A stretch of 64,000 bases of DNA, taken from contig NZ_NCST01000061.1 of NCBI RefSeq assembly GCF_002088975.1, positions 1 to 64,000 of the forward strand, read 5' to 3'. The DNA comes from Henriciella aquimarina (GTDB lineage: Bacteria > Pseudomonadota > Alphaproteobacteria > Caulobacterales > Hyphomonadaceae). Position numbers and translations under genes: made by a program. Within the stretch, counting starts at the first letter, position 1. Each line of letters opens with the position of its first letter. This document shows, piece by piece, positions 1-64,000 of the stretch. A model generated the notes under the pieces. That model was not told where the DNA came from and did not search any database. It saw only the letters and a program-made list of their open reading frames with translations.

Positions 1-203
1 CTTGTCTTAGAGATTCCTGGTCTTCTGGTTAGAAAAGAACCGCTGGTGGGGACTGCGCAATTTCCCCGCCGGCGTAGAGGAACGGATCGTGCCTGCGCTG
101 GCTGAGTAAGTGCCGTTGGGAAGTTTGATCGTCCTCTTCATTTCCATGCGACCTGAACGGATACGAGGGCATCTAGGCCCGTACGACAAGCAAAGGATCT
201 GGA
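1..203 (+). ncRNA. candidate IS110 bridge RNA (seekRNA) leader
   Basis: IS110-group elements encode a structured guide RNA in the non-coding end upstream of the transposase; this is known for the family. This 203-base leader carries no gene. It can form a clear hairpin at 45-70, with 8-bp arms GGTGGGGA and TCCCCGCC (one G-U pair) around a 10-base loop. A weaker hairpin, GGTT/AACC, lies at about 28-41. The boundaries, the second guide loop and the matching target sequence were not determined, so the call rests on position, size and one good stem. Confidence 0.35.
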
Positions 204-1154
204 ATGTCCATCGAACCAGTTCGCCAGCATATCGGCGTCGATATTTCAAAGAGCACTCTGGATGCGCACATGTATCCTGAGGGCAGGACCATAACTGTCC
301 CGAATGATAAAAAAGGATTCAGGCAATTGCTGACCTGGATGGCAGGATGTCATCTTGAACAGCTACTCTATGAACCGACCGGGCAGTATCATCTTGCCTT
401 CGAGAAGTTCTTCCTGAAAGCCGAAATACCTCTCGGCAAGGTCAATCCACGGCAGGCTCGACGATTTGCGGACGCATTGGGTGTGTCGGCGAAAACAGAC
501 ACGATCGATGCCGGGCTTATCGCAAAATACGGGGCGATGATTTCTGTGCGCCGCGTCAGCGACAGAACGATCAAGTTCAATGAAATGAAAGAGCTACAAT
601 CGGCTCGGCGCGCTCTGGTGAAAGACAGGACACGCGCGTCCAACCGGTCTTCCGCCCGGATAGCTCCCTTGTTGCGGCGCCAGGCACGGGAAAGGATTGA
701 GCAGATCGACCGTCACATGAAAGCAATCGACGCGGCTCTTCGTTTGCTGGTCCGTGATGATGAATTCCTGAAAGCCAGATTCGACATTCTACAGACTATT
801 CCTGGCATTGGAGAAACAACCGCGATCATGCTTCTGACCGAGATGCCCGAACTCGGCTTCATCGATCACAAGGCGGCCGCCAGTCTTGCAGGACTTGCTC
901 CGATCGCTCGGGACAGCGGCACGTTTCGAGGCAAGCGATACATACAAGGTGGAAGAGCACATTTGCGACAGGCGCTCTATATGCCCACCCTCGTTAGCAT
1001 AAAGCATAATCCGGAATTCAGCGCGAAATACCAGATGATGGTCGCCACCGGAAAAGCGCCAAAACTGGCCATCACAGCCATAATGAGAAAGCTTATCGTC
1101 CTGGCGAACAGTCTGCTTCGCGATAGCCGAAACTGGGTTCCAAGCCGGACTTGA
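204..1154 (+). CDS. IS110-family transposase (DEDD/RuvC-like)
   Basis: This 316-residue protein has the two-part IS110 layout. The N-terminal RuvC-like half shows GVDISK (first Asp), YEPTGQYH (Glu) and KTDTIDAGLIAKYG (DxxD), matching a DEDD catalytic set. The C-terminal Transposase_20 half has the helix-hairpin-helix-like TIPGIGETTA and the segment SLAGLAPIARDSGTFRGKR followed by GRAHLRQALY. In this family the C-terminal half carries a nucleophilic serine. The start is the ATG at 204. The last residues may be read from the junction sequence. Full length suggests it could be active. Confidence 0.9.
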   Translation: MSIEPVRQHIGVDISKSTLDAHMYPEGRTITVPNDKKGFRQLLTWMAGCHLEQLLYEPTGQYHLAFEKFFLKAEIPLGKVNPRQARRFADALGVSAKTDTIDAGLIAKYGAMISVRRVSDRTIKFNEMKELQSARRALVKDRTRASNRSSARIAPLLRRQARERIEQIDRHMKAIDAALRLLVRDDEFLKARFDILQTIPGIGETTAIMLLTEMPELGFIDHKAAASLAGLAPIARDSGTFRGKRYIQGGRAHLRQALYMPTLVSIKHNPEFSAKYQMMVATGKAPKLAITAIMRKLIVLANSLLRDSRNWVPSRT

Positions 1155-1155
1155 C

Positions 1156-1449
1156 GAAGACGGATACTTCCAGGTCACCGGCGACAAGCAGAACTATCAG
1201 GGCCGCTATGTCCTGCGTCATCCATGGCGCGGCGACTATAATCAGTGCGAGGAGGCCCGCGACTATGCCGACGATCTCGTCGACCGCTGGGACGAGGAGG
1301 CCAAGAACCTCGCCAAGCTGACCGGCTGGGACCTCGATGACATCAAGGAAAAGATGGCCGAAGGCGGCTATTCCGAAGCCTCGATCAATATCGATCTCGA
1401 GAAAAAGACCGACAAACCCTGGTGGCAGCGCCTCTGGGGTAATGGCTGA
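1156..1449 (+). pseudogene. 3' remnant of a DUF2330-like gene, cut by the IS110 element
   Basis: An open frame without its own start codon runs from the end of the transposase gene to the TGA at 1447-1449, about 97 codons. The peptide contains YFQVTGDKQNYQGRYVLRHP, then W-R-G-D-Y, and later LAKLTGWDLDDIKEKM. This resembles the C-terminal part of DUF2330 proteins as I remember them; no search was run. Codon use is typical of the host chromosome. The 5' part should lie left of the insertion sequence, outside the window, so the gene is probably inactive. Confidence 0.55.
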
Positions 1450-1458
1450 GGCTGGCGC

Positions 1459-2307
1459 CTAGCGCTGGCACGTCCCGCAATAGAAGCTTGAGCGCCCCGA
1501 CTGGACGATGCGCCGGATCGGGGCGCCGCATTTGCGGCAGGGCTCGCCCTCACGGTCATAGACCGAGAAGGTGTGCTGGAAATAGCCAAGCTCGCCGGTT
1601 GCGGCCTTGAAGTCCGAAATGGAGGAGCCGCCGGCGGCTATCGCCTCGCGAATGACATCGTTGATCGCCGTAGCCAGACGCGCGGCGCGTTCGCCTGGCA
1701 CTGTCGAGGCGCGTCGGCGCGGGCTGATCCCGGCCCGGAAGAGCGCTTCGCAGACATAGATGTTGCCGAGCCCGGCAATGACGCGCTGGTCGAGCAGGGC
1801 GGACTTGATCGGTGTCTTCTTGTCCCGGAGCGCCTCGTTCAGCCAGGCATGCGAGAAGCTGTTCGACAGCGGCTCCGGCCCGAAGCCCGCCAGGCGGGGA
1901 TACTGCTCCATCTGCTGTAGCGGCCAGAGCTCCATGAAGCCGAAGCGGCGCGGATCGTTATAGGTCACGACATGACCGCCCTCGATATGGAAAATGACAT
2001 GGTCGTGCTTCGGATCGGGGGCGACCTCATGATGGAAGTCGCCCGGCCGGGAGCCGTCGGAAATGGTGAAACGGCCCGACATGCCTAGATGCATGATCAG
2101 CGCGTCACCGGAAGAGAGCTCCGCGACCAGGAATTTTGCCCGCCGCGATAGACGCGTGATTTGCGTGCCGCCAACGCGTTCGGCAAAACGCGCGGGCAGC
2201 GGAAAGCGCAGGTCCGGCCGGTTCAGGACGACCGAGAGGATCCTCTGGCCTTCCATCACGGGCGCAAGGCCGCGGCGAACTGTCTCGACTTCGGGCAATT
2301 CAGGCAT
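1459..2307 (-). CDS. mutM: Formamidopyrimidine-DNA glycosylase (Fpg/MutM)
   Basis: This base-excision repair enzyme removes 8-oxoguanine and other oxidised purines and nicks the abasic site. The 282 residues start MPELPEVETV, giving the catalytic Pro2 and Glu3 after Met removal. Lys58 fits the conserved catalytic lysine. The C-terminal zinc finger is complete, with Cys at about 257, 260, 277 and 280 (CRKC...YCGTC). Length is normal for the family. It is transcribed away from ubiE across a 49-bp gap and converges on the truncated DUF2330-like gene. Confidence 0.97.
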   Translation of the reverse strand: MPELPEVETVRRGLAPVMEGQRILSVVLNRPDLRFPLPARFAERVGGTQITRLSRRAKFLVAELSSGDALIMHLGMSGRFTISDGSRPGDFHHEVAPDPKHDHVIFHIEGGHVVTYNDPRRFGFMELWPLQQMEQYPRLAGFGPEPLSNSFSHAWLNEALRDKKTPIKSALLDQRVIAGLGNIYVCEALFRAGISPRRRASTVPGERAARLATAINDVIREAIAAGGSSISDFKAATGELGYFQHTFSVYDREGEPCRKCGAPIRRIVQSGRSSFYCGTCQR

Positions 2308-2356
2308 GGCTTCCGCATATAGCGTTTAGATTTCGCTGCCACTATGGTCCTCGCGC

Positions 2357-3145
2357 ATGACAGATGACAGAGATTCACAAAAGACCGTCAGCTTCGGCTT
2401 TGAAGAGGTCTCGCCCGACGAAAAGGTGAGCCGCGTCAAGGGCGTCTTCCGCTCGGTCGCCAGCCGCTATGACGTGATGAACGACCTCATGTCGGCCGGC
2501 GTTCACCGCCTCTGGAAGCACGACACGATCGCCAAGCTCAATCCGCAGCCGGGCGAGCGCCTGCTCGATGTGGCCGGGGGGACGGGCGATCTGGCCAAGG
2601 CTTTCATCGACCGTGCCGACCGGGTCGCCCGCCGGCGCGGCAAGGCCGACATGGCGAGCGCCATCGTCTGCGACATCAATGATGCGATGCTTGAGGCGGG
2701 CCGCGAGCGCCCGGACATGGCCGCTTATGAGGGCCGGATCGGCTGGGTCTGCGGGGATGCCCAGGCGCTGCCCTTCGAGGACCGCTCGTTCGACGCGCTG
2801 ACCATTGCCTTTGGTATCCGCAATGTCGCCGACCGGGCCGCTGCCCTTTCGGAATTCCGCCGCGTGCTGAAGCCGGGCGGACGGCTCGCCGTGCTGGAAT
2901 TCAGCCACATGACGGCGCCGATGCTGCAGAAACTCTACGACACCTACAGCTTCAACGTCATTCCGCGGATCGGCGAACTCGTCGCCTCCGACCGTGACAG
3001 CTATCAGTATCTGGTTGAGTCGATAAGAAAATTCCCGGAACAGCAAGCGTTCCGGGAAGAAGTCGAGAGCGCCGGTTTCTCCGGCGTTTCCATCACCAAT
3101 TTCTCTGGCGGGATCGCCGCCCTCCATTTCGGATGGGCGGTATGA
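2357..3145 (+). CDS. ubiE: Ubiquinone/menaquinone methyltransferase UbiE
   Basis: This SAM-dependent C-methyltransferase acts in ubiquinone (and where present menaquinone) biosynthesis. The 262 residues contain the family signature YDVMNDLMSAGVHRLWK, the SAM-binding loop LLDVAGGTGDLA near residues 67-78, and GIRNVADR. Length is normal. ubiB follows after one small opposite-strand gene, and ubiG lies at 58 kb, so three ubiquinone genes sit in the window. Confidence 0.96.
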   Translation: MTDDRDSQKTVSFGFEEVSPDEKVSRVKGVFRSVASRYDVMNDLMSAGVHRLWKHDTIAKLNPQPGERLLDVAGGTGDLAKAFIDRADRVARRRGKADMASAIVCDINDAMLEAGRERPDMAAYEGRIGWVCGDAQALPFEDRSFDALTIAFGIRNVADRAAALSEFRRVLKPGGRLAVLEFSHMTAPMLQKLYDTYSFNVIPRIGELVASDRDSYQYLVESIRKFPEQQAFREEVESAGFSGVSITNFSGGIAALHFGWAV

Positions 3146-3150
3146 AGGCG

Positions 3151-3339
3151 TTATTCTTCCTGGGTATCGACCGTCATGCCGTCTTCGTCGACGGAGACGG
3201 AGAAATCGGCATCTCCATTGTTGCCGGAAGAGGCCGGCTGGCCGGCGAAAAACCAGACGCCGAAGCCGATCACGGCGACGACCAGTGCGCCCACAATGAA
3301 CCAGAGAGCGCCATTACCCGATTGTGTGTTCTCAGCCAT
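3151..3339 (-). CDS. Small single-pass membrane protein
   Basis: This 62-residue protein begins MAENTQSGNGALW. The ATG at 3339 is preceded by GGAG at suitable spacing. One hydrophobic helix (about residues 12-34, FIVGALVVAVIGFGVWFF) is followed by a short acidic tail ending DTQEE. A longer in-frame reading upstream has poor composition and was not used. The gene sits between ubiE (convergent, 5 bp apart) and ubiB (divergent). I do not recognise a family and assign no function. Confidence 0.7.
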   Translation of the reverse strand: MAENTQSGNGALWFIVGALVVAVIGFGVWFFAGQPASSGNNGDADFSVSVDEDGMTVDTQEE

Positions 3340-3410
3340 TTTCAGTCTCCATTGTGTGGCGGTGAAAACGCTCATGCCTCTGAGCGGTTCCAGATGGGCG
3401 GAGGCCACCC

Positions 3411-4943
3411 TTGCTGAAAGCGATTGCCGATTATGGCCGCCTGATGCGGGCGGGCACGGCGCTGGTGCGCCATGACGTGATCCTGCCGGGCGAGTATCAG
3501 ACCCGTCTGCCGCTGCCGGCACGGCTGGCCGGACGCACGATGCGGGTCTTCGGCGGCCGCGCCCGGGGCCGCCCCGGGGAGCGGCTGGCCAAGGCGCTGG
3601 AAAAACTCGGACCCGCCTATATCAAGCTCGGCCAGTTTCTCGCGACCCGTCCGGATGTCTTCGGTACCGATGTGGCGAGCGACCTTTCCCGGCTGAAGGA
3701 CAAGCTGCCGCCCTTTCCGATGGCTGAGGCGCGCAAGGCGCTGGAGCGCGAGTTCGGCAAGGATGAGGCCGAGCGGCTCTTTCCCGAGCTTGGGGAGCCT
3801 GTTGCCGCCGCTTCGCTGGCCCAGGTCCACAAGCTGGAAACCGCCGACGGCCCGAAAGCAGTGAAGATCCTGCGGCCGGGTGTCGAGCGCCTGATCGCCC
3901 AGGAGCTGCGCGCCATGAAGCGGGCCGCGCGCACCGTCGAGCGCGCCTCGGTCGAAAGCCGCCGGCTGGAGCCGGTCGCCTTCACCGAAACCGTCGCCGA
4001 CTCGATGATGAAGGAGCTTGATCTCCGCCTGGAAGCGGGCGGGGCCGACCAGATCCGCTCGATCTCCGAAAAGGAAGACTGGTTCGTCGTCCCGGCCGTC
4101 GACTGGGACCGGACCGGCCAGCGCGTGCTGACGACCGACTGGGTCGAGGGTATCCCGCTGACGGACCCGAAAGCGCTGGACCAGCCGGGCCTGAACCGGA
4201 CGGAGCTCGCCAATTCGATCACGCGCGGCTTTCTCTCGCAGGCCATCGGGCACGGCGTTTTCCATGCCGACATGCATGAGGGCAACATCCTGATTCTGCC
4301 GGACAATCGCGTGGCGCTGGTGGATTTCGGCCTGATCGGGCGGATCGGACTGAATGAGCGCCGCTTCCTCGCGGAAATCCTCTGGGGCTTCCTGCATCGG
4401 GACTATCAACGTGTCGCCGAAGTGCATTTCGAAGCGGGCTATGTGCCGGCGCATCAGTCGGTGGGGGAATTCGCCCAGGCGCTGCGCTCCATCGGCGAGC
4501 CGATCCACGGCAAGTCCGCCGAGGACGTTTATATGGGCCGTATCCTGCTGCAACTGCTGGACTATACGCGCACCTTCGGCATGCATTTGCGGCCGGAGCT
4601 TGTCCTGCTGCAGAAGACGATGGTGCAGGTCGAAGGCGTCGCGCGCGCCATCGATCCGCGCCATGACATCTGGAAGGCCGCCGAACCCATTGTGAAACGC
4701 TGGATCAGCGAGAATTTCGGACCCGCCGGCGCGGCAAGGCTGGCGGCGCGCAATATCCGCGACGTCGCCGACCGGCTGAAACGGCTGCCGGAGGTCATGG
4801 ACCGGTTCGAGGCGAGTCTGGCCGAGCCGGATGCCCAGATGGCCAATGTGAACCAGACAGGCCGACCGCCCTGGTGGGCCTGGTTCGGGCTGGTCATCAT
4901 ACTGGCCGGGATTGCCGGGCTGACGGCGGTCCAGTTCGCCTGA
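3411..4943 (+). CDS. ubiB: UbiB/ABC1-family kinase-like protein of ubiquinone synthesis
   Basis: UbiB is an atypical protein-kinase-like ATPase needed for ubiquinone assembly. The 510 residues contain the KxGQ-type motif (LGPAYIKLGQFLATRPD, about residues 65-81), the Ala-rich nucleotide loop AAASLAQVHK, the catalytic-loop region GVFHADMHEGNIL, and VDFGLIGRI as the metal-binding Asp motif. The C-terminus has a membrane helix (WFGLVIILAGIAGLTAV). The start is TTG at 3411, supported by GGAGG at 3400-3404; the nearby ATG at 3394 is out of frame. Confidence 0.93.
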   Translation: MLKAIADYGRLMRAGTALVRHDVILPGEYQTRLPLPARLAGRTMRVFGGRARGRPGERLAKALEKLGPAYIKLGQFLATRPDVFGTDVASDLSRLKDKLPPFPMAEARKALEREFGKDEAERLFPELGEPVAAASLAQVHKLETADGPKAVKILRPGVERLIAQELRAMKRAARTVERASVESRRLEPVAFTETVADSMMKELDLRLEAGGADQIRSISEKEDWFVVPAVDWDRTGQRVLTTDWVEGIPLTDPKALDQPGLNRTELANSITRGFLSQAIGHGVFHADMHEGNILILPDNRVALVDFGLIGRIGLNERRFLAEILWGFLHRDYQRVAEVHFEAGYVPAHQSVGEFAQALRSIGEPIHGKSAEDVYMGRILLQLLDYTRTFGMHLRPELVLLQKTMVQVEGVARAIDPRHDIWKAAEPIVKRWISENFGPAGAARLAARNIRDVADRLKRLPEVMDRFEASLAEPDAQMANVNQTGRPPWWAWFGLVIILAGIAGLTAVQFA

Positions 4944-5063
4944 CGGCCTCAGCACGCGGATTTCTTCGCCTCAGACGAGAAGGGACTTCTGCCTCGTGTC
5001 CGGGGCTGATAGGTTAACACTGTCCTAAGATGACAGTCCGGACCGATCAGCGGAGGCCCGTTC

Positions 5064-5813
5064 ATGAGATTTCCCGTCATCCTGCTTTCCGGGCTCGCCG
5101 CGACGATGCTCGCTGGTCCTGCGGCGGGGCAGGGGCTGTCTCATGCCGAGCGCTATACGAAGGCCCAGACCACCCCGCCGCCAGCTACGGCGAAGATCGT
5201 CAAGGTTGGCGCCGATACTGCCGAAGCCCCGCGCGTCACGCGGACCTATTCCTATGGCGAGCCGGCCTACCGGGCTGGCGCGCCCCTGCCCGAGGTGGCG
5301 GGCGTGAAAGTCTTCCGCAGCGGCTATGCAGGCCCCAGCCGGCCCTGCAGCTGGCAATCATCGACAGCTGGCGTGACAACCTATTCCGGTTGTCTTGAGG
5401 GGTATGCCTATGGCCTGGCTGGCGGCGGTGAACTCGCTGGCGGGCGGCCCGGTCAGATGGCAGAGCCATCGGAATATCTTCCCGTGATCGGCGTCGAGCG
5501 CGGTATTTGCGACCGTAAGATCCAGCGCCGCGCCAGCTCCAGCCAGCGGCGCACGCGCTACGATGTCTGCTTTGCCGACCTGCAGCCGGTGACCGGAAAG
5601 CGCGTGGAGCGGCTCTATGACCGGGTCGAGACAGCCGCCCGGCGCGCCTGCGGTCCGAGTGCCGGCTATGGTGCTTCGACCCGGCGCGGGGCTTGCATGG
5701 AGCAGGCTGTCGATAATGCGGTTTACGGATCGGGGGTTCAGGCCCTTGTCGATTATCACCTGACGCAGACGGACCATTCTCCTCAGGTGATTTTGAGGCC
5801 GGTGCGCCCCTAA
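5064..5813 (+). CDS. Exported protein with UrcA-like C-terminal domain
   Basis: The 249-residue product starts with a signal peptide (MRFPVILLSGLAATMLAGPAAGQ). The middle is poorly conserved in appearance and rich in Gly, Pro and Arg. The last third, YDVCFADLQPVTGKRVERLY through AARRACG to ACMEQAVDNAV, matches the UrcA pattern: a Tyr/Asp-Leu strand, an RLY...A helix, then two Cys. UrcA proteins are small periplasmic proteins of unknown function. The start is supported by GGAGG about 10 bases upstream. A strong hairpin terminator follows at 5841. Confidence 0.65.
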   Translation: MRFPVILLSGLAATMLAGPAAGQGLSHAERYTKAQTTPPPATAKIVKVGADTAEAPRVTRTYSYGEPAYRAGAPLPEVAGVKVFRSGYAGPSRPCSWQSSTAGVTTYSGCLEGYAYGLAGGGELAGGRPGQMAEPSEYLPVIGVERGICDRKIQRRASSSQRRTRYDVCFADLQPVTGKRVERLYDRVETAARRACGPSAGYGASTRRGACMEQAVDNAVYGSGVQALVDYHLTQTDHSPQVILRPVRP

Positions 5814-5840
5814 AGGCGCAAGGGACACGGTCTCGGATTG

Positions 5841-5882
5841 CCGGGCGCGGCTGCCATTGACAGCCGTGCCCGGTTAATTCCT
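5841..5882 (+). terminator. Intrinsic terminator after the UrcA-like gene
   Basis: Arms CCGGGCGCGGCTG (5841-5853) and CAGCCGTGCCCGG (5861-5873) form a 13-bp stem with one G-U pair and a 7-base loop. A short AT-rich tract, TTAATTCCTT, follows. It separates the UrcA-like gene from coaBC. Confidence 0.7.
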
Positions 5883-5964
5883 TGCTGCGGTTCACACATT
5901 CGTGGCGTCGATTTCTCAATCTTTTGCCTGTATGAGAGGCGTCGAGAAACCAGATTATGGTCGT

Positions 5965-7197
5965 ATGAGCAGCAAACGTATTCTTCTGATCATCGGTGGC
6001 GGGATCGCCGCCTACAAGTCGCTCGAGCTGATCCGCGAGCTGTCCCGGCGGGGTGTCGCCAGCCGCTGCATCCTGACCAAGGCGGGCGCAGAATTCGTGA
6101 CGCCGCTCTCTGTCTCGGCGCTGTCGGGCGAGAAGTGTTTTACAGATCTCTTCAGCCTCGATGACGAGGCCGAGATGGGGCATATCCAGCTGTCGCGTTC
6201 GGCAGACCTGGTCGTTGCCTGTCCGGCCACAGCGGACCTTCTGGCCAAGGCCGCCCAAGGCCATGCCAATGATCTCGCCTCGACCACGCTGATGGCGACC
6301 GACAAGCCGGTCCTGATGGTGCCGGCCATGAATGTGCGCATGTGGGAGCATGCGGCGACGAAACGGAATGTCGAAACGCTGCGCGGCGACGGGGTCCATG
6401 TCATGAACCCGGACGAAGGCGCCATGGCGTGCGGTGAGTTCGGCTCCGGCCGCCTGCCGGACGTCGCGGTCATTGCCGACGCGATCGAGCACCAGCTGGA
6501 TATGCTGAGCGGGCCGAAACCGCTGGACGGCCAGCATGCGCTGATCACCGCCGGCCCGACGCGCGAACCGCTCGATCCGGTGCGCTATCTCTCCAATCAT
6601 TCCTCCGGCAAGCAGGGCTATGCGATTGCCGGGGCGCTTGCTGCGCTTGGCGCGCGGGTCACCCTGGTCTCCGGCCCGGTCTCGCTCAGCCCGCCGCGCG
6701 GCGTGGATGTCGTGCCGGTCGAGACCGCGCGCGAAATGCTGCAGGCCTGCGAGGAGGCCCTGCCGGCCGATGTCTTCATCTCGGTGGCCGCGGTCGCCGA
6801 CTGGCGCCCGTCCATGGCGGCGGCGAAGAAGCTGAAGCTCAAGGATGAAGGCAAGACGCTGCCATCGCTGGCGCTTTCGGAAAACCCTGACATCCTCTCG
6901 ACCCTGTCGAAGAAGGAGAAAGGCCGTCCCGGCCTGGTCATCGGATTTGCGGCTGAAACCCATGATGTCGAGCAGCTCGCGCGCGCCAAGATGAAGCGCA
7001 AGGGCTGTGACTGGATCGTCGCCAATGACGTTTCCGGCGACGTGATGGGCGGGGATGTCAACGAGGTCGCGCTCGTGACCCCGGACTCCGTCGAGCACTG
7101 GCCGCGCATGGACAAGATTGCCGTCGCCCGCCAGTTGGCTGAGCGCATCGCCGAGGCCCTGAAAGGCCAGGGCGGCGAACAGGTCGCTGCCGAGTAG
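5965..7197 (+). CDS. coaBC: Bifunctional phosphopantothenoylcysteine decarboxylase / phosphopantothenate-cysteine ligase
   Basis: CoaBC performs two successive steps of coenzyme A synthesis. The N-terminal CoaC flavoprotein half shows IGGGIAAYKSLELIREL and the substrate motif PAMNVRMWEH; MACGEFGSGR supplies the conserved Cys. The CoaB half starts near residue 185 with ALITAGPTREPLDPVRYLSN and continues with FAAETHD and a Lys-rich KKLKLKDEGK loop. I chose ATG 5965 (410 residues) because MSSKRILLIIGGG matches the usual family start; GTG 5902 and ATG 5932 are in frame but add unconserved residues. Confidence 0.94.
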   Translation: MSSKRILLIIGGGIAAYKSLELIRELSRRGVASRCILTKAGAEFVTPLSVSALSGEKCFTDLFSLDDEAEMGHIQLSRSADLVVACPATADLLAKAAQGHANDLASTTLMATDKPVLMVPAMNVRMWEHAATKRNVETLRGDGVHVMNPDEGAMACGEFGSGRLPDVAVIADAIEHQLDMLSGPKPLDGQHALITAGPTREPLDPVRYLSNHSSGKQGYAIAGALAALGARVTLVSGPVSLSPPRGVDVVPVETAREMLQACEEALPADVFISVAAVADWRPSMAAAKKLKLKDEGKTLPSLALSENPDILSTLSKKEKGRPGLVIGFAAETHDVEQLARAKMKRKGCDWIVANDVSGDVMGGDVNEVALVTPDSVEHWPRMDKIAVARQLAERIAEALKGQGGEQVAAE

Positions 7198-7311
7198 AGG
7201 ACACAAGCTGCTGGAACCCGGCAGCAAGGTGCGGGTTTGTGATCCCTGACAACACTTTGTTTGCGGATGGCTGGTATCCGTAATTCTTCGAGACGTCGGG
7301 ACGAACCGATC

Positions 7312-7503
7312 ATGCGACTGATCATTGCTTATTTTGCCTTTGTGGCGGCCCTCCTGATTGCGCTGCCTGTCTTCGGGGCGCAGCAGGCCAAGGCCGATGC
7401 CACGCCTTCCGCAGACGCTGTCGAAAGCACCCCTGCAAGCGCCGAGTCCGGCCTTCTGGTGCATGACGGCCAGCCGATGGATGTGGACAGCTACGCCATC
7501 TGA
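7312..7503 (+). CDS. Small exported or membrane-anchored protein
   Basis: This 63-residue product begins MRLIIAYFAFVAALLIALPVFGAQQ, a clear signal peptide or membrane anchor with a likely cut after VFGA. The short mature part is Ala/Ser/Thr-rich and ends DVDSYAI. An upstream in-frame extension to 7261 adds basic residues ahead of the signal and is not favoured. It lies between coaBC and dut on the same strand. No family is recognised. Confidence 0.55.
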   Translation: MRLIIAYFAFVAALLIALPVFGAQQAKADATPSADAVESTPASAESGLLVHDGQPMDVDSYAI

Positions 7504-7552
7504 AGCGCTTTCGAGTTGACAGCGCTGCGCGACTCCCGCGCATTGACGCGTC

Positions 7553-8008
7553 ATGAAAGACGTAAATGTTGCCGTAAAATTGCTGCCCCATTTCGAGGGT
7601 CTTCCCCTGCCGGCTTATGAGACCGAGGGAGCCGCAGGTATGGATGTGCGCGCAGCCTTGCCGGAAGGCGAGCCGTTCGAGCTGAAACCAGGTGAGCGCA
7701 CCATGGTGCCGACCGGTCTCGCCGTGGCGATCCCCGAAGGGTATGAGATCCAGATGCGCCCGCGCTCCGGTCTGGCGGCGAAGCACGGCATCACCTGCCT
7801 CAACACGCCGGGCACGATCGACAGTGACTATCGCGGAGAGCTCAAGGTCATCCTGATCAATCATGGGACCGAGGCCTTCACCATTGCGCGCGGCGAACGC
7901 ATCGGCCAGATGGTGCTCGCCCCGGTCACGCACATCGCCTGGGAAAAGGTCGAGACCCTGCCGGAGACGGTGCGCGGCGAAGGCGGTTTCGGGTCGACAG
8001 GGCGCTAG
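7553..8008 (+). CDS. dut: dUTP diphosphatase (dUTPase)
   Basis: This enzyme hydrolyses dUTP to dUMP and pyrophosphate, keeping uracil out of DNA and supplying dTMP synthesis. The 151 residues show all five trimeric dUTPase motifs in order: [35 protein letters not shown] and the C-terminal [10 protein letters not shown]. Length is typical. It follows coaBC, a common bacterial pairing, here with one small gene between. Confidence 0.97.
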
Positions 8009-8042
8009 CGTCTGGGCCCTTGCCTTTTCGTCATAGTCGACG

Positions 8043-8063
8043 TATTATCGATTTTCGATAATA
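8043..8063. promoter_or_regulatory. 21-bp perfect inverted repeat, probable operator
   Basis: The arms TATTATCGA (8043-8051) and TCGATAATA (8055-8063) are exact reverse complements around TTT. The element ends 14 bases before the ATG of the PspB-like gene and is AT-rich in a GC-rich setting, which fits a repressor or activator site overlapping its promoter. No T-run follows, so a terminator for dut is less likely. The cognate regulator is not evident in the window. Confidence 0.6.
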
Positions 8064-8077
8064 ACAAGGGTCGCACA

Positions 8078-8317
8078 ATGGAAATCAATGAGCCTTTCAC
8101 CATGGTGGTGCTGATCGTCCTCATCGCGGTGGGGGCGGGCGTCGTCAACAATTACATCAAGATGAAAGCTCGCCGCGAGGAAGGCTCCGCCGACCAGGAA
8201 GAGCTCCATCGCTTGCGCCAGGATGTCGAACGGCTCACAGAGCGCGTACGCGTGCTTGAGACCATTGCGACCGACAAGGATGAACGCCTGCGCGACGAGA
8301 TCAGCCGGCTGGCCTGA
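8078..8317 (+). CDS. PspB-like small membrane protein with coiled coil
   Basis: The 79 residues have one N-terminal membrane helix (about residues 8-27) followed by a charged coiled coil, RLRQDVERLTERVRVLETIATDKDERL. The layout and the R-V-x-x-L-E-x-I-A-T-D-K segment resemble PspB-type envelope-stress proteins. In enterobacteria PspB works with PspC to relieve PspA inhibition of PspF; no pspA, pspC or pspF is adjacent here, so a Psp role is inferred from shape only. A perfect palindrome lies directly upstream. It is tail-to-tail with the next gene, with no gap. Confidence 0.6.
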   Translation: MEINEPFTMVVLIVLIAVGAGVVNNYIKMKARREEGSADQEELHRLRQDVERLTERVRVLETIATDKDERLRDEISRLA

Positions 8318-9220
8318 TCACTCGCCGGCCGGATCGAGCTTTTCCAGCCAGTCCAGCACGGCAGTGGCGATTTCATCGGGCTTTTCCGGCAGGAGGGCAT
8401 GCCCGGCGCCCTCTATCCGCACGGCCGTGACCCGACCGGGAAAGGCCTTTTCGAGCACGTCGATCGTGTCCTCTGGCGGGGCGATGGCATCCTGCAGACC
8501 GGTGACGACCAGCAGGGGGGCGCCCCCGGCCGTCCACCACTCGCTCGTCTCTGTCTTCTGGACTGCGCCGCCCTGCAGCTGGCCCGTCGCAATGTGCCAG
8601 CCGCGTAGCCAGTAATCCGGAATCTCGCTGCCCTCGGCAAAGAAGCCATAGCGCACGGCGGCTTTCTGCTCTTCAGCCGGCAGGTCCGGCCGGAAACTGT
8701 CGTTGAGCGCCTTGCGCGCCTTGTCCTCGATCGGGCGCAGGCCACCCGCCGCCAGCAGAACGACGCCAGCGGTCTTGTCGGGCTTCACCGTTGCCGTGGC
8801 GCGCGCCAGCCGGTTGCCGAAGGCATGCCCGACGAGAACGGTTTCGCCCTCGGACGTCTCGACCAGTTGAGCGGCATCGCGGGCGAGGTCCATCAGGCTT
8901 GGGGCTGGCTGGCCAGCTTTCGCTCCGTCGATCTCGGCATGCTGGACCAGCCAGACGGGATAGCCCGCCTCATGCAGGGTGAGGGCGAGTTCGTTGAAGT
9001 CGCTGGCTTCGCGCCCGGCGCTCGGGAACATGATGAGGCGGGGCTTGCCGGGTGCGCCTGCGCCAAGATCGTACCAGACAAGGACCGCGCCATTCGATGC
9101 GGTCATGTCATGGCGCGTTCCGACGGTGGGCCGTGCCTCTGCATTCGGATCATGCTCGGCCATGGCAAGACCTCCTCCCAGACAGATCGCCATTAGACAG
9201 GCGGCTACAAGTTTCGACAT
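8318..9220 (-). CDS. Exported alpha/beta-hydrolase-fold protein lacking the nucleophile Ser
   Basis: The protein has a signal peptide (MSKLVAACLMAICLGGGLAMA) and an alpha/beta-hydrolase body of about 280 residues. The nucleophile elbow reads VGHAFGN, so the usual Gly-x-Ser-x-Gly has Ala at about residue 133. The acid strand VVTGLQDAIAP and the His loop EGAGHALLPEKP are intact. It may be inactive, use a different mechanism or bind ligands. ATG 9220 is preferred: GAGG sits 6 bases upstream. The upstream helicase gene ends at 9229, so the two are probably co-transcribed. Confidence 0.7.
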   Translation of the reverse strand: MSKLVAACLMAICLGGGLAMAEHDPNAEARPTVGTRHDMTASNGAVLVWYDLGAGAPGKPRLIMFPSAGREASDFNELALTLHEAGYPVWLVQHAEIDGAKAGQPAPSLMDLARDAAQLVETSEGETVLVGHAFGNRLARATATVKPDKTAGVVLLAAGGLRPIEDKARKALNDSFRPDLPAEEQKAAVRYGFFAEGSEIPDYWLRGWHIATGQLQGGAVQKTETSEWWTAGGAPLLVVTGLQDAIAPPEDTIDVLEKAFPGRVTAVRIEGAGHALLPEKPDEIATAVLDWLEKLDPAGE

Positions 9221-9228
9221 GGTCATCC

Positions 9229-10578
9229 TCACAGTAATACATCCTCCCCCTTTGCAAAGCGCGCCAGAAGGTAGGCGTCGGTGTCCTCGATCGTTTCCAG
9301 CTTGCCGAAGGCAAAGGCGCTGCGGTCGACGACGAGATCGCGCGGGCGCGGAGCGCGCGAAATTTCCAGCCCTTCGAGCGAGCGCGCCCGCGAGAAAGCG
9401 ACATAGGCCTGTCCGTGGGCGAACATGCCCCGGTCGAAATCGATATAGAGCTTGTCGAGGGTCAGGCCCTGCGCCTTGTGGATCGTCACCGCATAGGCGA
9501 GCCTGAGCGGCACCTGCTTGAACGTGCCGACCACGTCGCGTGAGACCTTCTTCGTCTCCGGATCAAGCTCGTAGCGGTATTTCTCCCAGGCGGCCGGCTC
9601 GATCTCGTAGAGATGACCGTCCAGCTCGACCATGACATTGTCGCCCTTGAAGCCGTCCACGGTGGCGAGCGATCCGTTGACCCAGCGGCCTTCCGGATCG
9701 TTCTTGATCAGCATGACGCGGGCGCCTTCCTTCAGTTCGAGGTCGGCTTCGGTGGGGTAGGACTTCTCGTCGAATTCGCCCTGCACCTTGGCTTCCAGCA
9801 GGTGAGGCTTGCCGGGCAGGTCCGCGAGGCGGGCCTGATTGATGCGGAAGGCATTGGCATTGTTCGGCGTCAGCACGACATGGGTCTCGCTTGCTTCCAC
9901 GGCGGTACGCCCGGAGACCAGCGACTGCAGCAGGCGTTCGTCGGGCGGGGTGAGCCGCCCCTGACGCATCGCACCCAGCAGGGCGAGGAAGCGCGGATCG
10001 GCCTGGCGGAAGACATGCTTCAGCGCGAGCAGGGCAAACTCGGCATCCTTGAAGCCCGGCGCGTTGAAGAAATAGTGCCCGCCATAGCGCTCATTGAGGA
10101 TTTCCGCTTCCGGCCCGCGCGCCACAGGCGGCAGCTGGTGCAGGTCGCCCGAGAGGATCATCCGCACACCGCCAAACGGGCGCTTGGAGCCGCGATTGAG
10201 CCGCAGGCTCTTGTCGATGGCGTCCAGCATGTCGGCGCGCACCATGGAGATCTCGTCGATGATCATCGTCTCGACCGCCTTGATGAGGCGCACCCCGCGC
10301 AGGCGCTTGATGTCGGTCGGCTCGATCAGGCGCGGCGGCAGTTTGAAGAAGGAGTGGATCGTCTGCCCGCCGGCATTCATTGCTGCGACGCCGGTGGGCG
10401 CCAGGACGACGGTATTCTCGCCCGACTCGGCGAGGAAGCGGCGCAGCATGGTCGTCTTGCCGGTGCCGGCCCGGCCCGTCAGGAAGAGATTGCCTTGCGC
10501 GCCGGCGCCTTTCGCCACCCATTCGGCCGGGGTGGCATAGATCGTGTCGGGCACGTCGGAGGGAGGTGAGTCACTCAT
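9229..10578 (-). CDS. PIF1/RecD-like superfamily 1 helicase
   Basis: This is a DNA-dependent ATPase of about 449 residues. Visible motifs are Walker A GRAGTGKTT, motif Ia VLAPTGVAA, Walker B IIDEISMV, motif III LSGDLHQLPPV, and the C-terminal UvrD-like motifs YAVTIHKAQGLTL and YVAFSRARSLEGL. This arrangement is typical of bacterial PIF1-like helicases, which unwind 5' to 3'; the biological role here is unknown. The ATG at 10578 (MSDSPPSD) was chosen over a longer reading that adds a basic, unconserved leader and would run into the divergent gene's upstream region. Confidence 0.85.
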   Translation of the reverse strand: MSDSPPSDVPDTIYATPAEWVAKGAGAQGNLFLTGRAGTGKTTMLRRFLAESGENTVVLAPTGVAAMNAGGQTIHSFFKLPPRLIEPTDIKRLRGVRLIKAVETMIIDEISMVRADMLDAIDKSLRLNRGSKRPFGGVRMILSGDLHQLPPVARGPEAEILNERYGGHYFFNAPGFKDAEFALLALKHVFRQADPRFLALLGAMRQGRLTPPDERLLQSLVSGRTAVEASETHVVLTPNNANAFRINQARLADLPGKPHLLEAKVQGEFDEKSYPTEADLELKEGARVMLIKNDPEGRWVNGSLATVDGFKGDNVMVELDGHLYEIEPAAWEKYRYELDPETKKVSRDVVGTFKQVPLRLAYAVTIHKAQGLTLDKLYIDFDRGMFAHGQAYVAFSRARSLEGLEISRAPRPRDLVVDRSAFAFGKLETIEDTDAYLLARFAKGEDVLL

Positions 10579-10619
10579 TGTCTGTAGCCTTAACCGCTTC
10601 CGCCCTGCTAAGCGAGGGC

Positions 10620-11360
10620 ATGGCCCTGACTGCACAACAGCTCGACCGTCACAAGCGTCATATCCTGCTGAAGGAGATCGGCGGGCCGGGCGTGCAGAAA
10701 CTGCTCGGCGCCAGCGTCTCCATTGTCGGGGCCGGGGCGCTTGGCGGTCCGTGTGCGATGTATCTCGCGGCTGCCGGGGTGGGCCGTATCGAACTTTGGG
10801 ACGCCGATACCGTCGATGTCTCCAATCTGCAGCGCCAGGTTCAGTTCACCACCGCCGATACCGGCAAGTCCAAGATACGTCAGCTTGCAGAGCGGCTGAA
10901 AGCCGCCTCGCCGGACTGCGAGATCACCGAGCAGCTGGCACGCTGGGGTGAGGAAGAGACACTGGCCGGCCACATCCTGATCGACGCAACGGACAATTTC
11001 GAGACGCGCTTCGCGCTCAACCGCGTCGCTCATGCGAGCGGGCGCTATCTCGTCTCAGGCGCGGCGATGGGCTGGGCCGGACAGGTTTCGGTGTTCGCCT
11101 CCGGCGTCGAAAAGGGCGCCCCCTGCTATCAGTGTTTCGTGCCGGAGACCCCGCCGGATGCCGAAGCGTGCGAGGATGCCGGCGTCGTCGGCCCGGTTAC
11201 GGGGATTGTCGCCAGCCACATGGCGCTTGAAACCCTGAAGCTTGTCACCGGTGCCGGCCGGCCCCTGATCGGCCAGGTTCTCCTGCTGGACGGGCTTACC
11301 GGGATTTCCCGGTCCGTCAGACTTAATCAGGACACGGATTGCCCTGTCTGCGGGGCCTGA
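10620..11360 (+). CDS. HesA/MoeB/ThiF-family adenylyltransferase
   Basis: The 246-residue E1-like enzyme would adenylate the C-terminal Gly-Gly of a ubiquitin-like sulfur carrier (MoaD or ThiS). Motifs: nucleotide loop GAGALGGP (about residues 37-44), DxDTVDVSNLQRQ with the conserved Arg pair, and ATDNFETRFALN. The two zinc-binding Cys pairs are CYQC and CPVC near the C-terminus. There is no rhodanese domain. No thi or moa genes are nearby, so MoeB and ThiF cannot be separated. The ATG at 10620 is close to the divergent helicase start at 10578. Confidence 0.85.
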   Translation: MALTAQQLDRHKRHILLKEIGGPGVQKLLGASVSIVGAGALGGPCAMYLAAAGVGRIELWDADTVDVSNLQRQVQFTTADTGKSKIRQLAERLKAASPDCEITEQLARWGEEETLAGHILIDATDNFETRFALNRVAHASGRYLVSGAAMGWAGQVSVFASGVEKGAPCYQCFVPETPPDAEACEDAGVVGPVTGIVASHMALETLKLVTGAGRPLIGQVLLLDGLTGISRSVRLNQDTDCPVCGA

Positions 11361-11429
11361 AACTTTCCTTTGACACCGGCTCGAATTGACGGTTTTACGA
11401 CATGTGACTTGGGTGACCGGTGAGGGAAG

Positions 11430-12473
11430 ATGGTTCGCAAACTCGCTGCGATAATACTCACTCTCGTCGCTGTTCTGGCGGCAGGCTGGCTGGCACTCCG
11501 CCGCCCCGACATTCCCTATGAAACCCTGGAATCAACTTACTCGGTCGCCGGATCGAAATTCACCACGCTCGGCGATGATGTGAAGGTCCATTATGTTGAC
11601 ACCGGCCCGCGCGACGCGCCGGTTCTGATGCTGGTGCATGGCTATGCAGCCTCCCTGCATACCTGGCTCGCCTGGCGCGACGTGCTCGACGACAATTACC
11701 GCATCGTGATGCTGGACCTTCCGGGCCATGGCCTGTCGCGCACACCCGAGGATAAGCCAGTCAGCATTGGCTATTACACAGAGATCGTGGATCAGCTTGC
11801 GGATCGTCTCGACATCGACCGGTTTTCGCTGGCAGGCAGCTCCATGGGCGGCAATGTCGCCTGGCGCTATGCGCTCGATCATCCGGATCGTCTGGACAGC
11901 CTCGTCCTGGTCGATGCCGCAGGCTGGCCGCCAGCCGAGGGCGAAGCCGATCAGGCACCGCTGGTTTTCAAGCTGTTGCGGTTCCGTCTGGCGCGGCTGG
12001 TCATCAAGGATCTCGATATGTCCAGGCTGATCGAGGACGGCCTCAGAAAGTCATTCGCCGACCCGTCCTTCGTGACCAGCGAAATGGCCGAACGCTATTC
12101 GGCCCTGTCGCGCGCGCCCGGCCATCGCCAGGCCCTGCTCAGCCTTGCCGCGGGCGGTCCGAAACGGATGAAGGCCAGCCGGGAGCGGCTGGGCGATCTC
12201 TCGGTGCCGACGCTGATCCTCTGGGGACAGCACGACAATCTTGTCCCGGTCGCGCATGCGAAACAGTTCGAGGAGGCCATCCCGAACGCGGTCGCCATCA
12301 TCTATGACGAGGCCGGCCATATTCCGCAGGAAGAGCTGGCGGTTCAGAGTGCGGGCGATGTCCGCGCCTTCCTCGACCGCACGGCAAGCTCCGACCAGGC
12401 AGGCCGCACCGAGACGGTCAGCGAGGCAGCTGCGCCGCAGCAGGCCACCGGCGGCGGGGCCCGGCCGCGCTAG
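11430..12473 (+). CDS. Membrane-anchored alpha/beta hydrolase
   Basis: The 347-residue product begins with a membrane helix (KLAAIILTLVAVLAAGWLAL), so the hydrolase domain probably faces the periplasm. The oxyanion region LVHGYAASLHTW, the nucleophile elbow AGSSMGGN, the acid strand LWGQHDNLVP and the His loop DEAGHIPQEE give a complete Ser-Asp-His triad. The last 35 residues are low-complexity, rich in Ala, Gly and Thr. The substrate cannot be told from sequence. Confidence 0.85.
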   Translation: MVRKLAAIILTLVAVLAAGWLALRRPDIPYETLESTYSVAGSKFTTLGDDVKVHYVDTGPRDAPVLMLVHGYAASLHTWLAWRDVLDDNYRIVMLDLPGHGLSRTPEDKPVSIGYYTEIVDQLADRLDIDRFSLAGSSMGGNVAWRYALDHPDRLDSLVLVDAAGWPPAEGEADQAPLVFKLLRFRLARLVIKDLDMSRLIEDGLRKSFADPSFVTSEMAERYSALSRAPGHRQALLSLAAGGPKRMKASRERLGDLSVPTLILWGQHDNLVPVAHAKQFEEAIPNAVAIIYDEAGHIPQEELAVQSAGDVRAFLDRTASSDQAGRTETVSEAAAPQQATGGGARPR

Positions 12474-12552
12474 AGGCGGAAGCTACAATTTTTCGATGTT
12501 GGCGCCCCGATACTGGCGCTGGTGGCTGGCCGGTCACGCGGCTTTGTCCGTG

Positions 12553-13026
12553 TCAGGCAGCTGAGGCGTTGGCCGCTTCCGGGCAGAGAATGGCCTTCAT
12601 CTCATCGGCGGTCTGGGCCTCGCGCAGGGCTTCGCGAACGTCGGGTTGGCGCAGCGTGCGGCTGACCTGGGCGAGCGCGCGCAAATGGTCGGCACCGGAG
12701 CCGACCGGCGCGATCAGCATGAAGATGAGGTCGCAGGGGCGGCTGTCGACGGCATCGAAGTCCACGCCGTCTTCAAGGCGCACGAAACCGCCAATCGGAT
12801 GCGGCAGTTTCTCGATACGGGCATGAGGAATGGCAACGCCTTCGCCAACGCCGGTCGAGCCGAGGCGTTCGCGCTCCATGACGGCATCGAAAATGTCGCG
12901 CGTATCCAGCCTGGTCCGCTCCGCCAGCGCACTGGCGAGAGTCGTCAGGGCCTGCTTGCGGTTTTCGACCGCAACAGGATCAAGGATAACGCCTTCACCG
13001 AGAAGGCCTGAAAGATCGGTTGCCAT
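12553..13026 (-). CDS. ptsN: PTS IIA-like nitrogen-regulatory protein PtsN
   Basis: PtsN (EIIA-Ntr) is the final phosphate acceptor of the nitrogen-related PTS; its phosphorylation state regulates potassium transport, stress and nitrogen functions in proteobacteria. The 157 residues show the EIIA fructose/mannitol fold with the phosphorylation site GVAIPHARIE (His about 68) and FMLIAPVGSGADHLRALAQ. It lies downstream of rpoN and hpf in the classical order. The first phosphotransferase, PtsP, is at 60210. ATG 13026 was chosen because the longer reading would need TTG at 13083 inside hpf. Confidence 0.93.
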   Translation of the reverse strand: MATDLSGLLGEGVILDPVAVENRKQALTTLASALAERTRLDTRDIFDAVMERERLGSTGVGEGVAIPHARIEKLPHPIGGFVRLEDGVDFDAVDSRPCDLIFMLIAPVGSGADHLRALAQVSRTLRQPDVREALREAQTADEMKAILCPEAANASAA

Positions 13027-13042
13027 GGCGTGCCAGTTGGTT

Positions 13043-13636
13043 TCAGGAGGTTTTGCTGTTGGTGACCGGGTCAACCCAGCCAATATTTCCGTCCGGTCGC
13101 CGATAGACCATGTTTAGCCCGGAATGCTTTGCATTGCGAAACATGAGAGCAGGGGCATCGGCAAGCTCAAGTTGTAGCACGGCCTCGGAAACCGTCATGG
13201 TGCGAATTTCAGAGGCAGTTTCTGCTACAATAACAGGCGCTTCGCCGTCTTCGCCCGGCACGTCCGGCTCTTCATCATCCGGTGCGGATTTAAGCACAAA
13301 AGCCGATGCCGGCTCGGTCGGGAACGGGTCACGGCCATTCTTGTGATGGTCCTTCAGGCGGCGTTTGTAACGCCGCACCCGTTTTTCCATCTTGCCGAGC
13401 GCCTCGTCGAGGGCGGCATAGGGGTCGCTCGCCTTGCCGGTCGACTGCAGGATGATGCCCGAAGGCAGATGAATATTGCAGTCGATTTCGGTTTCGTGGC
13501 CATTCGGGCTGACGGTCACGTGACCATCAAAATCCCGGTCGAAGTATTTGGTGACGGCTGCTTCCAGACCTGTCTCGATGCGCGTGCGTAGCGCATCGCC
13601 GAGATCCATCTTCCGTCCTGCGATCTGTATCTGCAC
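13043..13636 (-). CDS. hpf: Ribosome hibernation-promoting factor, long form
   Basis: This long HPF/RaiA protein (about 197 residues) dimerises ribosomes into inactive 100S particles. The N-terminal S30AE domain runs from VQIQIAGRKMDLGDALR to KMEKRVRRYKRRLKDHH; a linker follows, then the C-terminal dimerisation domain (about 140-195) with TMTVSEAVLQLELADAPALM and VYRRPDGNIGWVDP. The start is GTG 13636, preceded by GGAG at 6-7 bases. It sits between rpoN and ptsN, the conserved order. Confidence 0.93.
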   Translation of the reverse strand: MQIQIAGRKMDLGDALRTRIETGLEAAVTKYFDRDFDGHVTVSPNGHETEIDCNIHLPSGIILQSTGKASDPYAALDEALGKMEKRVRRYKRRLKDHHKNGRDPFPTEPASAFVLKSAPDDEEPDVPGEDGEAPVIVAETASEIRTMTVSEAVLQLELADAPALMFRNAKHSGLNMVYRRPDGNIGWVDPVTNSKTS

Positions 13637-13742
13637 GGAACTCTCCGATAACGAGGTCCTACTATAACGTCCTGATTGCGGAAATCGAGACCGCGGCCTC
13701 CTTAAAATGATAGGATATTGAGTCAATGACCCTCAAGCAGGG

Positions 13743-15254
13743 TCAGGCACTGGCTCTCAGGCGCCGCCGGCGCTGCACGCTGGACGGAATGTTGAGGCTT
13801 TCCCGGTATTTGGCGACCGTGCGCCGGGCAATCTCGATGCCGAATTCGGTCAGGATCTCGACGATCTGGTCATCGGAAAGCACGTTCTGGCCTTCCTCGT
13901 CGACCAGCTGCTTGATGCGGTAACGCACTGCTTCGGCCGAGTGGGCATCACCCCCGGCGGTGCCCGGAATGGCGGCGGAGAAGAAGTATTTCAGTTCGAA
14001 CAGGCCGCGCGGGGTGCCCATATATTTGTTCGAGGTGACCCGGCTGACGGTCGACTCGTGCATGTCGATGGCGTCGGCGACCTGCTTCAGATTGAGCGGC
14101 TTCAGATGGGCGACGCCATGCGCGAAGAAGGCGTCCTGCTGGCGCACGATCTCGCTGGCGACCTTGAGGATGGTGCGCGCGCGCTGGTCGAGCGACTTGA
14201 TCAGCCAGGACGCGCTCTGGGCGCAGTCGGAAATGAATTCCTTTTCCTTCTCGCGCATCGGCAGCGTCGAGACCTCGGCATAATAGGCCTTGTCCATCAG
14301 CACCTTGGGCAGCGTGTCGGAGTTCAGCTCCACCGCGAACATGCCGTTCGGCATCTCCCGCACGAAAACGTCCGGCGCGACGGCGATGGTGGTGCCGCCG
14401 GCAAAGGCCGAGCCCGGACGCGGGGTCAGCATGCGCAGCTCCGACATCATGTCGAGGACGTCTTCCTTGTCGACACCGCAGGCCGCGCAGAGGCCCTTGA
14501 TGTCGTGCTTGGCCACAAGGTCGAGATTGTCGAGCAGCGCCTTCATGGCCGGATCGAACCGGTTGCGCTCCTTCAGCTGCAGGCCGAGGCATTCTTCCAC
14601 CGTGCGCGCCATGACGCCGGTCGGCTCGAAGCCCTGGCAGACCTCCAGCACCGCTTCGACATTGCCGAGGTCGGCGCCGAGTGCGGTCGCGATTTCCTCA
14701 AGATCGGCCTTGCAGTAGCCGGCCTCGTCGGTCTCGTCGACAAGACGTGCCCCGATCAGCTGGTCGGCCTGTGAGAGGCCGGACATGGCAAGCTGGTCGT
14801 GCAGGTGTTCGTGCAGCGATTTCTCACTGGAGAGCGAGCCTTCGAAATCATAATCCTCGCCGGAAAAGCTGCCGCCCGAGCCGGCTTGCGACCAGTCGGT
14901 CTGCGCCGAGGGGCCGGACGTTTGACTGGCGGTTTCGCCGCTGTCGGAAGTGGTGCCGGATTCGTAAAGGTCTTCGCCGGGCGCATCCATCGCCTCACGC
15001 GCTTCGTTGAGGCCCGAACTGTCGTCCAGCGAGAGCTCGCTGTCACGCGTTTTCGGCTCGACTTCCTCACGTGCATACTCGTCATTGTCGCCGGCTTCGC
15101 CGCGCTCAAGCAGCGGGTTGCGCTCGATTTCGGCTTCGACGAACTCGGCGAGCTCGATATTCGACAGCTGCAGGAGCTTGATGGCCTGCTGCAGCTGTGG
15201 GGTCATCACCAGGGACTGGCCCTGGCGCATGTCGAGACGTTGTGAAATCGCCAT
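13743..15254 (-). CDS. rpoN: RNA polymerase sigma-54 factor
   Basis: Sigma-54 directs RNA polymerase to -24/-12 promoters that need an AAA+ activator. The 503 residues begin with region I (QRLDMRQGQSLVMTPQLQQAIKLLQLSN), followed by an acidic region II (about 50-130) and the core-binding region. The HTH at about 385-410 reads LKQVADAIDMHESTVSRVTSNK. The RpoN box ARRTVAKYRE is at about 476-485. It is followed by hpf and ptsN and preceded by lptB after 5 bp. Confidence 0.97.
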   Translation of the reverse strand: MAISQRLDMRQGQSLVMTPQLQQAIKLLQLSNIELAEFVEAEIERNPLLERGEAGDNDEYAREEVEPKTRDSELSLDDSSGLNEAREAMDAPGEDLYESGTTSDSGETASQTSGPSAQTDWSQAGSGGSFSGEDYDFEGSLSSEKSLHEHLHDQLAMSGLSQADQLIGARLVDETDEAGYCKADLEEIATALGADLGNVEAVLEVCQGFEPTGVMARTVEECLGLQLKERNRFDPAMKALLDNLDLVAKHDIKGLCAACGVDKEDVLDMMSELRMLTPRPGSAFAGGTTIAVAPDVFVREMPNGMFAVELNSDTLPKVLMDKAYYAEVSTLPMREKEKEFISDCAQSASWLIKSLDQRARTILKVASEIVRQQDAFFAHGVAHLKPLNLKQVADAIDMHESTVSRVTSNKYMGTPRGLFELKYFFSAAIPGTAGGDAHSAEAVRYRIKQLVDEEGQNVLSDDQIVEILTEFGIEIARRTVAKYRESLNIPSSVQRRRRLRASA

Positions 15255-15259
15255 AATAT

Positions 15260-15994
15260 CTACGCAGCGAACCGTTCGCCCAGATAGACCCGCCTCACAT
15301 CCTCATTGGTCAGGACATCGTCCGGTGCGCCTTCGAACAGCACGCCGCCATCGTAAATGATGGATGCCCGATCAACGATCTGGAGTGTCTCGCGCACCTG
15401 GTGGTCTGTGATCAGCACGCCGAGGCCGCGCTGTTTCAGATAACCGACCAGATCGGAAATATCCGAAACGGCGAGGGGGTCGATACCGGTAAACGGTTCG
15501 TCCAGAAGCATGAAACTCGGCCTGGAGGCGAGGGCACGGGCAATCTCGACCCGGCGGCGTTCACCACCGGACAGGGATGTCGCGGACTGCTTGCGCAGAT
15601 GCGTGATGTGCAGCTCGTCCAGAAGGGCATCGACTTCGGCCGCGCGGGCCTGCTTGTCCTTTTCGACAAGCTCGACCACGGCGAGGATGTTCTCCTCCAC
15701 CGTCATGCCGCGGAAAATCGAGGCCTCCTGGGGCAGGTAGCCAACCCCAAGCCGGGCGCGCTGATACATCGGCAGATTGGTGACATCGGCGCCATCGATG
15801 GTGATGGCTCCGGCATCTGCGCCAATCAGGCCCATGATCATGTAGAAGCATGTCGTCTTGCCGGCCCCGTTGGGACCGAGAAGCCCGACGACTTCGCCAC
15901 GCTGGAGAGACAGGGAGACATCTTTCACGACCTGACGCTTGCCAAATGTCTTGGCGAGACCGGTCGCTGCAAGGCCGTTGGCCATGTCTGTCAT
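15260..15994 (-). CDS. lptB: LPS export ABC transporter ATP-binding protein LptB
   Basis: LptB is the cytoplasmic ATPase of the LptB2FGC complex that extracts lipopolysaccharide from the inner membrane. The 244 residues show Walker A GPNGAGKTT, the Q-loop YLPQEASIF, signature LSGGERRRVE and Walker B LLDEPFTGIDP. lptC and lptA lie immediately upstream on the same strand, confirming LptB over a generic ABC ATPase. Met at 15985 is an alternative start. lptF and lptG are not in this window. Confidence 0.96.
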   Translation of the reverse strand: MTDMANGLAATGLAKTFGKRQVVKDVSLSLQRGEVVGLLGPNGAGKTTCFYMIMGLIGADAGAITIDGADVTNLPMYQRARLGVGYLPQEASIFRGMTVEENILAVVELVEKDKQARAAEVDALLDELHITHLRKQSATSLSGGERRRVEIARALASRPSFMLLDEPFTGIDPLAVSDISDLVGYLKQRGLGVLITDHQVRETLQIVDRASIIYDGGVLFEGAPDDVLTNEDVRRVYLGERFAA

Positions 15995-16081
15995 ACCTGT
16001 GGTCCTCCCACTTTGCGCGGTTTGCGCTGCCCGTCAGAACAGCTAGGGCAATAGGCTTAAAATCCGTTTAGGCGGCTCTGT

Positions 16082-16609
16082 CTAATTTGACGCATCATCG
16101 TCCGAATCCTCGATCTGATTCGGATTAATGTTCATCTGGACCTGACCGGTGCCGCCATCAAGGACGGTGCGGCCTTCTGACAGGCGCATGACGAGGCGCT
16201 CGCCGGTGGCGACATCCTCGCCGCGGATCAGGACGACATTGCCGGTCAGCGTGATCGTGTCGCTGGAAGACTGGTAAACGCCCCGATCGCCGGTGGCCTT
16301 GAGCTCGGGCGTCACATAGAAGACCTCGCCGACGGCTTCCATGCTGGAAATGTCGCCGAAGCCGGACAGGCCACTCGTTTCAGTGTTGCCATTGCCGGTA
16401 TAGTTCAGCGTGATGCGGTCGGCGCGCAGGCGGGCATTGCCCTGCATGATGTCGACATTGTCGATGAGAATGACCTGATGCTGGCGCTCGATCACTTCGC
16501 TCTTGTCCGCATTCACGCGGATCGTGCCGCCCTGGCCGGAGACCTGGGCTGTGGCCTGCGGAACCGCCGCGAGGGCCAGGCTCGCAAGCGCCATCGATAC
16601 TCTATTCAT
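16082..16609 (-). CDS. lptA: LPS transport periplasmic protein LptA
   Basis: LptA forms the periplasmic bridge that carries lipopolysaccharide between LptC and LptD. From the ATG at 16609 the product is about 175 residues, with the signal peptide MNRVSMALASLALAAVPQATAQ. The OstA-like beta-jellyroll follows: IRVNADKSEVIERQHQVILIDN, then NARLRADRITLNY and TGNVVLIRGEDVATGERLVM. It overlaps the end of lptC by 8 bp, which suggests translational coupling. The longer reading upstream lacks a signal peptide at its start. Confidence 0.9.
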   Translation of the reverse strand: MNRVSMALASLALAAVPQATAQVSGQGGTIRVNADKSEVIERQHQVILIDNVDIMQGNARLRADRITLNYTGNGNTETSGLSGFGDISSMEAVGEVFYVTPELKATGDRGVYQSSSDTITLTGNVVLIRGEDVATGERLVMRLSEGRTVLDGGTGQVQMNINPNQIEDSDDDASN

Positions 16610-17300
16610 TACCACCACGCTCCTCATCGCCGTCCGCCGGGGCGGCTTCAGATTCTTCTTCTGTCTTTTCCTCGGGGACAATCGTCATTTCGACCCCACC
16701 GCTGAGGACGATCTTGTCCCCTTCCTCCACGATCTCATACGTGTTGGATCGCACGTCGCCAAGGGGACCGGACCCGCTCAGCGGGTCGATGCCTTCCACG
16801 CGGCCTTCATTGATGAACATCTTGGCCGACCGCGAGGCGAAAGTGTAGCCCCGCTCGGTCGTGACCTGGACATCTTCATAGAGTTCGAGCGTCTGGGCGT
16901 CCTGATTGTACAGCCCGGAGGGCGCCGTCACGACGGTGCCGTCTTCGCTGACGAGTTTCGGGCTGCGCAGGTCGATGCCATCGCCGCCGCCGCGCTGGCG
17001 CTGGGCGGTGTCGGCGGTAATCACGAAGGAGCGCCCGGCCAGGTCGCGGCCCGTAAAGCGCGGGTTCACCATGGTGACGACCTGGTCGGCCGACAGCTTC
17101 TCGACCGCGCTCGGCGAGGCAGAGATCGCATTGGCCGTCAGATGGCCGACCATGATGCCGACGGCGATGGCCGCCCCGGCGGTGAAGGCCAGCCGCATGA
17201 ACGAAACCATGGCGGAACGCTGGCGCGCTTGCTCCAGAGTCATCTGGCGGCGCGGTTCCCAGACGCTCAGCGTCCGTTCGGTTTCGGCGGAAACTTCCAT
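16602..17300 (-). CDS. lptC: LPS export protein LptC
   Basis: LptC is the inner-membrane-anchored partner that receives lipopolysaccharide from LptBFG. The 232 residues have a cytoplasmic N-terminus, one membrane helix (about 35-55, LAFTAGAAIAVGIMVGHL) and an OstA-type periplasmic domain with FVITADTAQ, DGTVVTAPSGLYN and GDVRSNTYEIVEEGDKIVLSG. The acidic tail (EEKTEEESEAAPADGDEERG) looks like an unstructured extension. It begins the lptC-lptA-lptB-rpoN-hpf-ptsN run. Confidence 0.9.
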   Translation of the reverse strand: MEVSAETERTLSVWEPRRQMTLEQARQRSAMVSFMRLAFTAGAAIAVGIMVGHLTANAISASPSAVEKLSADQVVTMVNPRFTGRDLAGRSFVITADTAQRQRGGGDGIDLRSPKLVSEDGTVVTAPSGLYNQDAQTLELYEDVQVTTERGYTFASRSAKMFINEGRVEGIDPLSGSGPLGDVRSNTYEIVEEGDKIVLSGGVEMTIVPEEKTEEESEAAPADGDEERGGNE

Positions 17301-17386
17301 ACCCGGAATTTAGGACAGATCGCTGTGATTTGATAGCACCGGACGCATGATCATTCCGTGACCGGAGCGGGGCGAAAACCGGCCGG

Positions 17387-18001
17387 TCAACTGTGCGCGA
17401 AAATGTCGGTGTCTCCCCAGCCCTTCAGGTCGAGATCGGCGCGCACCGGCAGGAAGTCGAAACAGGCCTGGGCCAGATGCATCCGGCCCTCGCGCTCGAG
17501 CATGGCTTCCAGGCCGGCCTTGATCTCATGCAGGTAGAGCACGTCATTGGCGCAGTATTGCAGCTGGGCGTCGCTCAGCTCTTCCGCGCCCCAGTCGGAG
17601 GATTGCTGCGCCTTGGACATGTCGACCCCGGCGATTTCGCGGGAGACATCCTTCAGGCCGTGCCGGTCGGTATAGGTGCGGCAGAGTTTGGAGGCGATCT
17701 TGGTGCACCAGACGGGGGTGCACTCGATACCCAGCCAGTGCTGCATCATGGCGACGTCGAAGCGGGCAAAATGGAAGATCTTCAGCTTGCTCTTGTCGCT
17801 GAGCAGGGCTTTCAGGTTCGGGCAGTCGAAAGTCCGGCCGAGCTGGACGACATGCGCGGTCCCGTCACCGGACGAAAGCTGCACCACGCAGAGAGCGTCA
17901 CGGTGGGGGTTAAGGCCCATGGCCTCGGTGTCGACGGCGATGGTGCTGCCAAGATCGAGCCCGTCCGGCAGATCACCCTTGTGAAGCGAGATCTTGTTCA
18001 T
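17387..18001 (-). CDS. rnd: Ribonuclease D, exonuclease domain only
   Basis: This 3'-5' exoribonuclease of the DEDDy type has about 204 residues. The Exo motifs are visible: DTEAMGL (Exo I, Asp and Glu), FHFARFDVAMM (Exo II) and QYCANDVLYL (Exo III, Tyr-x3-Asp). The HRDC domains of E. coli RNase D are absent, as in many alphaproteobacterial single-domain forms. ATG 18001 was chosen (MNKISLHKGD); the longer reading is Cys- and Pro-rich and looks non-coding. Confidence 0.9.
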   Translation of the reverse strand: MNKISLHKGDLPDGLDLGSTIAVDTEAMGLNPHRDALCVVQLSSGDGTAHVVQLGRTFDCPNLKALLSDKSKLKIFHFARFDVAMMQHWLGIECTPVWCTKIASKLCRTYTDRHGLKDVSREIAGVDMSKAQQSSDWGAEELSDAQLQYCANDVLYLHEIKAGLEAMLEREGRMHLAQACFDFLPVRADLDLKGWGDTDIFAHS

Positions 18002-18204
18002 GGCCCAAGGCAATAGCCTGTCTGGGCGAATACGCAAATGCCCGACTGCACGCGAAAGGCCGGTCTGTCTGTCACAATGCAGGCAGCCGGGCGCCATATG
18101 CGGCTTTTGCCATTCGTCGCATGGACAAGCCGGGCGAGGCATGGTGAAAGGCGCGCAAGCAAGACGCAAATCAGCGGGCCTTAGAAAAGCGAGGTCGAAT
18201 ACTC

Positions 18205-19206
18205 ATGTCCAAGGGTCTGGTTACCATTTTCGGCGGCTCCGGCTTCATTGGCCGCTATGCCGCCCGTGTCATGGTCAGGGAAGGCTGGCGCGTGCGCGTC
18301 GCCGTGCGCAAACCGCACCTGGCAGGCGATGTCCGCCTGGCCGGCCCGCCCGGATGGGTCGATCTCGCCCAGGCCAATATTCGCAACCGCATGTCGGTCG
18401 AGCGTGCGCTTGAAGGCGCCGATGCCGTGGTCAACCTGGTCGGCATTCTCTTCGAGAAAGGCCAGCAGAGCTTCGAGGCCGCCCAGCGCGATGGCGCGAT
18501 CAATGTCGCCGAGGCGGCTGCCAAGGCCGGGATCAAGCGTTTCGTCCAGATTTCCGCGATCGGCGCCGACGAGGACTCCAAGTCCGACTATGCCCGCACC
18601 AAGGCCGAGGCTGAGGAAGGCGTGCGCAAGGCGTTTCCGGAAGCGGTCATCCTGCGTCCGTCCATCGTGTTCGGGCCGGAAGACGACTTCTTCAACAAGT
18701 TCGCGGCCATGGCCTCCAGCCCGATCTCCAATGTCCTGCCTTTCCTGCCGGCCATTGGCGGGGGCAAGACGAAGCTGCAGCCGGTTTATGCCGGGGATGT
18801 GGCCGATGCCATCGCCGCCGCGCTCCTGCGCGACGATGTCGAGGGCAAGACGTATGAGCTTGGCGGTCCGCGCACCTACACCTTCAAGGAACTCTACGAG
18901 TTCATCTTCGAAACCATCGACCGCAAGCGCTATGCGATGCCGCTGCCCTTCTTCATTGCCAAGCCGCTCGGCCTGGCCTGCGGGGCGGCCTGGCGGATTC
19001 CGCCGCTTGCCTGGGGTTTCTTCGGCCCGCCGCCGATCACCGGCGACCAGGTCGAGATGCTGAAGCACGACAATGTTGTCTCCGAAGGCGCGCTGACGCT
19101 GAAGGATCTCGGCGTGCCGGACATCGAAAGCGTCGAGTCCATCACCCCGAGCTATCTCTGGCCCTACCGCGCCTATGGCGAATTCCACCAGAAGGGCGAA
19201 GCCTGA
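18205..19206 (+). CDS. NDUFA9-like NAD(P)-binding protein (complex I accessory family)
   Basis: This 333-residue atypical short-chain dehydrogenase has the Rossmann motif GGSGFIG at residues 10-16, and FVQISAIGAD with YARTKAEAE in place of the standard SDR Ser-Tyr-Lys site. It ends ITPSYLWPYRAYGEFHQKGEA. The pattern matches the complex I NDUFA9 subunit family, whose alphaproteobacterial members resemble the mitochondrial accessory subunit. A structural or redox role at NADH dehydrogenase is inferred from the family; no nuo genes are present in the window. Confidence 0.85.
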   Translation: MSKGLVTIFGGSGFIGRYAARVMVREGWRVRVAVRKPHLAGDVRLAGPPGWVDLAQANIRNRMSVERALEGADAVVNLVGILFEKGQQSFEAAQRDGAINVAEAAAKAGIKRFVQISAIGADEDSKSDYARTKAEAEEGVRKAFPEAVILRPSIVFGPEDDFFNKFAAMASSPISNVLPFLPAIGGGKTKLQPVYAGDVADAIAAALLRDDVEGKTYELGGPRTYTFKELYEFIFETIDRKRYAMPLPFFIAKPLGLACGAAWRIPPLAWGFFGPPPITGDQVEMLKHDNVVSEGALTLKDLGVPDIESVESITPSYLWPYRAYGEFHQKGEA

Positions 19207-19209
19207 GGC

Positions 19210-19812
19210 TTATTCAGGGGCCGGCTCGTCCGCACTCTCGGGCGCATCCGGTCTGATCTGGAAGCTGATGGGGTAGGCGACATCCGTCATCCGTACTGGT
19301 TTTCCGTCTTCCATTTTCGGCGTGAACCGCAGGGTCTCCACTGCTTCACGAACTGCATCTGCAAAGCCGGGATGGGTGCAATCGACCTCAATGCCAGTTT
19401 CGACGAAGCCCTCGGCTGAGACGTCGAAGTGAGCCGTGCAGTCTCCTGAGATGCCTTCTTCGGCGAGATCAATCGGATAGTGGGGCGTCGGCGGGGCGAT
19501 TGGCTCGACATATGTCTCCTCCGCCGTGCTCGGGAGAGCTGCGAACGTGATGGTCGCGAGAGCGGCGCCGGTCGCGGCCAGCCCGCCCGTTGTCTTGATG
19601 GGGTTGTGAATGAGGGTCATGGAAAGCTCCTTCGTGATGCGTTTCAACCTCATCCGGCGAGAGCGGCGCAGATAGGCATCGATGAAGGTGCGCACCGCGT
19701 GGCTCGCCGTGATGCCTTCCTTCTCGCAGGCTTCCTTGAAAGCCTCCTTCTTGGAATGCGGCAGGCGAACTTCGAGCGTGTCTGATTTCTTTTCGCGGCG
19801 TTTGATATTCAT
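19210..19812 (-). CDS. RHH-like DNA-binding segment fused to an exported TonB-like domain
   Basis: One open frame encodes 200 residues with two unlike parts. Residues 9-52 (LEVRLPHSKKEAFKEACEKE, then GITASHAVRTFIDAYLRR) look like a ribbon-helix-helix domain. Residues 65-98 form a signal peptide or membrane helix ending LPSTAEE. Residues 110-188 look like a TonB C-terminal domain (GDCTAHFDVSAEGFV, AVETLRFTPKMEDGKPV, YPISFQI). Met65 at 19620 is preceded by AAGGAG at 6 bases, so a shorter exported TonB-like product may also be made. If full length is inserted in the membrane, the RHH part faces DNA. Confidence 0.6.
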   Translation of the reverse strand: MNIKRREKKSDTLEVRLPHSKKEAFKEACEKEGITASHAVRTFIDAYLRRSRRMRLKRITKELSMTLIHNPIKTTGGLAATGAALATITFAALPSTAEETYVEPIAPPTPHYPIDLAEEGISGDCTAHFDVSAEGFVETGIEVDCTHPGFADAVREAVETLRFTPKMEDGKPVRMTDVAYPISFQIRPDAPESADEPAPE

Positions 19813-20147
19813 GCGGTGCCTCTGGCTGTCGCGTCGGACCTTTCCATGAGAGTGGGCTCACGCCGTGATTGAAACCAGAATGACGCCCCGACACCAGAAT
19901 TATCGTGTCCGGACACGCTCTTTTTTCTCTGAATATGGCTTTGCCGCCCGCCCAACGGGAGATGAACGGGACCGCCCGCAAAAGATCACATTGCGAGCGG
20001 CTTCCTGCTGCATTCTCTTACAATAACGTCATCAAAGAGGGCTTTCCGCAGGCGCTGGGACGCACGAGCGGAAGGGGGCGACGTACGGAAGGGGGCAATC
20101 TGCCTGCTGCCGTGCGTCGTCTTGTGGGGCGGTCTCTCTTCTTCATG
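19813..20147. other. Gene-free region upstream of the RHH/TonB gene
   Basis: About 335 bases between the start of the RHH/TonB gene and the terminator of the DUF2383 gene hold no convincing gene; short open frames lack ribosome sites and recognisable domains. The one clear structure is the palindrome at 19904-19917 followed by a T-run at 19921-19926. The region should contain the promoter of the RHH/TonB gene on the minus strand. Confidence 0.5.
19904..19917. promoter_or_regulatory. 14-bp perfect palindrome CGTGTCCGGACACG
   Basis: The two halves CGTGTCC and GGACACG meet with no spacer. The site is about 90 bases upstream of the RHH/TonB start, where an operator could sit; RHH proteins bind short palindromes as dimers. 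The plus-strand sequence after it (CTCTTTTTT) could also make it part of a terminator, but no plus-strand gene ends nearby. Confidence 0.4.
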
Positions 20148-20180
20148 AAAAAGGCCCGCCTCTCGGGCGAGACGCGGGCC
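20148..20180 (-). terminator. Intrinsic terminator of the DUF2383 lipoprotein gene
   Basis: On the minus strand the arms GGCCCGC and GCGGGCC (20174-20180 and 20153-20159) form a 7-bp GC stem, followed by five T (A-run at 20148-20152 on the plus strand). It lies just beyond the stop of the gene at 20213-20773. Confidence 0.8.
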
Positions 20181-20212
20181 ATCTTCGGATATATCCAGCG
20201 GAGGGCGGCCGG

Positions 20213-20773
20213 TCAGGTCGCCTGTTTCATGCCTTCCAGGCGCGCGATATTGGCGTCGGCATCGGTGCGAAGTTCGGCCAGCAGATCGCGTGTCTCCGGC
20301 GTCATCGCGGTTTCCATCGCCTTGTCGATCTCGTCGCGGATATAGCGCTCGCCGCGCAGCACCTCCTCGACGGCGACTTCGCTGTCATTGTCGACGACCG
20401 TGCGCAGCGTCGTGAAGGAGCGGTGCATGGTGCCTAGTGCCTGGCCGTGTTCGGCGGGCTGGCCGCCGAGCGTCGTGACGCGGTCTTGCAGCTCTTCGCG
20501 CTGGGCATTGCGATCTTTCGCCATGGCGAGCAGCGACGGCTTTAAGCCGTTTTTCTGGTCGGGGATGTCGGCGGCCTGCTTATAGAGCGCGGCTGCGTCG
20601 ATATAGAGCCGTGTGAGGTGATTGAGGCTGGAGACTTCCGTCTTAAGCGCTTCCGACATCTCATGGCTATCGGCCACGCGGGCTTCCTGTGACGGGGAGA
20701 GGCCGGCCGAACTGCAAGCCTGGAGGCCGAGCGGCAGCGTCAGGGCTGCCGTGGCGAGGAGGATCGGTTTCAT
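20213..20773 (-). CDS. Lipoprotein with DUF2383-like four-helix bundle
   Basis: The 186-residue product begins MKPILLATAALTLPLGLQACSS, a lipoprotein signal with lipobox LQAC (Cys20), so it is probably anchored in the outer or inner membrane facing the periplasm. The rest is all-helical; VTTLGGQPAEHGQALGTMHR and VVDNDSEVAVEEVLRGERYI resemble the DUF2383 (PA2169-type) ferritin-like bundle. Function of the family is unknown. A terminator follows. Confidence 0.7.
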   Translation of the reverse strand: MKPILLATAALTLPLGLQACSSAGLSPSQEARVADSHEMSEALKTEVSSLNHLTRLYIDAAALYKQAADIPDQKNGLKPSLLAMAKDRNAQREELQDRVTTLGGQPAEHGQALGTMHRSFTTLRTVVDNDSEVAVEEVLRGERYIRDEIDKAMETAMTPETRDLLAELRTDADANIARLEGMKQAT

Positions 20774-20854
20774 TGTCTTGTCCTTCCATTCTGGAATGAA
20801 TGTCAGAACGGACGGGCCAATAGGGCGGTTCCGCGCGTGCGGTCGCGGCGTGGA

Positions 20855-21709
20855 TTAACTTGCCGACAGATAAGGCATCAGGGCGAGAATGGCGACGCCG
20901 AGCAGGAGGCGGTAGATCACGAAAGGCAGGAAGCTCATCCGCTTGAGCAGCGCCATCAGGCCCCAGATCGAGGCAAGCCCTGTAATGAAGGCGACCACGG
21001 CCACCACCATGCCGTCCTGGAAGGTCAGCACGCCGCCGGCCTCGGCATCGGCGGTGAGCAGGCCATAGGCGCCGTAGAGCCCGGCGGCGGCCAGGATCGG
21101 GGCACCGATCAGCATGGAAATGCGGGCGGCTTCGGTGCGCTCATAGCCGAGCGCGCGAGCTGCCGTCATGGTGATGCCGGAGCGGCTGGTGCCGGGAATG
21201 ATGGCGGCGATGGCCTGCGTCGCGCCGATCAGCGTGGCGTGCATGAGCGTCATGTCCTGCTCCTTACGCTCACGTGGGCCTGCCACGTCGGCCCACCAGA
21301 GCAGCAGGCCGAACACGATGGTCGCCCCGGCGACGGTATAGGGGCTGCGCAGCCCGGCCTGCAGGCTGGCCGGCAGGGCCGTCTCGTAAAGAAGTGCGGC
21401 AATGAGGGCGATGGGGGTCGCGACGATTACGCAGGCTGCCAGACGGGCGCCGGGCGACAGTTTCTTTTTTGAAACCGGCGCGGCCAGAAGCTCGACGCCT
21501 CCCGCTACGGCAAGGGCGACATCCTTGCGGAAATAGACCAACATGGCGAGCAGGGTGCCGAGATTGGAGACGGCATTGATGAGCAATTCATCCTGTCCGG
21601 TGACGCCAAAGGACCCGGACGCGAGCAGGACATGTGCGGAAGAGGAAATCGGCAGCCATTCTGTAAGGCCCTGGATCGCCGCGATGATGATAAGCTGCAG
21701 GAGTGACAT
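20855..21709 (-). CDS. uppP: Undecaprenyl-diphosphate phosphatase
   Basis: UppP (BacA) dephosphorylates undecaprenyl diphosphate to recycle the lipid carrier for peptidoglycan and other envelope polymers. The 284 residues are strongly hydrophobic with multiple helices. The two catalytic motifs are present: QGLTEWLPISSSAH near the N-terminus and PGTSRSGIT in the middle, with the conserved Glu, His, Ser and Arg. Length is normal. Confidence 0.95.
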   Translation of the reverse strand: MSLLQLIIIAAIQGLTEWLPISSSAHVLLASGSFGVTGQDELLINAVSNLGTLLAMLVYFRKDVALAVAGGVELLAAPVSKKKLSPGARLAACVIVATPIALIAALLYETALPASLQAGLRSPYTVAGATIVFGLLLWWADVAGPRERKEQDMTLMHATLIGATQAIAAIIPGTSRSGITMTAARALGYERTEAARISMLIGAPILAAAGLYGAYGLLTADAEAGGVLTFQDGMVVAVVAFITGLASIWGLMALLKRMSFLPFVIYRLLLGVAILALMPYLSAS

Positions 21710-21809
21710 GGCACACTTTCGCCCTGAAAAAAGAACCGGGGCCTGTCTCGCACGGATCGTGCCGAAACGCAGCCTGCAAAGTTATGTATCATACTGATAT
21801 TTACTAAAT

Positions 21810-21838
21810 TTGCATTTCAGCGCTTTTTCAGCTATATT
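21810..21838 (+). promoter_or_regulatory. Strong sigma-70-type promoter upstream of gltD
   Basis: TTGCAT (21810-21815) and TATATT (21833-21838) are separated by exactly 17 bases in an AT-rich stretch, about 115 bases before the gltD start. Transcription would begin near 21845, leaving a leader of about 110 bases. A second AT-rich patch (TTTGATATATAG near 21870) could be an additional -10 region. Confidence 0.6.
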
Positions 21839-21952
21839 TTAAGAAATCGCCGCAATCGCATATCGTTTTGATATATAGGGGTGCAATTTGCCTTGCGCTT
21901 TCCTGTCGTGCGGATCATAAGGCACAAACTTGCAGAAACTGAGGACGCTTCC

Positions 21953-23413
21953 ATGGCCAGTCGTATGCTGAAATTTACAAAAGTTGACCGCGCCATGCCG
22001 GAAAAGCGCGATGCGAAGGCGCGCGCGCAGGACTTTCATGAGATCTATGGCGAATATGCCCGCGAAGTCGCCGAGGATCAGGCCGGGCGCTGCTCGCAGT
22101 GCGGGGTCCCGTTCTGCCAGCAGGGCTGCCCGCTCTCCAACAATATTCCCGACTGGCTGAAGCTGGTCGCCGAAGACCGTATGGAAGAGGCCTACCAGGT
22201 CTCGTCGGCGACCAATAACATGCCCGAGATCTGCGGGCGCATCTGCCCGCAGGACCGTCTCTGCGAAGGTATCTGTACGGTCGAACAGTCCGGCCATGGC
22301 ACGGTCACCATCGGCCAGGTCGAGCGCTACATCACCGACAATGCCTGGGAAGAGGGCTGGGTCACCCCGATCAAGCCCCCGCGTGAGCGCGACCAGTCGG
22401 CTGGCATCATCGGCGCCGGGCCGGGCGGTCTGGCTGCGGCTGAACAGCTGCGCCGCAAGGGCTATCAGGTCACCGTCTATGACCGCTATGACCGTGGCGG
22501 CGGCCTGCTGATCTACGGTATTCCCGGCTTCAAGCTTGAGAAGCACATCGTCGAGCGCCGCATCAAGCGGCTTGAGGACAGCGGCATCACATTCGCGTTC
22601 AACACCTCGATCGGCGAAGAAAAGACGCTGGCCGAGCTGCGCGACGAGCATGACACGCTGCTGATCGCCACGGGCGTCTACAAGGCGCGCGACCTGATGG
22701 TGCCGGGCGCCGGGACGAAGGGCGTCCTGCCGGCGCTTGATTTCCTGACCACCTCCAACCGCCGGGGCCTCGGCGATGCCGTGCCGAGCTTCGATGACGG
22801 CACGCACAATGCCGAAGGCAAGCGCGTCGTCGTGATTGGCGGCGGCGACACGGCGATGGACTGTGTCCGCACCGCGGTCCGCGAGGGCGCGAAATCCGTG
22901 ACCTGCCTCTATCGCCGCGACCGCGCCAACATGCCGGGCTCGCAGCGCGAGGTCGCCAATGCCGAGGAGGAAGGCGTCGTCTTCGAATGGTTGGCGGCTC
23001 CTGAAGCGGTGCTCGACACCAAGGCCGGCAAGCTGAAAGCCGTCCGTGCGGCCCGCATGAAGCTCGGCGCGCCGGACCCGTCCGGGCGCCAGTCACCTGA
23101 GAAGACCGGCGAGACCTTCGACATCAAGGCCGACATGGTCATCAAGGCGCTTGGCTTCGATCCGGAAGACCTGCCGGAGTTGTTCGGCGACCCGGCGCTG
23201 ACGGTAAACCGCTGGGGCGCGATCCGCGTCGACTTCAAGACGATGGAAACCAGCGTGCCGAACGTGTTCGCCGCCGGCGACATTGTCCGCGGCGCCTCGC
23301 TCGTCGTCTGGGCAATCAAGGATGGCCGCGACGCCGCCGAACAGATGCACAAGCGGATGAAGCAGATGGCGCGCGACAAGGCGCCGGTGCGTGAGCCCGT
23401 GGCGGCCGAATAA
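21953..23413 (+). CDS. gltD: Glutamate synthase small subunit
   Basis: GltD passes electrons from NADPH through FAD and iron-sulfur clusters to GltB for glutamate formation from glutamine and 2-oxoglutarate. The 486 residues have the N-terminal cluster region CSQCGVPFCQQGCPL and CGRICPQDRLCEGIC, FAD motif GAGPGGLAAAEQL, and NADPH motif VIGGGDTAMDC. ATG 21953 (MASRMLKFTKVDR) has GAGGA upstream; the longer reading to 21881 adds unconserved residues. gltB follows 48 bp downstream. Confidence 0.95.
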   Translation: MASRMLKFTKVDRAMPEKRDAKARAQDFHEIYGEYAREVAEDQAGRCSQCGVPFCQQGCPLSNNIPDWLKLVAEDRMEEAYQVSSATNNMPEICGRICPQDRLCEGICTVEQSGHGTVTIGQVERYITDNAWEEGWVTPIKPPRERDQSAGIIGAGPGGLAAAEQLRRKGYQVTVYDRYDRGGGLLIYGIPGFKLEKHIVERRIKRLEDSGITFAFNTSIGEEKTLAELRDEHDTLLIATGVYKARDLMVPGAGTKGVLPALDFLTTSNRRGLGDAVPSFDDGTHNAEGKRVVVIGGGDTAMDCVRTAVREGAKSVTCLYRRDRANMPGSQREVANAEEEGVVFEWLAAPEAVLDTKAGKLKAVRAARMKLGAPDPSGRQSPEKTGETFDIKADMVIKALGFDPEDLPELFGDPALTVNRWGAIRVDFKTMETSVPNVFAAGDIVRGASLVVWAIKDGRDAAEQMHKRMKQMARDKAPVREPVAAE

Positions 23414-23461
23414 GCCCGCCCCACACCGCGCCAGACCTATTTCCCCCGAGGGACCAGAACC

Positions 23462-26400
23462 ATGACCGATACGATCGACAAATATCTCATTGAGCGCCAG
23501 AAGCTGATCGAGGCGCACGCCTATGACCCGGAACACGAGAAGGATGCCTGCGGCGTCGGTCTCGTCGCTTCGCTCGACGGCAAGCCGAAGCGTGAAATCG
23601 TCGAAATGGGCATCAAGGCGCTGAAGAATGTCTGGCACCGGGGGGCCGTCGATGCCGACGGCAAAACCGGTGACGGTGCCGGCATCCGCATCGAGGTCCC
23701 GCAGGACTTCTTCCGCGAGCAGGCCGAGCGCACCGGGCACAACCCGACCGAGGACCCGATCTGCGTCGGCCAGATATTCCTGCCGCGCACCGATCTCGCC
23801 GCGCAGGAAGCCGCCCGTGCCATCGTCGAGACCGAGATCCTGCACTTCGGTTTCTATATCTATGGCTGGCGCCAGCCGCCGGTCGACATTTCGGTGATTG
23901 GCCAGAAGGCGGCCGATACGCGCCCCGAGATCGAGCAGGTCATGTTCCGCGACTCGCGGGAGCGCACACCGGACGAGCTTGAGCGCTCGCTTTACCTTTG
24001 CCGCCGCCGCATCGAGCGCAAGGCGCGCGAAGCCGGCATTCCGGGCTTCTATATCTGCTCGCTCAGCCACAAGTCGCTGATCTACAAGGGCATGTTCCTC
24101 GCCCAGGACATCGACAATTTCTTCCTCGACCTGAAGGATGAGCGCTTCGTCTCGCCGATCGCGATCTATCACCAGCGCTATTCGACCAACACTTTCCCGC
24201 GCTGGGAGCTGGCCCAGCCGTTCCGCATGCTCGCCCATAATGGCGAGATCAACACGCTGCGCGGCAACCTCAACTGGATGAAGAGCCACGAGATCAAGAT
24301 GGTCTCCGGCGCGTTCGGCGACGACGTGGAAGACGTGAAGCCGGTCGTGCCGAAGGGCCAGTCGGACTCCGGCGCCCTGGACGCTGTCTTCGAAATCCTC
24401 TGCAAGGCCGGTCGCACCGCGCCGATGACCAAGGCGCTGCTTATTCCGGAAGCCTGGTCGAAGCGCGCGTCCATCATTCCCGATAATCACGCCGCGCTTT
24501 ACGCCTACTGCAACTCGGTCATGGAGCCGTGGGACGGACCGGCCGCGATCTGTGCCTATGACGGGCGCTGGGCGATTGCCGGGCTGGACCGCAACGGCCT
24601 GCGCCCGCTGCGCTATGCGCTGACGGCCGATGGTATTCTGGCCGTCGGCTCCGAGACCGGCATGTGTCCGCTGTCTGGGCATGAAGTCGTGCGCCGCGGC
24701 CATGTCCGTGCTGGCGGCATGATCGCGGCCAATCTCGAAGAGGGCCGCTTCTACGAGCATGACGAGATCATCGACGAGCTCGCCGCCGAGCATCCGTATG
24801 ACAAGTGGCTGAAGAATGTGAAGGAGCTGGAAGAGGACATCATCCAGGGCGAGGAGCCGCGTCTCTATGACAAGGAGATGCTGATGCGTCGCCAGATGGT
24901 GGCCGGCTTCTCGCTGGAGACCTCCGAGCTGATCCTCGCGCCCATGGCCGAGACCGGCAAGGAAGCCATCGGCTCGATGGGCGATGACAGTCCGCTTGCC
25001 GTGCTATCCTCCGAGGCCCGCCCGCTGTCGCATTTCTTCCGCCAGAATTTCAGCCAGGTGACCAACCCGCCGGTCGATCCGCTGCGGGAAGACCGGGTGA
25101 TGTCGCTCAAGACGCGGTTCAAGAATCTCGGCAATATCCTGACGACCGACGAGACCCAGCAGAACGTCTTCGTGCTGGAGAGCCCCTTCCTGTCGACGGG
25201 CATGTACCGCCGCCTGATGGATACGCTCGGCGACGGCGTCGAGCATGTCGATTGTACCTTCAAGCTTGCTGACGTCATGGGGGACGGCGCCGCACTGAAG
25301 AATGCCCTTTCGCGCATCCAGGCCGAAGCCGAAGAAGCTGTGCGCGCGGGCCGGGAACACATCGTTCTCACCGACGAGCATCAGGATATCGACAATGTCG
25401 CCATCCCGATGATTCTCGCCACCGGGGCGGTGCACTCCCACCTGGTCAGCCAGGGGCTTCGCACCTTCTGCTCGCTGACTGTGCGGTCGGCGGAATGCCT
25501 CGACACGCACTACTTTGCCGTGCTGGTCGGCTGCGGGGCGACCTGCGTGAACGCCTATCTTGCCCAGGAAGTCATCGCCGACCGTCACGCGCGCGGCCTG
25601 CTCGGCGACGAGCCGCTGGCGGCCTCTGTCCAGAACTACAAGAAGGCGATCGAGGCCGGCCTGCTGAAGATCATGTCCAAGATGGGCATCTCGGTGATCT
25701 CCTCCTATCGCGGCGGCTATAATTTCGAGGCGCTTGGCCTCTCGCGCGCCCTGGTGGCGGACTATTTCCCGGGCATGACCAGCCGCATCTCCGGCATCGG
25801 CCTGGCGGGCCTTGAGGACAATGTGGTCGACCGCCACGAAGCCGGTTTCGATGAGGATGTCATCTCGCTGCCGGTCGGCGGGTTCTACCGTCTGCGCGCT
25901 TCCGGCGAACCGCATGCGCTGGATGGCAACCTCATCCACATGCTGCAGGCGGCCTGCGACCGTGGCGACTATGCGCTCTACGAGAAATATGTCGAAGCGC
26001 TGTCCAACCGTCATCCGATCCAGCTGCGCGACCTGATCGACTTCAAGACCCACAAGCAGACGGCGATCCCGCTGGAGCAGGTCCAGTCGGTCAACGAAAT
26101 CCGCAAGCGCTTCGTGACCCCCGGTATGTCGCTCGGCGCGCTGAGCCCCGAGGCACACGGCACGTTGAACGTGGCGATGAACCGGATCGGCGCGAAGTCT
26201 GTCTCAGGCGAGGGCGGCGAAATCCGCGAACGCTACCGCCCGCTGCCGAATGGCGACAATATGAACTCCGCCGTCAAGCAGGTCGCGTCCGGCCGTTTCG
26301 GCGTGACGGCTGAATATCTCAATGAGTGCCGCGAGATCGAGATCAAGATCGCCCAAGGCGCAAAGCCCGGCGAGGGCGGCCAGCTGCCCGGCTTCAAGGT

Positions 26401-27988
26401 GACCGAACTGATCGCCAAGAACCGGCATGCCACGCCCGGCGTGACGCTGATTTCGCCGCCGCCGCACCACGATATCTATTCCATCGAGGATCTGGCACAG
26501 CTCATATACGACCTGAAGCAGATCAATCCGGAAGTGCGCGTCTGTGTGAAGCTTGTCGCCCAGTCGGGTGTCGGCACGGTCGCAGCCGGTGTGGCGAAGG
26601 CCAAGGCCGATGTCATCCTGATCGCCGGCGGCGTTGGCGGTACGGGTGCCAGCCCGCAAACCTCGATCAAATATGCCGGCCTTCCCTGGGAGATGGGGCT
26701 CGCCGAAGCCCACCAGGTGCTCTCGCTCAACAATCTGCGCGACAAGGTCACGCTGCGCACCGATGGCGGCCTGCGGACGGGCCGGGACATGGTGATCGCG
26801 GCGATGCTCGGCGCCGAGGAATATGGCGTCGGTACCGCCTCGCTCGTGGCGATGGGCTGCATCATGGTGCGTCAGTGCCACTCCAATACCTGCCCGGTCG
26901 GCGTCTGCGTGCAGGACGAGGCGCTGCGCGAGAAATTCACCGGCACGCCGGAGAAGGTCGTGAACCTCATGTCCTTCCTGGCCGAGGATGTCCGCCGCAT
27001 CCTGGCGAGCCTGGGGCTCTCCTCGCTGGATGAAGCCATCGGGCGCACCGACCTGCTGGCCCAGGTCAGCCGTGGGGCGTCCCACCTCGACGACCTCGAC
27101 CTCAACCCGCTTCTGGTGAAGGTCGAGACCGCCACACCGGTCGTCTATCGTCCGGGCCACCGCACCGAAGTCTGGGACACGCTGGATGCGCAGATCCTGC
27201 GCGACGGCGAGCCCTTCTTCATGCGCGGCGAGAAGATGCAGCTGGAATATGACGTCCAGAACGTCCAGCGCTCCATCGGCGCGCGCTGCAGTTCCTCCAT
27301 CGTGCGCAAGTTCGGCGAGAAGGCCCTGCCGGAAGGCCGCCTGCGGGTGCGCCTGACGGGCAGTGCCGGGCAGTCGCTCGGCGCCTTCTCCGTTCAGGGC
27401 CTGCTGCTCGAAGTCTATGGCGACGCCAATGACTATGTCGGCAAGGGCCTGTCGGGCGCGACGATCCAGCTGCGGCCGCGCCGCGGTTCCCAGCTTGACG
27501 AATCCGACAACACGATCATCGGCAATACCTGCCTGTATGGTGCCACGTCCGGCCGGCTCTACGCCGCCGGGCAGGCCGGCGTGCGCTTCGGGGTTCGCAA
27601 CTCCGGCGCCGAAGCCGTGGTTGAGGGGTGCGGCGCGAATGGCTGTGAGTACATGACCGGCGGCCGCGTCGCCATTCTGGGGCCTGTGGGCGACAATTTC
27701 GGCGCCGGCATGACCGGCGGTGTCGCCTGGATCTGGGACCCGGACGAGAGGTTCGCCCGTGTCGCGAATCCGGACTCCATCGACTGGTACACGCTGGCCG
27801 ACATGCCGGAAGAGCATATCGGACGCTTCCAGCTGATGCTGGAAATGCATGCCGAACGCACCGGGTCGAAGCGGGCGAAGAAGCTGCTCGAGAACTGGGA
27901 GCAGACGCTCAGCGAGACGCTGCTGATCGTCCCGAAGGAAGTGGCCGGCATGATTCTGGGCGAAAGCCCGGTTGCAAAGGCCGGATAA
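23462..27988 (+). CDS. gltB: Glutamate synthase large subunit
   Basis: GltB carries the glutaminase and glutamate synthase sites of GOGAT, the main ammonium-assimilation route together with glutamine synthetase. The 1508 residues have a short propeptide before Cys30 (KDACGVGLVASLDG), which becomes the class II amidotransferase nucleophile. The FMN barrel contains PGEGGQLPGFKV and GGVGGTGASPQTS; the 3Fe-4S region is CIMVRQCHSNTCPVGVC at about 1134-1150; the C-terminal GXGXG beta-helix domain follows. The gene order gltD-gltB is the reverse of E. coli. Confidence 0.97.
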   Translation: MTDTIDKYLIERQKLIEAHAYDPEHEKDACGVGLVASLDGKPKREIVEMGIKALKNVWHRGAVDADGKTGDGAGIRIEVPQDFFREQAERTGHNPTEDPICVGQIFLPRTDLAAQEAARAIVETEILHFGFYIYGWRQPPVDISVIGQKAADTRPEIEQVMFRDSRERTPDELERSLYLCRRRIERKAREAGIPGFYICSLSHKSLIYKGMFLAQDIDNFFLDLKDERFVSPIAIYHQRYSTNTFPRWELAQPFRMLAHNGEINTLRGNLNWMKSHEIKMVSGAFGDDVEDVKPVVPKGQSDSGALDAVFEILCKAGRTAPMTKALLIPEAWSKRASIIPDNHAALYAYCNSVMEPWDGPAAICAYDGRWAIAGLDRNGLRPLRYALTADGILAVGSETGMCPLSGHEVVRRGHVRAGGMIAANLEEGRFYEHDEIIDELAAEHPYDKWLKNVKELEEDIIQGEEPRLYDKEMLMRRQMVAGFSLETSELILAPMAETGKEAIGSMGDDSPLAVLSSEARPLSHFFRQNFSQVTNPPVDPLREDRVMSLKTRFKNLGNILTTDETQQNVFVLESPFLSTGMYRRLMDTLGDGVEHVDCTFKLADVMGDGAALKNALSRIQAEAEEAVRAGREHIVLTDEHQDIDNVAIPMILATGAVHSHLVSQGLRTFCSLTVRSAECLDTHYFAVLVGCGATCVNAYLAQEVIADRHARGLLGDEPLAASVQNYKKAIEAGLLKIMSKMGISVISSYRGGYNFEALGLSRALVADYFPGMTSRISGIGLAGLEDNVVDRHEAGFDEDVISLPVGGFYRLRASGEPHALDGNLIHMLQAACDRGDYALYEKYVEALSNRHPIQLRDLIDFKTHKQTAIPLEQVQSVNEIRKRFVTPGMSLGALSPEAHGTLNVAMNRIGAKSVSGEGGEIRERYRPLPNGDNMNSAVKQVASGRFGVTAEYLNECREIEIKIAQGAKPGEGGQLPGFKVTELIAKNRHATPGVTLISPPPHHDIYSIEDLAQLIYDLKQINPEVRVCVKLVAQSGVGTVAAGVAKAKADVILIAGGVGGTGASPQTSIKYAGLPWEMGLAEAHQVLSLNNLRDKVTLRTDGGLRTGRDMVIAAMLGAEEYGVGTASLVAMGCIMVRQCHSNTCPVGVCVQDEALREKFTGTPEKVVNLMSFLAEDVRRILASLGLSSLDEAIGRTDLLAQVSRGASHLDDLDLNPLLVKVETATPVVYRPGHRTEVWDTLDAQILRDGEPFFMRGEKMQLEYDVQNVQRSIGARCSSSIVRKFGEKALPEGRLRVRLTGSAGQSLGAFSVQGLLLEVYGDANDYVGKGLSGATIQLRPRRGSQLDESDNTIIGNTCLYGATSGRLYAAGQAGVRFGVRNSGAEAVVEGCGANGCEYMTGGRVAILGPVGDNFGAGMTGGVAWIWDPDERFARVANPDSIDWYTLADMPEEHIGRFQLMLEMHAERTGSKRAKKLLENWEQTLSETLLIVPKEVAGMILGESPVAKAG

Positions 27989-28007
27989 GACGCACACTGC
28001 CTGTAGT

Positions 28008-28031
28008 GCCGCCCTTGCAACCAGGGGCGGC
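28008..28031 (+). terminator. Hairpin after gltB, possible terminator
   Basis: Arms GCCGCCC (28008-28014) and GGGCGGC (28025-28031) enclose a 10-base loop, 20 bases after the gltB stop. The following sequence is not a clean T-run, so termination may be partial and dnaJ could be reached by read-through. Confidence 0.45.
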
Positions 28032-28081
28032 GCTCCCCAGCTTTCCTGCTAACTGCCAAACAGCGGACTTTTACCACTGCC

Positions 28082-29251
28082 ATGAGCAAACGGGACTACT
28101 ATGAGATTCTTGGCGTCGCGAAGGACGCCGACGCCAAGGCGCTGAAGAGCGCTTATCGCAAGCTCGCCCTGAAGTACCATCCCGACCAGAACCCAGGTGA
28201 CGAGGAAGCCGAAGCCAAGTTCAAGGAAGTTGGCGAGGCCTATGCCATCCTGTCGGACCCCGAAAAGAAGGCGGCCTATGACCGGTTCGGTCATGCGGCC
28301 TTTGAAGGCGGCGGCGGTGGCCCGGACGGTGGCAATCCGTTCGGGAACATGGATCCGGGCGACATTTTCGAGAATATTTTCAGCCAGGTCTTCGGCGGTG
28401 CCGGCGGTTTTGGCGGCGGACGCCGCCGCAATGGCCCGGCGCGCGGGAATGATCTGCGCTATGATCTTGAAATCTCCCTCGAAGATGCCTTCACCGGCAA
28501 GGATACCGAGATCGTTCTTCCTGCGGCTGTCGAATGCAGCGTATGCGAGGGATCGGGTGCCGAGCCGGGTACCAGCCCGGAAACCTGCCCGACCTGTTCC
28601 GGCGCGGGCCGTGTGCGTGCCACACAGGGCTTCTTCACCATGGAGCGCGCCTGTGCGCGCTGCTCCGGTCGTGGCAAGGTAATCCCCAACCCCTGCAAGG
28701 CCTGCCATGGCGCCGGCCAGGTGCGCGAGGACCGCGCGCTGCAGGTCAAGATTCCGGCCGGTGTCGAAAGCGGCATGCGCATCCGCCTGTCGGGCGAGGG
28801 CGAGCCGGGCCTGCGTGGCGGGCCGAAGGGCGACCTCTACATCTTCGTCGATGTGGCCGAACACGATATCTTCGAGCGCGATGGGCCGAACCTTTACTGT
28901 CCGGCGCCGGTACCGATGGTCACCGCAGCGCTTGGCGGCGAGATCGAGATCCCGACAATCGATGGCGGACGTGCCAAGGTCACCGTTCCGGAAGGCGCCC
29001 AGACCGGCCGCAAGCTGCGTCTGCGCGGCAAGGGCATGCCGAGCTTGCGCGGCGCCGGTCATGCCGGTGACCTCTATGTCGAGATGATCGTCGAGACCCC
29101 GCGCAACCTGTCGCACCGCCAGAAAGAGCTGCTGCGCGAATTCTGCGAATGCTCGGGCGCCGACTGCAACCCGGAGAGCGAGGGCTTCCTCGGCCGGGTG
29201 AAGAAGTTCTGGGACGGCATGACGGGCGAAGACCAGCAGCGCCCGAATTAA
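28082..29251 (+). CDS. dnaJ: Molecular chaperone DnaJ (Hsp40)
   Basis: DnaJ delivers unfolded clients to DnaK and stimulates its ATPase. The 389 residues show the J domain with HPD at about 33-35, a Gly/Phe-rich linker (about 75-120), and four zinc-binding repeats: [24 protein letters not shown] and CKACHGAG. The C-terminal substrate-binding domain follows. This is the complete type I layout, so it is true DnaJ rather than CbpA. dnaK is not in the window and no CIRCE-type repeat is seen upstream. Confidence 0.96.
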
Positions 29252-29254
29252 AGC

Positions 29255-29767
29255 CTAGTCGGCCTTCGAATAGCTGAAATCCGCGCGGCCCTGATCGCTG
29301 ATCCGGACGGCTGCGCGCAACTCGCCCGGGGCCACCAGCGCGAAGGTCAGCCCGTCGAAATAGGCGGCCGTTTCCCCGAGGGCGACCAGCGGAAACGCCT
29401 CGCGTTCGTCCTTCTCCTCCCAGCCTGTCAGGTCGGGGTGGAAATGCTTGATGCGCAGGATCACCGAGCCGTCTTCCTCGGCGAAGTGGTAGAACTCGTA
29501 GAATTGCAGCGTGCCGTCGGCTTTCGACTGGCGGAACATGCCCATGATCTGTCCGCCGGACGGGGCCGACATGATTTCCTCCGAAACCCCGCCAAGCCCG
29601 CCGCCTGTCCAGCGGCCTTCAAGCCAGGCCAGATCCTCGATGGTCGCCGCGGCAGGAGCTGTGCCGGGGGCGAGTGACTTGATCTCGACCGGCGCGGCCT
29701 CGTCCGCATGGGCTACCATCGTGACGCTTAAGGCCGTCATGGCCAGCGCGCAGAGGATCGGTTTCAT
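29255..29767 (-). CDS. Exported DUF6265-like protein
   Basis: The 170-residue product has a signal peptide (MKPILCALAMTALSVTMVAHADE). The body has LAWLEGRWTGGGLGGVSEE, IMGMFRQSKADGTLQFYEFY and VILRIKHFHPDLTGWEEKDE, a pattern I associate with DUF6265, a small beta-rich family of unknown function. It converges on dnaJ with 3 bp between stops and is followed upstream by an esterase gene on the same strand (16 bp). Confidence 0.7.
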   Translation of the reverse strand: MKPILCALAMTALSVTMVAHADEAAPVEIKSLAPGTAPAAATIEDLAWLEGRWTGGGLGGVSEEIMSAPSGGQIMGMFRQSKADGTLQFYEFYHFAEEDGSVILRIKHFHPDLTGWEEKDEREAFPLVALGETAAYFDGLTFALVAPGELRAAVRISDQGRADFSYSKAD

Positions 29768-29783
29768 TGGCGTTGCGTCCCGC

Positions 29784-30545
29784 TTACCCGTTTGCGGACA
29801 CTATATCCGCGATTTCGGCGCACGTCGCCTTCAATCTCTTGATGTCCTGGGGCCGCGAGAGGCGGTGATCGCCATCCTTGATGAGATGGAAGACAAGGTC
29901 TTCGGCCGTCATCGCCTCGACCAGGCGGAAGGCATGTTCCCATGGCACATCCGGATCTTCCCGGCCCTGCAGGATGCGCACAGGCCCCTCGAAGGGGATA
30001 GGCTTGTCGAGCAGGTTCCACTGGCGCCCATCCTCGATCAGTGCGCGGGTAATGGGGTAGGGGTCACCATATTCCGACGGGCGCATGAAGACGCCTTTCT
30101 CCATGATGTCGGCGCGCGCGCTTTCGTCGAATTCCGGCCACATCAGCTTGTCGGTAAAATCCGGCGCCGGGGCAATCAGGACAAGGCCATCCACCCGATC
30201 CTTCAGCGCCAGCATGGAAAGCAGTGCCATCCAGCCGCCCATGCTGGAGCCGACCAAAACGAGCGGCCCGCGCGTGCACTGTTCTATGGCCTGAAGCGCG
30301 TCCTCACGCCAGGTGGTGATTGTGCCGTTTTCGAAGGCGCCGGCCGATTCGCCATGGCCGGAATAGTCAAAGGCAAAAAAGCCGTGGCCTTCAGCTTCGG
30401 CCCAGGCTTCCAGCTCCATGACCTTGGTGCCCGTCATGTCGGACTTGAAGCCCGACAGCCACACGAAGGTAAGCCCGGATCGCCCGTCGGACTGGCGATA
30501 GGCGAGGCGTCTGCCATTAGTGCAATCAAGATGAAGTGTTGTCAT
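29784..30545 (-). CDS. Cytoplasmic alpha/beta hydrolase, ABHD10-like
   Basis: The 253 residues lack a signal peptide. The fold is complete: FVWLSGFKSDMTGTK (oxyanion region), FDYSGHGES, nucleophile elbow VGSSMGGW, acid strand LQGREDPDVPW and KDGDHRLSR for the His. WLSGFKSDMTGTKA-type openings are characteristic of the ABHD10/YcfP-like esterases, which act on acyl conjugates. The substrate here is unknown. Confidence 0.8.
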   Translation of the reverse strand: MTTLHLDCTNGRRLAYRQSDGRSGLTFVWLSGFKSDMTGTKVMELEAWAEAEGHGFFAFDYSGHGESAGAFENGTITTWREDALQAIEQCTRGPLVLVGSSMGGWMALLSMLALKDRVDGLVLIAPAPDFTDKLMWPEFDESARADIMEKGVFMRPSEYGDPYPITRALIEDGRQWNLLDKPIPFEGPVRILQGREDPDVPWEHAFRLVEAMTAEDLVFHLIKDGDHRLSRPQDIKRLKATCAEIADIVSANG

Positions 30546-30695
30546 GATACCATGGCCTCCAACGGCTTGCAGGCGAAGTCAAGCAAGGCGCTTTGCGGAT
30601 GGCACGGATACGGTTAGACGCGAATGCAGCGCCGGGGGGCGTGCTAGCTGGAGTGGCCTGTGGCGGTAGCTTTGAAGTACCTTGAAAAGGCGCGC

Positions 30696-31880
30696 ATGAG
30701 TGCAATCGAATTCCCCGACCTTCGCGGAAAGACCATTCTTCAGGTCATCCCGGAGCTGTCTGCCGGTGGGGCCGAACGCACAACCGTCGAAATGGCCGAG
30801 GCGATCCGGGAAGCTGGCGGCTGGCCGCTGGTAGCAAGCGAAGGCGGGCGTCTGGTCGAGGAACTGAAGACCGCTGGCGGGCTGAATGTGGACATGGCGC
30901 TCAGCTCCAAGAATCCGTTCCGGGTCCGCAGCAATGCCGGCAAGCTCGCCAAGCTCATCCAGGCAAAATCCATCGACCTGATCCATGCCCGCTCGCGCGC
31001 GCCAGCATGGAGCGCCTACTGGGCCGCTAAGAAGACCGGCATTCCGTTCGTGACGACCTATCATGGCGCCTATTCTGGCGTGTCGGGGCTGAAAAAGGTC
31101 TACAACTCGATCATGGCGCGCGGCGACCTCGTCATCGCCAATTCCGAATGGACCGCCGCGCATGTACGCAGTGTTCACGGCATCGAGCGCGAGCGGCTGA
31201 TCACCATTCCGCGCGGGGTCGATTTCGAGGTCTTCGACCCGGCCGTTGTGAGTGACGAACGCGTCCGCGCCGTCCGTGAGAGCTGGGAGATCGGCGCCGA
31301 CGAGAAACGTCTCGTCCTGTTGCTGCCCGGCCGGCTGACGGAATGGAAAGGCCAGAAGGTGGCGATCAATGCGCTGGCCAGCCTCTCCGGTGCCGAACGG
31401 GTCAAGCTGCTGCTGGTGCTCGCCGGCGATGCGCAGGGGCGGGCGAACTACGTCGCTGCCCTGGAAGACCGCATCGTCGAGACAGGCTTGGGCGGATCGG
31501 TGCGGATTGTCGGCCATTGCGAGGATATGGCCGCTGCCTACAAGGCTGCCGACATCGTGCTGGCGCCCTCGACGCGGCCGGAAGCGTTCGGACGGGTGGC
31601 GGCGGAAGCCTCCGCCATGGGCAAGCCGGTGATTGTCGCCGATCATGGCGGGCAGAAGGAAATCGTCATCGAGGGGGCCACCGGGTCACGCGCCGAACCG
31701 GGCAGCGCTGCCGACCTGGCCGCCTCGATCCGCGCCATCCTGCAGCTCGGCCCCGAAGGCCGGGCCGGCATGGGCGAGGCGGGCCGCCAGCATGTCGGTG
31801 AGCGCTTCTCCAAACGGGGGCTTCAAGCTGCCACACTTGGGGTCTATAAGCGCCTCCTGGAGACGCGGGACGACAGGTAA
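30696..31880 (+). CDS. Glycosyltransferase family 4
   Basis: This retaining glycosyltransferase (GT-B fold) has about 394 residues. The N-terminal domain opens ILQVIPELSAGGAERTTVEM; the C-terminal nucleotide-sugar domain has LLPGRLTEWKGQKVAINALA and RPEAFGRVAAEASAMGKPVI, the E-x7-E-like motif. ATG 30696 with AAGG 7 bases upstream is preferred to GTG 30660. A GT9 gene follows after 8 bp, so the pair probably acts in lipopolysaccharide core or related glycan assembly; donor and acceptor are unknown. Confidence 0.88.
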   Translation: MSAIEFPDLRGKTILQVIPELSAGGAERTTVEMAEAIREAGGWPLVASEGGRLVEELKTAGGLNVDMALSSKNPFRVRSNAGKLAKLIQAKSIDLIHARSRAPAWSAYWAAKKTGIPFVTTYHGAYSGVSGLKKVYNSIMARGDLVIANSEWTAAHVRSVHGIERERLITIPRGVDFEVFDPAVVSDERVRAVRESWEIGADEKRLVLLLPGRLTEWKGQKVAINALASLSGAERVKLLLVLAGDAQGRANYVAALEDRIVETGLGGSVRIVGHCEDMAAAYKAADIVLAPSTRPEAFGRVAAEASAMGKPVIVADHGGQKEIVIEGATGSRAEPGSAADLAASIRAILQLGPEGRAGMGEAGRQHVGERFSKRGLQAATLGVYKRLLETRDDR

Positions 31881-31888
31881 GGTTCGAT

Positions 31889-32923
31889 TTGGGTGTGGCA
31901 AGCAATCCGGGCGAGGCGGCAAAGCGCGTTCTCGTCATAAAGCTGAGTGCGCTGGGCGATTTCGTCCTAGCGCTCGGTGCCATGCGCGCGATCCGCGAGC
32001 AGCACCCCAAGGCTGTGCTCACCCTGCTGACCACGCCGCCTTTTCAGGAGCTCGCCAAGGCCACCGGCTATTTCCAGCATGTCGAGACCGATGGCCGGCC
32101 GAAGGGCGTGAAGGCCACGCGTGAGCTGCTGAAACGTATCAAGGCGGCCCGCTATGACATCATCTACGACCTGCAGACTTCCGGGCGCACGGCGAATTAC
32201 TTCAAGGCGCTGAACCTGCCTTTCTCGACCCCGCCGCTCTGGTCGGGCCATGCCGAGGGCGCGGCTTTCTTCCATGACAATCCGAAGCGCGGCGAGATGC
32301 ATTCGATTGACCGCCTCGCCGAGCAGCTGGAAGTCGCCGGCCTTGATCCGAAGGCGCTGACGCTCGACTGGCCGCCGATCGCGGACATGTCTTTCGTCCG
32401 CCGGGCCCAGGGCAGCAAGCCGTCCCTGACGCCGGAATATTTCGGGATCAAGGGCCCGTACGCCCTGTTCATCCCGGGTGCGTCGGCCCACCGCGAAGCC
32501 AAGCGCTGGCCGGCCGAGCGGTATGGCGGACTGGCGCAGGAAATCGCCGATGCCGGCGTGACGCCGGTCATCATCGGGGGCAAGGCGGAGTCGGAAATTG
32601 CCCTTCAAATCACCCGGATCGAGCCGCGCGCGCGCAACATTGTCACCCGCACGAACCTCTTCCAGATCGTCACGCTTGCAGAAAAAGCACTCTTTGCGGT
32701 TGGCAACGACACTGGACCGATGCATATGGCGGCACTTTCCGGCTGTCCGGGCGTTGCCCTTTTCGCGACAAGCGAGAGCGATCCGGAACGAGCATGTCCG
32801 CGTGGCGCAAACATTATTGTCTGCAAAGCCGACACGCTCGACCAGCTGAGTGTCCGCGACGTCTGGCAGGCGGTACAGATGCTCAGTGTGATCCCGGCCG
32901 AGACGGCTGGCGGTCAATCTTGA
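31889..32923 (+). CDS. Glycosyltransferase family 9 (heptosyltransferase-like)
   Basis: The 344-residue protein has the GT9 pattern: [24 protein letters not shown], [20 protein letters not shown], [19 protein letters not shown], and [24 protein letters not shown]. Heptosyltransferases transfer ADP-heptose to lipopolysaccharide core; some GT9 members use other sugars. The likely start is TTG 31889 with AAGG 5 bases before; GTG 31895 is an alternative. It forms a tandem with the GT4 gene. Confidence 0.88.
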
Positions 32924-32970
32924 AAATTACGCCGGAAATCGGCATATTGAGCCACCTTTTACAGGCTACC

Positions 32971-32987
32971 AAAGGAGAAGAGCCATA
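32971..32987 (+). promoter_or_regulatory. infC ribosome-binding site and AUA start codon
   Basis: AAAGGAG (32971-32977) is followed 7 bases later by ATA (32985-32987). No ATG, GTG or TTG lies at a suitable spacing in the infC frame; the ATG at 33001 is out of frame and the GTG at 33066 would remove the conserved N-terminus. Non-AUG starts are the basis of IF3 autoregulation in E. coli, where the start is AUU. Confidence 0.8.
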
Positions 32988-33527
32988 GCACGCAGACCTC
33001 ATGCGGCCCCGCCGTCCAAACGCGACAGTGGACCGCGCACTAACAGGGATATCCGGGCAGACAAGGTGCTGCTCATTGACGAAAACGGTGAGAAACAAGG
33101 CGTTATGCCTCTGATGGCGGCGCTTGAAGCGGCCGAGGAGGCCGGTCTCGACCTTGTCGAAGTGTCGCCGAACCAGGACACCCCGGTCTGCAAGATCATC
33201 GACTATGGCAAGCTTCGCTACGAAGAGCAGAAGAAGAAAGCGGCTGCCAAGAAGAAGCAGAAATCGGCCGAACTGAAAGAAATAAAGATGCGGCCGAACA
33301 TCGACACTCACGATTATGAGGTGAAAACCAAGTCGATGACCCGCTTCTTCGAGGAGGGCGACAAGGTGAAGGTCACCCTGCGCTTCCGTGGTCGCGAAAT
33401 GGCCCACCAGCATCTCGGGATGGAGCTGCTCCAGAGGGTCAAGGAAGAGTTCGACGAGATTGCCAAGGTCGAGCTCGAGCCGAAACTCGAAGGCCGCCAG
33501 ATGACCATGGTGATGGCGCCGCGCTAG
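32985..33527 (+). CDS. infC: Translation initiation factor IF-3, AUA start
   Basis: IF3 binds the 30S subunit, keeps subunits apart and rejects incorrect start codons. Reading from ATA 32985 gives 180 residues, the same length as E. coli IF3, beginning (M)[20 protein letters not shown]. The conserved N-domain follows: [20 protein letters not shown], then [21 protein letters not shown] and [13 protein letters not shown]. The C-domain contains [16 protein letters not shown] and [19 protein letters not shown]. It is likely self-regulated through its start codon. rpmI and rplT follow only after two unrelated genes. Confidence 0.93.
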
Positions 33528-33546
33528 GCGCCAGGGCCCTCGGGCC

Positions 33547-33879
33547 TTACGGTTTCATCCCGCAGTCCGAGATAGCGGCGTTCATGAAGTCGAGCATCTG
33601 CTGTTGCTGCTCGGGCGTCATGTTGGCCGCTGTTTCCTTCGCCCTGCGGGTGGCTTCGCCATTGTCGCCGGGCGAGAGCGTGCCCATGGTCACGAACATG
33701 TCGAAGACCTCCGGATCCAGCCGGGCCTCGGCTTCATTGGCCATGCAGGCGCAGTCTTCGCGCGTGCCCATCTGGTCCATGAAGCAGGCCTCGGCGAGTT
33801 GATCGGTCTTGTTCGTCTCTTCGCCACCACAGGCCACCGCAGCCAGGCAGGTGAGTATCAGTGCGGGCTGCCAGCGCAT
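33547..33879 (-). CDS. Small lipoprotein of unknown function
   Basis: From ATG 33879 the product is 110 residues, MRWQPALILTCLAAVACGGEE, with lipobox AVAC. The mature part has several Cys (ACFMDQMGTREDCACM and DCGMKP at the end), suggesting disulfides in the periplasm, and a helical Gln-rich stretch MTPEQQQQMLDFMNAAI. GGAGG lies about 9 bases upstream; a second ATG at 33897 would place charged residues before the signal. The family is not recognised. Confidence 0.65.
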   Translation of the reverse strand: MRWQPALILTCLAAVACGGEETNKTDQLAEACFMDQMGTREDCACMANEAEARLDPEVFDMFVTMGTLSPGDNGEATRRAKETAANMTPEQQQQMLDFMNAAISDCGMKP

Positions 33880-34096
33880 CTCCTGTGTCCTCCCCATGCG
33901 TGGGTCTTGAGTAAAGCAGGAAATCGCGCAGCCTTGAAGAGCGTTTTCCTTTCAGCCCGCTGGCGCGGAACCTAAGCCCGCGTGAGGCGTCCTGTTTCAC
34001 ACGTGTCCCGGTGTCCTGCCGGGGCAGTTTGAATTGCCCAGCGCGTGCAACACCCCTGATCCGGGCTCTGTCATGGGCTGTGGGTGAAGGATATGC

Positions 34097-35191
34097 ATGA
34101 ATGACACTGAGACCGACCGGAGCCGGGCACTAGACCGTATCTTCATCACACGGGCGCTTTTTGTCCTCGCCGCCATCATGATCGCCATGATGGTCGTGGA
34201 GCTGGCAAGTGTCCTGGTCCTCGTCTTCGGAGCCGTCATCGTGGCGGTGCTCCTTCGCGCCATCATGGATCCCCTGCGGGCGCATACCCCCATGCCCGCG
34301 CCGCTCTGTCTGGGCATTTCCGTCCTTCTGGTGGCCGGCAGCCTGATCGGCATTGGGGTGTTCTTCGCAATCAAGGTCGCTCATCAGGCCGATCAGCTCC
34401 TGACCATCCTGCCGGAGCGCATTGATGCGTTACAAGGCGAGCTCCAGAGCAGCGAATTTGGCCGGATGGTCTCAGGCTTCATCTCCCTGGACGACCGGTC
34501 CCTGAACCTGACCAGCGGGACACCGGCTTTTCTCGCCAGTGCATTTGGCGGGACTGTCAGCCTGATCGTCGTGCTCGCGGGCGGCCTGTACCTCTCTGCC
34601 AATCCCGCCCTTTACCGCGACGGGCTGGTCGCGCTCATCCCCGCCAATCAGCAGGCGCGCTTCCGTCACGCGCTGAATGCAAGCGGGCGGGCGCTGAATG
34701 GCTGGCTCATCGCGCAGCTCATGTCGATGACCGTGGTCGGCATCCTGACATGGCTTGGCCTCACGCTTGTCGGCGTGCCGGCGGCGACTGCGCTCGGCAT
34801 CTTTGCCTTCGTCGCACAATTCGTCCCGATTATCGGGCCCATCGTGGCGGCCATTCCCGGCATCCTTGCCGCCTCGTCGGTCGGGATCGATACGACCCTG
34901 TGGGCTGTCGGCGTCTATGTGCTGGTCCAGCAGCTCGAATCGAATGTCATCACCCCTTTCGTGCAGCAGCGCGTCGTCTCGCTGCCCATGGTGCTGACCA
35001 TGTTTTCGGTCGTTACCTTCAGTGCCCTTCTCGGCTTTGTCGGGATGCTGTTTGCGACACCGCTCGCCGTCGTGGTTTTCGTGCTTGTGAAGATGCTCTA
35101 TGTCGAGGACATGCTTGGCCATGACATCAAGGTCGGCGTGGAAGAGAAGACTGACGGCCAGCAGGGCGACCGGGGCGCGGCGAAAAGCTGA
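34097..35191 (+). CDS. AI-2E (PerM/YhhT-like) family membrane transporter
   Basis: The 364-residue integral membrane protein has the AI-2E transporter layout: two N-terminal helices pairs (about 18-55, 70-95), a middle soluble stretch with ILPERIDALQGELQ, and C-terminal helices with LTLVGVPAATALGIFAFVAQ, FVPIIGPIVAAIPG and YVLVQQLESNVITPFVQQR, the family signature. Members have been linked to autoinducer-2 export or ion antiport, so the substrate is open. It sits between infC and rpmI on the same strand. Confidence 0.88.
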   Translation: MNDTETDRSRALDRIFITRALFVLAAIMIAMMVVELASVLVLVFGAVIVAVLLRAIMDPLRAHTPMPAPLCLGISVLLVAGSLIGIGVFFAIKVAHQADQLLTILPERIDALQGELQSSEFGRMVSGFISLDDRSLNLTSGTPAFLASAFGGTVSLIVVLAGGLYLSANPALYRDGLVALIPANQQARFRHALNASGRALNGWLIAQLMSMTVVGILTWLGLTLVGVPAATALGIFAFVAQFVPIIGPIVAAIPGILAASSVGIDTTLWAVGVYVLVQQLESNVITPFVQQRVVSLPMVLTMFSVVTFSALLGFVGMLFATPLAVVVFVLVKMLYVEDMLGHDIKVGVEEKTDGQQGDRGAAKS

Positions 35192-35347
35192 TACGGATCG
35201 CAGCGCCGCGCGTCCTGCCACCTTGATTCTGCCGCTTCCTTGCGTCATAAGCGCGATCTTTCCGGGCACTGCGGGCCGAAAACGGCATGCCTTCAGGCCC
35301 ATGAACGACAAATCAGCGGGCGTTCGCCGCCCCGACAGGAGATCGAA

Positions 35348-35548
35348 ATGCCGAAGATGAAGACGAAAAAGGCCGCTGCGAAGCGGTTCAAGTTCACGTC
35401 CACGGGCAAGCTGAAGCACGGTGTGGCCGGCAAGCGCCACCGCCTGATCAGCCACAACGCCAAGTATATCCGCCAGAACCGCGGCACCAAGCCGGTGGCG
35501 AAGGCCGACGAATACCGCGTCAAGAAGTACCTGCCCTACGGGCTTTAA
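35348..35548 (+). CDS. rpmI: 50S ribosomal protein L35
   Basis: The 66 residues, MPKMKTKKAAAKRFKFTSTG with later HRLISHNAKYIRQNRG, are the full basic L35 protein. Start ATG 35348 has AGGAGATCGAA immediately before. It is followed by rplT after 97 bp, the normal order. A palindrome covers its stop codon (35538-35554). Confidence 0.97.
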   Translation: MPKMKTKKAAAKRFKFTSTGKLKHGVAGKRHRLISHNAKYIRQNRGTKPVAKADEYRVKKYLPYGL

Positions 35549-35584
35549 GCCCGTTACCCGGCCGGCCCCGGACCCGATCCGGGG
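35538..35584 (+). promoter_or_regulatory. Two hairpins between rpmI and rplT
   Basis: The first palindrome, ACGGGCTT-T-AAGCCCGT (35538-35554), spans the rpmI stop codon. The second, CCCCGGA-CCCGA-TCCGGGG (35566-35584), resembles common dispersed palindromes of alphaproteobacteria. Neither is followed by a T-run. They may be mRNA-stability or L20-related regulatory structures, or a repeat. Confidence 0.45.
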
Positions 35585-35645
35585 GAATGAGCCGGGAGCC
35601 ATCTCAACAGAACTCGAACCGAACACATTTCAGCAGGAGGCCTAG

Positions 35646-36008
35646 ATGCCCCGTTCAAGAGCCAAAGTGCCGGCACACGCCCGCCACAAGAAAATCCTCA
35701 AGGCCGCCAAAGGCTATTATGGCCGCCGCAAGAATACCTTCCGCACGGCAAACGCCGCTGTCTGGAAGGCCGGCACCAACGCCTATATCGGCCGCAAGCA
35801 GAAGAAGCGGACCTTCCGCTCGCTCTGGATCCAGCGCATCAATGCTGCCGTGCGCCAGCATGATGACTCGCTGACCTATTCGCGCTTCATCAACGGCCTG
35901 TCCAAGGCCGGCATTGAGGTCGACCGCAAGGTCATGGCCGATCTCGCCGTGCACGAGCCGGAAGCGTTTGGCGCCCTGGTGGAAAAAGCCAAGGGCGCGC
36001 TGGCGTAA
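35646..36008 (+). CDS. rplT: 50S ribosomal protein L20
   Basis: L20 is an early 23S rRNA-binding assembly protein and in E. coli also represses its own operon. The 120 residues start [20 protein letters not shown] and contain [17 protein letters not shown] and [20 protein letters not shown], typical for the family. AGGAGG lies just upstream. A GNAT gene follows after 8 bp, then pheS and pheT. Confidence 0.97.
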
Positions 36009-36016
36009 GCTAACCA

Positions 36017-36475
36017 ATGACTGATCAGCTCGTCCTTCGGCCCGCCCTGCTGGCCGATGGGCCGGCTGTTGTTGCGCTCTGGCAAGCCTGCGGCCTCGTC
36101 GCAGACTACAATCCGCCCATGGCCGATTTCGAGCGCGCGCTCACCTCACAGGTCTCCACCATTCTTGTCGCCGAGCAGGCCGGCAAGATCGTGGGAGCCG
36201 TGATGGCCGGCGATGATGGCCACCGCGGCTGGATCTATTACCTCGCTGTTTCGCCAGCCCTTCGCAAACGGGGCATTGCCCGGCGCCTTCTCACCGAGGT
36301 CGAAGCCTGGGCTGATGCGCGCGGCGTGCGGAAAATCCAGCTCATGGTCCGCCCATCCAACAGCGAAATACAAGAATTTTACGAGCAGACGGGCTATGGC
36401 GAAACACCACGGCTGGTCATGGCGAAATGGCTTGATAAGGAAGTGGCGGGCAACCCCCCGCCGGATCGGAGCTGA
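36017..36475 (+). CDS. GNAT acetyltransferase, YpeA-like
   Basis: The 152 residues have the acetyl-CoA-binding motif A, YLAVSPALRKRGIARRLLTEVE (R-x-x-G-x-G/A loop KRGIAR), and motif B SNSEIQEFYEQTGY. The overall pattern matches the YpeA group of GNAT acetyltransferases, whose substrate is not settled. It is tightly packed between rplT (8 bp) and pheS (3 bp), so it is part of this translation operon. Confidence 0.85.
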   Translation: MTDQLVLRPALLADGPAVVALWQACGLVADYNPPMADFERALTSQVSTILVAEQAGKIVGAVMAGDDGHRGWIYYLAVSPALRKRGIARRLLTEVEAWADARGVRKIQLMVRPSNSEIQEFYEQTGYGETPRLVMAKWLDKEVAGNPPPDRS

Positions 36476-36478
36476 GAG

Positions 36479-37552
36479 ATGTCAGAGATCGAAACCATCG
36501 AGAAAGAGGCGCTCGGCGCTGTCGCAGCGGCAGAGGATCTGGCCGCGCTCGATGCTGTCCGCGTCGCCGAGCTGGGCAAGAAGGGCCGCATCTCCGGCCT
36601 GATGAAGACGCTGGGCGGCATGAGCCCGGAAGAGCGCCAGGAGATGGGCCCGAAGCTCAACGGTCTGCGCAACCGCGTCCAGGAAGCCGTCGAGGCCCGC
36701 AAGGCCGAGCTGGAAGAAGCCGAGCTCGAAAAGCGCCTCGAGACCGAGCGCATCGACATGACGCTGCCGCCCCGGGCCGTTCCGGAAGGCCGTTTGCATC
36801 CGGTCATGCAGGTCTTCGAGGAGGTTGCCGCCATCTTCGGCGATATGGGCTTCACCGTCGCGGAAGGCCCCGACATCGAGGATGACTGGCACAATTTCAC
36901 CGCGCTGAACTTCCCCGAAGGCCACCCGGCGCGCGAGACCCACGACACCTTCTTCTTCAATTCGCAACAGGGCGCGGCGCCCAAGGTGCTGCGCACCCAT
37001 ACCAGCCCCGTGCAGGTGCGTGTGATGGAGGCCCAGAAGCCGCCGATCCGCATCCTTGTGCCAGGCCGGGTCTACCGCAATGACTGGGACGCGACCCACA
37101 CGCCAATGTTCCACCAGGTCGAGGGGCTGGTGATCGAGAAGAACATCCATATGGGCCATCTCAAGGGCTGCCTGATCGACTTCGTGCGGGAGTTCTTCGA
37201 AGTCCCGACCGTCGAGGCGCGCTTCCGCCCGCACTTCTTCCCCTTCACCGAGCCGTCGGCGGAAATGGATGTGAAGTACACCAAGCGCGGCGAGTCGATC
37301 GAGATCGGCGCCGGCGACAGCTGGATGGAAATCCTCGGCTCCGGCATGGTGCACCCGAACGTGCTGCGCAATTGCACCATCGACCCGGACGAGTATCAGG
37401 GCTTCGCCTTCGGCATGGGTATCGACCGTCTGGCCATGCTGAAATACGGCATGCCGGACCTGCGCCCCTATTTCGAGGCCGATGCCGGCTGGACGCGCCA
37501 TTATGGCTTCCGGCCATGGCTTTCGCCCAGCGTTGCTGGCGGGTTGAGCTAG
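36479..37552 (+). CDS. pheS: Phenylalanine-tRNA ligase alpha subunit
   Basis: PheS forms the catalytic core of the (alpha-beta)2 synthetase that charges tRNA-Phe. The 357 residues have an N-terminal coiled coil (about 60-90), class II motif 2 [17 protein letters not shown], and motif 3 [36 protein letters not shown] marks the start of the core. It precedes pheT, separated by one membrane protein gene. Confidence 0.97.
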
Positions 37553-37568
37553 GAGGCGACTGAGGGCC

Positions 37569-38174
37569 ATGGGCACGGGCAACAAGGCAGAAATGCTGAT
37601 TGCGATCTGCGCTGTTCTGACCAGCGTGATTGCCCTTTTTGTCGCCTGGGACCAGGGCCGCGTCATGCGCGCCCAGCAGCATGGCGCCGTCTTCCCTGTG
37701 GTGCAGATCGACGGCTTCGTCTCGACGACCGCCGACCATGCCTCCATGGGCGTCCGGCTTAGCAATAGCGGGGTTGGCCCGGCGCTGATCGAGCGGGTAC
37801 AGATGCTCAAGGATGGTGCGCCTGTCGACAGCCTGCAGCCCTATGTCGACCGCTTGCCGGAAAACTACGACCTCTCCTGGAGCGGCCTGACGGGCCGGGC
37901 CATTGCGCCGGGCGCCGAGGTTGCACCGATCGAGCTTCTCTGGACGCGCGAGGACATTTCCGACGACCGGCTGAACAGTACGGCGGCCGAATGGGCCGAG
38001 CTCAGCCTGGAGGTCTGCTACTGCTCGGTCTTCGACCGCTGCTGGGTCACGCGCGGCATCGGGACTGCCCGCTCCGAGCGGGTGAAGCAGTGCGAGCAGA
38101 GCGACGCCGACATTTTCGAGGCGCTGGCCACGCGGCCGGCCCTTTCGACAACCGATACCCCTGAAGTGGACTAG
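37569..38174 (+). CDS. Single-pass membrane protein between pheS and pheT
   Basis: The 201-residue protein has one N-terminal helix (MLIAICAVLTSVIALFVAW, about 9-27) and a soluble domain with VRLSNSGVGPALIERVQML, suggesting a small beta-sandwich, and CYCSVFDRCW rich in Cys. No catalytic motif is seen and I recognise no named family. Gaps are 16 bp to pheS and 3 bp to pheT, so it is co-transcribed with the synthetase. Its function is unknown. Confidence 0.75.
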   Translation: MGTGNKAEMLIAICAVLTSVIALFVAWDQGRVMRAQQHGAVFPVVQIDGFVSTTADHASMGVRLSNSGVGPALIERVQMLKDGAPVDSLQPYVDRLPENYDLSWSGLTGRAIAPGAEVAPIELLWTREDISDDRLNSTAAEWAELSLEVCYCSVFDRCWVTRGIGTARSERVKQCEQSDADIFEALATRPALSTTDTPEVD

Positions 38175-38177
38175 ACG

Positions 38178-40574
38178 ATGAAATTCACGCTCTCATGGCT
38201 GCAGGACTATCTCGCCACCAAGGCTTCGCTGGAGGACATCCTTGCGACGATGCTGAAGGCTGGCCTCGAGGTGGAAGAGGTCGAGGATCCGGGTGCGAAA
38301 CTGGCCGAGTTCACGGTCGCCCATGTGAAAACCGCCGAGCCGCATCCTGACGCGGACCGTCTGCGCGTCTGCACCGTCGATACCAAGGATGGCGAGAAGC
38401 AGATCGTTTGCGGCGCCCCGAATGCGCGCGCCGGGATGACGGCGATCTATGCTCCGCTTGGGACCTATATTCCGGGGCTCGACTTTGCGCTCGACAAGAA
38501 GCCGCGCAAGATCCGCGGTATCGAGAGCCAGGGCATGCTGTGCTCGACCAAGGAGATCGAGGCCGGCGAGGATCATGACGGCATCGCCGATCTGGACGGC
38601 GACTGGAAGGTCGGCACGCCGGCCGCCGAAGCGCTTGGGCTGACCGATCCGGTCATCGATTTCGAGGTCACGCCCAACCGCCCGGATTGGCTGGGCGTCC
38701 AGGGCATCGCCCGAGACCTGGCGGCTGCTGGCACCGGGCGCTTTCTCGAGAATCCGATCCGTAAGGTCGAAGGCAGCTATCCGTGTCCGGTCCAGATCAA
38801 GCTGGAGGCCCCGGAAGCCTGCCCGGTCTTTGCCGGCGCGCTTGTGCGCGGGGTGAAGAACGGTCCGTCTCCGGACTGGCTGAAGCAGCGGCTGAAAGCG
38901 GTCGGCATCACGCCGAAATCCCTGCTCGTCGACATCACGAACTATATCTCCTTCGACCGGGCCCGCCCGCTTCACGTCTATGATGCGAAGAAGCTGAAAG
39001 GGGCTGTGACGGCCCGCCTCGGCAAGCCGGGCGAAAGCTTCGATGCGCTGGACGGCAAGACCTATGAGGTCAATGAGGATATGTGCGTGATCGCCGATGA
39101 TAGCGGCGTGATCGGCCTCGGCGGTGTCATGGGCGGCGAATCCACGGCCGTGACCGACGAGACCACGGACGTCTTCATCGAGAGCGCGTGGTTCGATCCG
39201 ATGCGTACGGCCCGCACCGGCCGCACCACCGGCATTGTCTCGGATGCGCGCTACCGGTTCGAGCGCGGCGTCGACCCGGCCGGTTGCGTGGATGGGCTCA
39301 ATTTCGCGCTGGCGCTCATCAAGGAGTATGGCGGCGGCGAACTCTCCTCGGCCAATGTGGCCGGCACGGCCCCCGTCGAGGGCAAGCGTGTCTCCTTCGA
39401 CCGTCACGACATCCCGCGCCTGACGGGCCTCGACATCAAGCCGGGCGAGATCAAGAAGATGCTCAAGGAGCTTGGCTTCGGGATCGAGGATGCCGGCGAG
39501 GCCTGGTATCTGACCGTGCCGACCTGGCGCTTCGACATCGAGCAGTCGGCCGACCTTGTCGAGGAGGTCGCCCGGCTGGTTGGCTACGACAACCTGCCGA
39601 CGACTTCGCTTCCGCTGCCGCCGGAAGGCCGCAAGGTGGTCGTCACCCCGGCGCAGGCGCGGATGCGCACGGCCCGCCGTGTGATGGCTGCACGCGGCTT
39701 CCTGGAAGCGGTCACCTGGTCCTTCATGCCGAAGGCGCAGGCCGAGCTGTTCGGCGGGGGCGGCGAGGCGCTGACCATTGCGAACCCGGTTGCCAGCGAA
39801 CTCAACCAGATGCGCCCGAGCATCCTGCCCAACCTCGCCGTGGCGTCCCAGCGCGGCTTTGACCGTGGCGAGCGCGAGATGCGTCTGTTCGAGGCCGGCC
39901 CGGTCTATATCGGCGACGGGCCGAAGGATCAGCGCAATGTGGTTGCCGCCATTGTCCGCCCCGTGGCCGAACGCCACTGGAGTGGCAAGATCGCGCCCTA
40001 TGACGCCATCGCCGCCAAGGCCGATCTCTTCGCGCTGCTGGCTGAACTCGACCAGCCGCCGGAGCGCTTCCAGGTCGAGGCTCCGCGCCAGCCGCACTGG
40101 CATCCCGGTCAGGCGGCCTGCCTGAAGCTTGGGCCCAAGGTCACTGTTGCGCATTTCGGCGCGCTGCACCCGCGCGCACTGAAGGCGCTTGATGTCGACG
40201 GGCCGGTCTATGGCTTCGAACTCAATCTCAACGCTCTGCCGATGATGAAGGCGCGGGCGACCAAGACCAAGCCCGTGTTCGAGCGCTCGGACCTTACGCC
40301 TATCCGGCGCGACTTCGCTTTCGTTGTCGATGAGGGGGTTCCGGCTGCCGACATCGTGCGCCATGCGAAGTCGGCAGAGAAGAAGCTCATTACGGGTGTG
40401 CAGGTCTTCGACGTCTATCAGGGGACCGGCATCGAGCCGGGGCAGAAATCGGTCGCCATCGAGGTGACGATCCAGCCGGCCGGCGAGACGCTGAAGGACA
40501 AGGATATCGACGCGATCGCCGACAAGATTGTCGCTTCGGTCTCCAAGGGCACGGGCGGCGTGTTGCGGGGCTGA
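38178..40574 (+). CDS. pheT: Phenylalanine-tRNA ligase beta subunit
   Basis: The 798 residues have the full bacterial PheT layout: N-terminal B1 start MKFTLSWLQDYL, a tRNA-binding EMAP-like domain (about 40-150, HPDADRLRVCTVD), the B3/4 editing region (about 200-380, LVDITNYISFDRARPLHVYD), B5 (about 400-470), the catalytic-like core and the FDX-ACB anticodon-binding domain at the C-terminus (SDLTPIRRDFAFVVDEGVPA). Length is normal. Confidence 0.97.
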   Translation: MKFTLSWLQDYLATKASLEDILATMLKAGLEVEEVEDPGAKLAEFTVAHVKTAEPHPDADRLRVCTVDTKDGEKQIVCGAPNARAGMTAIYAPLGTYIPGLDFALDKKPRKIRGIESQGMLCSTKEIEAGEDHDGIADLDGDWKVGTPAAEALGLTDPVIDFEVTPNRPDWLGVQGIARDLAAAGTGRFLENPIRKVEGSYPCPVQIKLEAPEACPVFAGALVRGVKNGPSPDWLKQRLKAVGITPKSLLVDITNYISFDRARPLHVYDAKKLKGAVTARLGKPGESFDALDGKTYEVNEDMCVIADDSGVIGLGGVMGGESTAVTDETTDVFIESAWFDPMRTARTGRTTGIVSDARYRFERGVDPAGCVDGLNFALALIKEYGGGELSSANVAGTAPVEGKRVSFDRHDIPRLTGLDIKPGEIKKMLKELGFGIEDAGEAWYLTVPTWRFDIEQSADLVEEVARLVGYDNLPTTSLPLPPEGRKVVVTPAQARMRTARRVMAARGFLEAVTWSFMPKAQAELFGGGGEALTIANPVASELNQMRPSILPNLAVASQRGFDRGEREMRLFEAGPVYIGDGPKDQRNVVAAIVRPVAERHWSGKIAPYDAIAAKADLFALLAELDQPPERFQVEAPRQPHWHPGQAACLKLGPKVTVAHFGALHPRALKALDVDGPVYGFELNLNALPMMKARATKTKPVFERSDLTPIRRDFAFVVDEGVPAADIVRHAKSAEKKLITGVQVFDVYQGTGIEPGQKSVAIEVTIQPAGETLKDKDIDAIADKIVASVSKGTGGVLRG

Positions 40575-40619
40575 TCATCTGCGGATAAGCCTGAAGTCTC
40601 TGACGGAAGAGGGGACTTC

Positions 40620-41501
40620 ATGGCCGTTCAGCAGATCATGACGCAAATGGGCTTGCGCCACCGGCTCTATCGCCAGATGGAGCCGACCGCGCGCGACCGG
40701 CGGGGTCTCTCGCCGCTCAACCTCTTCATCGTCATCCTTGTCCTGCTGAGCTTCCTGGCGCTGGCGCTTGAGACCGAGCCGACCATGAGTGACGCCTGGA
40801 TGCAGGCGATCAAGGTCTTCAACATCGCCATCATCGCCATTTTCGGCGTCGAATATGTCCTGCGCCTCTGGGTAGCCGGGGAGGACCCGCATTATCGCGG
40901 CTTGATGGGGCGGGTACGATACGTCTTTTCCGGTTATGCCATGGCCGACCTTGTGGCCTTCCTGCCGGAGTTGCTCTGGATCCTGTTCAAGCCCGAGGAT
41001 TCCGGCCAGCAGGTGGTGATGGTGCTGCGGGTCTTGCGGCTGGCGCGTCTTGCCAAAATTGCACGCTTCATCCCGGCCTTCGACGTGCTGGGCGCGACGG
41101 TGCGCCGGTCCGGCCAGCAGCTTTTCACCACGCTCGCTATGGCGCTGGCGCTTGTCTATGTCTCGGCGGTGGCGCTCTATTTCATCGAGGGCGTCGGTGG
41201 CCAGCATCAGGAGAGCTTCGCGTCGATCCCGCGGGCTATCTGGTGGGCCATCGCGACGCTGACGACGGTCGGTTATGGCGACGTCTATCCGGTCACCCCG
41301 CTCGGGCGGTTCTTCGCCTCGGTGATCGCCATTGCCGGCATCGGCGTGGTCGCCCTTCCGGCAGGTGTCTTCGCCAGCGCTTTCTCGGACGAGCTGCGCG
41401 AGCGCGAGAATGCCAAGCTGGAAGAGCGCAACAAGGAACTCGAAGCCGAAGTCGACGAATATGAAGCGCGCGAAGCCTCGGCGCCGGAAAGCCAAGCCTG
41501 A
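40620..41501 (+). CDS. Voltage-gated potassium channel, six-helix type
   Basis: The 293-residue ion transport protein has S1-S4 helices with a voltage-sensor S4 (VLRVLRLARLAKIARFI), S5, and a pore loop with selectivity filter TTVGYGD, then S6 (VIAIAGIGVVALPAGVFASAF). The C-terminus is a charged coiled coil, ERENAKLEERNKELEAEVDE, likely for tetramer assembly. It fits bacterial Kv-type channels; regulation by ligands is not indicated, as no nucleotide-binding domain is present. Confidence 0.9.
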   Translation: MAVQQIMTQMGLRHRLYRQMEPTARDRRGLSPLNLFIVILVLLSFLALALETEPTMSDAWMQAIKVFNIAIIAIFGVEYVLRLWVAGEDPHYRGLMGRVRYVFSGYAMADLVAFLPELLWILFKPEDSGQQVVMVLRVLRLARLAKIARFIPAFDVLGATVRRSGQQLFTTLAMALALVYVSAVALYFIEGVGGQHQESFASIPRAIWWAIATLTTVGYGDVYPVTPLGRFFASVIAIAGIGVVALPAGVFASAFSDELRERENAKLEERNKELEAEVDEYEAREASAPESQA

Positions 41502-41503
41502 CC

Positions 41504-41624
41504 CAGCCCCACCCCGACCCTCCCCGCAAGCGGGGAGGGAGAACATGTGGCACAGTCTTCGTACAATCCTGAAAGCCAGGCACAACGCATTCCCTCCCCT
41601 CTGGAGAGGGTTAGGGTGGGCCTG
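41504..41624. repeat. BIME-like pair of inverted palindromic repeats
   Basis: Two copies of a related unit face each other between two convergent genes. The left unit reads CCCACCCCGACCCTCCCC then a hairpin CCCTCCCCGC-AA-GCGGGGAGGG (41518-41539). The right unit, on the opposite strand, reads CCCACCCTAACCCTCTCC and GGGGAGGGA. The outer 20 bases match at all but about four positions. Dispersed hairpin units of this kind (REP-like) are common in proteobacteria and may also act as a two-way terminator here. Confidence 0.7.
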
Positions 41625-41626
41625 CG

Positions 41627-43120
41627 CTATTCCTCGCCTGCATCCATCGCCAGCACGATCTGCCCATAGCCGCGCGCGAGCCGGCCCATATTCTCGACCG
41701 TGATGCGCTCATTGGTGCCGTGGAAGCCGGTAATGTCCTCCTCGGTCATGATGGCCGGCATGAAGCGGTAGACATCGTCTGTGATCGCGGCGGCATAGCG
41801 TGAATCCGTCGCGCCCAGCACCAAGGCCGGCGTGACCGGCGCGCCGCGGCCAACCTCGCCGGCGACAGCGTTGAGCACGCCATAGGCGCGGTTGTCGATG
41901 GCGCTGACGGGCGAGGCTTCGCTGCCGATGCTGCCCTCAGCCTCGCTTACCTCGATGCCGCCAATGTCGTCTGTGAGGTCGCGCACATGCTGCATCACCT
42001 GTTCAGGCGTGTTGTTGGGATGGATGCGGAAGTTGACGATGGCCATGGCGCGCTGGGCAAGCACGTTTTCCTTGGCCGAACCCGACAGCATGGTGGGCGC
42101 GGTGGTCGTGCGGATCATCGCATTGCCGGCCGGGGTGGCCGAGAACTGGCTGTCCAGCATGCCGCCGAACAGCCACTGATTGGCCATCGCCATGCGGGGC
42201 ACGAAGCCCATTTCCATCGAGACCACCCGCATCATGTCGGAGATGGGCGGCTTGGAGAAGTCGGCCTCCAGCTGGTTTTCGTCCAGCGCGACAAGGGCGC
42301 GCGACAGGCGCACCGTGGCGCTGTTGTGCGGCGGTTGCGAGGAGTGGCCGCCTTCGCCCTTTGCCGTGATCTTCAGCGTCAGATAGCCTTTTTCGGCAAT
42401 CCCGATAAAGCCGAGCGTGCCGCCGGTCAGCGGATTGGTCTCCAGCACCATGAAGCCCTCATCGAGCGCCATGACCGGCTCGACGCCGCGGTCCTGCAGC
42501 AGCTGGATGCCCGCTTGCGCACCCGAGCCGGAGATTTCTTCATTATGGCCAAGTTGGACAAGAATGGTCCGGCGCGGCTCGAAGCCGTCACGGGCGAGCG
42601 CGTCGAGCGCTTCCATGATGCCAATGAGCGAGCCCTTGTCGTCGATCGCGCCACGGCCATAGACATAGCCGTTCTTGATCTCGCCGGAGAAGGGCGGGGC
42701 GTCCCAGTCGCCTTCGGTGCCGATATTCACGGGCACAACATCCTGGTGGGCCATCAGCAGCAGCGGCTTCAGCGACGGGTCCGAGCCCTGCCACGTATAG
42801 AGCAGCGTCAGGCCGCCCGGCACGGTCTCCTTGCCGGCGGCGGCATGGAAGGCCGGATAGGTCTCTTCCAGCCAGGCCTGAAGGTCGAGCCATGGGCCCT
42901 CCTGGCCGGGGCGCGGATCGCCCGGGGCGACCGTGATCGTGCGGAACTGGATGGCTTCGGAGAGGTGCTGGGCGGCGGTCTCGGCCGAGACGGCGGGCGG
43001 GTCGGGAAGGTCCACCGACTGAACGCCTTCCGGCGCGCCGCCATACAGGAATGTGCGCGTGACCAGGACAATGATCAGGAGGACGACAAGTCCCCCGATG
43101 CCGAGCAGGATATTCTTCAA
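41627..43120 (-). CDS. M20-family metallopeptidase (PM20D1/carboxypeptidase-like), membrane-anchored
   Basis: The product has an N-terminal membrane helix (ILLGIGGLVVLLIIVLVTRTF) and an M20 di-zinc peptidase domain: LMAHQDVVPV (zinc His, Asp), YGRGAIDDKG (bridging Asp), and LGHNEEISG (catalytic Glu-Glu). The dimerisation insert contains GEGGHSSQPP. Length near 500 and order match the PM20D1/CPS1 group, which cleaves or forms N-acyl amino acid bonds. The start is probably TTG 43120 with GAGGGG upstream; a reading to 43183 is also open. Confidence 0.85.
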   Translation of the reverse strand: MKNILLGIGGLVVLLIIVLVTRTFLYGGAPEGVQSVDLPDPPAVSAETAAQHLSEAIQFRTITVAPGDPRPGQEGPWLDLQAWLEETYPAFHAAAGKETVPGGLTLLYTWQGSDPSLKPLLLMAHQDVVPVNIGTEGDWDAPPFSGEIKNGYVYGRGAIDDKGSLIGIMEALDALARDGFEPRRTILVQLGHNEEISGSGAQAGIQLLQDRGVEPVMALDEGFMVLETNPLTGGTLGFIGIAEKGYLTLKITAKGEGGHSSQPPHNSATVRLSRALVALDENQLEADFSKPPISDMMRVVSMEMGFVPRMAMANQWLFGGMLDSQFSATPAGNAMIRTTTAPTMLSGSAKENVLAQRAMAIVNFRIHPNNTPEQVMQHVRDLTDDIGGIEVSEAEGSIGSEASPVSAIDNRAYGVLNAVAGEVGRGAPVTPALVLGATDSRYAAAITDDVYRFMPAIMTEEDITGFHGTNERITVENMGRLARGYGQIVLAMDAGEE

Positions 43121-43206
43121 ACCAGCTTCCCCTCTTGTGATCTTATTCCGGCGCAGTCTGGTCTGCGAACCGCTCAAGGACAAGAGGTGACGCCCGCGTC
43201 AGTTTC

Positions 43207-43608
43207 TCACTGGCTGGACTGGCAGAGATAATGGGTCTGGACGGCGCCGTTCGGATTGGCCGTCAGCTGCAATTGCGGGCCTTCGGCGATCATCCTCACG
43301 ATGAAGCGTTCATGCGTGGCGAGATCGGTGAACTCGGCGAACTGGTTTTCGCCGGTAAACACATATTTGCCCGAGGGCGTGGAGAGTTGCCCATTGTAGA
43401 AGACACGCGAGGCGCCGACGCCGACAAGCTCGGACAGGCCGGCATCAGGCGTGTGAGGGGCACCGGTTGCGTCGATGATCTCATACTCGCCGGTCAGTTC
43501 ACCGGCGACCCCGTCCAGGTCGCAACTATAGTGCAGCGTGCCTAAGGGATGGGCCCAGGCAGGCAAGGCGATTGCCGCGATCAGGAATAGGGAGAGGGCC
43601 GGTTTCAT
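43207..43608 (-). CDS. Small exported protein of unknown function
   Basis: The 133 residues open with a signal peptide (MKPALSLFLIAAIALPAWAHP) and contain a beta-rich body with two Cys (LHYSCDLDG and HYLCQSSQ at the end) that could pair. YEIIDATGAPHTPDAGLSEL and ENQFAEFTDLATHERFIVRM have no motif I recognise. It lies downstream of ccr with a hairpin between, and upstream of the M20 peptidase on the same strand. Confidence 0.65.
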   Translation of the reverse strand: MKPALSLFLIAAIALPAWAHPLGTLHYSCDLDGVAGELTGEYEIIDATGAPHTPDAGLSELVGVGASRVFYNGQLSTPSGKYVFTGENQFAEFTDLATHERFIVRMIAEGPQLQLTANPNGAVQTHYLCQSSQ

Positions 43609-43619
43609 GGCGTGTGCAT

Positions 43620-43643
43620 CCTGCCGGGAAACACCCCGGCAGG
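43620..43643 (-). terminator. Strong hairpin between ccr and the small exported gene
   Basis: The arms CCTGCCGGG (43620-43628) and CCCGGCAGG (43635-43643) form a perfect 9-bp GC-rich stem with a 6-base loop. It is 47 bases beyond the ccr stop and 11 bases before the next start on the minus strand. No T-run follows, so it may attenuate or protect mRNA rather than terminate fully. Confidence 0.45.
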
Positions 43644-43690
43644 TAGTATCCTAGGCACACTGGCATGAAACAGCTAGTGAAATTTCAGTA

Positions 43691-44962
43691 TCAGGCCTGC
43701 CCGCTCACGGCGAGCACGTCTTCTACGGTGCGCAGGCCCGGCTTCGGTGACGTGACGAGCACGGCCATGTTGCCTGGCAAGTGCTTGTTATCAAGCATCT
43801 TTTCGTGTGCGGCGGGAATGTCTGCCCATGGGAAGACTTCCGACATGCACGGGTCGATCCGCCGGTCGATGACGAGCTGGTTGGCGGCCGAGGCCTGCAT
43901 GAGGTTGGCGAAGTGAGAGCCCTGTACGCGCTTCTGGCGCATCCAGAGGAAACGGGCATCCATGGTCAGGTTGAAGCCGGTCGTGCCGGCGCAGATGACC
44001 ACCATGCCGCCGCGTTTCACCACGAAAACCGAGACCGGGAAGGTGCTCTCGCCCGGGTGCTCGAAGACGATGTCGACATCCTTCTTGTTGGTATGCTCCC
44101 AGATGGCTTTGCCGAATTTGCGGCTCTCGCGCATATAGTCGCCGAATTCCGGGCCGTTGACCTTGGGCAGCTGGCCCCAGCAATTGAAGTCCTTGCGGTT
44201 GAGCACGCCCTTGGCGCCCATGGAATAGACAAAGTCGAACTTGTCCGGGTCCGACACCACGCCGAGCGCGTGCGCACCCGTGACGGCGCAGAGCTGCACC
44301 CCGAAGCTGCCAAGGCCGCCAGACGCGCCCCAGACCAGCACATTATTGCCCGGCTTCACGATGTGCGGCCGGTGGCCGAACAGCATGCGGTAGGCGGTCG
44401 CGAGCGTCAGCGTATAGCAGGCGCTTTCTTCCCAGGTGAGGTGTTTCGGGCGCGGCATGCACTGGCGCGCCTGCACGCGGCAGAACTGCGCGAACGAGCC
44501 GTCCGGCGTCTCATAGCCCCAGATGCGCTGGGACGGCGAGAACATCGGGTCGCCGCCATTGCATTCTTCATCGTCACCATCGTCCTGGTTGCAGTGGATG
44601 ACGACCTCGTCGCCCGGCTTCACACGGGTGACCTTGCGGCCCACGGCCCAGACAATGCCGGAGGCATCCGAGCCTGCGATATGGAAATCCTGCTTGTGTA
44701 CGTCGAAGACCGAGACCGGCTCACCGAGTGCCGCCCAGATGCCATTGTAATTGACGCCGGCGGCCATGACGAGCACGAGCACTTCGTCGGAATCGATCTC
44801 CGGAACCGGGACCTGCTCGATCTGCATGGCGGTGGAAGGGCGTCCGTGGCGGTCCCGCCGGATCGCCCATGCATGCATCATTTTGGGAACGTGAAACTCT
44901 GGCGGAATTTCGCCAAGTTCATAAATATCTTTCTTTTCACGCGCTTTTGTGGCGGTGGTCAT
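43691..44962 (-). CDS. ccr: Crotonyl-CoA carboxylase/reductase
   Basis: Ccr reductively carboxylates crotonyl-CoA with NADPH and CO2 to (2S)-ethylmalonyl-CoA, the defining step of the ethylmalonyl-CoA pathway for acetyl-CoA assimilation. The 423 residues are an MDR-type enoyl reductase: opening PPEFHVPKMMHAWAIRRDRH, AAGVNYNGIWAALGEPVSVF, and NADPH loop VWGASGGLGSFGVQL. FHIAGSDASGIVWAVG and the long C-terminus match Ccr rather than quinone reductases. The pathway partner ecm is at 46114, which strengthens the call. Confidence 0.95.
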   Translation of the reverse strand: MTTATKAREKKDIYELGEIPPEFHVPKMMHAWAIRRDRHGRPSTAMQIEQVPVPEIDSDEVLVLVMAAGVNYNGIWAALGEPVSVFDVHKQDFHIAGSDASGIVWAVGRKVTRVKPGDEVVIHCNQDDGDDEECNGGDPMFSPSQRIWGYETPDGSFAQFCRVQARQCMPRPKHLTWEESACYTLTLATAYRMLFGHRPHIVKPGNNVLVWGASGGLGSFGVQLCAVTGAHALGVVSDPDKFDFVYSMGAKGVLNRKDFNCWGQLPKVNGPEFGDYMRESRKFGKAIWEHTNKKDVDIVFEHPGESTFPVSVFVVKRGGMVVICAGTTGFNLTMDARFLWMRQKRVQGSHFANLMQASAANQLVIDRRIDPCMSEVFPWADIPAAHEKMLDNKHLPGNMAVLVTSPKPGLRTVEDVLAVSGQA

Positions 44963-45073
44963 GCTCTCGGGCCTCCGATTTGTGTGATGTGTGCAAGATT
45001 GTTTCTCTCACTCCACATTCCTCTTATTGGCTGGAGACTGACCAAAACATTCACACCAAGGCAAGCAGAAAAT

Positions 45074-45088
45074 TGTTGCGCCGCAACA
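45074..45088. promoter_or_regulatory. 15-bp palindrome between ccr and the aminotransferase gene
   Basis: TGTTGCG-C-CGCAACA is a perfect inverted repeat in the divergent ccr/aminotransferase intergenic region, 21 bases before the aminotransferase ATG. A 14/15 match lies upstream of ecm at 46082. Repetition at two gene starts of one pathway is good evidence of a shared operator. Confidence 0.65.
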
Positions 45089-45109
45089 TGAGTGTAGGGG
45101 GATAGATGT

Positions 45110-46021
45110 ATGGGACCAGCAGACTGGGTCTATCTGAACGGGTCGTTCTGTCATGCCGCCAGCGCGGCCATTTCGCCGTTCGACCGGGGATTCCTCTTCG
45201 CTCACGCCGCTTATGAAGTGACATCGGTATTTGACGGGCGGTTGATCGATTTCACCGGACATGTGGCGCGCCTGCAACGCACCCTGCTCGGAATCGACAT
45301 CGAGACCGACTGGGACCGCGAGCGCCTCGAAGCACTCCATCTCGACCTGCTGCGCCGCAACAATGTCTCGGAAGGATTTGTCTATCTGCAGGTGACCGGT
45401 GGCGCCTATGGCAACCGCGACTTTGGCGGTCCCGAGACGCTGAAGCCCGGCCTGTTCCTTTTCTGCGAAGCCCGCCGCCTGATTGGCGAGAAGGCCCGCG
45501 ACGGTGTGGCCGCCATCCTGGTCGAGGATCAGCGCTGGAAGCGGCGCGACTACAAGACGACCCAGCTTCTGGCGCAGGCGCTGGCCTATCGCGACGCCGC
45601 CAAAGCCGGGGCGAGCTCGGCGATCCTGCATGAGGATGGCATGGTCACCGAAGCCGCGTCCGCCAATCTCTGGGTGGTGACTGAAGACGGTACGCTCATC
45701 ACCCGCAATCTCGGCCACCAGATCCTGCCGGGGGTTACCCGCCAGTCCATCCTCGACCGGCTCGCCGGCAGCGGCCTGGCGGTGGAAGAGCGCGCCATTG
45801 CGGTTCAGGAGCTGCGCACGGCGCGCGAAGTCTTCACCACGGCGACGACGTCCATGGTCCTGCCGGTTGTCACCCTCGACGGCAGGCCTGTGGCAGACGG
45901 CAAGCCCGGCCCGGTCACCCGGCATGTGCAGGGGCTCTATTACCGGGCGATTGGAGCGGATATCGATGCGCGGGCGCCATGGCTCAACGCGTTTCCGGGC
46001 AGCCTGGGCAGCAAGCCCTGA
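45110..46021 (+). CDS. Class IV aminotransferase, D-amino-acid-transaminase-like
   Basis: This 303-residue PLP enzyme of fold type IV begins WVYLNGSFCHAASAAISPFD, RGFLFAHAAYEVTSVFDGRL. The Schiff-base Lys is in RRDYKTTQLLAQALAYRDA, and the cofactor Glu in MVTEAASANLWVV; LPGVTRQSILDRLA binds phosphate. The EDQRWKRRDYKT segment is closer to D-amino-acid transaminase than to BCAT or PabC. Its place between ccr and ecm, with the same palindrome upstream, suggests linked expression, but no metabolic link is proven. ATG 45110 has GGGGGA upstream. Confidence 0.8.
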   Translation: MGPADWVYLNGSFCHAASAAISPFDRGFLFAHAAYEVTSVFDGRLIDFTGHVARLQRTLLGIDIETDWDRERLEALHLDLLRRNNVSEGFVYLQVTGGAYGNRDFGGPETLKPGLFLFCEARRLIGEKARDGVAAILVEDQRWKRRDYKTTQLLAQALAYRDAAKAGASSAILHEDGMVTEAASANLWVVTEDGTLITRNLGHQILPGVTRQSILDRLAGSGLAVEERAIAVQELRTAREVFTTATTSMVLPVVTLDGRPVADGKPGPVTRHVQGLYYRAIGADIDARAPWLNAFPGSLGSKP

Positions 46022-46081
46022 GCGCTGCGCGCCAGGCTGGCGCAGCCAGACCCGTCTTGCCCTCCTGCCATGTTCGGTCCA

Positions 46082-46096
46082 TGTTGCGCCGCAATA
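46082..46096. promoter_or_regulatory. Second copy of the ccr-region palindrome, upstream of ecm
   Basis: TGTTGCG-C-CGCAATA matches the 45074 site at 14 of 15 positions and lies 17 bases before the ecm ATG, just upstream of its GGAGGG ribosome site. Such a position fits a repressor overlapping the promoter start region. Confidence 0.65.
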
Positions 46097-46113
46097 AAAA
46101 ACGGAGGGTAGCG

Positions 46114-48105
46114 ATGACAGAACGGGCCTATCAGCACGACCCGGACAGGCCGTGGATATTCCGGACCTATGCCGGCCATTCGACGGCGGAAAAGTCGAAT
46201 GCGCTCTATCGCAGCAATCTCGCACGCGGGCAGACGGGGCTTTCCATCGCGTTCGACCTGCCGACGCAGACCGCCTTCGACAGCGACCATGTGCTCGCCA
46301 AGGGCGAGGTCGGCAAGGTCGGCGTGCCGGTGAGCCATCTGGGTGACATGCGCACGCTGTTCGACGGTCTGCCGCTGGAGGAGATGAACACCTCCATGAC
46401 GATCAACGCGCCGGCGGCCTGGCTGCTGGCGCTCTATGTGGCGCTGGCCGATGAGCGCGGCGACGACCGCAAGAAACTGCGCGGCACGACCCAGAACGAC
46501 ATCATCAAGGAATACCTCTCGCGGGGGACCTATGTCTTCCCGCCGGCGCCCAGCATGCGGCTGATCGCGGACATGGTGAGCTGGTGCTATACAGAAGTTC
46601 CGAAATGGAACCCACTTAATGTGTGCTCCTATCACCTGCAGGAAGCGGGTGCGACCCCACAACAGGAGCTCGCTTATGCGCTGGCGACGGCGTGCGCGGT
46701 CCTGGATGCGGTGAAAGAAGGCAAGCAGGTCCCGGAGGAGGACTTTCCGACCGTCTTTGGCCGCATCTCCTTCTTCGTGAATGCCGGGGTCCGTTTCGTA
46801 ACGGAACTTTGCAAGATGCGCGCTTTCGTCGACCTCTGGGAGGAGATCGGCCGGGAGCGTTATGGCGTCACCGACGAGAAGGCGCTGCGCTTCCGCTATG
46901 GCGTGCAGGTCAACTCGCTCGGTCTCACCGAGCAGCAGCCGGAAAACAATGTCTACCGCATCCTGCTCGAGGCGCTCGCCGTCACCCTGTCGAAGCGCGC
47001 GCGCTGCCGGGCCTTGCAACTGCCGGCCTGGAACGAGGCGCTCGGCCTGCCGCGCGAGTGGGACCAGCAATGGTCGCTGCGCCTGCAGCAGATCCTCGCC
47101 TATGAGACCGACCTTCTCGAATATGAGGACCTGTTCGACGGTAGCCATGTCGTCGAGGCCAAGACCGACGAGTTGAAGGCCGGCGCGCTCGAAGCGCTCG
47201 AGGAGATCGACGGCAAGGGCGGGGCCGTCGCCTCGGTCGAATTCATGAAGCAGCAGCTGGTCGGCGCCCATGTTGACCGGATCCGCAACATCGAGACCGG
47301 CACGATGACGGTCGTTGGCGTCAACCGCTATGAGGAAAGCGCCGACAGCCCGCTCAGCGCTGGCGAGGCGATGATCGAAACGGTCGATCCGCTGCTCGAG
47401 GCCGAGCAGGTCCGCGCGCTGAAAGCCTGGCGGGCCGATCGCGACCAGGCCGCTGTCGACGCGGCGTTGGCTGCGCTCAAGACTGCCGCCGAAAACGGCG
47501 AGAATATCATGGAGCCCTCCATTGCCGCGGCAAAGGCCGGCGTCACCACCGGTGAGTGGGGCGGGGCGCTGCGTGAGGTGTTCGGCGAATATCGCGGGCC
47601 GACCGGCGTCGCGCTGACGGTCGAGGCCGGTGGCGACGAGGACATCGAAGCCACCCGCAAGCGCGTCGAAACCGTCTCCGAGGCGCTCGGGCGCCAGCTC
47701 ACCTATGTGCTCGGCAAGCCGGGCCTCGACGGCCATTCCAATGGCGCCGAACAGATTGCCAGCCGGGCGCGCGCCTGCGGCATGAATGTCGTCTATGAAG
47801 GTATCCGCTTTACCCCGGAAGAGATCGTCGCCCAGGCCAAGGCGGCGGATGCCCATGTCATCGGGCTTTCCATCCTGTCGGGCAGCCATCTCGACCTTGT
47901 GCGCGACACGCTCGCCGAAATGCGCAAGGCCGGGCTGGAAAACGTGCCGCTCGTCGTCGGCGGCATCATCCCGATGGAGGATGAGCGCGCGCTGAAACAG
48001 ATGGGCATCGCAAAGGTCTACACGCCGAAGGATTTCCGCATCACCAACATCATGAGCGACGTGGTCGACGTGGTCGAAGGGGCGTGGCTGGAGCGGGTGA
48101 GCTAG
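46114..48105 (+). CDS. ecm: Ethylmalonyl-CoA mutase
   Basis: Ecm is an adenosylcobalamin enzyme converting (2R)-ethylmalonyl-CoA to methylsuccinyl-CoA. The product has 663 residues, shorter than methylmalonyl-CoA mutases and as expected for Ecm/MeaA. The N-terminal barrel opens RPWIFRTYAGHSTAEKSNAL, with GLSIAFDLPTQTAFDSDH; the B12 domain has GKPGLDGHSNGAEQIA (Asp-x-His-x-x-Gly, His about 541), GLSILSGSH and VVGGIIP. ATG 46114 follows GGAGGG; an open reading back to 45979 overlaps the aminotransferase gene and is rejected. No small mutase subunit is seen. Confidence 0.92.
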   Translation: MTERAYQHDPDRPWIFRTYAGHSTAEKSNALYRSNLARGQTGLSIAFDLPTQTAFDSDHVLAKGEVGKVGVPVSHLGDMRTLFDGLPLEEMNTSMTINAPAAWLLALYVALADERGDDRKKLRGTTQNDIIKEYLSRGTYVFPPAPSMRLIADMVSWCYTEVPKWNPLNVCSYHLQEAGATPQQELAYALATACAVLDAVKEGKQVPEEDFPTVFGRISFFVNAGVRFVTELCKMRAFVDLWEEIGRERYGVTDEKALRFRYGVQVNSLGLTEQQPENNVYRILLEALAVTLSKRARCRALQLPAWNEALGLPREWDQQWSLRLQQILAYETDLLEYEDLFDGSHVVEAKTDELKAGALEALEEIDGKGGAVASVEFMKQQLVGAHVDRIRNIETGTMTVVGVNRYEESADSPLSAGEAMIETVDPLLEAEQVRALKAWRADRDQAAVDAALAALKTAAENGENIMEPSIAAAKAGVTTGEWGGALREVFGEYRGPTGVALTVEAGGDEDIEATRKRVETVSEALGRQLTYVLGKPGLDGHSNGAEQIASRARACGMNVVYEGIRFTPEEIVAQAKAADAHVIGLSILSGSHLDLVRDTLAEMRKAGLENVPLVVGGIIPMEDERALKQMGIAKVYTPKDFRITNIMSDVVDVVEGAWLERVS

Positions 48106-49196
48106 TCCGAGGGCCAGGCGTGAAGGTAGACCTGTCTTGCGGTGTGCTCATAGGCTGAGAGCACGGTGGGTATCTCTTCGTGCGGGACGCCGAAATCGTA
48201 ATTGATATAGAGGCCATCGCGGATTTCGTAGCGCACCTGGCAGCGATACACGGGGGTATCTTCCGCGAACGGAATGCATGCGACAGTGACTGGATGGCCT
48301 GAGGGGGTCGTGGCTTCGTCTGCGAAGATGAACTTGCTCTTATGGGGCTCCACTCCTTTCCTAGCTGCGCGTCTGGTATGAATGGCATTGAGCCCGTCAT
48401 TCTCTCGCGCTTCTGCGTAAAGTCCGAAGCTCGTGACCTTGCCGCTGAACCAGTCATTTATGTCTTGATGGGCCGTCTCAAAGCTGAGGGAGCGGGGTAC
48501 GAAAGTGTCCCGCTCATCATTGTCTGTGCGGCAATACTCCTCCTCCCAGCGGGCAAGTTCGGCCGGGCAGTCATGGCCCAGGCGGGTCGTTGAGACGATT
48601 TCGAAGCCGGTCAGCCGGAGGGGACTGGTCCCGTTTTCCGTGAGCTCGCAAGCGAGCCGCTGATCGGTCGGACCCGTCAGGTCGAGCCGATCGTGATAGG
48701 AGGGCACGTCATAGCCCTCCTCGAGGTCGAGGCTCAACTGGGCCATCAATGGCAGGCGCGTCTGGTGGCCATCGAGGGAAACTGGAAGCTGCGCCTCAAG
48801 GCAGGCTTGCGCTGGCGGGCGCCGGGCGAATTCCAGCTGCAGCCAGATCCACCCGTAAAATCCCGCCGGAGCGAAGAATGGCAGGAGTTCAAGCACAAAG
48901 GTTCGCGACCGTCTCCAGCCGAGCCATTGCTTCAGGCCCAGGGTGGCGAAGCGGCCTACTGCCGCGCCAACGAGCATGAGGCAGACGGTAAAGTAGATTG
49001 CCATCGTGATTGCCGCACCGGCATTGGAGTCCGGGTCGCCGATGGTCTGGCCGAGATCGAAAACCCACATGCCGCCGAGAATGAGGACAGGGATGGCTGT
49101 CAGCAGGCCGTAGGATATCCAGCCTCTCGAAAAGAGAGGCGCGGTGCCAAGCGCCAGGCAAATCAGCAGGACAAGAGCGAGCATGGCTGCCCCCAC
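48102..49196 (-). CDS. Membrane protein with large C-terminal soluble domain
   Basis: The 364-residue product has three or four N-terminal helices (about 4-125: MLALVLLICLALGTAPLF, ILGGMWVFDLG, ITMAIYFTVCLMLVGAAVG, ELLPFFAPAGFYGWIWL), followed by about 240 soluble residues with several Cys. No family is recognised. It converges on ecm with a 4-bp overlap of stop codons. Its membrane part is clearly related to the next gene upstream (49347), so the two arose by duplication. Confidence 0.7.
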   Translation of the reverse strand: MGAAMLALVLLICLALGTAPLFSRGWISYGLLTAIPVLILGGMWVFDLGQTIGDPDSNAGAAITMAIYFTVCLMLVGAAVGRFATLGLKQWLGWRRSRTFVLELLPFFAPAGFYGWIWLQLEFARRPPAQACLEAQLPVSLDGHQTRLPLMAQLSLDLEEGYDVPSYHDRLDLTGPTDQRLACELTENGTSPLRLTGFEIVSTTRLGHDCPAELARWEEEYCRTDNDERDTFVPRSLSFETAHQDINDWFSGKVTSFGLYAEARENDGLNAIHTRRAARKGVEPHKSKFIFADEATTPSGHPVTVACIPFAEDTPVYRCQVRYEIRDGLYINYDFGVPHEEIPTVLSAYEHTARQVYLHAWPSD

Positions 49197-49346
49197 AACT
49201 AGATAAACAGGCGCCCCTTATGGTTGAGCGGTGTGAAGTTTCCATGACTCCTGATTGGCATTGTCAGGGCAATCGCCAGACAGGAGCGGACGCTGACCTG
49301 CCGGGAGAGGAGGGCCGGTCTCAAAGAGGCAATCGCTTCGTCGCTC

Positions 49347-49703
49347 TCACGACATGATCGCCGTCATCAGCACTGCCGGGTAGAGGAAGGGTAACATTTC
49401 GATTGGAAATATGACGCTTCGTTTCCACCCGAACCGGCGTTCCAGTAAAAGCGTCGCCAGTCTTCCTGTGGTGGCGCACCCGAAAAGGATGCCGGCGAGC
49501 GCAAATGTGGGCAACGCGAGTGTCACGGAGACATCCGGTTGCAGGTCTCGCGCCTCTGGCAAAAGTCCCAATGCCCACAGGGCCACGAGAAAGGTGAGCG
49601 ATATTGCGGACAGGACCCGCCACGAACCCCAATCCGAGGCAAAAAGCGGCATGAATGCCAACGGTATATAGATCAGGGAGATGAAGAATATGATTGCGAC
49701 CAC
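49347..49703 (-). CDS. Short paralogue of the upstream-related membrane protein, membrane part only
   Basis: The 118 residues match the N-terminal membrane region of the 48102 product. GRLATLLLERRFGWKRSVIF then PIEMLPFLYPAV aligns with GRFATLGLKQWLGWRRSRTF then VLELLPFFAPAG. It ends where the soluble domain of the larger gene would begin, so it is either a truncated copy or a natural short form. The DNA downstream to 49197 shows no continuation of the soluble domain. Codon use and GC are slightly lower than in neighbours. Confidence 0.6.
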   Translation of the reverse strand: MVAIIFFISLIYIPLAFMPLFASDWGSWRVLSAISLTFLVALWALGLLPEARDLQPDVSVTLALPTFALAGILFGCATTGRLATLLLERRFGWKRSVIFPIEMLPFLYPAVLMTAIMS

Positions 49704-49777
49704 ATAGTCAGAGTGATCGCAGAAATTGAACTATTCGTGTTTCCGAAGTGATTTGTTCAGGGCAGGCTGAGTTCAAC

Positions 49778-51160
49778 TCAGACCGGCACGTTGGCGCGCA
49801 GCATGTTGTAATAGTCGCGCACCTTACGGACATAGCGCACCGGCTCGTAGCCGCGTGCATAGCCATGGCGCAGGGTGGAATAATACTGCTTCTTCGACAG
49901 CAGGGGCAGGATGGTTTCCAGGTCGGTCCAGCTGTTCTTGTCGAGGCCGCGGCGTTCGGCGAGGCGCCGCGCGTCATAGATGTGGCCCATGCCGATATTA
50001 TAGGCGGCGAGCGCAAACCAGGTCCGGTCCTCGCCCTCAACGCCGTCCGGCAGGCGGTCATAAAGCCGCTGGAGATAGCGCGCCCCGCCATCGACGCTCT
50101 GGGCCGGATCGTTGCGGTCCTCGACGCCAAGCTCGCGCGCGGTCGGCAGGGTCAGCATCATGATACCGCGCACGCCGGTCGGGCTGACGGCCTGCGGGTC
50201 CCAATGGGATTCCTGATAGGCTTGGGCGGCCAGCAGGTGCCAGTCGAAGGCCGTGTCGGCAGCAGCCGTTTCAAAATAGGTGCGATACTCCGGCAGCCGG
50301 TCCTCGACGCGTTCGACGAAACGCAGGACCTCGACATAGTCGAACTCGTCGAGATGCCCGAACCAGCGTTCGTCCAGTGTCTCCAGAAGGCCGCTGGCGT
50401 GGGCCTGCGAGAACCAGCTGTCCAGCGTTTCGTCCATGCCGCCGAGCTTGGAATTGTAGATCCAGCCAAGCGGCTTGTCGGTCGACAGCGACATCGGGAT
50501 AACCAGATCCGGATAGAGCCGGCGGGCATATTCGGCGATATGGCTGTCGGCCACCGTGCAGTCGATGCGGCCCTTGGCGACCGAGACGAGCATTGGCATG
50601 GCCGAGCCGGCTGCGCGCGCCTTCCATTTCAGCTGCGGGTGGTCGGTCTTCAGGCGCTTCAGCGTTTCGACATAGGCGGAATCCTTCATCACCGTGAGAT
50701 TCACACCGGTGAGTTCATCCAGGTCGACCGGGGCCGGGCCATCCTGATGGCAGACGAGGCTTTCCTCGACATTCTTGTAGGCGGGGCCATAGCTGACGCG
50801 CGCGGCGCGCAGGTCCGTGATGGTCAGGCCGGCGGCGGCGACATGCCCTTCGCCATTCTCGATGGCGGCGATCAGCGCGCCGATATCCTCCATGGCGACA
50901 AAGCGGGGCGTTACGCCAAGATCTTTGGCAAAGGCCTTGATCATGTCGACCTCATAGCCCATCGGCCCATCGTCTGCTTCACGATAGGTCGTCGGGCCCT
51001 TGAGGGTCAGCACGACGAGGTTGCCGCCTTCCTTGACGGTCTCGATCGTCGTTGAATCGGTGACAAGTGCCGCGTCCTGGGCGGGCCGGCACTGGGTAAT
51101 GCCAAGTCCCGCAAGGAGGGCCGCCCCGGCCGCAAGGCCAATGCGGAATTTCTTATCCAT
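49778..51160 (-). CDS. mltF: Membrane-bound lytic murein transglycosylase F
   Basis: MltF cleaves peptidoglycan glycan strands with formation of 1,6-anhydro ends. The 460 residues have an N-terminal export signal, an SBP_bac_3-type domain (about 45-270, VVLTLKGPTTYREADDGPMG, GYEVDMIKAFAKDLG) and a C-terminal SLT domain with catalytic Glu in AAQAYQESHWDPQAVSPTGV, then RGIMMLTLPTARELGV. GITQC is not a standard lipobox, so it may be a signal-anchored protein rather than a lipoprotein. Confidence 0.92.
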   Translation of the reverse strand: MDKKFRIGLAAGAALLAGLGITQCRPAQDAALVTDSTTIETVKEGGNLVVLTLKGPTTYREADDGPMGYEVDMIKAFAKDLGVTPRFVAMEDIGALIAAIENGEGHVAAAGLTITDLRAARVSYGPAYKNVEESLVCHQDGPAPVDLDELTGVNLTVMKDSAYVETLKRLKTDHPQLKWKARAAGSAMPMLVSVAKGRIDCTVADSHIAEYARRLYPDLVIPMSLSTDKPLGWIYNSKLGGMDETLDSWFSQAHASGLLETLDERWFGHLDEFDYVEVLRFVERVEDRLPEYRTYFETAAADTAFDWHLLAAQAYQESHWDPQAVSPTGVRGIMMLTLPTARELGVEDRNDPAQSVDGGARYLQRLYDRLPDGVEGEDRTWFALAAYNIGMGHIYDARRLAERRGLDKNSWTDLETILPLLSKKQYYSTLRHGYARGYEPVRYVRKVRDYYNMLRANVPV

Positions 51161-51178
51161 ACGTTAACAATGGGACGA

Positions 51179-51301
51179 AATAGCAAATGTTCAATTAATA
51201 TGGGTACGATTTTCAGGAGAAGAGCGTGCCCGCGGACCCATCCGGAGCGTCCTTAACGCGCTGTCTGGCTTTCGGGGTATTCATGCAAATGATTTGCTAT
51301 T
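51179..51301. promoter_or_regulatory. Inverted repeats in the mltF/MFS divergent region
   Basis: AATAGCAAAT (51179-51188) and ATTTGCTATT (51292-51301) are exact reverse complements 103 bases apart. The right copy also belongs to a local palindrome GCAAAT-G-ATTTGC (51285-51297). Between them lies no gene. The arrangement could be a pair of sites for one DNA-binding protein controlling mltF and the MFS gene. Confidence 0.4.
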
Positions 51302-51402
51302 AGGTAATTCAGCGCCGCCCAGGCCGCTCTCAGGGGCGAAAGACTCTGGATAGCGGCACGGAAGACATATGATCACGGGTTACCCGAAGGGAGGGGGAAG
51401 CC

Positions 51403-52722
51403 ATGTCCACCACGTCCACTGGACCCATTGATATCGACGGTCTGATCGACTCCAGGCCGATCGGCGCCATGCAGTGGCGCGTCGTCGCCTTGTGTTTCGT
51501 CCTCGCCATGGTCGACGGCTTCGATGCCCAGAGCATCGCCTATGTCGCGCCCGTCCTGGCCGATGAGTTCTCCCTCGGGCCGGATGTCATGGGCCAGCTG
51601 ATTTCCTCGGCCCTGGTTGGCCTGATGGCGGGCGCCTTTGTCGGCAGCCCGATTGCCGACCGGCTGGGCCGGCGCCCGGTCATCATGCTGTCGGTGCTGA
51701 TGATGGGTGTGTCATCGCTCCTGACGGCGGTTGCGCAGACCGAGGCGGAGCTCTTCATCTACCGCTTCCTGACCGGGCTCGGCCTTGGCGGCGTGATGCC
51801 CAACATCAATATCCTGACGGCGGAATTCGCTCCCGCACGGCGCCGCGCCTTTCTGATGACCAGCATGTTTGTCGGCTTCCCGATCGGCACGATCGTCGGC
51901 GCGCTTTTCGCTGCGGGCCTGATCAACATGTTCGGCTGGCCGTCGATTTTCGTTCTGGGCGGCGTGATCCCGCTGGCCATGGTGCCGCTCCTGTTCTTCA
52001 TGCTGCCGGAATCCCCGCGCTTCCTCGCTTTGAAAGGACGCCGGCCCGACATGCTCGCGGGGATCGTCAACAAGATTGCGCCGGAGGCCGGGGCGACTCC
52101 GCAAAGCCAGTACGTGACTGTCGCGCCCGAGGGCGGCAGCATCGGCGCACTCTTCACGCAGGGGCGTACCCTGGTGACGCTTTTGCTATGGCTGGTCTTC
52201 TTCGCCAATTTGCTGACGCTTTACGCCATCTTCGGCTGGATGCCGTCTGTGCTCGAGGCAGCCGGCTTCCCGCTTGAGCGCGCCATTCTGGCGACCATCC
52301 TCTTCAGCATCGGCGGTGTCGTGGGCGGTCTTCTGATCGCCGCCGCCGTTGACCGCTATGGCGCCTTCCGGACCATGACGGCCACCTTTGCCGCCGCGGC
52401 CCTGTCCGTCGCGCTGATCGGGCAATCGACCGCCTCGCTCATCCTGGTCCTGATCACGCTGTTCCTGTCGGGGGCCACCGTCATGGGCAGCCAGTTCGGC
52501 ATCAATGCCATGGTCGGCGACAGCTATGATACCAATGCCCGGGCGACCGCGCTCGGCTGGGCACTGGCCGTCGGACGTGTCGGGGCGATCATCGGGCCGA
52601 TCATGGTCGGCGCCGCGCTTGCCTCGGCTCTGCCGCTGCCATCTCTCTTCCTGCTGGGCGCCGTTCCGATGCTGATCGCGGCCGTGGCCGTCTTCGTGGT
52701 GGGGCGCCTCAACACGACGTGA
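51403..52722 (+). CDS. MFS transporter, aromatic acid:H+ symporter (AAHS) type
   Basis: The 439-residue, 12-helix transporter shows the AAHS features: DGFDAQSIAYVAPVLADEF in helix 1, the MFS A motif GSPIADRLGRRPVIM after helix 2, and RFLTGLGLGGVMPNINILTAE in helix 4. Family members take up benzoate, 4-hydroxybenzoate, protocatechuate and similar acids with protons. The substrate is not known here; no aromatic catabolic genes are in the window. GGGAGGGGGAAGCC is just upstream of the ATG. Confidence 0.85.
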   Translation: MSTTSTGPIDIDGLIDSRPIGAMQWRVVALCFVLAMVDGFDAQSIAYVAPVLADEFSLGPDVMGQLISSALVGLMAGAFVGSPIADRLGRRPVIMLSVLMMGVSSLLTAVAQTEAELFIYRFLTGLGLGGVMPNINILTAEFAPARRRAFLMTSMFVGFPIGTIVGALFAAGLINMFGWPSIFVLGGVIPLAMVPLLFFMLPESPRFLALKGRRPDMLAGIVNKIAPEAGATPQSQYVTVAPEGGSIGALFTQGRTLVTLLLWLVFFANLLTLYAIFGWMPSVLEAAGFPLERAILATILFSIGGVVGGLLIAAAVDRYGAFRTMTATFAAAALSVALIGQSTASLILVLITLFLSGATVMGSQFGINAMVGDSYDTNARATALGWALAVGRVGAIIGPIMVGAALASALPLPSLFLLGAVPMLIAAVAVFVVGRLNTT

Positions 52723-52798
52723 AGGCCTGCGCATACAATTTCACTTGCAGGACGGCGCCTCTTCGATGAGAGGGCCCTGAGCGAGTGGAGAATAGACC

Positions 52799-54172
52799 AT
52801 GGCAGACACGGTTGAGCTGGGCTGGGAAGAATGGGTCGCCCTGCCGGATCTCGGTCTGCCGGCGGTCAAGGCAAAAGTCGATACCGGCGCGAAGACCTCC
52901 GCCCTGCATGCGGAACTGATCGAACCGTTCGGCAAGCCCGGCGCCCCGCAGGTGCGCTTTCTGATCCGGCCCGACCCGGACCGGCCCAATCTCGAAGTTG
53001 TCTGCAAGGCACCTGTCGTGGACCGCCGGGACGTCACCAGCTCCAACGGCCAGACCGAACTTCGCTATGTCATCGCGACCAGCATGCTGATCGGCAATGT
53101 CCAGCGCACGATCGAGGTTACGCTGACCAATCGCGAGACCATGTCCTATCGGATGCTGCTCGGGCGGGGCGCGATCGGTGACAATGCCGTGGTGCTGCCC
53201 GGTCGCTCCTTCATCCAGCCGAAGCTCGACTACAGCCTCTACGACACGCTGAAGACCAAGGCCCCGGCCGAGCGGCCCCTGCGCCTGGCGCTGCTGACGC
53301 GGGAGCCGGACAACTACTCCTCCAAGCGCCTGATGGAAGCGGCCCGCGACCGTGGCCATGTCATCGACCCGATCAACACCTCGCGCTGCTATATGAAGAT
53401 CGAGGCGCGCGCGCCGGAAATCCATTATGATGGCAAGACGCTGCCCTTCTACGATGCGGTGATCCCGCGCATCGGGGCCTCGATGACCAATTATGGCATG
53501 GCGGTGCTGCGCCAGTTCGAGGCGATGGGTGCATGGTGTCTCAACCCGCCTGCCGCCATCGGGGCCTCGCGCGACAAGCTGCTCGCCCACCAGCTTCTCT
53601 CACAGGCCGGCATCGCCATGCCGGTCACCGCCTTTGCCCATTCGCCCAAGGACACGAAAGACCTTGTCCGCCTCGCCGGCGACGGCCCTGTCGTTCTGAA
53701 GCTGCTGGAGTCGACGCAGGGGCGCGGGGTCGTCCTGGCGGAGACCAAGAAAGCCGCAGAGAGCCTTGTCGATGCCTTCCGGGGCCTCGATGCCAACTTC
53801 CTCGTCCAGCAATTCGTCAAGGAAGCCGCAGGCGCCGATGTGCGCTGCCTGGTCATCGGCGGCAAGGTGGTTGCGGCAATGAAGCGTCAGGCGCCGGACG
53901 GCGAGTTCCGCTCCAACTTGCACCGCGGCGGAAAGGCTCAGGCCATCAAGCTGACGCCGGCGGAAAAGAAGATCGCGGTCACAGCGGCCAAACGGCTCGG
54001 CCTCAACATTGCCGGGGTCGACCTCTTGCAGTCGAAGGCCGGCCCGGTTGTGCTCGAGGTCAACTCCTCGCCGGGCCTGGAAGGCATCGAGACGGCGACG
54101 GGCAAGGATGTCGCCGGCAAGGTCGTCCGTCTTCTGGAGGCGCGCGTCCGCACCTTGAGCCAGAAGCGCTAG
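52799..54172 (+). CDS. Fusion of RimB-like aspartic/zinc protease and RimK-like ATP-grasp glutamate ligase
   Basis: The 457-residue product combines two parts. Residues 1-150 look like the retropepsin-fold RimB family ([15 protein letters not shown] with Asp-Thr-Gly at 28-30, and [21 protein letters not shown]). Residues 160-455 are an ATP-grasp ligase of the RimK type: [58 protein letters not shown], and [14 protein letters not shown]. In Pseudomonas RimK adds Glu to ribosomal protein S6 and RimB modulates it as separate genes. Here both are in one chain. Confidence 0.85.
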
Positions 54173-55425
54173 AGCGCATCCTCGCGCGTGCCGAACAGCT
54201 TGCCGCGTTCGGTGACCAGCACGATGACAAGGCAGGTCAGGCCGAGCCCGATATAACCTTCGAGGATCGGCACGACACTGCCGTCGAAGCGGCTTGCGAC
54301 CATCCAGCCGAAGAAGCTCGCGACCGTTGTCGTCATGAAGCCATAGGCGGCCGAGCCCGTCCCGGCGATCCGCCCGAGCGGCTCCATGGCCAGCGAGGAG
54401 AAGTTCGCGCCGATCATGCCGAAGCAGGCAAAGGTTACCGCGAAGAGCGGGTAGAAGATGGCCAGCTTCTCACCGACGGTCATCATCAGGACCGTGTTCA
54501 GGCTGGAAATCGCCAGGAAGACGAGCAGCACGGTGTGGCTGACCCGCCGTTGGCCGAGGCGCTCGACAATGCGGGAGTTCATGAAGTTCGCGCCCGACAT
54601 CACACACGCGATCCCGGCAAACCAGAGCACGAAAGTGTCGGTCTTGTCGAAGACATCGCGGAAGACCTGTTCCGACGAGGCGACATAGGCAAAGAGCGCC
54701 CCGAACAGGACACCGCTGGCACACATATAGCCCAGCGTCTCCCGCGTCGTGACGACGGTGCGGTAAGCCCGGAAGGAGGCCTTGAAGTTCAGCGGCTGGC
54801 GGTTGTCGGCCGACAGTGTTTCGGGTAGCCGCATCCAGATCCAGATGAACATGCCGATCCCGGCGAGGCCGAGCACGCCGAACGTCCATTGCCAGGAAGC
54901 CAGCAGCATCACGCCCTGGCCGACCGACGGCGCGAGAATGGGCACGACCATGAAGACCGTCATGACCAGCGACATGATACGCGCCATGGCGCGCCCGCCC
55001 ATCAGGTCGCGCACCACCGAGACGGCGATCACGCGGATGCCGGAGGCGGCAATGCCCTGGAAGAAGCGCGTCGCCAGCAGCATGGTAAAGCTCGTCACGC
55101 CCATGCAGAAGAAAGCAGCGATCGTGTAGGCAACGATACAGCCGAGTACGACCCGCTTGCGCCCGAAACTGTCGGAGACCGGCCCGAAGACGAGTTGCGG
55201 GGCCCCGAATCCGGCGACATAGGCGAAGATGACGAGCTGTTGGTCATTCTCCTGCTGCAGCGAGTAGGAGCGCGCAATGTCGTGCAGGGCCGGCAGCATG
55301 GTGTCGATGGCCAGCGCGTTCAGCGCCATCATCGCGGCAATCATGCCGACGAACTCCCATAGCGGCAATGGAAGGGTAGGGCGGGCCAGGCCGGCCGCCG
55401 GAAGGGACGCATCATCGCTGCGCAT
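54169..55425 (-). CDS. MFS drug-resistance transporter, Bcr/CflA family
   Basis: From ATG 55425 the protein has 418 residues and 12 helices. [20 protein letters not shown] in helix 1 and [19 protein letters not shown] (MFS A motif) are typical of the Bcr/CflA drug:H+ antiporters. The longer reading upstream (to 55602) has no transporter-like sequence. It is divergent from the PAS/LuxR/hydrolase-like regulator with about 235 bp between starts, a common layout for an efflux pump and its regulator. It overlaps the RimB-RimK stop by 4 bp. Confidence 0.85.
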
Positions 55426-55486
55426 GAAAAAACCGCCTTGGGACGTTAGAAGAACGCCTATCTGGTCATCCATGCCTGAAACGGCA

Positions 55487-55522
55487 ACAGGCGGAACCGG
55501 CTTTTTTGCTGGTCCCGCCTGT
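55487..55522 (-). promoter_or_regulatory. Long hairpin in the leader of the Bcr/CflA-type gene
   Basis: ACAGGCGG (55487-55494) and CCGCCTGT (55515-55522) form an 8-bp stem that continues after a small internal loop as CCGGC/GCTGG around a T6 loop. It lies 62 bases before the transporter ATG on the minus strand, so it would be in the mRNA leader or overlap the promoter. A second T-run stands just before the ATG (GGCGGTTTTTTC). Confidence 0.35.
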
Positions 55523-55593
55523 CCCTCTGCATGCGTCCCTCGCACTGCATTACAGTTTATACAGTCTCTATTGCATTCACGGTTAATAGCTCG

Positions 55594-55613
55594 CATCATC
55601 AAAATTGATGATG
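55594..55613. promoter_or_regulatory. 20-bp palindrome upstream of the PAS/LuxR/hydrolase-like regulator
   Basis: CATCATCAA-AA-TTGATGATG has perfect 9-bp arms and ends 47 bases before the regulator start. LuxR-type HTH dimers bind palindromes of about this length, so autoregulation and control of the divergent efflux gene are plausible. Confidence 0.5.
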
Positions 55614-55660
55614 TGTCTGAAGTTTTGTCACGTAATCACGCGATTGCGGACAGAGCTGGC

Positions 55661-57475
55661 ATGTCGGGGGACAGGGGGAGCAGGCAGGTGTCCGAGCCAT
55701 CTGGTAAGCGCAATATGGGCGACAGGGTCGTCGAGGAGACCTATGCGACCACGCTCGATCCAGAGCGTTATGAAGCCCTGTTGGGCGCCTGGTATGCCTA
55801 TATCGCCAGCCTGCCTGAAAACAGCAGCGACGACGCCTTTCGCACCGATAGCGTCAGTGCGCATTTCCAGCGCGCGCTGGCCATTCTCGACCGGATGGGC
55901 CGGGCGGAACAGCGCGAGGAAACCGCGCGGCGTATCGCCGGCCAGATGCCCGGCCCGGCGCTGGTCATGAAGGCGGATGGTGAAATCCTGAACGTCAACA
56001 AGGCCTGCCTCGACCTGCTCGGGGGCCATGAACCCGCCCGTCTGGCCGATCTCGAGCTCGATGGTCCCGCGATGGAAACCCTGCGTGCCTGGCTGAAGCC
56101 GAACGCCGCCCCCGATGCCCAGGAGTCCTTTCTTTTCCTGCCAAGCAGTTTTGGGCCGAACGGCACGGTATCCCGGCTGCTGCTGACGCGCATCAGTCTC
56201 AATTCCGGGCCGGGGACCGCCAATGAGGATGCCACGCTGATGGCGGCGGTCGACATCCATCTCGACCAGACCATGGGCGACCGGCTGATCGAGATCTACG
56301 GCTTCTCCGCGGCCGAGCTCGATGTGGCCTTCAGGCTGGTTCGCGGCGAGGCGCCTGAGCAGATTGCCCGGGCGCGCTCTGCAAAGCTCGCAACGGTGCG
56401 CACGCAGATCCGCGCCATCCTGACCAAGCTCGACGTCTCCAGCGTGACGGATGCGGTGCGTGAACTCGCCAGTTTCGGGGCGACCATGAATACCGCCCAG
56501 GCCATTGCCCGGCAGGCCCCGGCCATGCGCAGCATCGACCGCTGGCGCACCCAGCACCACATGACCCTCTCGGACGGGCGGCGTCTGGCCTGGGTCGAGC
56601 AGGGCGATCCCTCAGGCCGGCCGGTCCTGTTCCTGCATCACCTCTATCTCGGGCCGAACTGGACCGAGCCGAGCGTGGAATCGCTGGCGCGTCAGGGCTG
56701 GCGGGTCATCGCGCCCTCCCGGCCCGGTTTCGGATTGTCGGATGCCGCCCAGGCGGCCTCACCGGATGAGCGCATCGACCTGGCCACCGATGCCTGCATC
56801 GAGTTGCTCGACCGGCTCGCCATCCGCCGCGTGATCGTTCTTGGTCATGCCAACGGGATGATCCACGCCCAGGCCTTTGCGGCGCGCTGGCCCAACCGCA
56901 CGCGGGGGCTGCTTTCCATTGGAGGGGAGACCAGCTGGGAAGACGGGATGGAGCAGGACTTCCCCTGGCAGCACAAGATCGTGGCGACCACCATGCTGCG
57001 TGCGCCCTCTGCCATCGGTTTTATCGCGCGGGCCACGGTCGCCTTCATCGATGGCGGGCGTGAGGATTTCCTGCTCAGGACGCTGCACCGGGACTCGCCT
57101 CTGGAGCAGCGCATCACCCGGCGTCCCGAGGTCAAGGAAATCATCATGGAAGGCTTGCGCCATACCGTGCGCCAGGGTGCCAACGGGCTGGTTGCGGAAA
57201 TCCGTCTCGCCCTGACCGACCGGCGCGATGTGGCCCGAAAGGTGAGCTGCCCCTTCCGCATCATTCACGGGCTTGAGGACAATGTCTTCAAGCCGTCCAT
57301 GTTCGACCTCTTTGCCAGCACGGTGCCCGGGGTCGAACTCATCCCGGTCGAAGGGGCCGGGCAGTATCTTCTCTACAGCCACTGGCCGGCGGTCATTCAG
57401 GAGATGGAACGGCTCTGGCGCGACACGGCCGTCCAGCGCCCGGGTGGCCTAAAAGCCGGCGCCGGGCTGGCTTAG
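55661..57475 (+). CDS. PAS / LuxR-type HTH / alpha/beta-hydrolase-like regulator (likely pseudoenzyme)
   Basis: The product has about 604 residues. Residues ~100-200 look like a PAS domain (GPALVMKADGEILNVNKACL). Residues ~208-272 form a LuxR/GerE-type helix-turn-helix (FSAAELDVAFRLVRGEAPEQ, then TVRTQIRAILTKLDV). Residues ~300-595 have the alpha/beta-hydrolase fold (LFLHHLYLGPNWTEPS, APSRPGFGLSD, IIHGLEDNVF). The nucleophile elbow is LGHANG with Ala at about 397, and the usual GAGH is GAGQ, so two of three triad residues are missing. A ligand-sensing role is inferred. ATG 55661 is tentative; GTG 55688 and ATG 55715 are in frame. Confidence 0.75.
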   Translation: MSGDRGSRQVSEPSGKRNMGDRVVEETYATTLDPERYEALLGAWYAYIASLPENSSDDAFRTDSVSAHFQRALAILDRMGRAEQREETARRIAGQMPGPALVMKADGEILNVNKACLDLLGGHEPARLADLELDGPAMETLRAWLKPNAAPDAQESFLFLPSSFGPNGTVSRLLLTRISLNSGPGTANEDATLMAAVDIHLDQTMGDRLIEIYGFSAAELDVAFRLVRGEAPEQIARARSAKLATVRTQIRAILTKLDVSSVTDAVRELASFGATMNTAQAIARQAPAMRSIDRWRTQHHMTLSDGRRLAWVEQGDPSGRPVLFLHHLYLGPNWTEPSVESLARQGWRVIAPSRPGFGLSDAAQAASPDERIDLATDACIELLDRLAIRRVIVLGHANGMIHAQAFAARWPNRTRGLLSIGGETSWEDGMEQDFPWQHKIVATTMLRAPSAIGFIARATVAFIDGGREDFLLRTLHRDSPLEQRITRRPEVKEIIMEGLRHTVRQGANGLVAEIRLALTDRRDVARKVSCPFRIIHGLEDNVFKPSMFDLFASTVPGVELIPVEGAGQYLLYSHWPAVIQEMERLWRDTAVQRPGGLKAGAGLA

Positions 57476-58054
57476 ATAGGCCTGCTCCTCGCGCGTGGAG
57501 GCACGCCGCAGCACACTGTTGCGGTGAGGAAAGCGGCCGAACTCTTCGATCACCTCAAGATGCGCGACGGCATAGGAGCGAACATTCTCGGCAAACGGCT
57601 TGAACCCCTCGCGGGCATCGGCCACCAGCTTGTCGAACAGTTCGACCGAGCGGCGCTGATCGGCGAGATCCTCGGAATGCTCATAGGGCAGATAAAGGAA
57701 GACGCGTTCGCTCTCTGACAGCCCTTCATCTTCGCGGCGTCCGACCCCCTCCTTGGCAAGTGCCAGGGCCAGCGGATCATGCTTGAAGGCAAAGCGGTGG
57801 TCGCGAAAGATATTCCGGCTGAACTGGTCCAGCACGATAATGGCGGCGAGGCGCTCGCGGGGGCCGCGGGCTGCCCAGTCCTGGGCCAGGCCGGCGGCGA
57901 GATCGGCCAGGGTGGAGACGAAGGTCTTCGCGATCTCCTGATCGGTCTCGAAGCTTTTCTGGAACCAGAGCTTGCCTTTCTCTTCCAGCGTCTCCGGCGA
58001 GGCGGCCGTATCGCCAATCCAGTAGTCGAGAACGGTTTCGGGCGTCACGGTCAT
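57449..58054 (-). CDS. DUF924-family protein
   Basis: The 201-residue all-helical protein has the family pattern VLDYWIGD at the start, [37 protein letters not shown], and [33 protein letters not shown]924 proteins are TPR-like and of unknown function. ATG 58054 overlaps the ubiG stop (ATGA arrangement), so the two are translationally coupled. Its 3' end overlaps the regulator gene by 27 bp. Confidence 0.88.
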
Positions 58055-58839
58055 GATGCGGGCTGATCCTTCGGGCGTCTTGCCACAATCATGTAGTTCA
58101 CCTTGTCGTCGCTGGACAGCCGCCACTTGTCCGCGATCGGATTGTAGCTCACCCCCTGCGGCGCCTCGGGCACGAGACCGGCCGCCTTGAGCGGATGCGA
58201 CACCTCTTCGGGGGTCAGGAATTTCGAATATTCATGCGTGCCGCGCGGCAGCCAGCCAAGCACATATTCCGCCCCCACAATGGCCAGCGCGAAGGCCTTG
58301 GGCGTGCGGTTCAGCGTGGCGGCGATCATCAGCCCGCCGGGCCGGACCAGCGTGGCGGTGTCCTTCAGGAACTGGTCGGGATCGGCCACATGCTCCATCA
58401 CCTCCATGTTGAGGACGATGTCGAAAGGCTCGATCGCCTCGTCCAGCAGGCCTTCGGCGGTACCGGCGCGATAGTCGATGGTGAGGCCGGATTCGCGGGC
58501 ATGCGTCATCGCGGTCTTGATGTTTTCCTCACCCGCATCGACCCCGGTGACCGACGCGCCGAGGCGAGCCATGGGCTCGCTGACCAGTCCGCCGCCGCAG
58601 CCAATGTCGAGCAGCCGCAGCCCTTCGAGTGGCTTCCGGGCGCGCTCGTCGAGGCCGAAATGGGCCACGGCGGTGTCCCGGATGAAGCCGAGACGGACGG
58701 GGTTGAACCGGTGCAGTGATCGCAACTTTCCCTTCGGATCCCACCATTCAGCGGCCATCGCGGAAAATTTTGCCACTTCATCGGTGTCGATGCTGGGTGT
58801 GCGGAGCATTTCCTGCCGGGTTTCTGCTATTTCATCCAT
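58051..58839 (-). CDS. ubiG: Ubiquinone biosynthesis O-methyltransferase
   Basis: UbiG carries out both O-methylations in ubiquinone synthesis. The 262 residues start with the UbiG region [20 protein letters not shown], then [11 protein letters not shown], the SAM loop [31 protein letters not shown], and [25 protein letters not shown] is the conserved C-terminal motif. It is followed by DUF924 with a 4-bp overlap and is divergent from lysC. Confidence 0.96.
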
Positions 58840-58846
58840 ATCTTTA

Positions 58847-58889
58847 GCAAACCTGTTTGCGCAATCGCCTCTGGGCGACTAAAGAGGCG
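58847..58889 (+). promoter_or_regulatory. Palindrome and alternative hairpins in the ubiG/lysC region
   Basis: GCAAAC-CT-GTTTGC (58847-58860) is a perfect palindrome next to the ubiG start. Immediately after, CGCCTC (58866-58871) can pair either with GGCGA (as TCGCC/GGCGA, 58865-58878) or with GAGGCG (58884-58889), giving two exclusive hairpins ahead of lysC. It is too short for a lysine riboswitch. Confidence 0.35.
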
Positions 58890-58935
58890 CGCGAAATCAC
58901 TGATGCATTAAATGGGAAGGCTTCGCAGCGAGGCA

Positions 58936-60183
58936 ATGCAGCGCACAGTCCTGAAATTCGGCGGCACCTCTGTCGCAGACCTCGATCGCATCGCGCATGT
59001 CGCCGATATTGTGGCCTGGCGCGCGAAGCAGGGCGAGAACCTCGCCGTGATCGTTTCGGCCATGGCCGGCGAGACCAACAAGCTTGTGGGCTATGCCCGC
59101 GGCGCGGCTGGCGAAGCGCTGACGGGCACGAACTTCGATGACGAATACGATGTCGTCGTTTCCTCCGGCGAGCAGGTGACCAGCGGGCTGCTGGCCCTTG
59201 CCCTGCGCAAGCGCGGCCTGAAGGCGCGCAGCTGGCTCGGCTGGCAGCTCGCCATGAAAACCAGTTCCGCCCATGGCAGCGCGCGGATCGAGGGCTTCGA
59301 GAATTCCGGCCTTGGGGACGCGATGGACACGGGCGAGATCGCCGTGATCGCCGGCTTCCAGGGCGTCACCGATGACGGGCGCATCTCCACGCTGGGACGC
59401 GGCGGCTCCGATACGAGCGCTGTCGCCGTGGCCGCTGCACTGGGCGCGGAGTCGTGCGACATCTACACCGATGTCGACGGCGTCTACACGACCGACCCGC
59501 GCATCGTGCCGCAGGCGCGCCGTCTGGAAAAAATCTCCTATGAGGAAATGCTCGAAATGGCCTCGCTGGGGGCGAAAGTCCTCCAGACGCGGTCGGTCGA
59601 AATGGCCATGAACCACCAGGTCAGGGTTCGTGTGCTCTCAAGCTTCGCCGAGCCCGGCGAGACCAATCAGGGCACTTATGTCTGCAGTGAGGATGAGATC
59701 GTGGAAAAGCAGGTCGTCAACGGAGTTACCTATTCACGCGACGAGGCGAAGATCACACTCTTCGGGGTGGAAGACAAGCCGGGTGTCTCGGCACGCATCT
59801 TCTCCCTGCTGGCCGATGCGGGCGTCAATGTCGACATGATCGTCCAGGCCAATGCCCGCGGGCCGGAGCGCGCCAATATGGTGTTCACCTGCACCAGCGC
59901 CGACAGCACGAAGGCCGAGCAGCTCCTGCTCGATCACAAGGCGGAAATCGGCTTCGAGAATATCTCGGTGGCCCGCGACGTGGCTAAAGTTTCTGTCATC
60001 GGCGTCGGCATGAAAAGCCATACCGGTGTCGCAGGGACAATGTTCGATGCGCTCTACAAGAAAGGCATCAATATCGATGTGATTTCGACGTCCGAGATCA
60101 AGATATCGGTGCTCATCGATGCGGCCTATACCGAACTCGCCGTACGGGCCCTCCACACCGCATTCGGGCTTGACGCAGCGTAG
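58936..60183 (+). CDS. lysC: Aspartate kinase
   Basis: This enzyme phosphorylates aspartate, the first step toward lysine, threonine, methionine and diaminopimelate. The 415 residues have the catalytic domain with VLKFGGTSVAD at the start, SSGEQVTSGLLALAL, TLGRGGSDTSAVAVAAAL and TDVDGVYTTDPRIV, and two C-terminal ACT domains (ITLFGVEDKPGVSARIFSLL, VSVIGVGMKSHTGVAGTMF) for feedback control. ATG 58936 gives the family-typical start; ATG 58912 is in frame. ptsP follows after 26 bp. Confidence 0.96.
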   Translation: MQRTVLKFGGTSVADLDRIAHVADIVAWRAKQGENLAVIVSAMAGETNKLVGYARGAAGEALTGTNFDDEYDVVVSSGEQVTSGLLALALRKRGLKARSWLGWQLAMKTSSAHGSARIEGFENSGLGDAMDTGEIAVIAGFQGVTDDGRISTLGRGGSDTSAVAVAAALGAESCDIYTDVDGVYTTDPRIVPQARRLEKISYEEMLEMASLGAKVLQTRSVEMAMNHQVRVRVLSSFAEPGETNQGTYVCSEDEIVEKQVVNGVTYSRDEAKITLFGVEDKPGVSARIFSLLADAGVNVDMIVQANARGPERANMVFTCTSADSTKAEQLLLDHKAEIGFENISVARDVAKVSVIGVGMKSHTGVAGTMFDALYKKGINIDVISTSEIKISVLIDAAYTELAVRALHTAFGLDAA

Positions 60184-60209
60184 CCATAGCGGCCAATTGC
60201 GGGCACGCC

Positions 60210-62489
60210 ATGCCCCAGACCTTTTCCGTCCCCAGGCTCCTTATCAACCGTCTTCGCGAGGTCATGGCGGGCGATATGGAAGCCGATACCCGCCTGCAGA
60301 AGGTGGTGACCCTCATCGCAGGGACGATGGTCGCCGACGTGTGCTCGATCTACAAGCGCACCGACGATGACGAGCTGGAGCTTGTGGCGACCGAGGGCCT
60401 GTCGGTCTCGGCCGTCCACCAGACGCGCATGGCCCTCGATGAGGGCCTGGTCGGCCAGATCGCGCTCTCGGGCGAGCCGCTCTCCATTCAGGATGCCCCG
60501 CGCCATCCGGCTTTCTCCTACCGCCCTGAGACAGGCGAGGACCCGTATCACGCCTTCCTCGGCGTGCCGATCCTGCGCGGCGGGCGGGTTATCGGTGTCC
60601 TGACCGTGCAGAACCGCACTGAGCGGATCTATGAAGAAGACGAGATCGACAGCCTTCAAACCATCGCCATGGTGCTGGCGGAGGTCGTCGCGGCCGAAGC
60701 TCCCATCCTGGCCGCGAGTGCTGCCCAGCGGGAGGCCCGCCCGGTCAATCTGAAGGGGCGCATCCTGTGCGACGGGCTGGGCCTGGGTATCGCTCGCCTG
60801 CACGATCCGGTCGTCTCCCCGGCACGTTATTTCACCGAAGACCCGGAAGCCGAGGTGCGGCGCCTGCGCAGGGCGTTGGAAACGCTGCGCGGGTCGCTTG
60901 AGCGGATGCTGGCCAGCGATGTCAGCGCGATCTTCGGCGAACCGCGCGAGGTGCTTGAAGCCTTCAAGATGCTGGCCAATGATCCGGTCTGGGCCATGCG
61001 GCTGGAAGAGACGGTAAAATCGGGCCTGTCGGCCGAAGCCGCCGTCGACCGCTCCCGCCGGGAACACAAGGTCAAGCTCGAAAACGCGCACGACCCGTAT
61101 CTGCGCGAACGCCTGCACGACCTCGAAGATCTGGACAACCGGTTGCTGCGCATCCTGGCGGGCAATGACGGCTCGGCCGCGCATGACCATTCCGGCGAAG
61201 AGAATGGCGACCGGCGCGAAGTGCTGATTGCGCGCCGGCTCGGTCCGGCTGAACTGCTTGAATATCGCGATTCCGGGCTGGCCGCGATTGTGCTGGAGGA
61301 AGTCGCCCCGACGAGCCACACCGCCATTGTCGCGCGGGCGCTCGACATCCCGACAATTGGCGGGGTGGGCGCCCTGAACAGTGTCATCGCACCGGGCGAT
61401 CAGGTTATCGTCGATGCCGAGCAGGGCACGCTCCATATCCGTCCCGACGAGGGACTGCTGGATGCCTATGAGACCCGCAGCGTTCTGCGCACCGAACGTC
61501 AGGCGGCTTTCCAGGCCCTGCGCGAGCAGCCCTCGCGCACCCGGGACGGGGTCGAGATCAGCCTGATGCTCAATGCGGGCCTCGCCATCGATCTGGACTC
61601 GCTGGGCCAGACCGGGGCCGATGGCATCGGGCTGTTCCGCACAGAGTTCCAGTTTCTGGTCTCCGACACGCTGCCCAAGATCGATGCCCAGATCGAGCTT
61701 TACCGCAACGTGCTGGACTATGCCGGTACCAGGCCGGTTTATTTCCGCACGCTGGATCTCGGCGGCGACAAGCTCTTGCCGAACGCTTCGACCGAGACCG
61801 AGGAAAACCCGGCGCTTGGCTGGCGCTCGATCCGTTTTGCTCTGGACCGTCCCGGCCTGTTTCGCCGTCAGCTGCGCGCGCTCGTGCGGGCCGCCGATGG
61901 CGGGCCGCTCGCCGTGATGTTCCCTATGGTGACGATCGCCGAAGAGTTCTTCGAGGCGAAAGCGATCCTCATGGACGAGATCGAGTGGAGCCGGGCGCGC
62001 GGCTATTCCGCGCCTTCCCAGCTGCGCGTCGGCGCCATGCTGGAAGCGCCTGCCTTTGCGTTCGGGCTGGAAGAAGTGGCCGGCGAGATCGATTTCATCT
62101 CCATCGGGACGAATGACCTCCTGCAGTTCTTCAATGCTGCCGATCGCATGGTCCCGGCTGTCTCGGAACGCTACGACATCGTCTCCCGGCCGGTGATGCG
62201 CTTCCTGGATGGGATCAAGCAGCAGTGTGACCGTCTGGGCATTCCGGTCTCCGTATGCGGTGAGGTTGCCTCCCATCCGGTCGAGGCGCTTTGCCTGCTT
62301 GGGCTGGGCTACCGGGCGCTTTCGATGCCGGCGGCTGGCATTGGTCCGGTGAAGCGCATGCTCCGGTCCGTTGATCTGTCTGCTTTTTCCGAACCCTTCC
62401 GCGAAGCGGTGCACACGTCGAACGGCTCGTTCCGTAACGAAGTGTTAGCCATCGCCAGAGTACAGGAAATAGCTGTATCCGACGGCTGA
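60210..62489 (+). CDS. ptsP: Phosphoenolpyruvate-protein phosphotransferase PtsP (EI-Ntr)
   Basis: PtsP starts the nitrogen PTS by moving phosphate from PEP to NPr and then PtsN. The 759 residues begin with a GAF domain (about 20-160, LIAGTMVADVCSIYKRTDDD), typical of EI-Ntr and able to sense glutamine in relatives. The EI N-domain, the swivelling domain with phospho-His in APTSHTAIVARALDIPTIGG (about residue 370), and the PEP-binding barrel (GIGLFRTEFQFLV, VCGEVASHPVEALCLLGLG) follow. ptsN is at 12553; no gene for NPr is seen. Confidence 0.95.
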   Translation: MPQTFSVPRLLINRLREVMAGDMEADTRLQKVVTLIAGTMVADVCSIYKRTDDDELELVATEGLSVSAVHQTRMALDEGLVGQIALSGEPLSIQDAPRHPAFSYRPETGEDPYHAFLGVPILRGGRVIGVLTVQNRTERIYEEDEIDSLQTIAMVLAEVVAAEAPILAASAAQREARPVNLKGRILCDGLGLGIARLHDPVVSPARYFTEDPEAEVRRLRRALETLRGSLERMLASDVSAIFGEPREVLEAFKMLANDPVWAMRLEETVKSGLSAEAAVDRSRREHKVKLENAHDPYLRERLHDLEDLDNRLLRILAGNDGSAAHDHSGEENGDRREVLIARRLGPAELLEYRDSGLAAIVLEEVAPTSHTAIVARALDIPTIGGVGALNSVIAPGDQVIVDAEQGTLHIRPDEGLLDAYETRSVLRTERQAAFQALREQPSRTRDGVEISLMLNAGLAIDLDSLGQTGADGIGLFRTEFQFLVSDTLPKIDAQIELYRNVLDYAGTRPVYFRTLDLGGDKLLPNASTETEENPALGWRSIRFALDRPGLFRRQLRALVRAADGGPLAVMFPMVTIAEEFFEAKAILMDEIEWSRARGYSAPSQLRVGAMLEAPAFAFGLEEVAGEIDFISIGTNDLLQFFNAADRMVPAVSERYDIVSRPVMRFLDGIKQQCDRLGIPVSVCGEVASHPVEALCLLGLGYRALSMPAAGIGPVKRMLRSVDLSAFSEPFREAVHTSNGSFRNEVLAIARVQEIAVSDG

Positions 62490-62507
62490 AATAGACCGTT
62501 CGGACGA

Positions 62508-62533
62508 TGCAGGGGTATGGTATAATCCCTGCA
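62508..62533 (+). promoter_or_regulatory. Extended -10 promoter inside an inverted repeat, upstream of the RodZ-like gene
   Basis: TGGTATAAT (62518-62526) is a full extended -10 element. It is bracketed by perfect 7-bp arms TGCAGGG (62508-62514) and CCCTGCA (62527-62533), an arrangement expected of a repressor site that occludes the promoter. Transcription would start near 62533, about 47 bases before the ATG. Confidence 0.5.
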
Positions 62534-62579
62534 CTGGGTGATATAGGCCCCGTTTGCCGAGAGAAACCGGACATCCGTC

Positions 62580-63482
62580 ATGAGCGATGACGAACGCGAA
62601 AACACCGAAGACAGGATCGAGGACTCTTCCCCCGAAACCCGTACGGCTGCGCCGGAAACGGGTGCGGAAGAGGATTCAAACCTGATCGACGCGTTCACCG
62701 CTGGCGGACGTTTACGCGCGGCGCGTGAGGCGCGCGGTCTATCGATTGAAGATGTTTCGAAGAAGATCCTGATCAATCGCCGGATCCTCGAAAGTCTGGA
62801 ACAGACCATTCAGCCACCGGACCATGATATGCGCCGCACTCGCATTGTGGCCCGCGCCTATGCGACCGAGCTTGGTCTCGATCCGGACATGGTGCTTGCC
62901 GATTTTCCGGTCGAGGAGGAAAAGGATCTCGCCACGGCGATCCCGAAATCTTCCGTGACTGTCAGCGAACGCAAGCGCGGGCGCTATCTGATCCCGGTCT
63001 CGATCGCGGCCGGTCTGGTCGTGGCCGCGGGAGTCTCCGTGATCATGCTGACCCCGGGGCAAACCGCTGAAACCCGCAATACGCCATCGGTCGCCGAGCG
63101 GGTCATGGCCGTCAATACAGCCCAGGAAAGCCTGTTTGCCCCCGAGCCGCTGACCAAGGACCCGACCGCGGGCAAGATCGACCTGTCGATTGTCGCGCTA
63201 AGGCCGGCCTGGATCGAGGTGCGCGGGGCCGACGGGACGATCTTCCGCAGCCGCATGATGGCCAAGGACGAGGCCTATTATCCCCGCGTTGGGGCCGGCT
63301 GGACCGTGACCGTCCAGGACGCCAGCGCCTTCCAGTGGCGTATTGACGACGAACCGGCCGGGCGGATGGCCGAAGAGGCTGTGCCGGTCTATTCCGCAAG
63401 CATCGATGAAGCCGCTGCTCTTGCCGCCGAGCAGAGAAGCCCGGCGCTCGCGACCACATCCAACAGCCGCCCGGCGCGCTAG
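62580..63482 (+). CDS. RodZ-like HTH membrane protein with C-terminal DUF4115
   Basis: The 300 residues have an acidic N-terminus (1-38), an HTH_25 domain (about 40-108, GRLRAAREARGLSIEDVSKK), a juxtamembrane basic stretch RKRGR, one membrane helix (about 136-157), and a periplasmic DUF4115-like domain (WIEVRGADGTIFRSRMMAKD). This is the layout of RodZ, which links MreB to the cell envelope and controls rod shape. In alphaproteobacteria such proteins are often annotated only as RodZ-domain or HTH proteins, so a shape role is likely but not shown. Confidence 0.85.
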   Translation: MSDDERENTEDRIEDSSPETRTAAPETGAEEDSNLIDAFTAGGRLRAAREARGLSIEDVSKKILINRRILESLEQTIQPPDHDMRRTRIVARAYATELGLDPDMVLADFPVEEEKDLATAIPKSSVTVSERKRGRYLIPVSIAAGLVVAAGVSVIMLTPGQTAETRNTPSVAERVMAVNTAQESLFAPEPLTKDPTAGKIDLSIVALRPAWIEVRGADGTIFRSRMMAKDEAYYPRVGAGWTVTVQDASAFQWRIDDEPAGRMAEEAVPVYSASIDEAAALAAEQRSPALATTSNSRPAR

Positions 63483-63509
63483 CAGCCTGTCTTTTCATTG
63501 CCAAGAAAA

Positions 63510-63536
63510 AAGCCAGCCTTGTGGGGCTGGCTTCTT
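63510..63536. terminator. Bidirectional intrinsic terminator
   Basis: AAGCCAGCC (63510-63518) and GGCTGGCTT (63525-63533) form a 9-bp stem with a 6-base loop. A run of A precedes it (63505-63511) and TTCTT follows, so it can end both the RodZ-like gene and the convergent gene at 63565. Confidence 0.85.
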
Positions 63537-63564
63537 CATATTGAGGTTAGGCGAACGAGCCGTT

Positions 63565-63996
63565 CTAGCGGCCTTCCGTCAGCGCTTTGGTTCGCTCGGC
63601 CTGGCTGACAGCTTTGCCGAAATGTTCGTCGTTGTCCCCGATCATCGGGGTGTCGCGGCAGTCGCTGGTGCAGTTGTAGGTGTAGGCCGAGCCGGCCCGG
63701 TTTACTGTCACCAGGTTGGCGGAATTCACGCTCACGACGACGTCGGTCGAAAGAATGATGTTGTTGTCGCTATCCAGGATCAGAAGGTTGGTGGTGCCGA
63801 AAGACTTGCCTGTCAGGAAGACGAGTTGGGGATCGGCGACGGCGACATCGGCAATATTCTGATTGCCGATCACCACACTCGAGGCCGCTTTGGACAGGCG
63901 TACCGGCTTGGTCGTGCCGCTTTCCACTTCTATCTGCTGGGCTGCGGCGGTGGTGCAAATCAGCGCTGCGCTGGCGGCAGCGGCAAAGGATTTCAC
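63565..63996 (-). CDS. Pilus assembly N-terminal domain protein (CpaC N-domain-like)
   Basis: The 143 residues begin with a signal peptide (MKSFAAAASAALICTTAAAQQ) and one pilus-assembly N-terminal domain: IEVESGTTKPVRLSKAASSV, then VIGNQNIADVAVADPQLVFL and FGTTNLLILDSDNNIILSTD. In secretins of Flp/Tad pili (CpaC) this domain precedes BON and secretin domains, which are missing here; the chain ends with a Cys-containing tail (YNCTSDCRDTPMIGDNDEHF). It is therefore a stand-alone form. The start lies 4 bases from the window edge and an upstream start cannot be excluded. Confidence 0.8.
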   Translation of the reverse strand: MKSFAAAASAALICTTAAAQQIEVESGTTKPVRLSKAASSVVIGNQNIADVAVADPQLVFLTGKSFGTTNLLILDSDNNIILSTDVVVSVNSANLVTVNRAGSAYTYNCTSDCRDTPMIGDNDEHFGKAVSQAERTKALTEGR

Positions 63997-64000
63997 GGGA

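Follow-up and report, generated by a model that had tools for sequence, protein, structure and literature searches.

This locus raises the question of whether a gene that reads as a DNA-binding domain joined to an exported domain is a genuine fusion and, if so, how such a protein might act. The gene lies in a stretch of 64,000 nucleotides of Henriciella aquimarina DNA, referred to here as the window. An earlier note on this DNA had proposed an N-terminal ribbon-helix-helix (RHH) domain fused in frame to a membrane segment and a periplasmic TonB-like domain, with a second start inside the frame.

Domain layout of the RHH-TonB_C protein

The gene is a single unbroken open reading frame on the minus strand, which runs from an ATG at 19812 to a stop at 19210 and comprises 200 codons (200 aa). 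Its features and the upstream sites are collected in Table 1.

Table 1. Features of the fusion gene and its upstream region, with positions in the window.
Feature	Position	Strand	Remark
RHH / signal-anchor / TonB_C fusion gene	19210..19812	-	200 aa, start ATG 19812
RHH DNA-binding domain, residues 8-52	19657..19791	-	strand KKSDTLEVRL
Internal Shine-Dalgarno AAGGAG	19627..19632	-	6 nt before Met65
Internal start ATG (Met65), putative 136-aa short form	19618..19620	-	
Hydrophobic core of signal peptide / signal-anchor, residues 76-93	19534..19587	-	basic N-terminal, acidic C-terminal flank
Signal-peptidase-I-like motif PSTA↓EE, residues 94-99	19516..19533	-	common in family
Predicted periplasmic TonB C-terminal-like domain, residues 109-185	19258..19488	-	invariant Cys125 and Cys145
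Putative operator site 1, CGTGTCCGGACACG	19904..19917		core 12-mer -104 to -93 from ATG
Putative operator site 2, imperfect GTGTCGGGGCGT	19883..19894	-	22 bp from site 1

The RHH domain, which the earlier note had placed at residues 9-52, was recovered at residues 8-52. Single-sequence Pfam matches were sub-threshold (RelB, E 0.006; RHH_9, E 0.02), and a profile of the RHH and membrane part (the module) matched the solved structures of DinJ (9lew, E 7.6e-6), ORF56 (2k9i) and VapB26. Both RHH helices were predicted by AF2, with a pLDDT of ~94 in a relative. Residues 8-52 belong to the RHH superfamily, as they show the strand-helix-helix order, the length of ~45 residues, a basic strand residue and the inter-helix turn. 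K8, R16, K22 and R41 are near-invariant in the family, and T12, E14 and R16 of the strand are presumed to be the base-reading residues.

The C-terminal half matched TonB_C in Pfam (E 3.4e-10), and its top Foldseek match was the TonB C-terminal domain 2gsk_B (E 1.4e-5, target TM-score 0.85). Cys125 (19438-19440) and Cys145 (19378-19380) are invariant among the TonB_C-type members; they likely form a periplasmic disulfide, which could be redox-sensitive. Judged by eye from the translations, the fusion has two neighbors: an epimerase-like gene in convergent orientation and, 400 bp upstream, a gene for a ferritin-like lipoprotein (DUF4142-type). No toxin gene was found among these neighbors, and the 200-aa protein gave no Pfam match to the PRODH or P5CDH enzyme domains.

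The fusion is kept in relatives

The same in-frame arrangement of RHH domain, membrane segment and periplasmic TonB-like domain recurs in about 12 intact relatives, which come from elsewhere in the genus and from two genomes of a neighboring one, and no relative examined has the two halves as separate genes. Short RHH matches considered as split-gene relatives were mostly soluble RHH proteins of other kinds and were set aside. Mean pairwise identity was 82% for the RHH domain, 81% for residues 65-75 and 55% for TonB_C, and the dN of the RHH domain was at or near zero in close pairs. Since conservation is higher in the RHH half, which hardly changes in close pairs, this half has been selected as a protein, and the same pattern excludes both a vestigial N terminus and a missing stop. 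Besides separate genes, the earlier note had named two circumstances that would speak against the fusion, namely a sequencing error near codon 64 and the production of the Met65 form only. Neither was seen, given an open frame common to a dozen relatives and the higher conservation of the RHH half. Because the frame, the fusion and the operator described below recur in these dozen genomes, none of this is due to chance or sequencing error.

Frame breaks were observed in two relatives, L014 (G002:C2:1953332-1953870) and L015 (G006:C132:38798-39354), where TonB_C is out of frame or stopped soon after the membrane segment while the RHH and membrane part is intact. These loci represent pseudogenes, sequencing errors or a loss of the periplasmic domain.

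Exchange of the periplasmic domain in the wider family

A module search (E <= 1e-9) recovered the RHH and membrane part in 86 of the 249 sampled genomes of the order, and a few further proteins of this kind turned up in other alphaproteobacterial families; start codons of distant relatives were assigned automatically. EF-hands are the common periplasmic partner (~67 of 107 full proteins) and TonB_C is the rarer one (11), leaving ~29 proteins with neither. The last group includes an all-beta domain predicted by AF2 (e.g., L050, L049:4925-5599, L178, L200), for which no convincing PDB match was found. The periplasmic part is evidently exchanged across the family, and the RHH and membrane part is kept. 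No plasmid-borne copies of the family were found. The literature search returned no paper joining EF-hand and RHH, nor one joining RHH, membrane anchoring and autoregulation; such an absence is not proof, and a family of one-gene, self-regulating envelope proteins is apparently undescribed.

EF-hand and TonB_C members occur in tandem, each with its own operator, at G001:C2:136035-137545, G026:C201:23731-25241 and G006:C132:37944-39354. A uppP-like gene precedes the first tandem member in several genomes; in the window it is found at 20855-21709, one gene removed.

A putative two-site operator upstream of the gene

The exact palindrome CGTGTCCGGACACG at 19904-19917, suggested earlier as the RHH target, is very probably the operator, judging by its conservation in most of the family and its covariation with RHH residue 12. 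The palindrome is found ~100 bp upstream of most family members, and 76 of 116 upstream regions contain a sequence with at most two mismatches to GTGTCCGGACAC, compared with 1.0 in dinucleotide shuffles. A second, imperfect copy is located downstream, at exactly +22 bp, with a mean of 6.65 of 12 matches against a background of 3.13. This spacing equals two helical turns and would fit a pair of RHH dimers bound to the same side of the helix. The operator is common to the TonB_C, EF-hand and third-domain members and reaches other alphaproteobacterial families.

The exact 12-mer was rejected as a genome-wide marker: it occurred at 10 places in 29 genomes, seven of them before RHH genes, a total similar to that of the reversed control. 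A longer two-site model was therefore adopted. This model of 56 positions found a single strong place in the present genome (E 4.9e-12). Strong operator and module coincide in the same 18 of 29 genomes of the genus; since many of the genus sites had gone into building the model, the informative part of the coincidence is that there are almost no other strong places. No second operator or target gene was found in this genome with the two-site model, and a signaling output beyond self-control is therefore unsupported. A search of the leader for known RNA elements gave no match.

G019 is the exception: at its syntenic locus (L218, G019:C39, ~1566-1615), a recognizable operator is kept (E 2.8e-5) and the RHH-TonB gene is absent. 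Operator and promoter-like sequence lie there between the epimerase-like gene and that of a ferritin-like lipoprotein (DUF4142-type), and are probably a relic of gene loss. A conserved operator-like sequence, CGCCGGACACTAATNGTCTGGCGCCTGGTCAGG, is present upstream of a leuA-like gene (L219, L220 and L222, near 1512-1610). As evidence of a regulon, these sites in G002, G011 and G005 (E 0.001-0.01) were dismissed as weak and absent from the present genome; the element may mark a second target or belong to a leader of another kind. The operator is also absent in most of the short EF-hand members of family f2 (Caulobacteraceae-like). These f2 proteins, probably from Caulobacteraceae, have ~110 aa with RHH, membrane segment and a single EF-hand, and those lacking both the palindrome and a strong internal start are L174, L175, L181, L182, L188, L189, L194, L198, L199 and L203.

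RHH residue 12 covaries with the operator center

Residue 12 of the RHH strand, a threonine in the window protein (whose numbering is used throughout), was compared with the center of the operator. Of the 17 members with both an operator and lysine at this position, 16 have an AT center, while none of the 76 members with another residue has one (Fisher 4e-17, kinship ignored). On a tree built with residue 12 masked, ~4 residue changes and ~5 base-pair changes were counted, and all three independent pairs on supported branches agree, each in the same direction. The covariation thus rests on three to four independent changes, too few for significance alone; most p-values of the analysis likewise ignore shared ancestry, the statistics being only partly corrected for it. 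The covariation is the best evidence from sequence that each RHH domain binds its own promoter, and the RHH domain most likely reads the promoter of its own gene. By analogy with known RHH autoregulators such as PutA, we infer that it would act there by repression rather than activation.

A conserved internal start in front of the membrane segment

The AAGGAG site noted earlier ahead of Met65 proved to be part of a strong internal start that is conserved family-wide. In the window, the sequence AAGGAG-CTTTCC-ATG gives an anti-Shine-Dalgarno pairing energy of -8.8 kcal/mol, compared with -5.8 kcal/mol at Met1, whose start and Shine-Dalgarno (SD) sequence are also conserved. A juxtamembrane methionine was found in 84 of 109 members, against an expectation of ~39%. 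The internal methionine scored was the one nearest to the hydrophobic core, picked regardless of its SD, and its median pairing energy of -6.4 kcal/mol is close to that of annotated starts (-6.3 kcal/mol), compared with -2.5 kcal/mol for methionines in the C-terminal domain (p 8e-18). The energies are also lower than in synonymous recodings (p 1.4e-9, 69 distinct contexts). Since the SD core is found in all three codon phases, it is not a mere by-product of one conserved amino-acid pair. A strong internal SD tracks the operator, occurring in 67 of 93 members with an operator and in 2 of 17 without.

The short product would have a classical-looking signal peptide at its N terminus. Of the earlier suggestion that one frame could yield two products, the conserved internal start is confirmed by comparison, and we infer that the cell uses both starts. 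On these comparisons, there is good support for autoregulation and for two products.

Membrane segment and topology

The positive-inside charge bias fits an N-in/C-out orientation in 97% of members, and the protein is predicted to span the membrane once, with the DNA-binding domain on the same polypeptide. An A-x-A-like motif immediately follows the hydrophobic core in 78 of 109 members; about a third are without it, and some members resemble plain membrane anchors. In many members, core and motif resemble a cleavable signal peptide more than a permanent anchor, and the conserved signal-peptidase motif suggests that many members are cleaved.

Proposed mechanism and alternatives

We consider it probable that the gene encodes a self-regulating envelope protein in which a membrane-spanning long form, a two-site operator and a short form from Met65 work together. 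In the long product, starting at Met1, the RHH dimer would be cytoplasmic, the chain would cross the inner membrane once, and the TonB-CTD-like domain would reside in the periplasm. RHH dimers on the two sites 22 bp apart would most likely repress the gene. Initiation at Met65 would give a second product that carries an ordinary Sec signal peptide and this periplasmic domain and lacks the DNA-binding part. How much membrane-held RHH sits on the operator, and hence the output, may then depend on the amount or state of the periplasmic domain. This domain might respond to a ligand, to Ca2+ where EF-hands are present, to cleavage, or to the long form pairing with the short one, and it may modulate the tethered RHH through dimerization or pairing with the short form, as in one-component sensing. 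What the signal is and what the short form does are matters of speculation. Extended to the family, this would define a widespread alphaproteobacterial signaling class of RHH transmembrane one-component regulators with exchangeable sensors, in most cases Ca2+-binding EF-hands and here a TonB-CTD, and with a sensor-only partner made from the internal start that tunes the repressor. We put this broader reading forward tentatively, as somewhat less than an even chance.

The main alternative is an export-coupled autorepressor without sensing. The long form would be cut, the periplasmic domain would leave, and the remaining RHH-membrane stub would meter production or report export capacity, with the short form as the bulk product. 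Should the periplasmic part be cut off, the protein would not be a sensor but would regulate itself in a manner coupled to export. The A-x-A-like motif of most members, including PSTA↓EE in the window, is in line with such a scheme, as are the moderate hydrophobicity of the core, an internal start whose product has a signal peptide of its own and the failure to find a second operator in the genome. However, the members that lack the motif or resemble plain anchors fit it poorly, and diverse periplasmic domains stay linked to the RHH domain; on balance, we regard it as unlikely, though a serious contender.

The remaining explanations fare much worse. It is very doubtful that the palindrome serves a different regulator or works as a terminator, with the RHH domain acting elsewhere. 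In the window, the palindrome is followed on the plus strand by CTCTTTTTT, which recalls an intrinsic terminator, but such a T-run is missing in most TonB-type relatives, for which reason the terminator was rejected, and none of the window's genes runs in a direction in which it could serve. Binding by another regulator is at odds with an operator that accompanies the RHH module whatever the domain type or family and with the covariation of RHH residue 12. More improbable still is that only the Met65 product is made and the RHH part is a non-functional read-through extension. The SD is indeed stronger at Met65 than at Met1, yet the RHH domain is the most conserved part, with a dN near zero in close pairs, and the start at Met1 is maintained together with its SD. 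Least probable is an antitoxin of a toxin-antitoxin pair fused by chance to an exported domain: the RHH profile is closest to the DinJ, RelB and VapB antitoxins, but the neighbors are the epimerase-like and ferritin-like lipoprotein genes, with no toxin.

Relation to known systems

If the self-regulating envelope protein is real, RHH would be a further DNA-binding fold used by membrane-based regulators, and roughly one in three of the order's sampled genomes carries the module. The predominance of EF-hands suggests that calcium in the periplasm is an input, and whether bacteria sense Ca2+ by a direct route to DNA is, to our knowledge, an open question. The built-in second start would offer a genetically separable handle on a membrane regulator tuned by its own sensor domain. 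Because operator and receptor adjoin and covary, the system is directly testable.

In its layout, the protein resembles transmembrane transcription regulators (TTRs) such as ToxR, CadC and TcpP, which have an N-terminal cytoplasmic DNA-binding domain, one span and a C-terminal periplasmic domain. It differs from them in having an RHH instead of a winged helix-turn-helix domain, a cleavable-looking membrane segment, a conserved internal start from which a form devoid of the DNA-binding part would be made, and apparent autoregulation without a partner gene. The main text of a genome-wide TTR survey mentions neither RHH nor CopG (PMC10269533). In the related bacterium Caulobacter, the periplasmic EF-hand protein CaBP has been linked to gene regulation (PMC13171946); unlike the family described here, it has 133 aa with an ordinary 21-residue signal peptide, and an RHH domain was not reported.

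Trifunctional PutA also has an N-terminal RHH domain and is an autogenous repressor whose activity is tied to the membrane (PMC5293562), but it is a large flavoenzyme that shuttles between DNA and the membrane surface, whereas the present protein has a membrane-crossing segment and a periplasmic domain. The RHH fold of the protein, and the small palindromic operator and autoregulation proposed for it, are likewise found in RelB/DinJ, VapB and CopG-type antitoxins and repressors; those proteins are soluble and the antitoxins are paired with toxins, in contrast to the toxin-free gene with a membrane and periplasmic extension seen here. With TonB energy transducers, the protein has the fold of the C-terminal domain in common, but it carries an RHH domain at the N terminus and lacks both the Pro-rich spacer and the TonB-type Ser/His in the membrane helix. 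The helix GGLAATGAALATITFAAL contains no His and thus no S-x-x-x-H motif, and only ~15 residues separate it from the domain. Judged by these features, the fusion protein is not a TonB transducer, a toxin-antitoxin antitoxin or a PutA.
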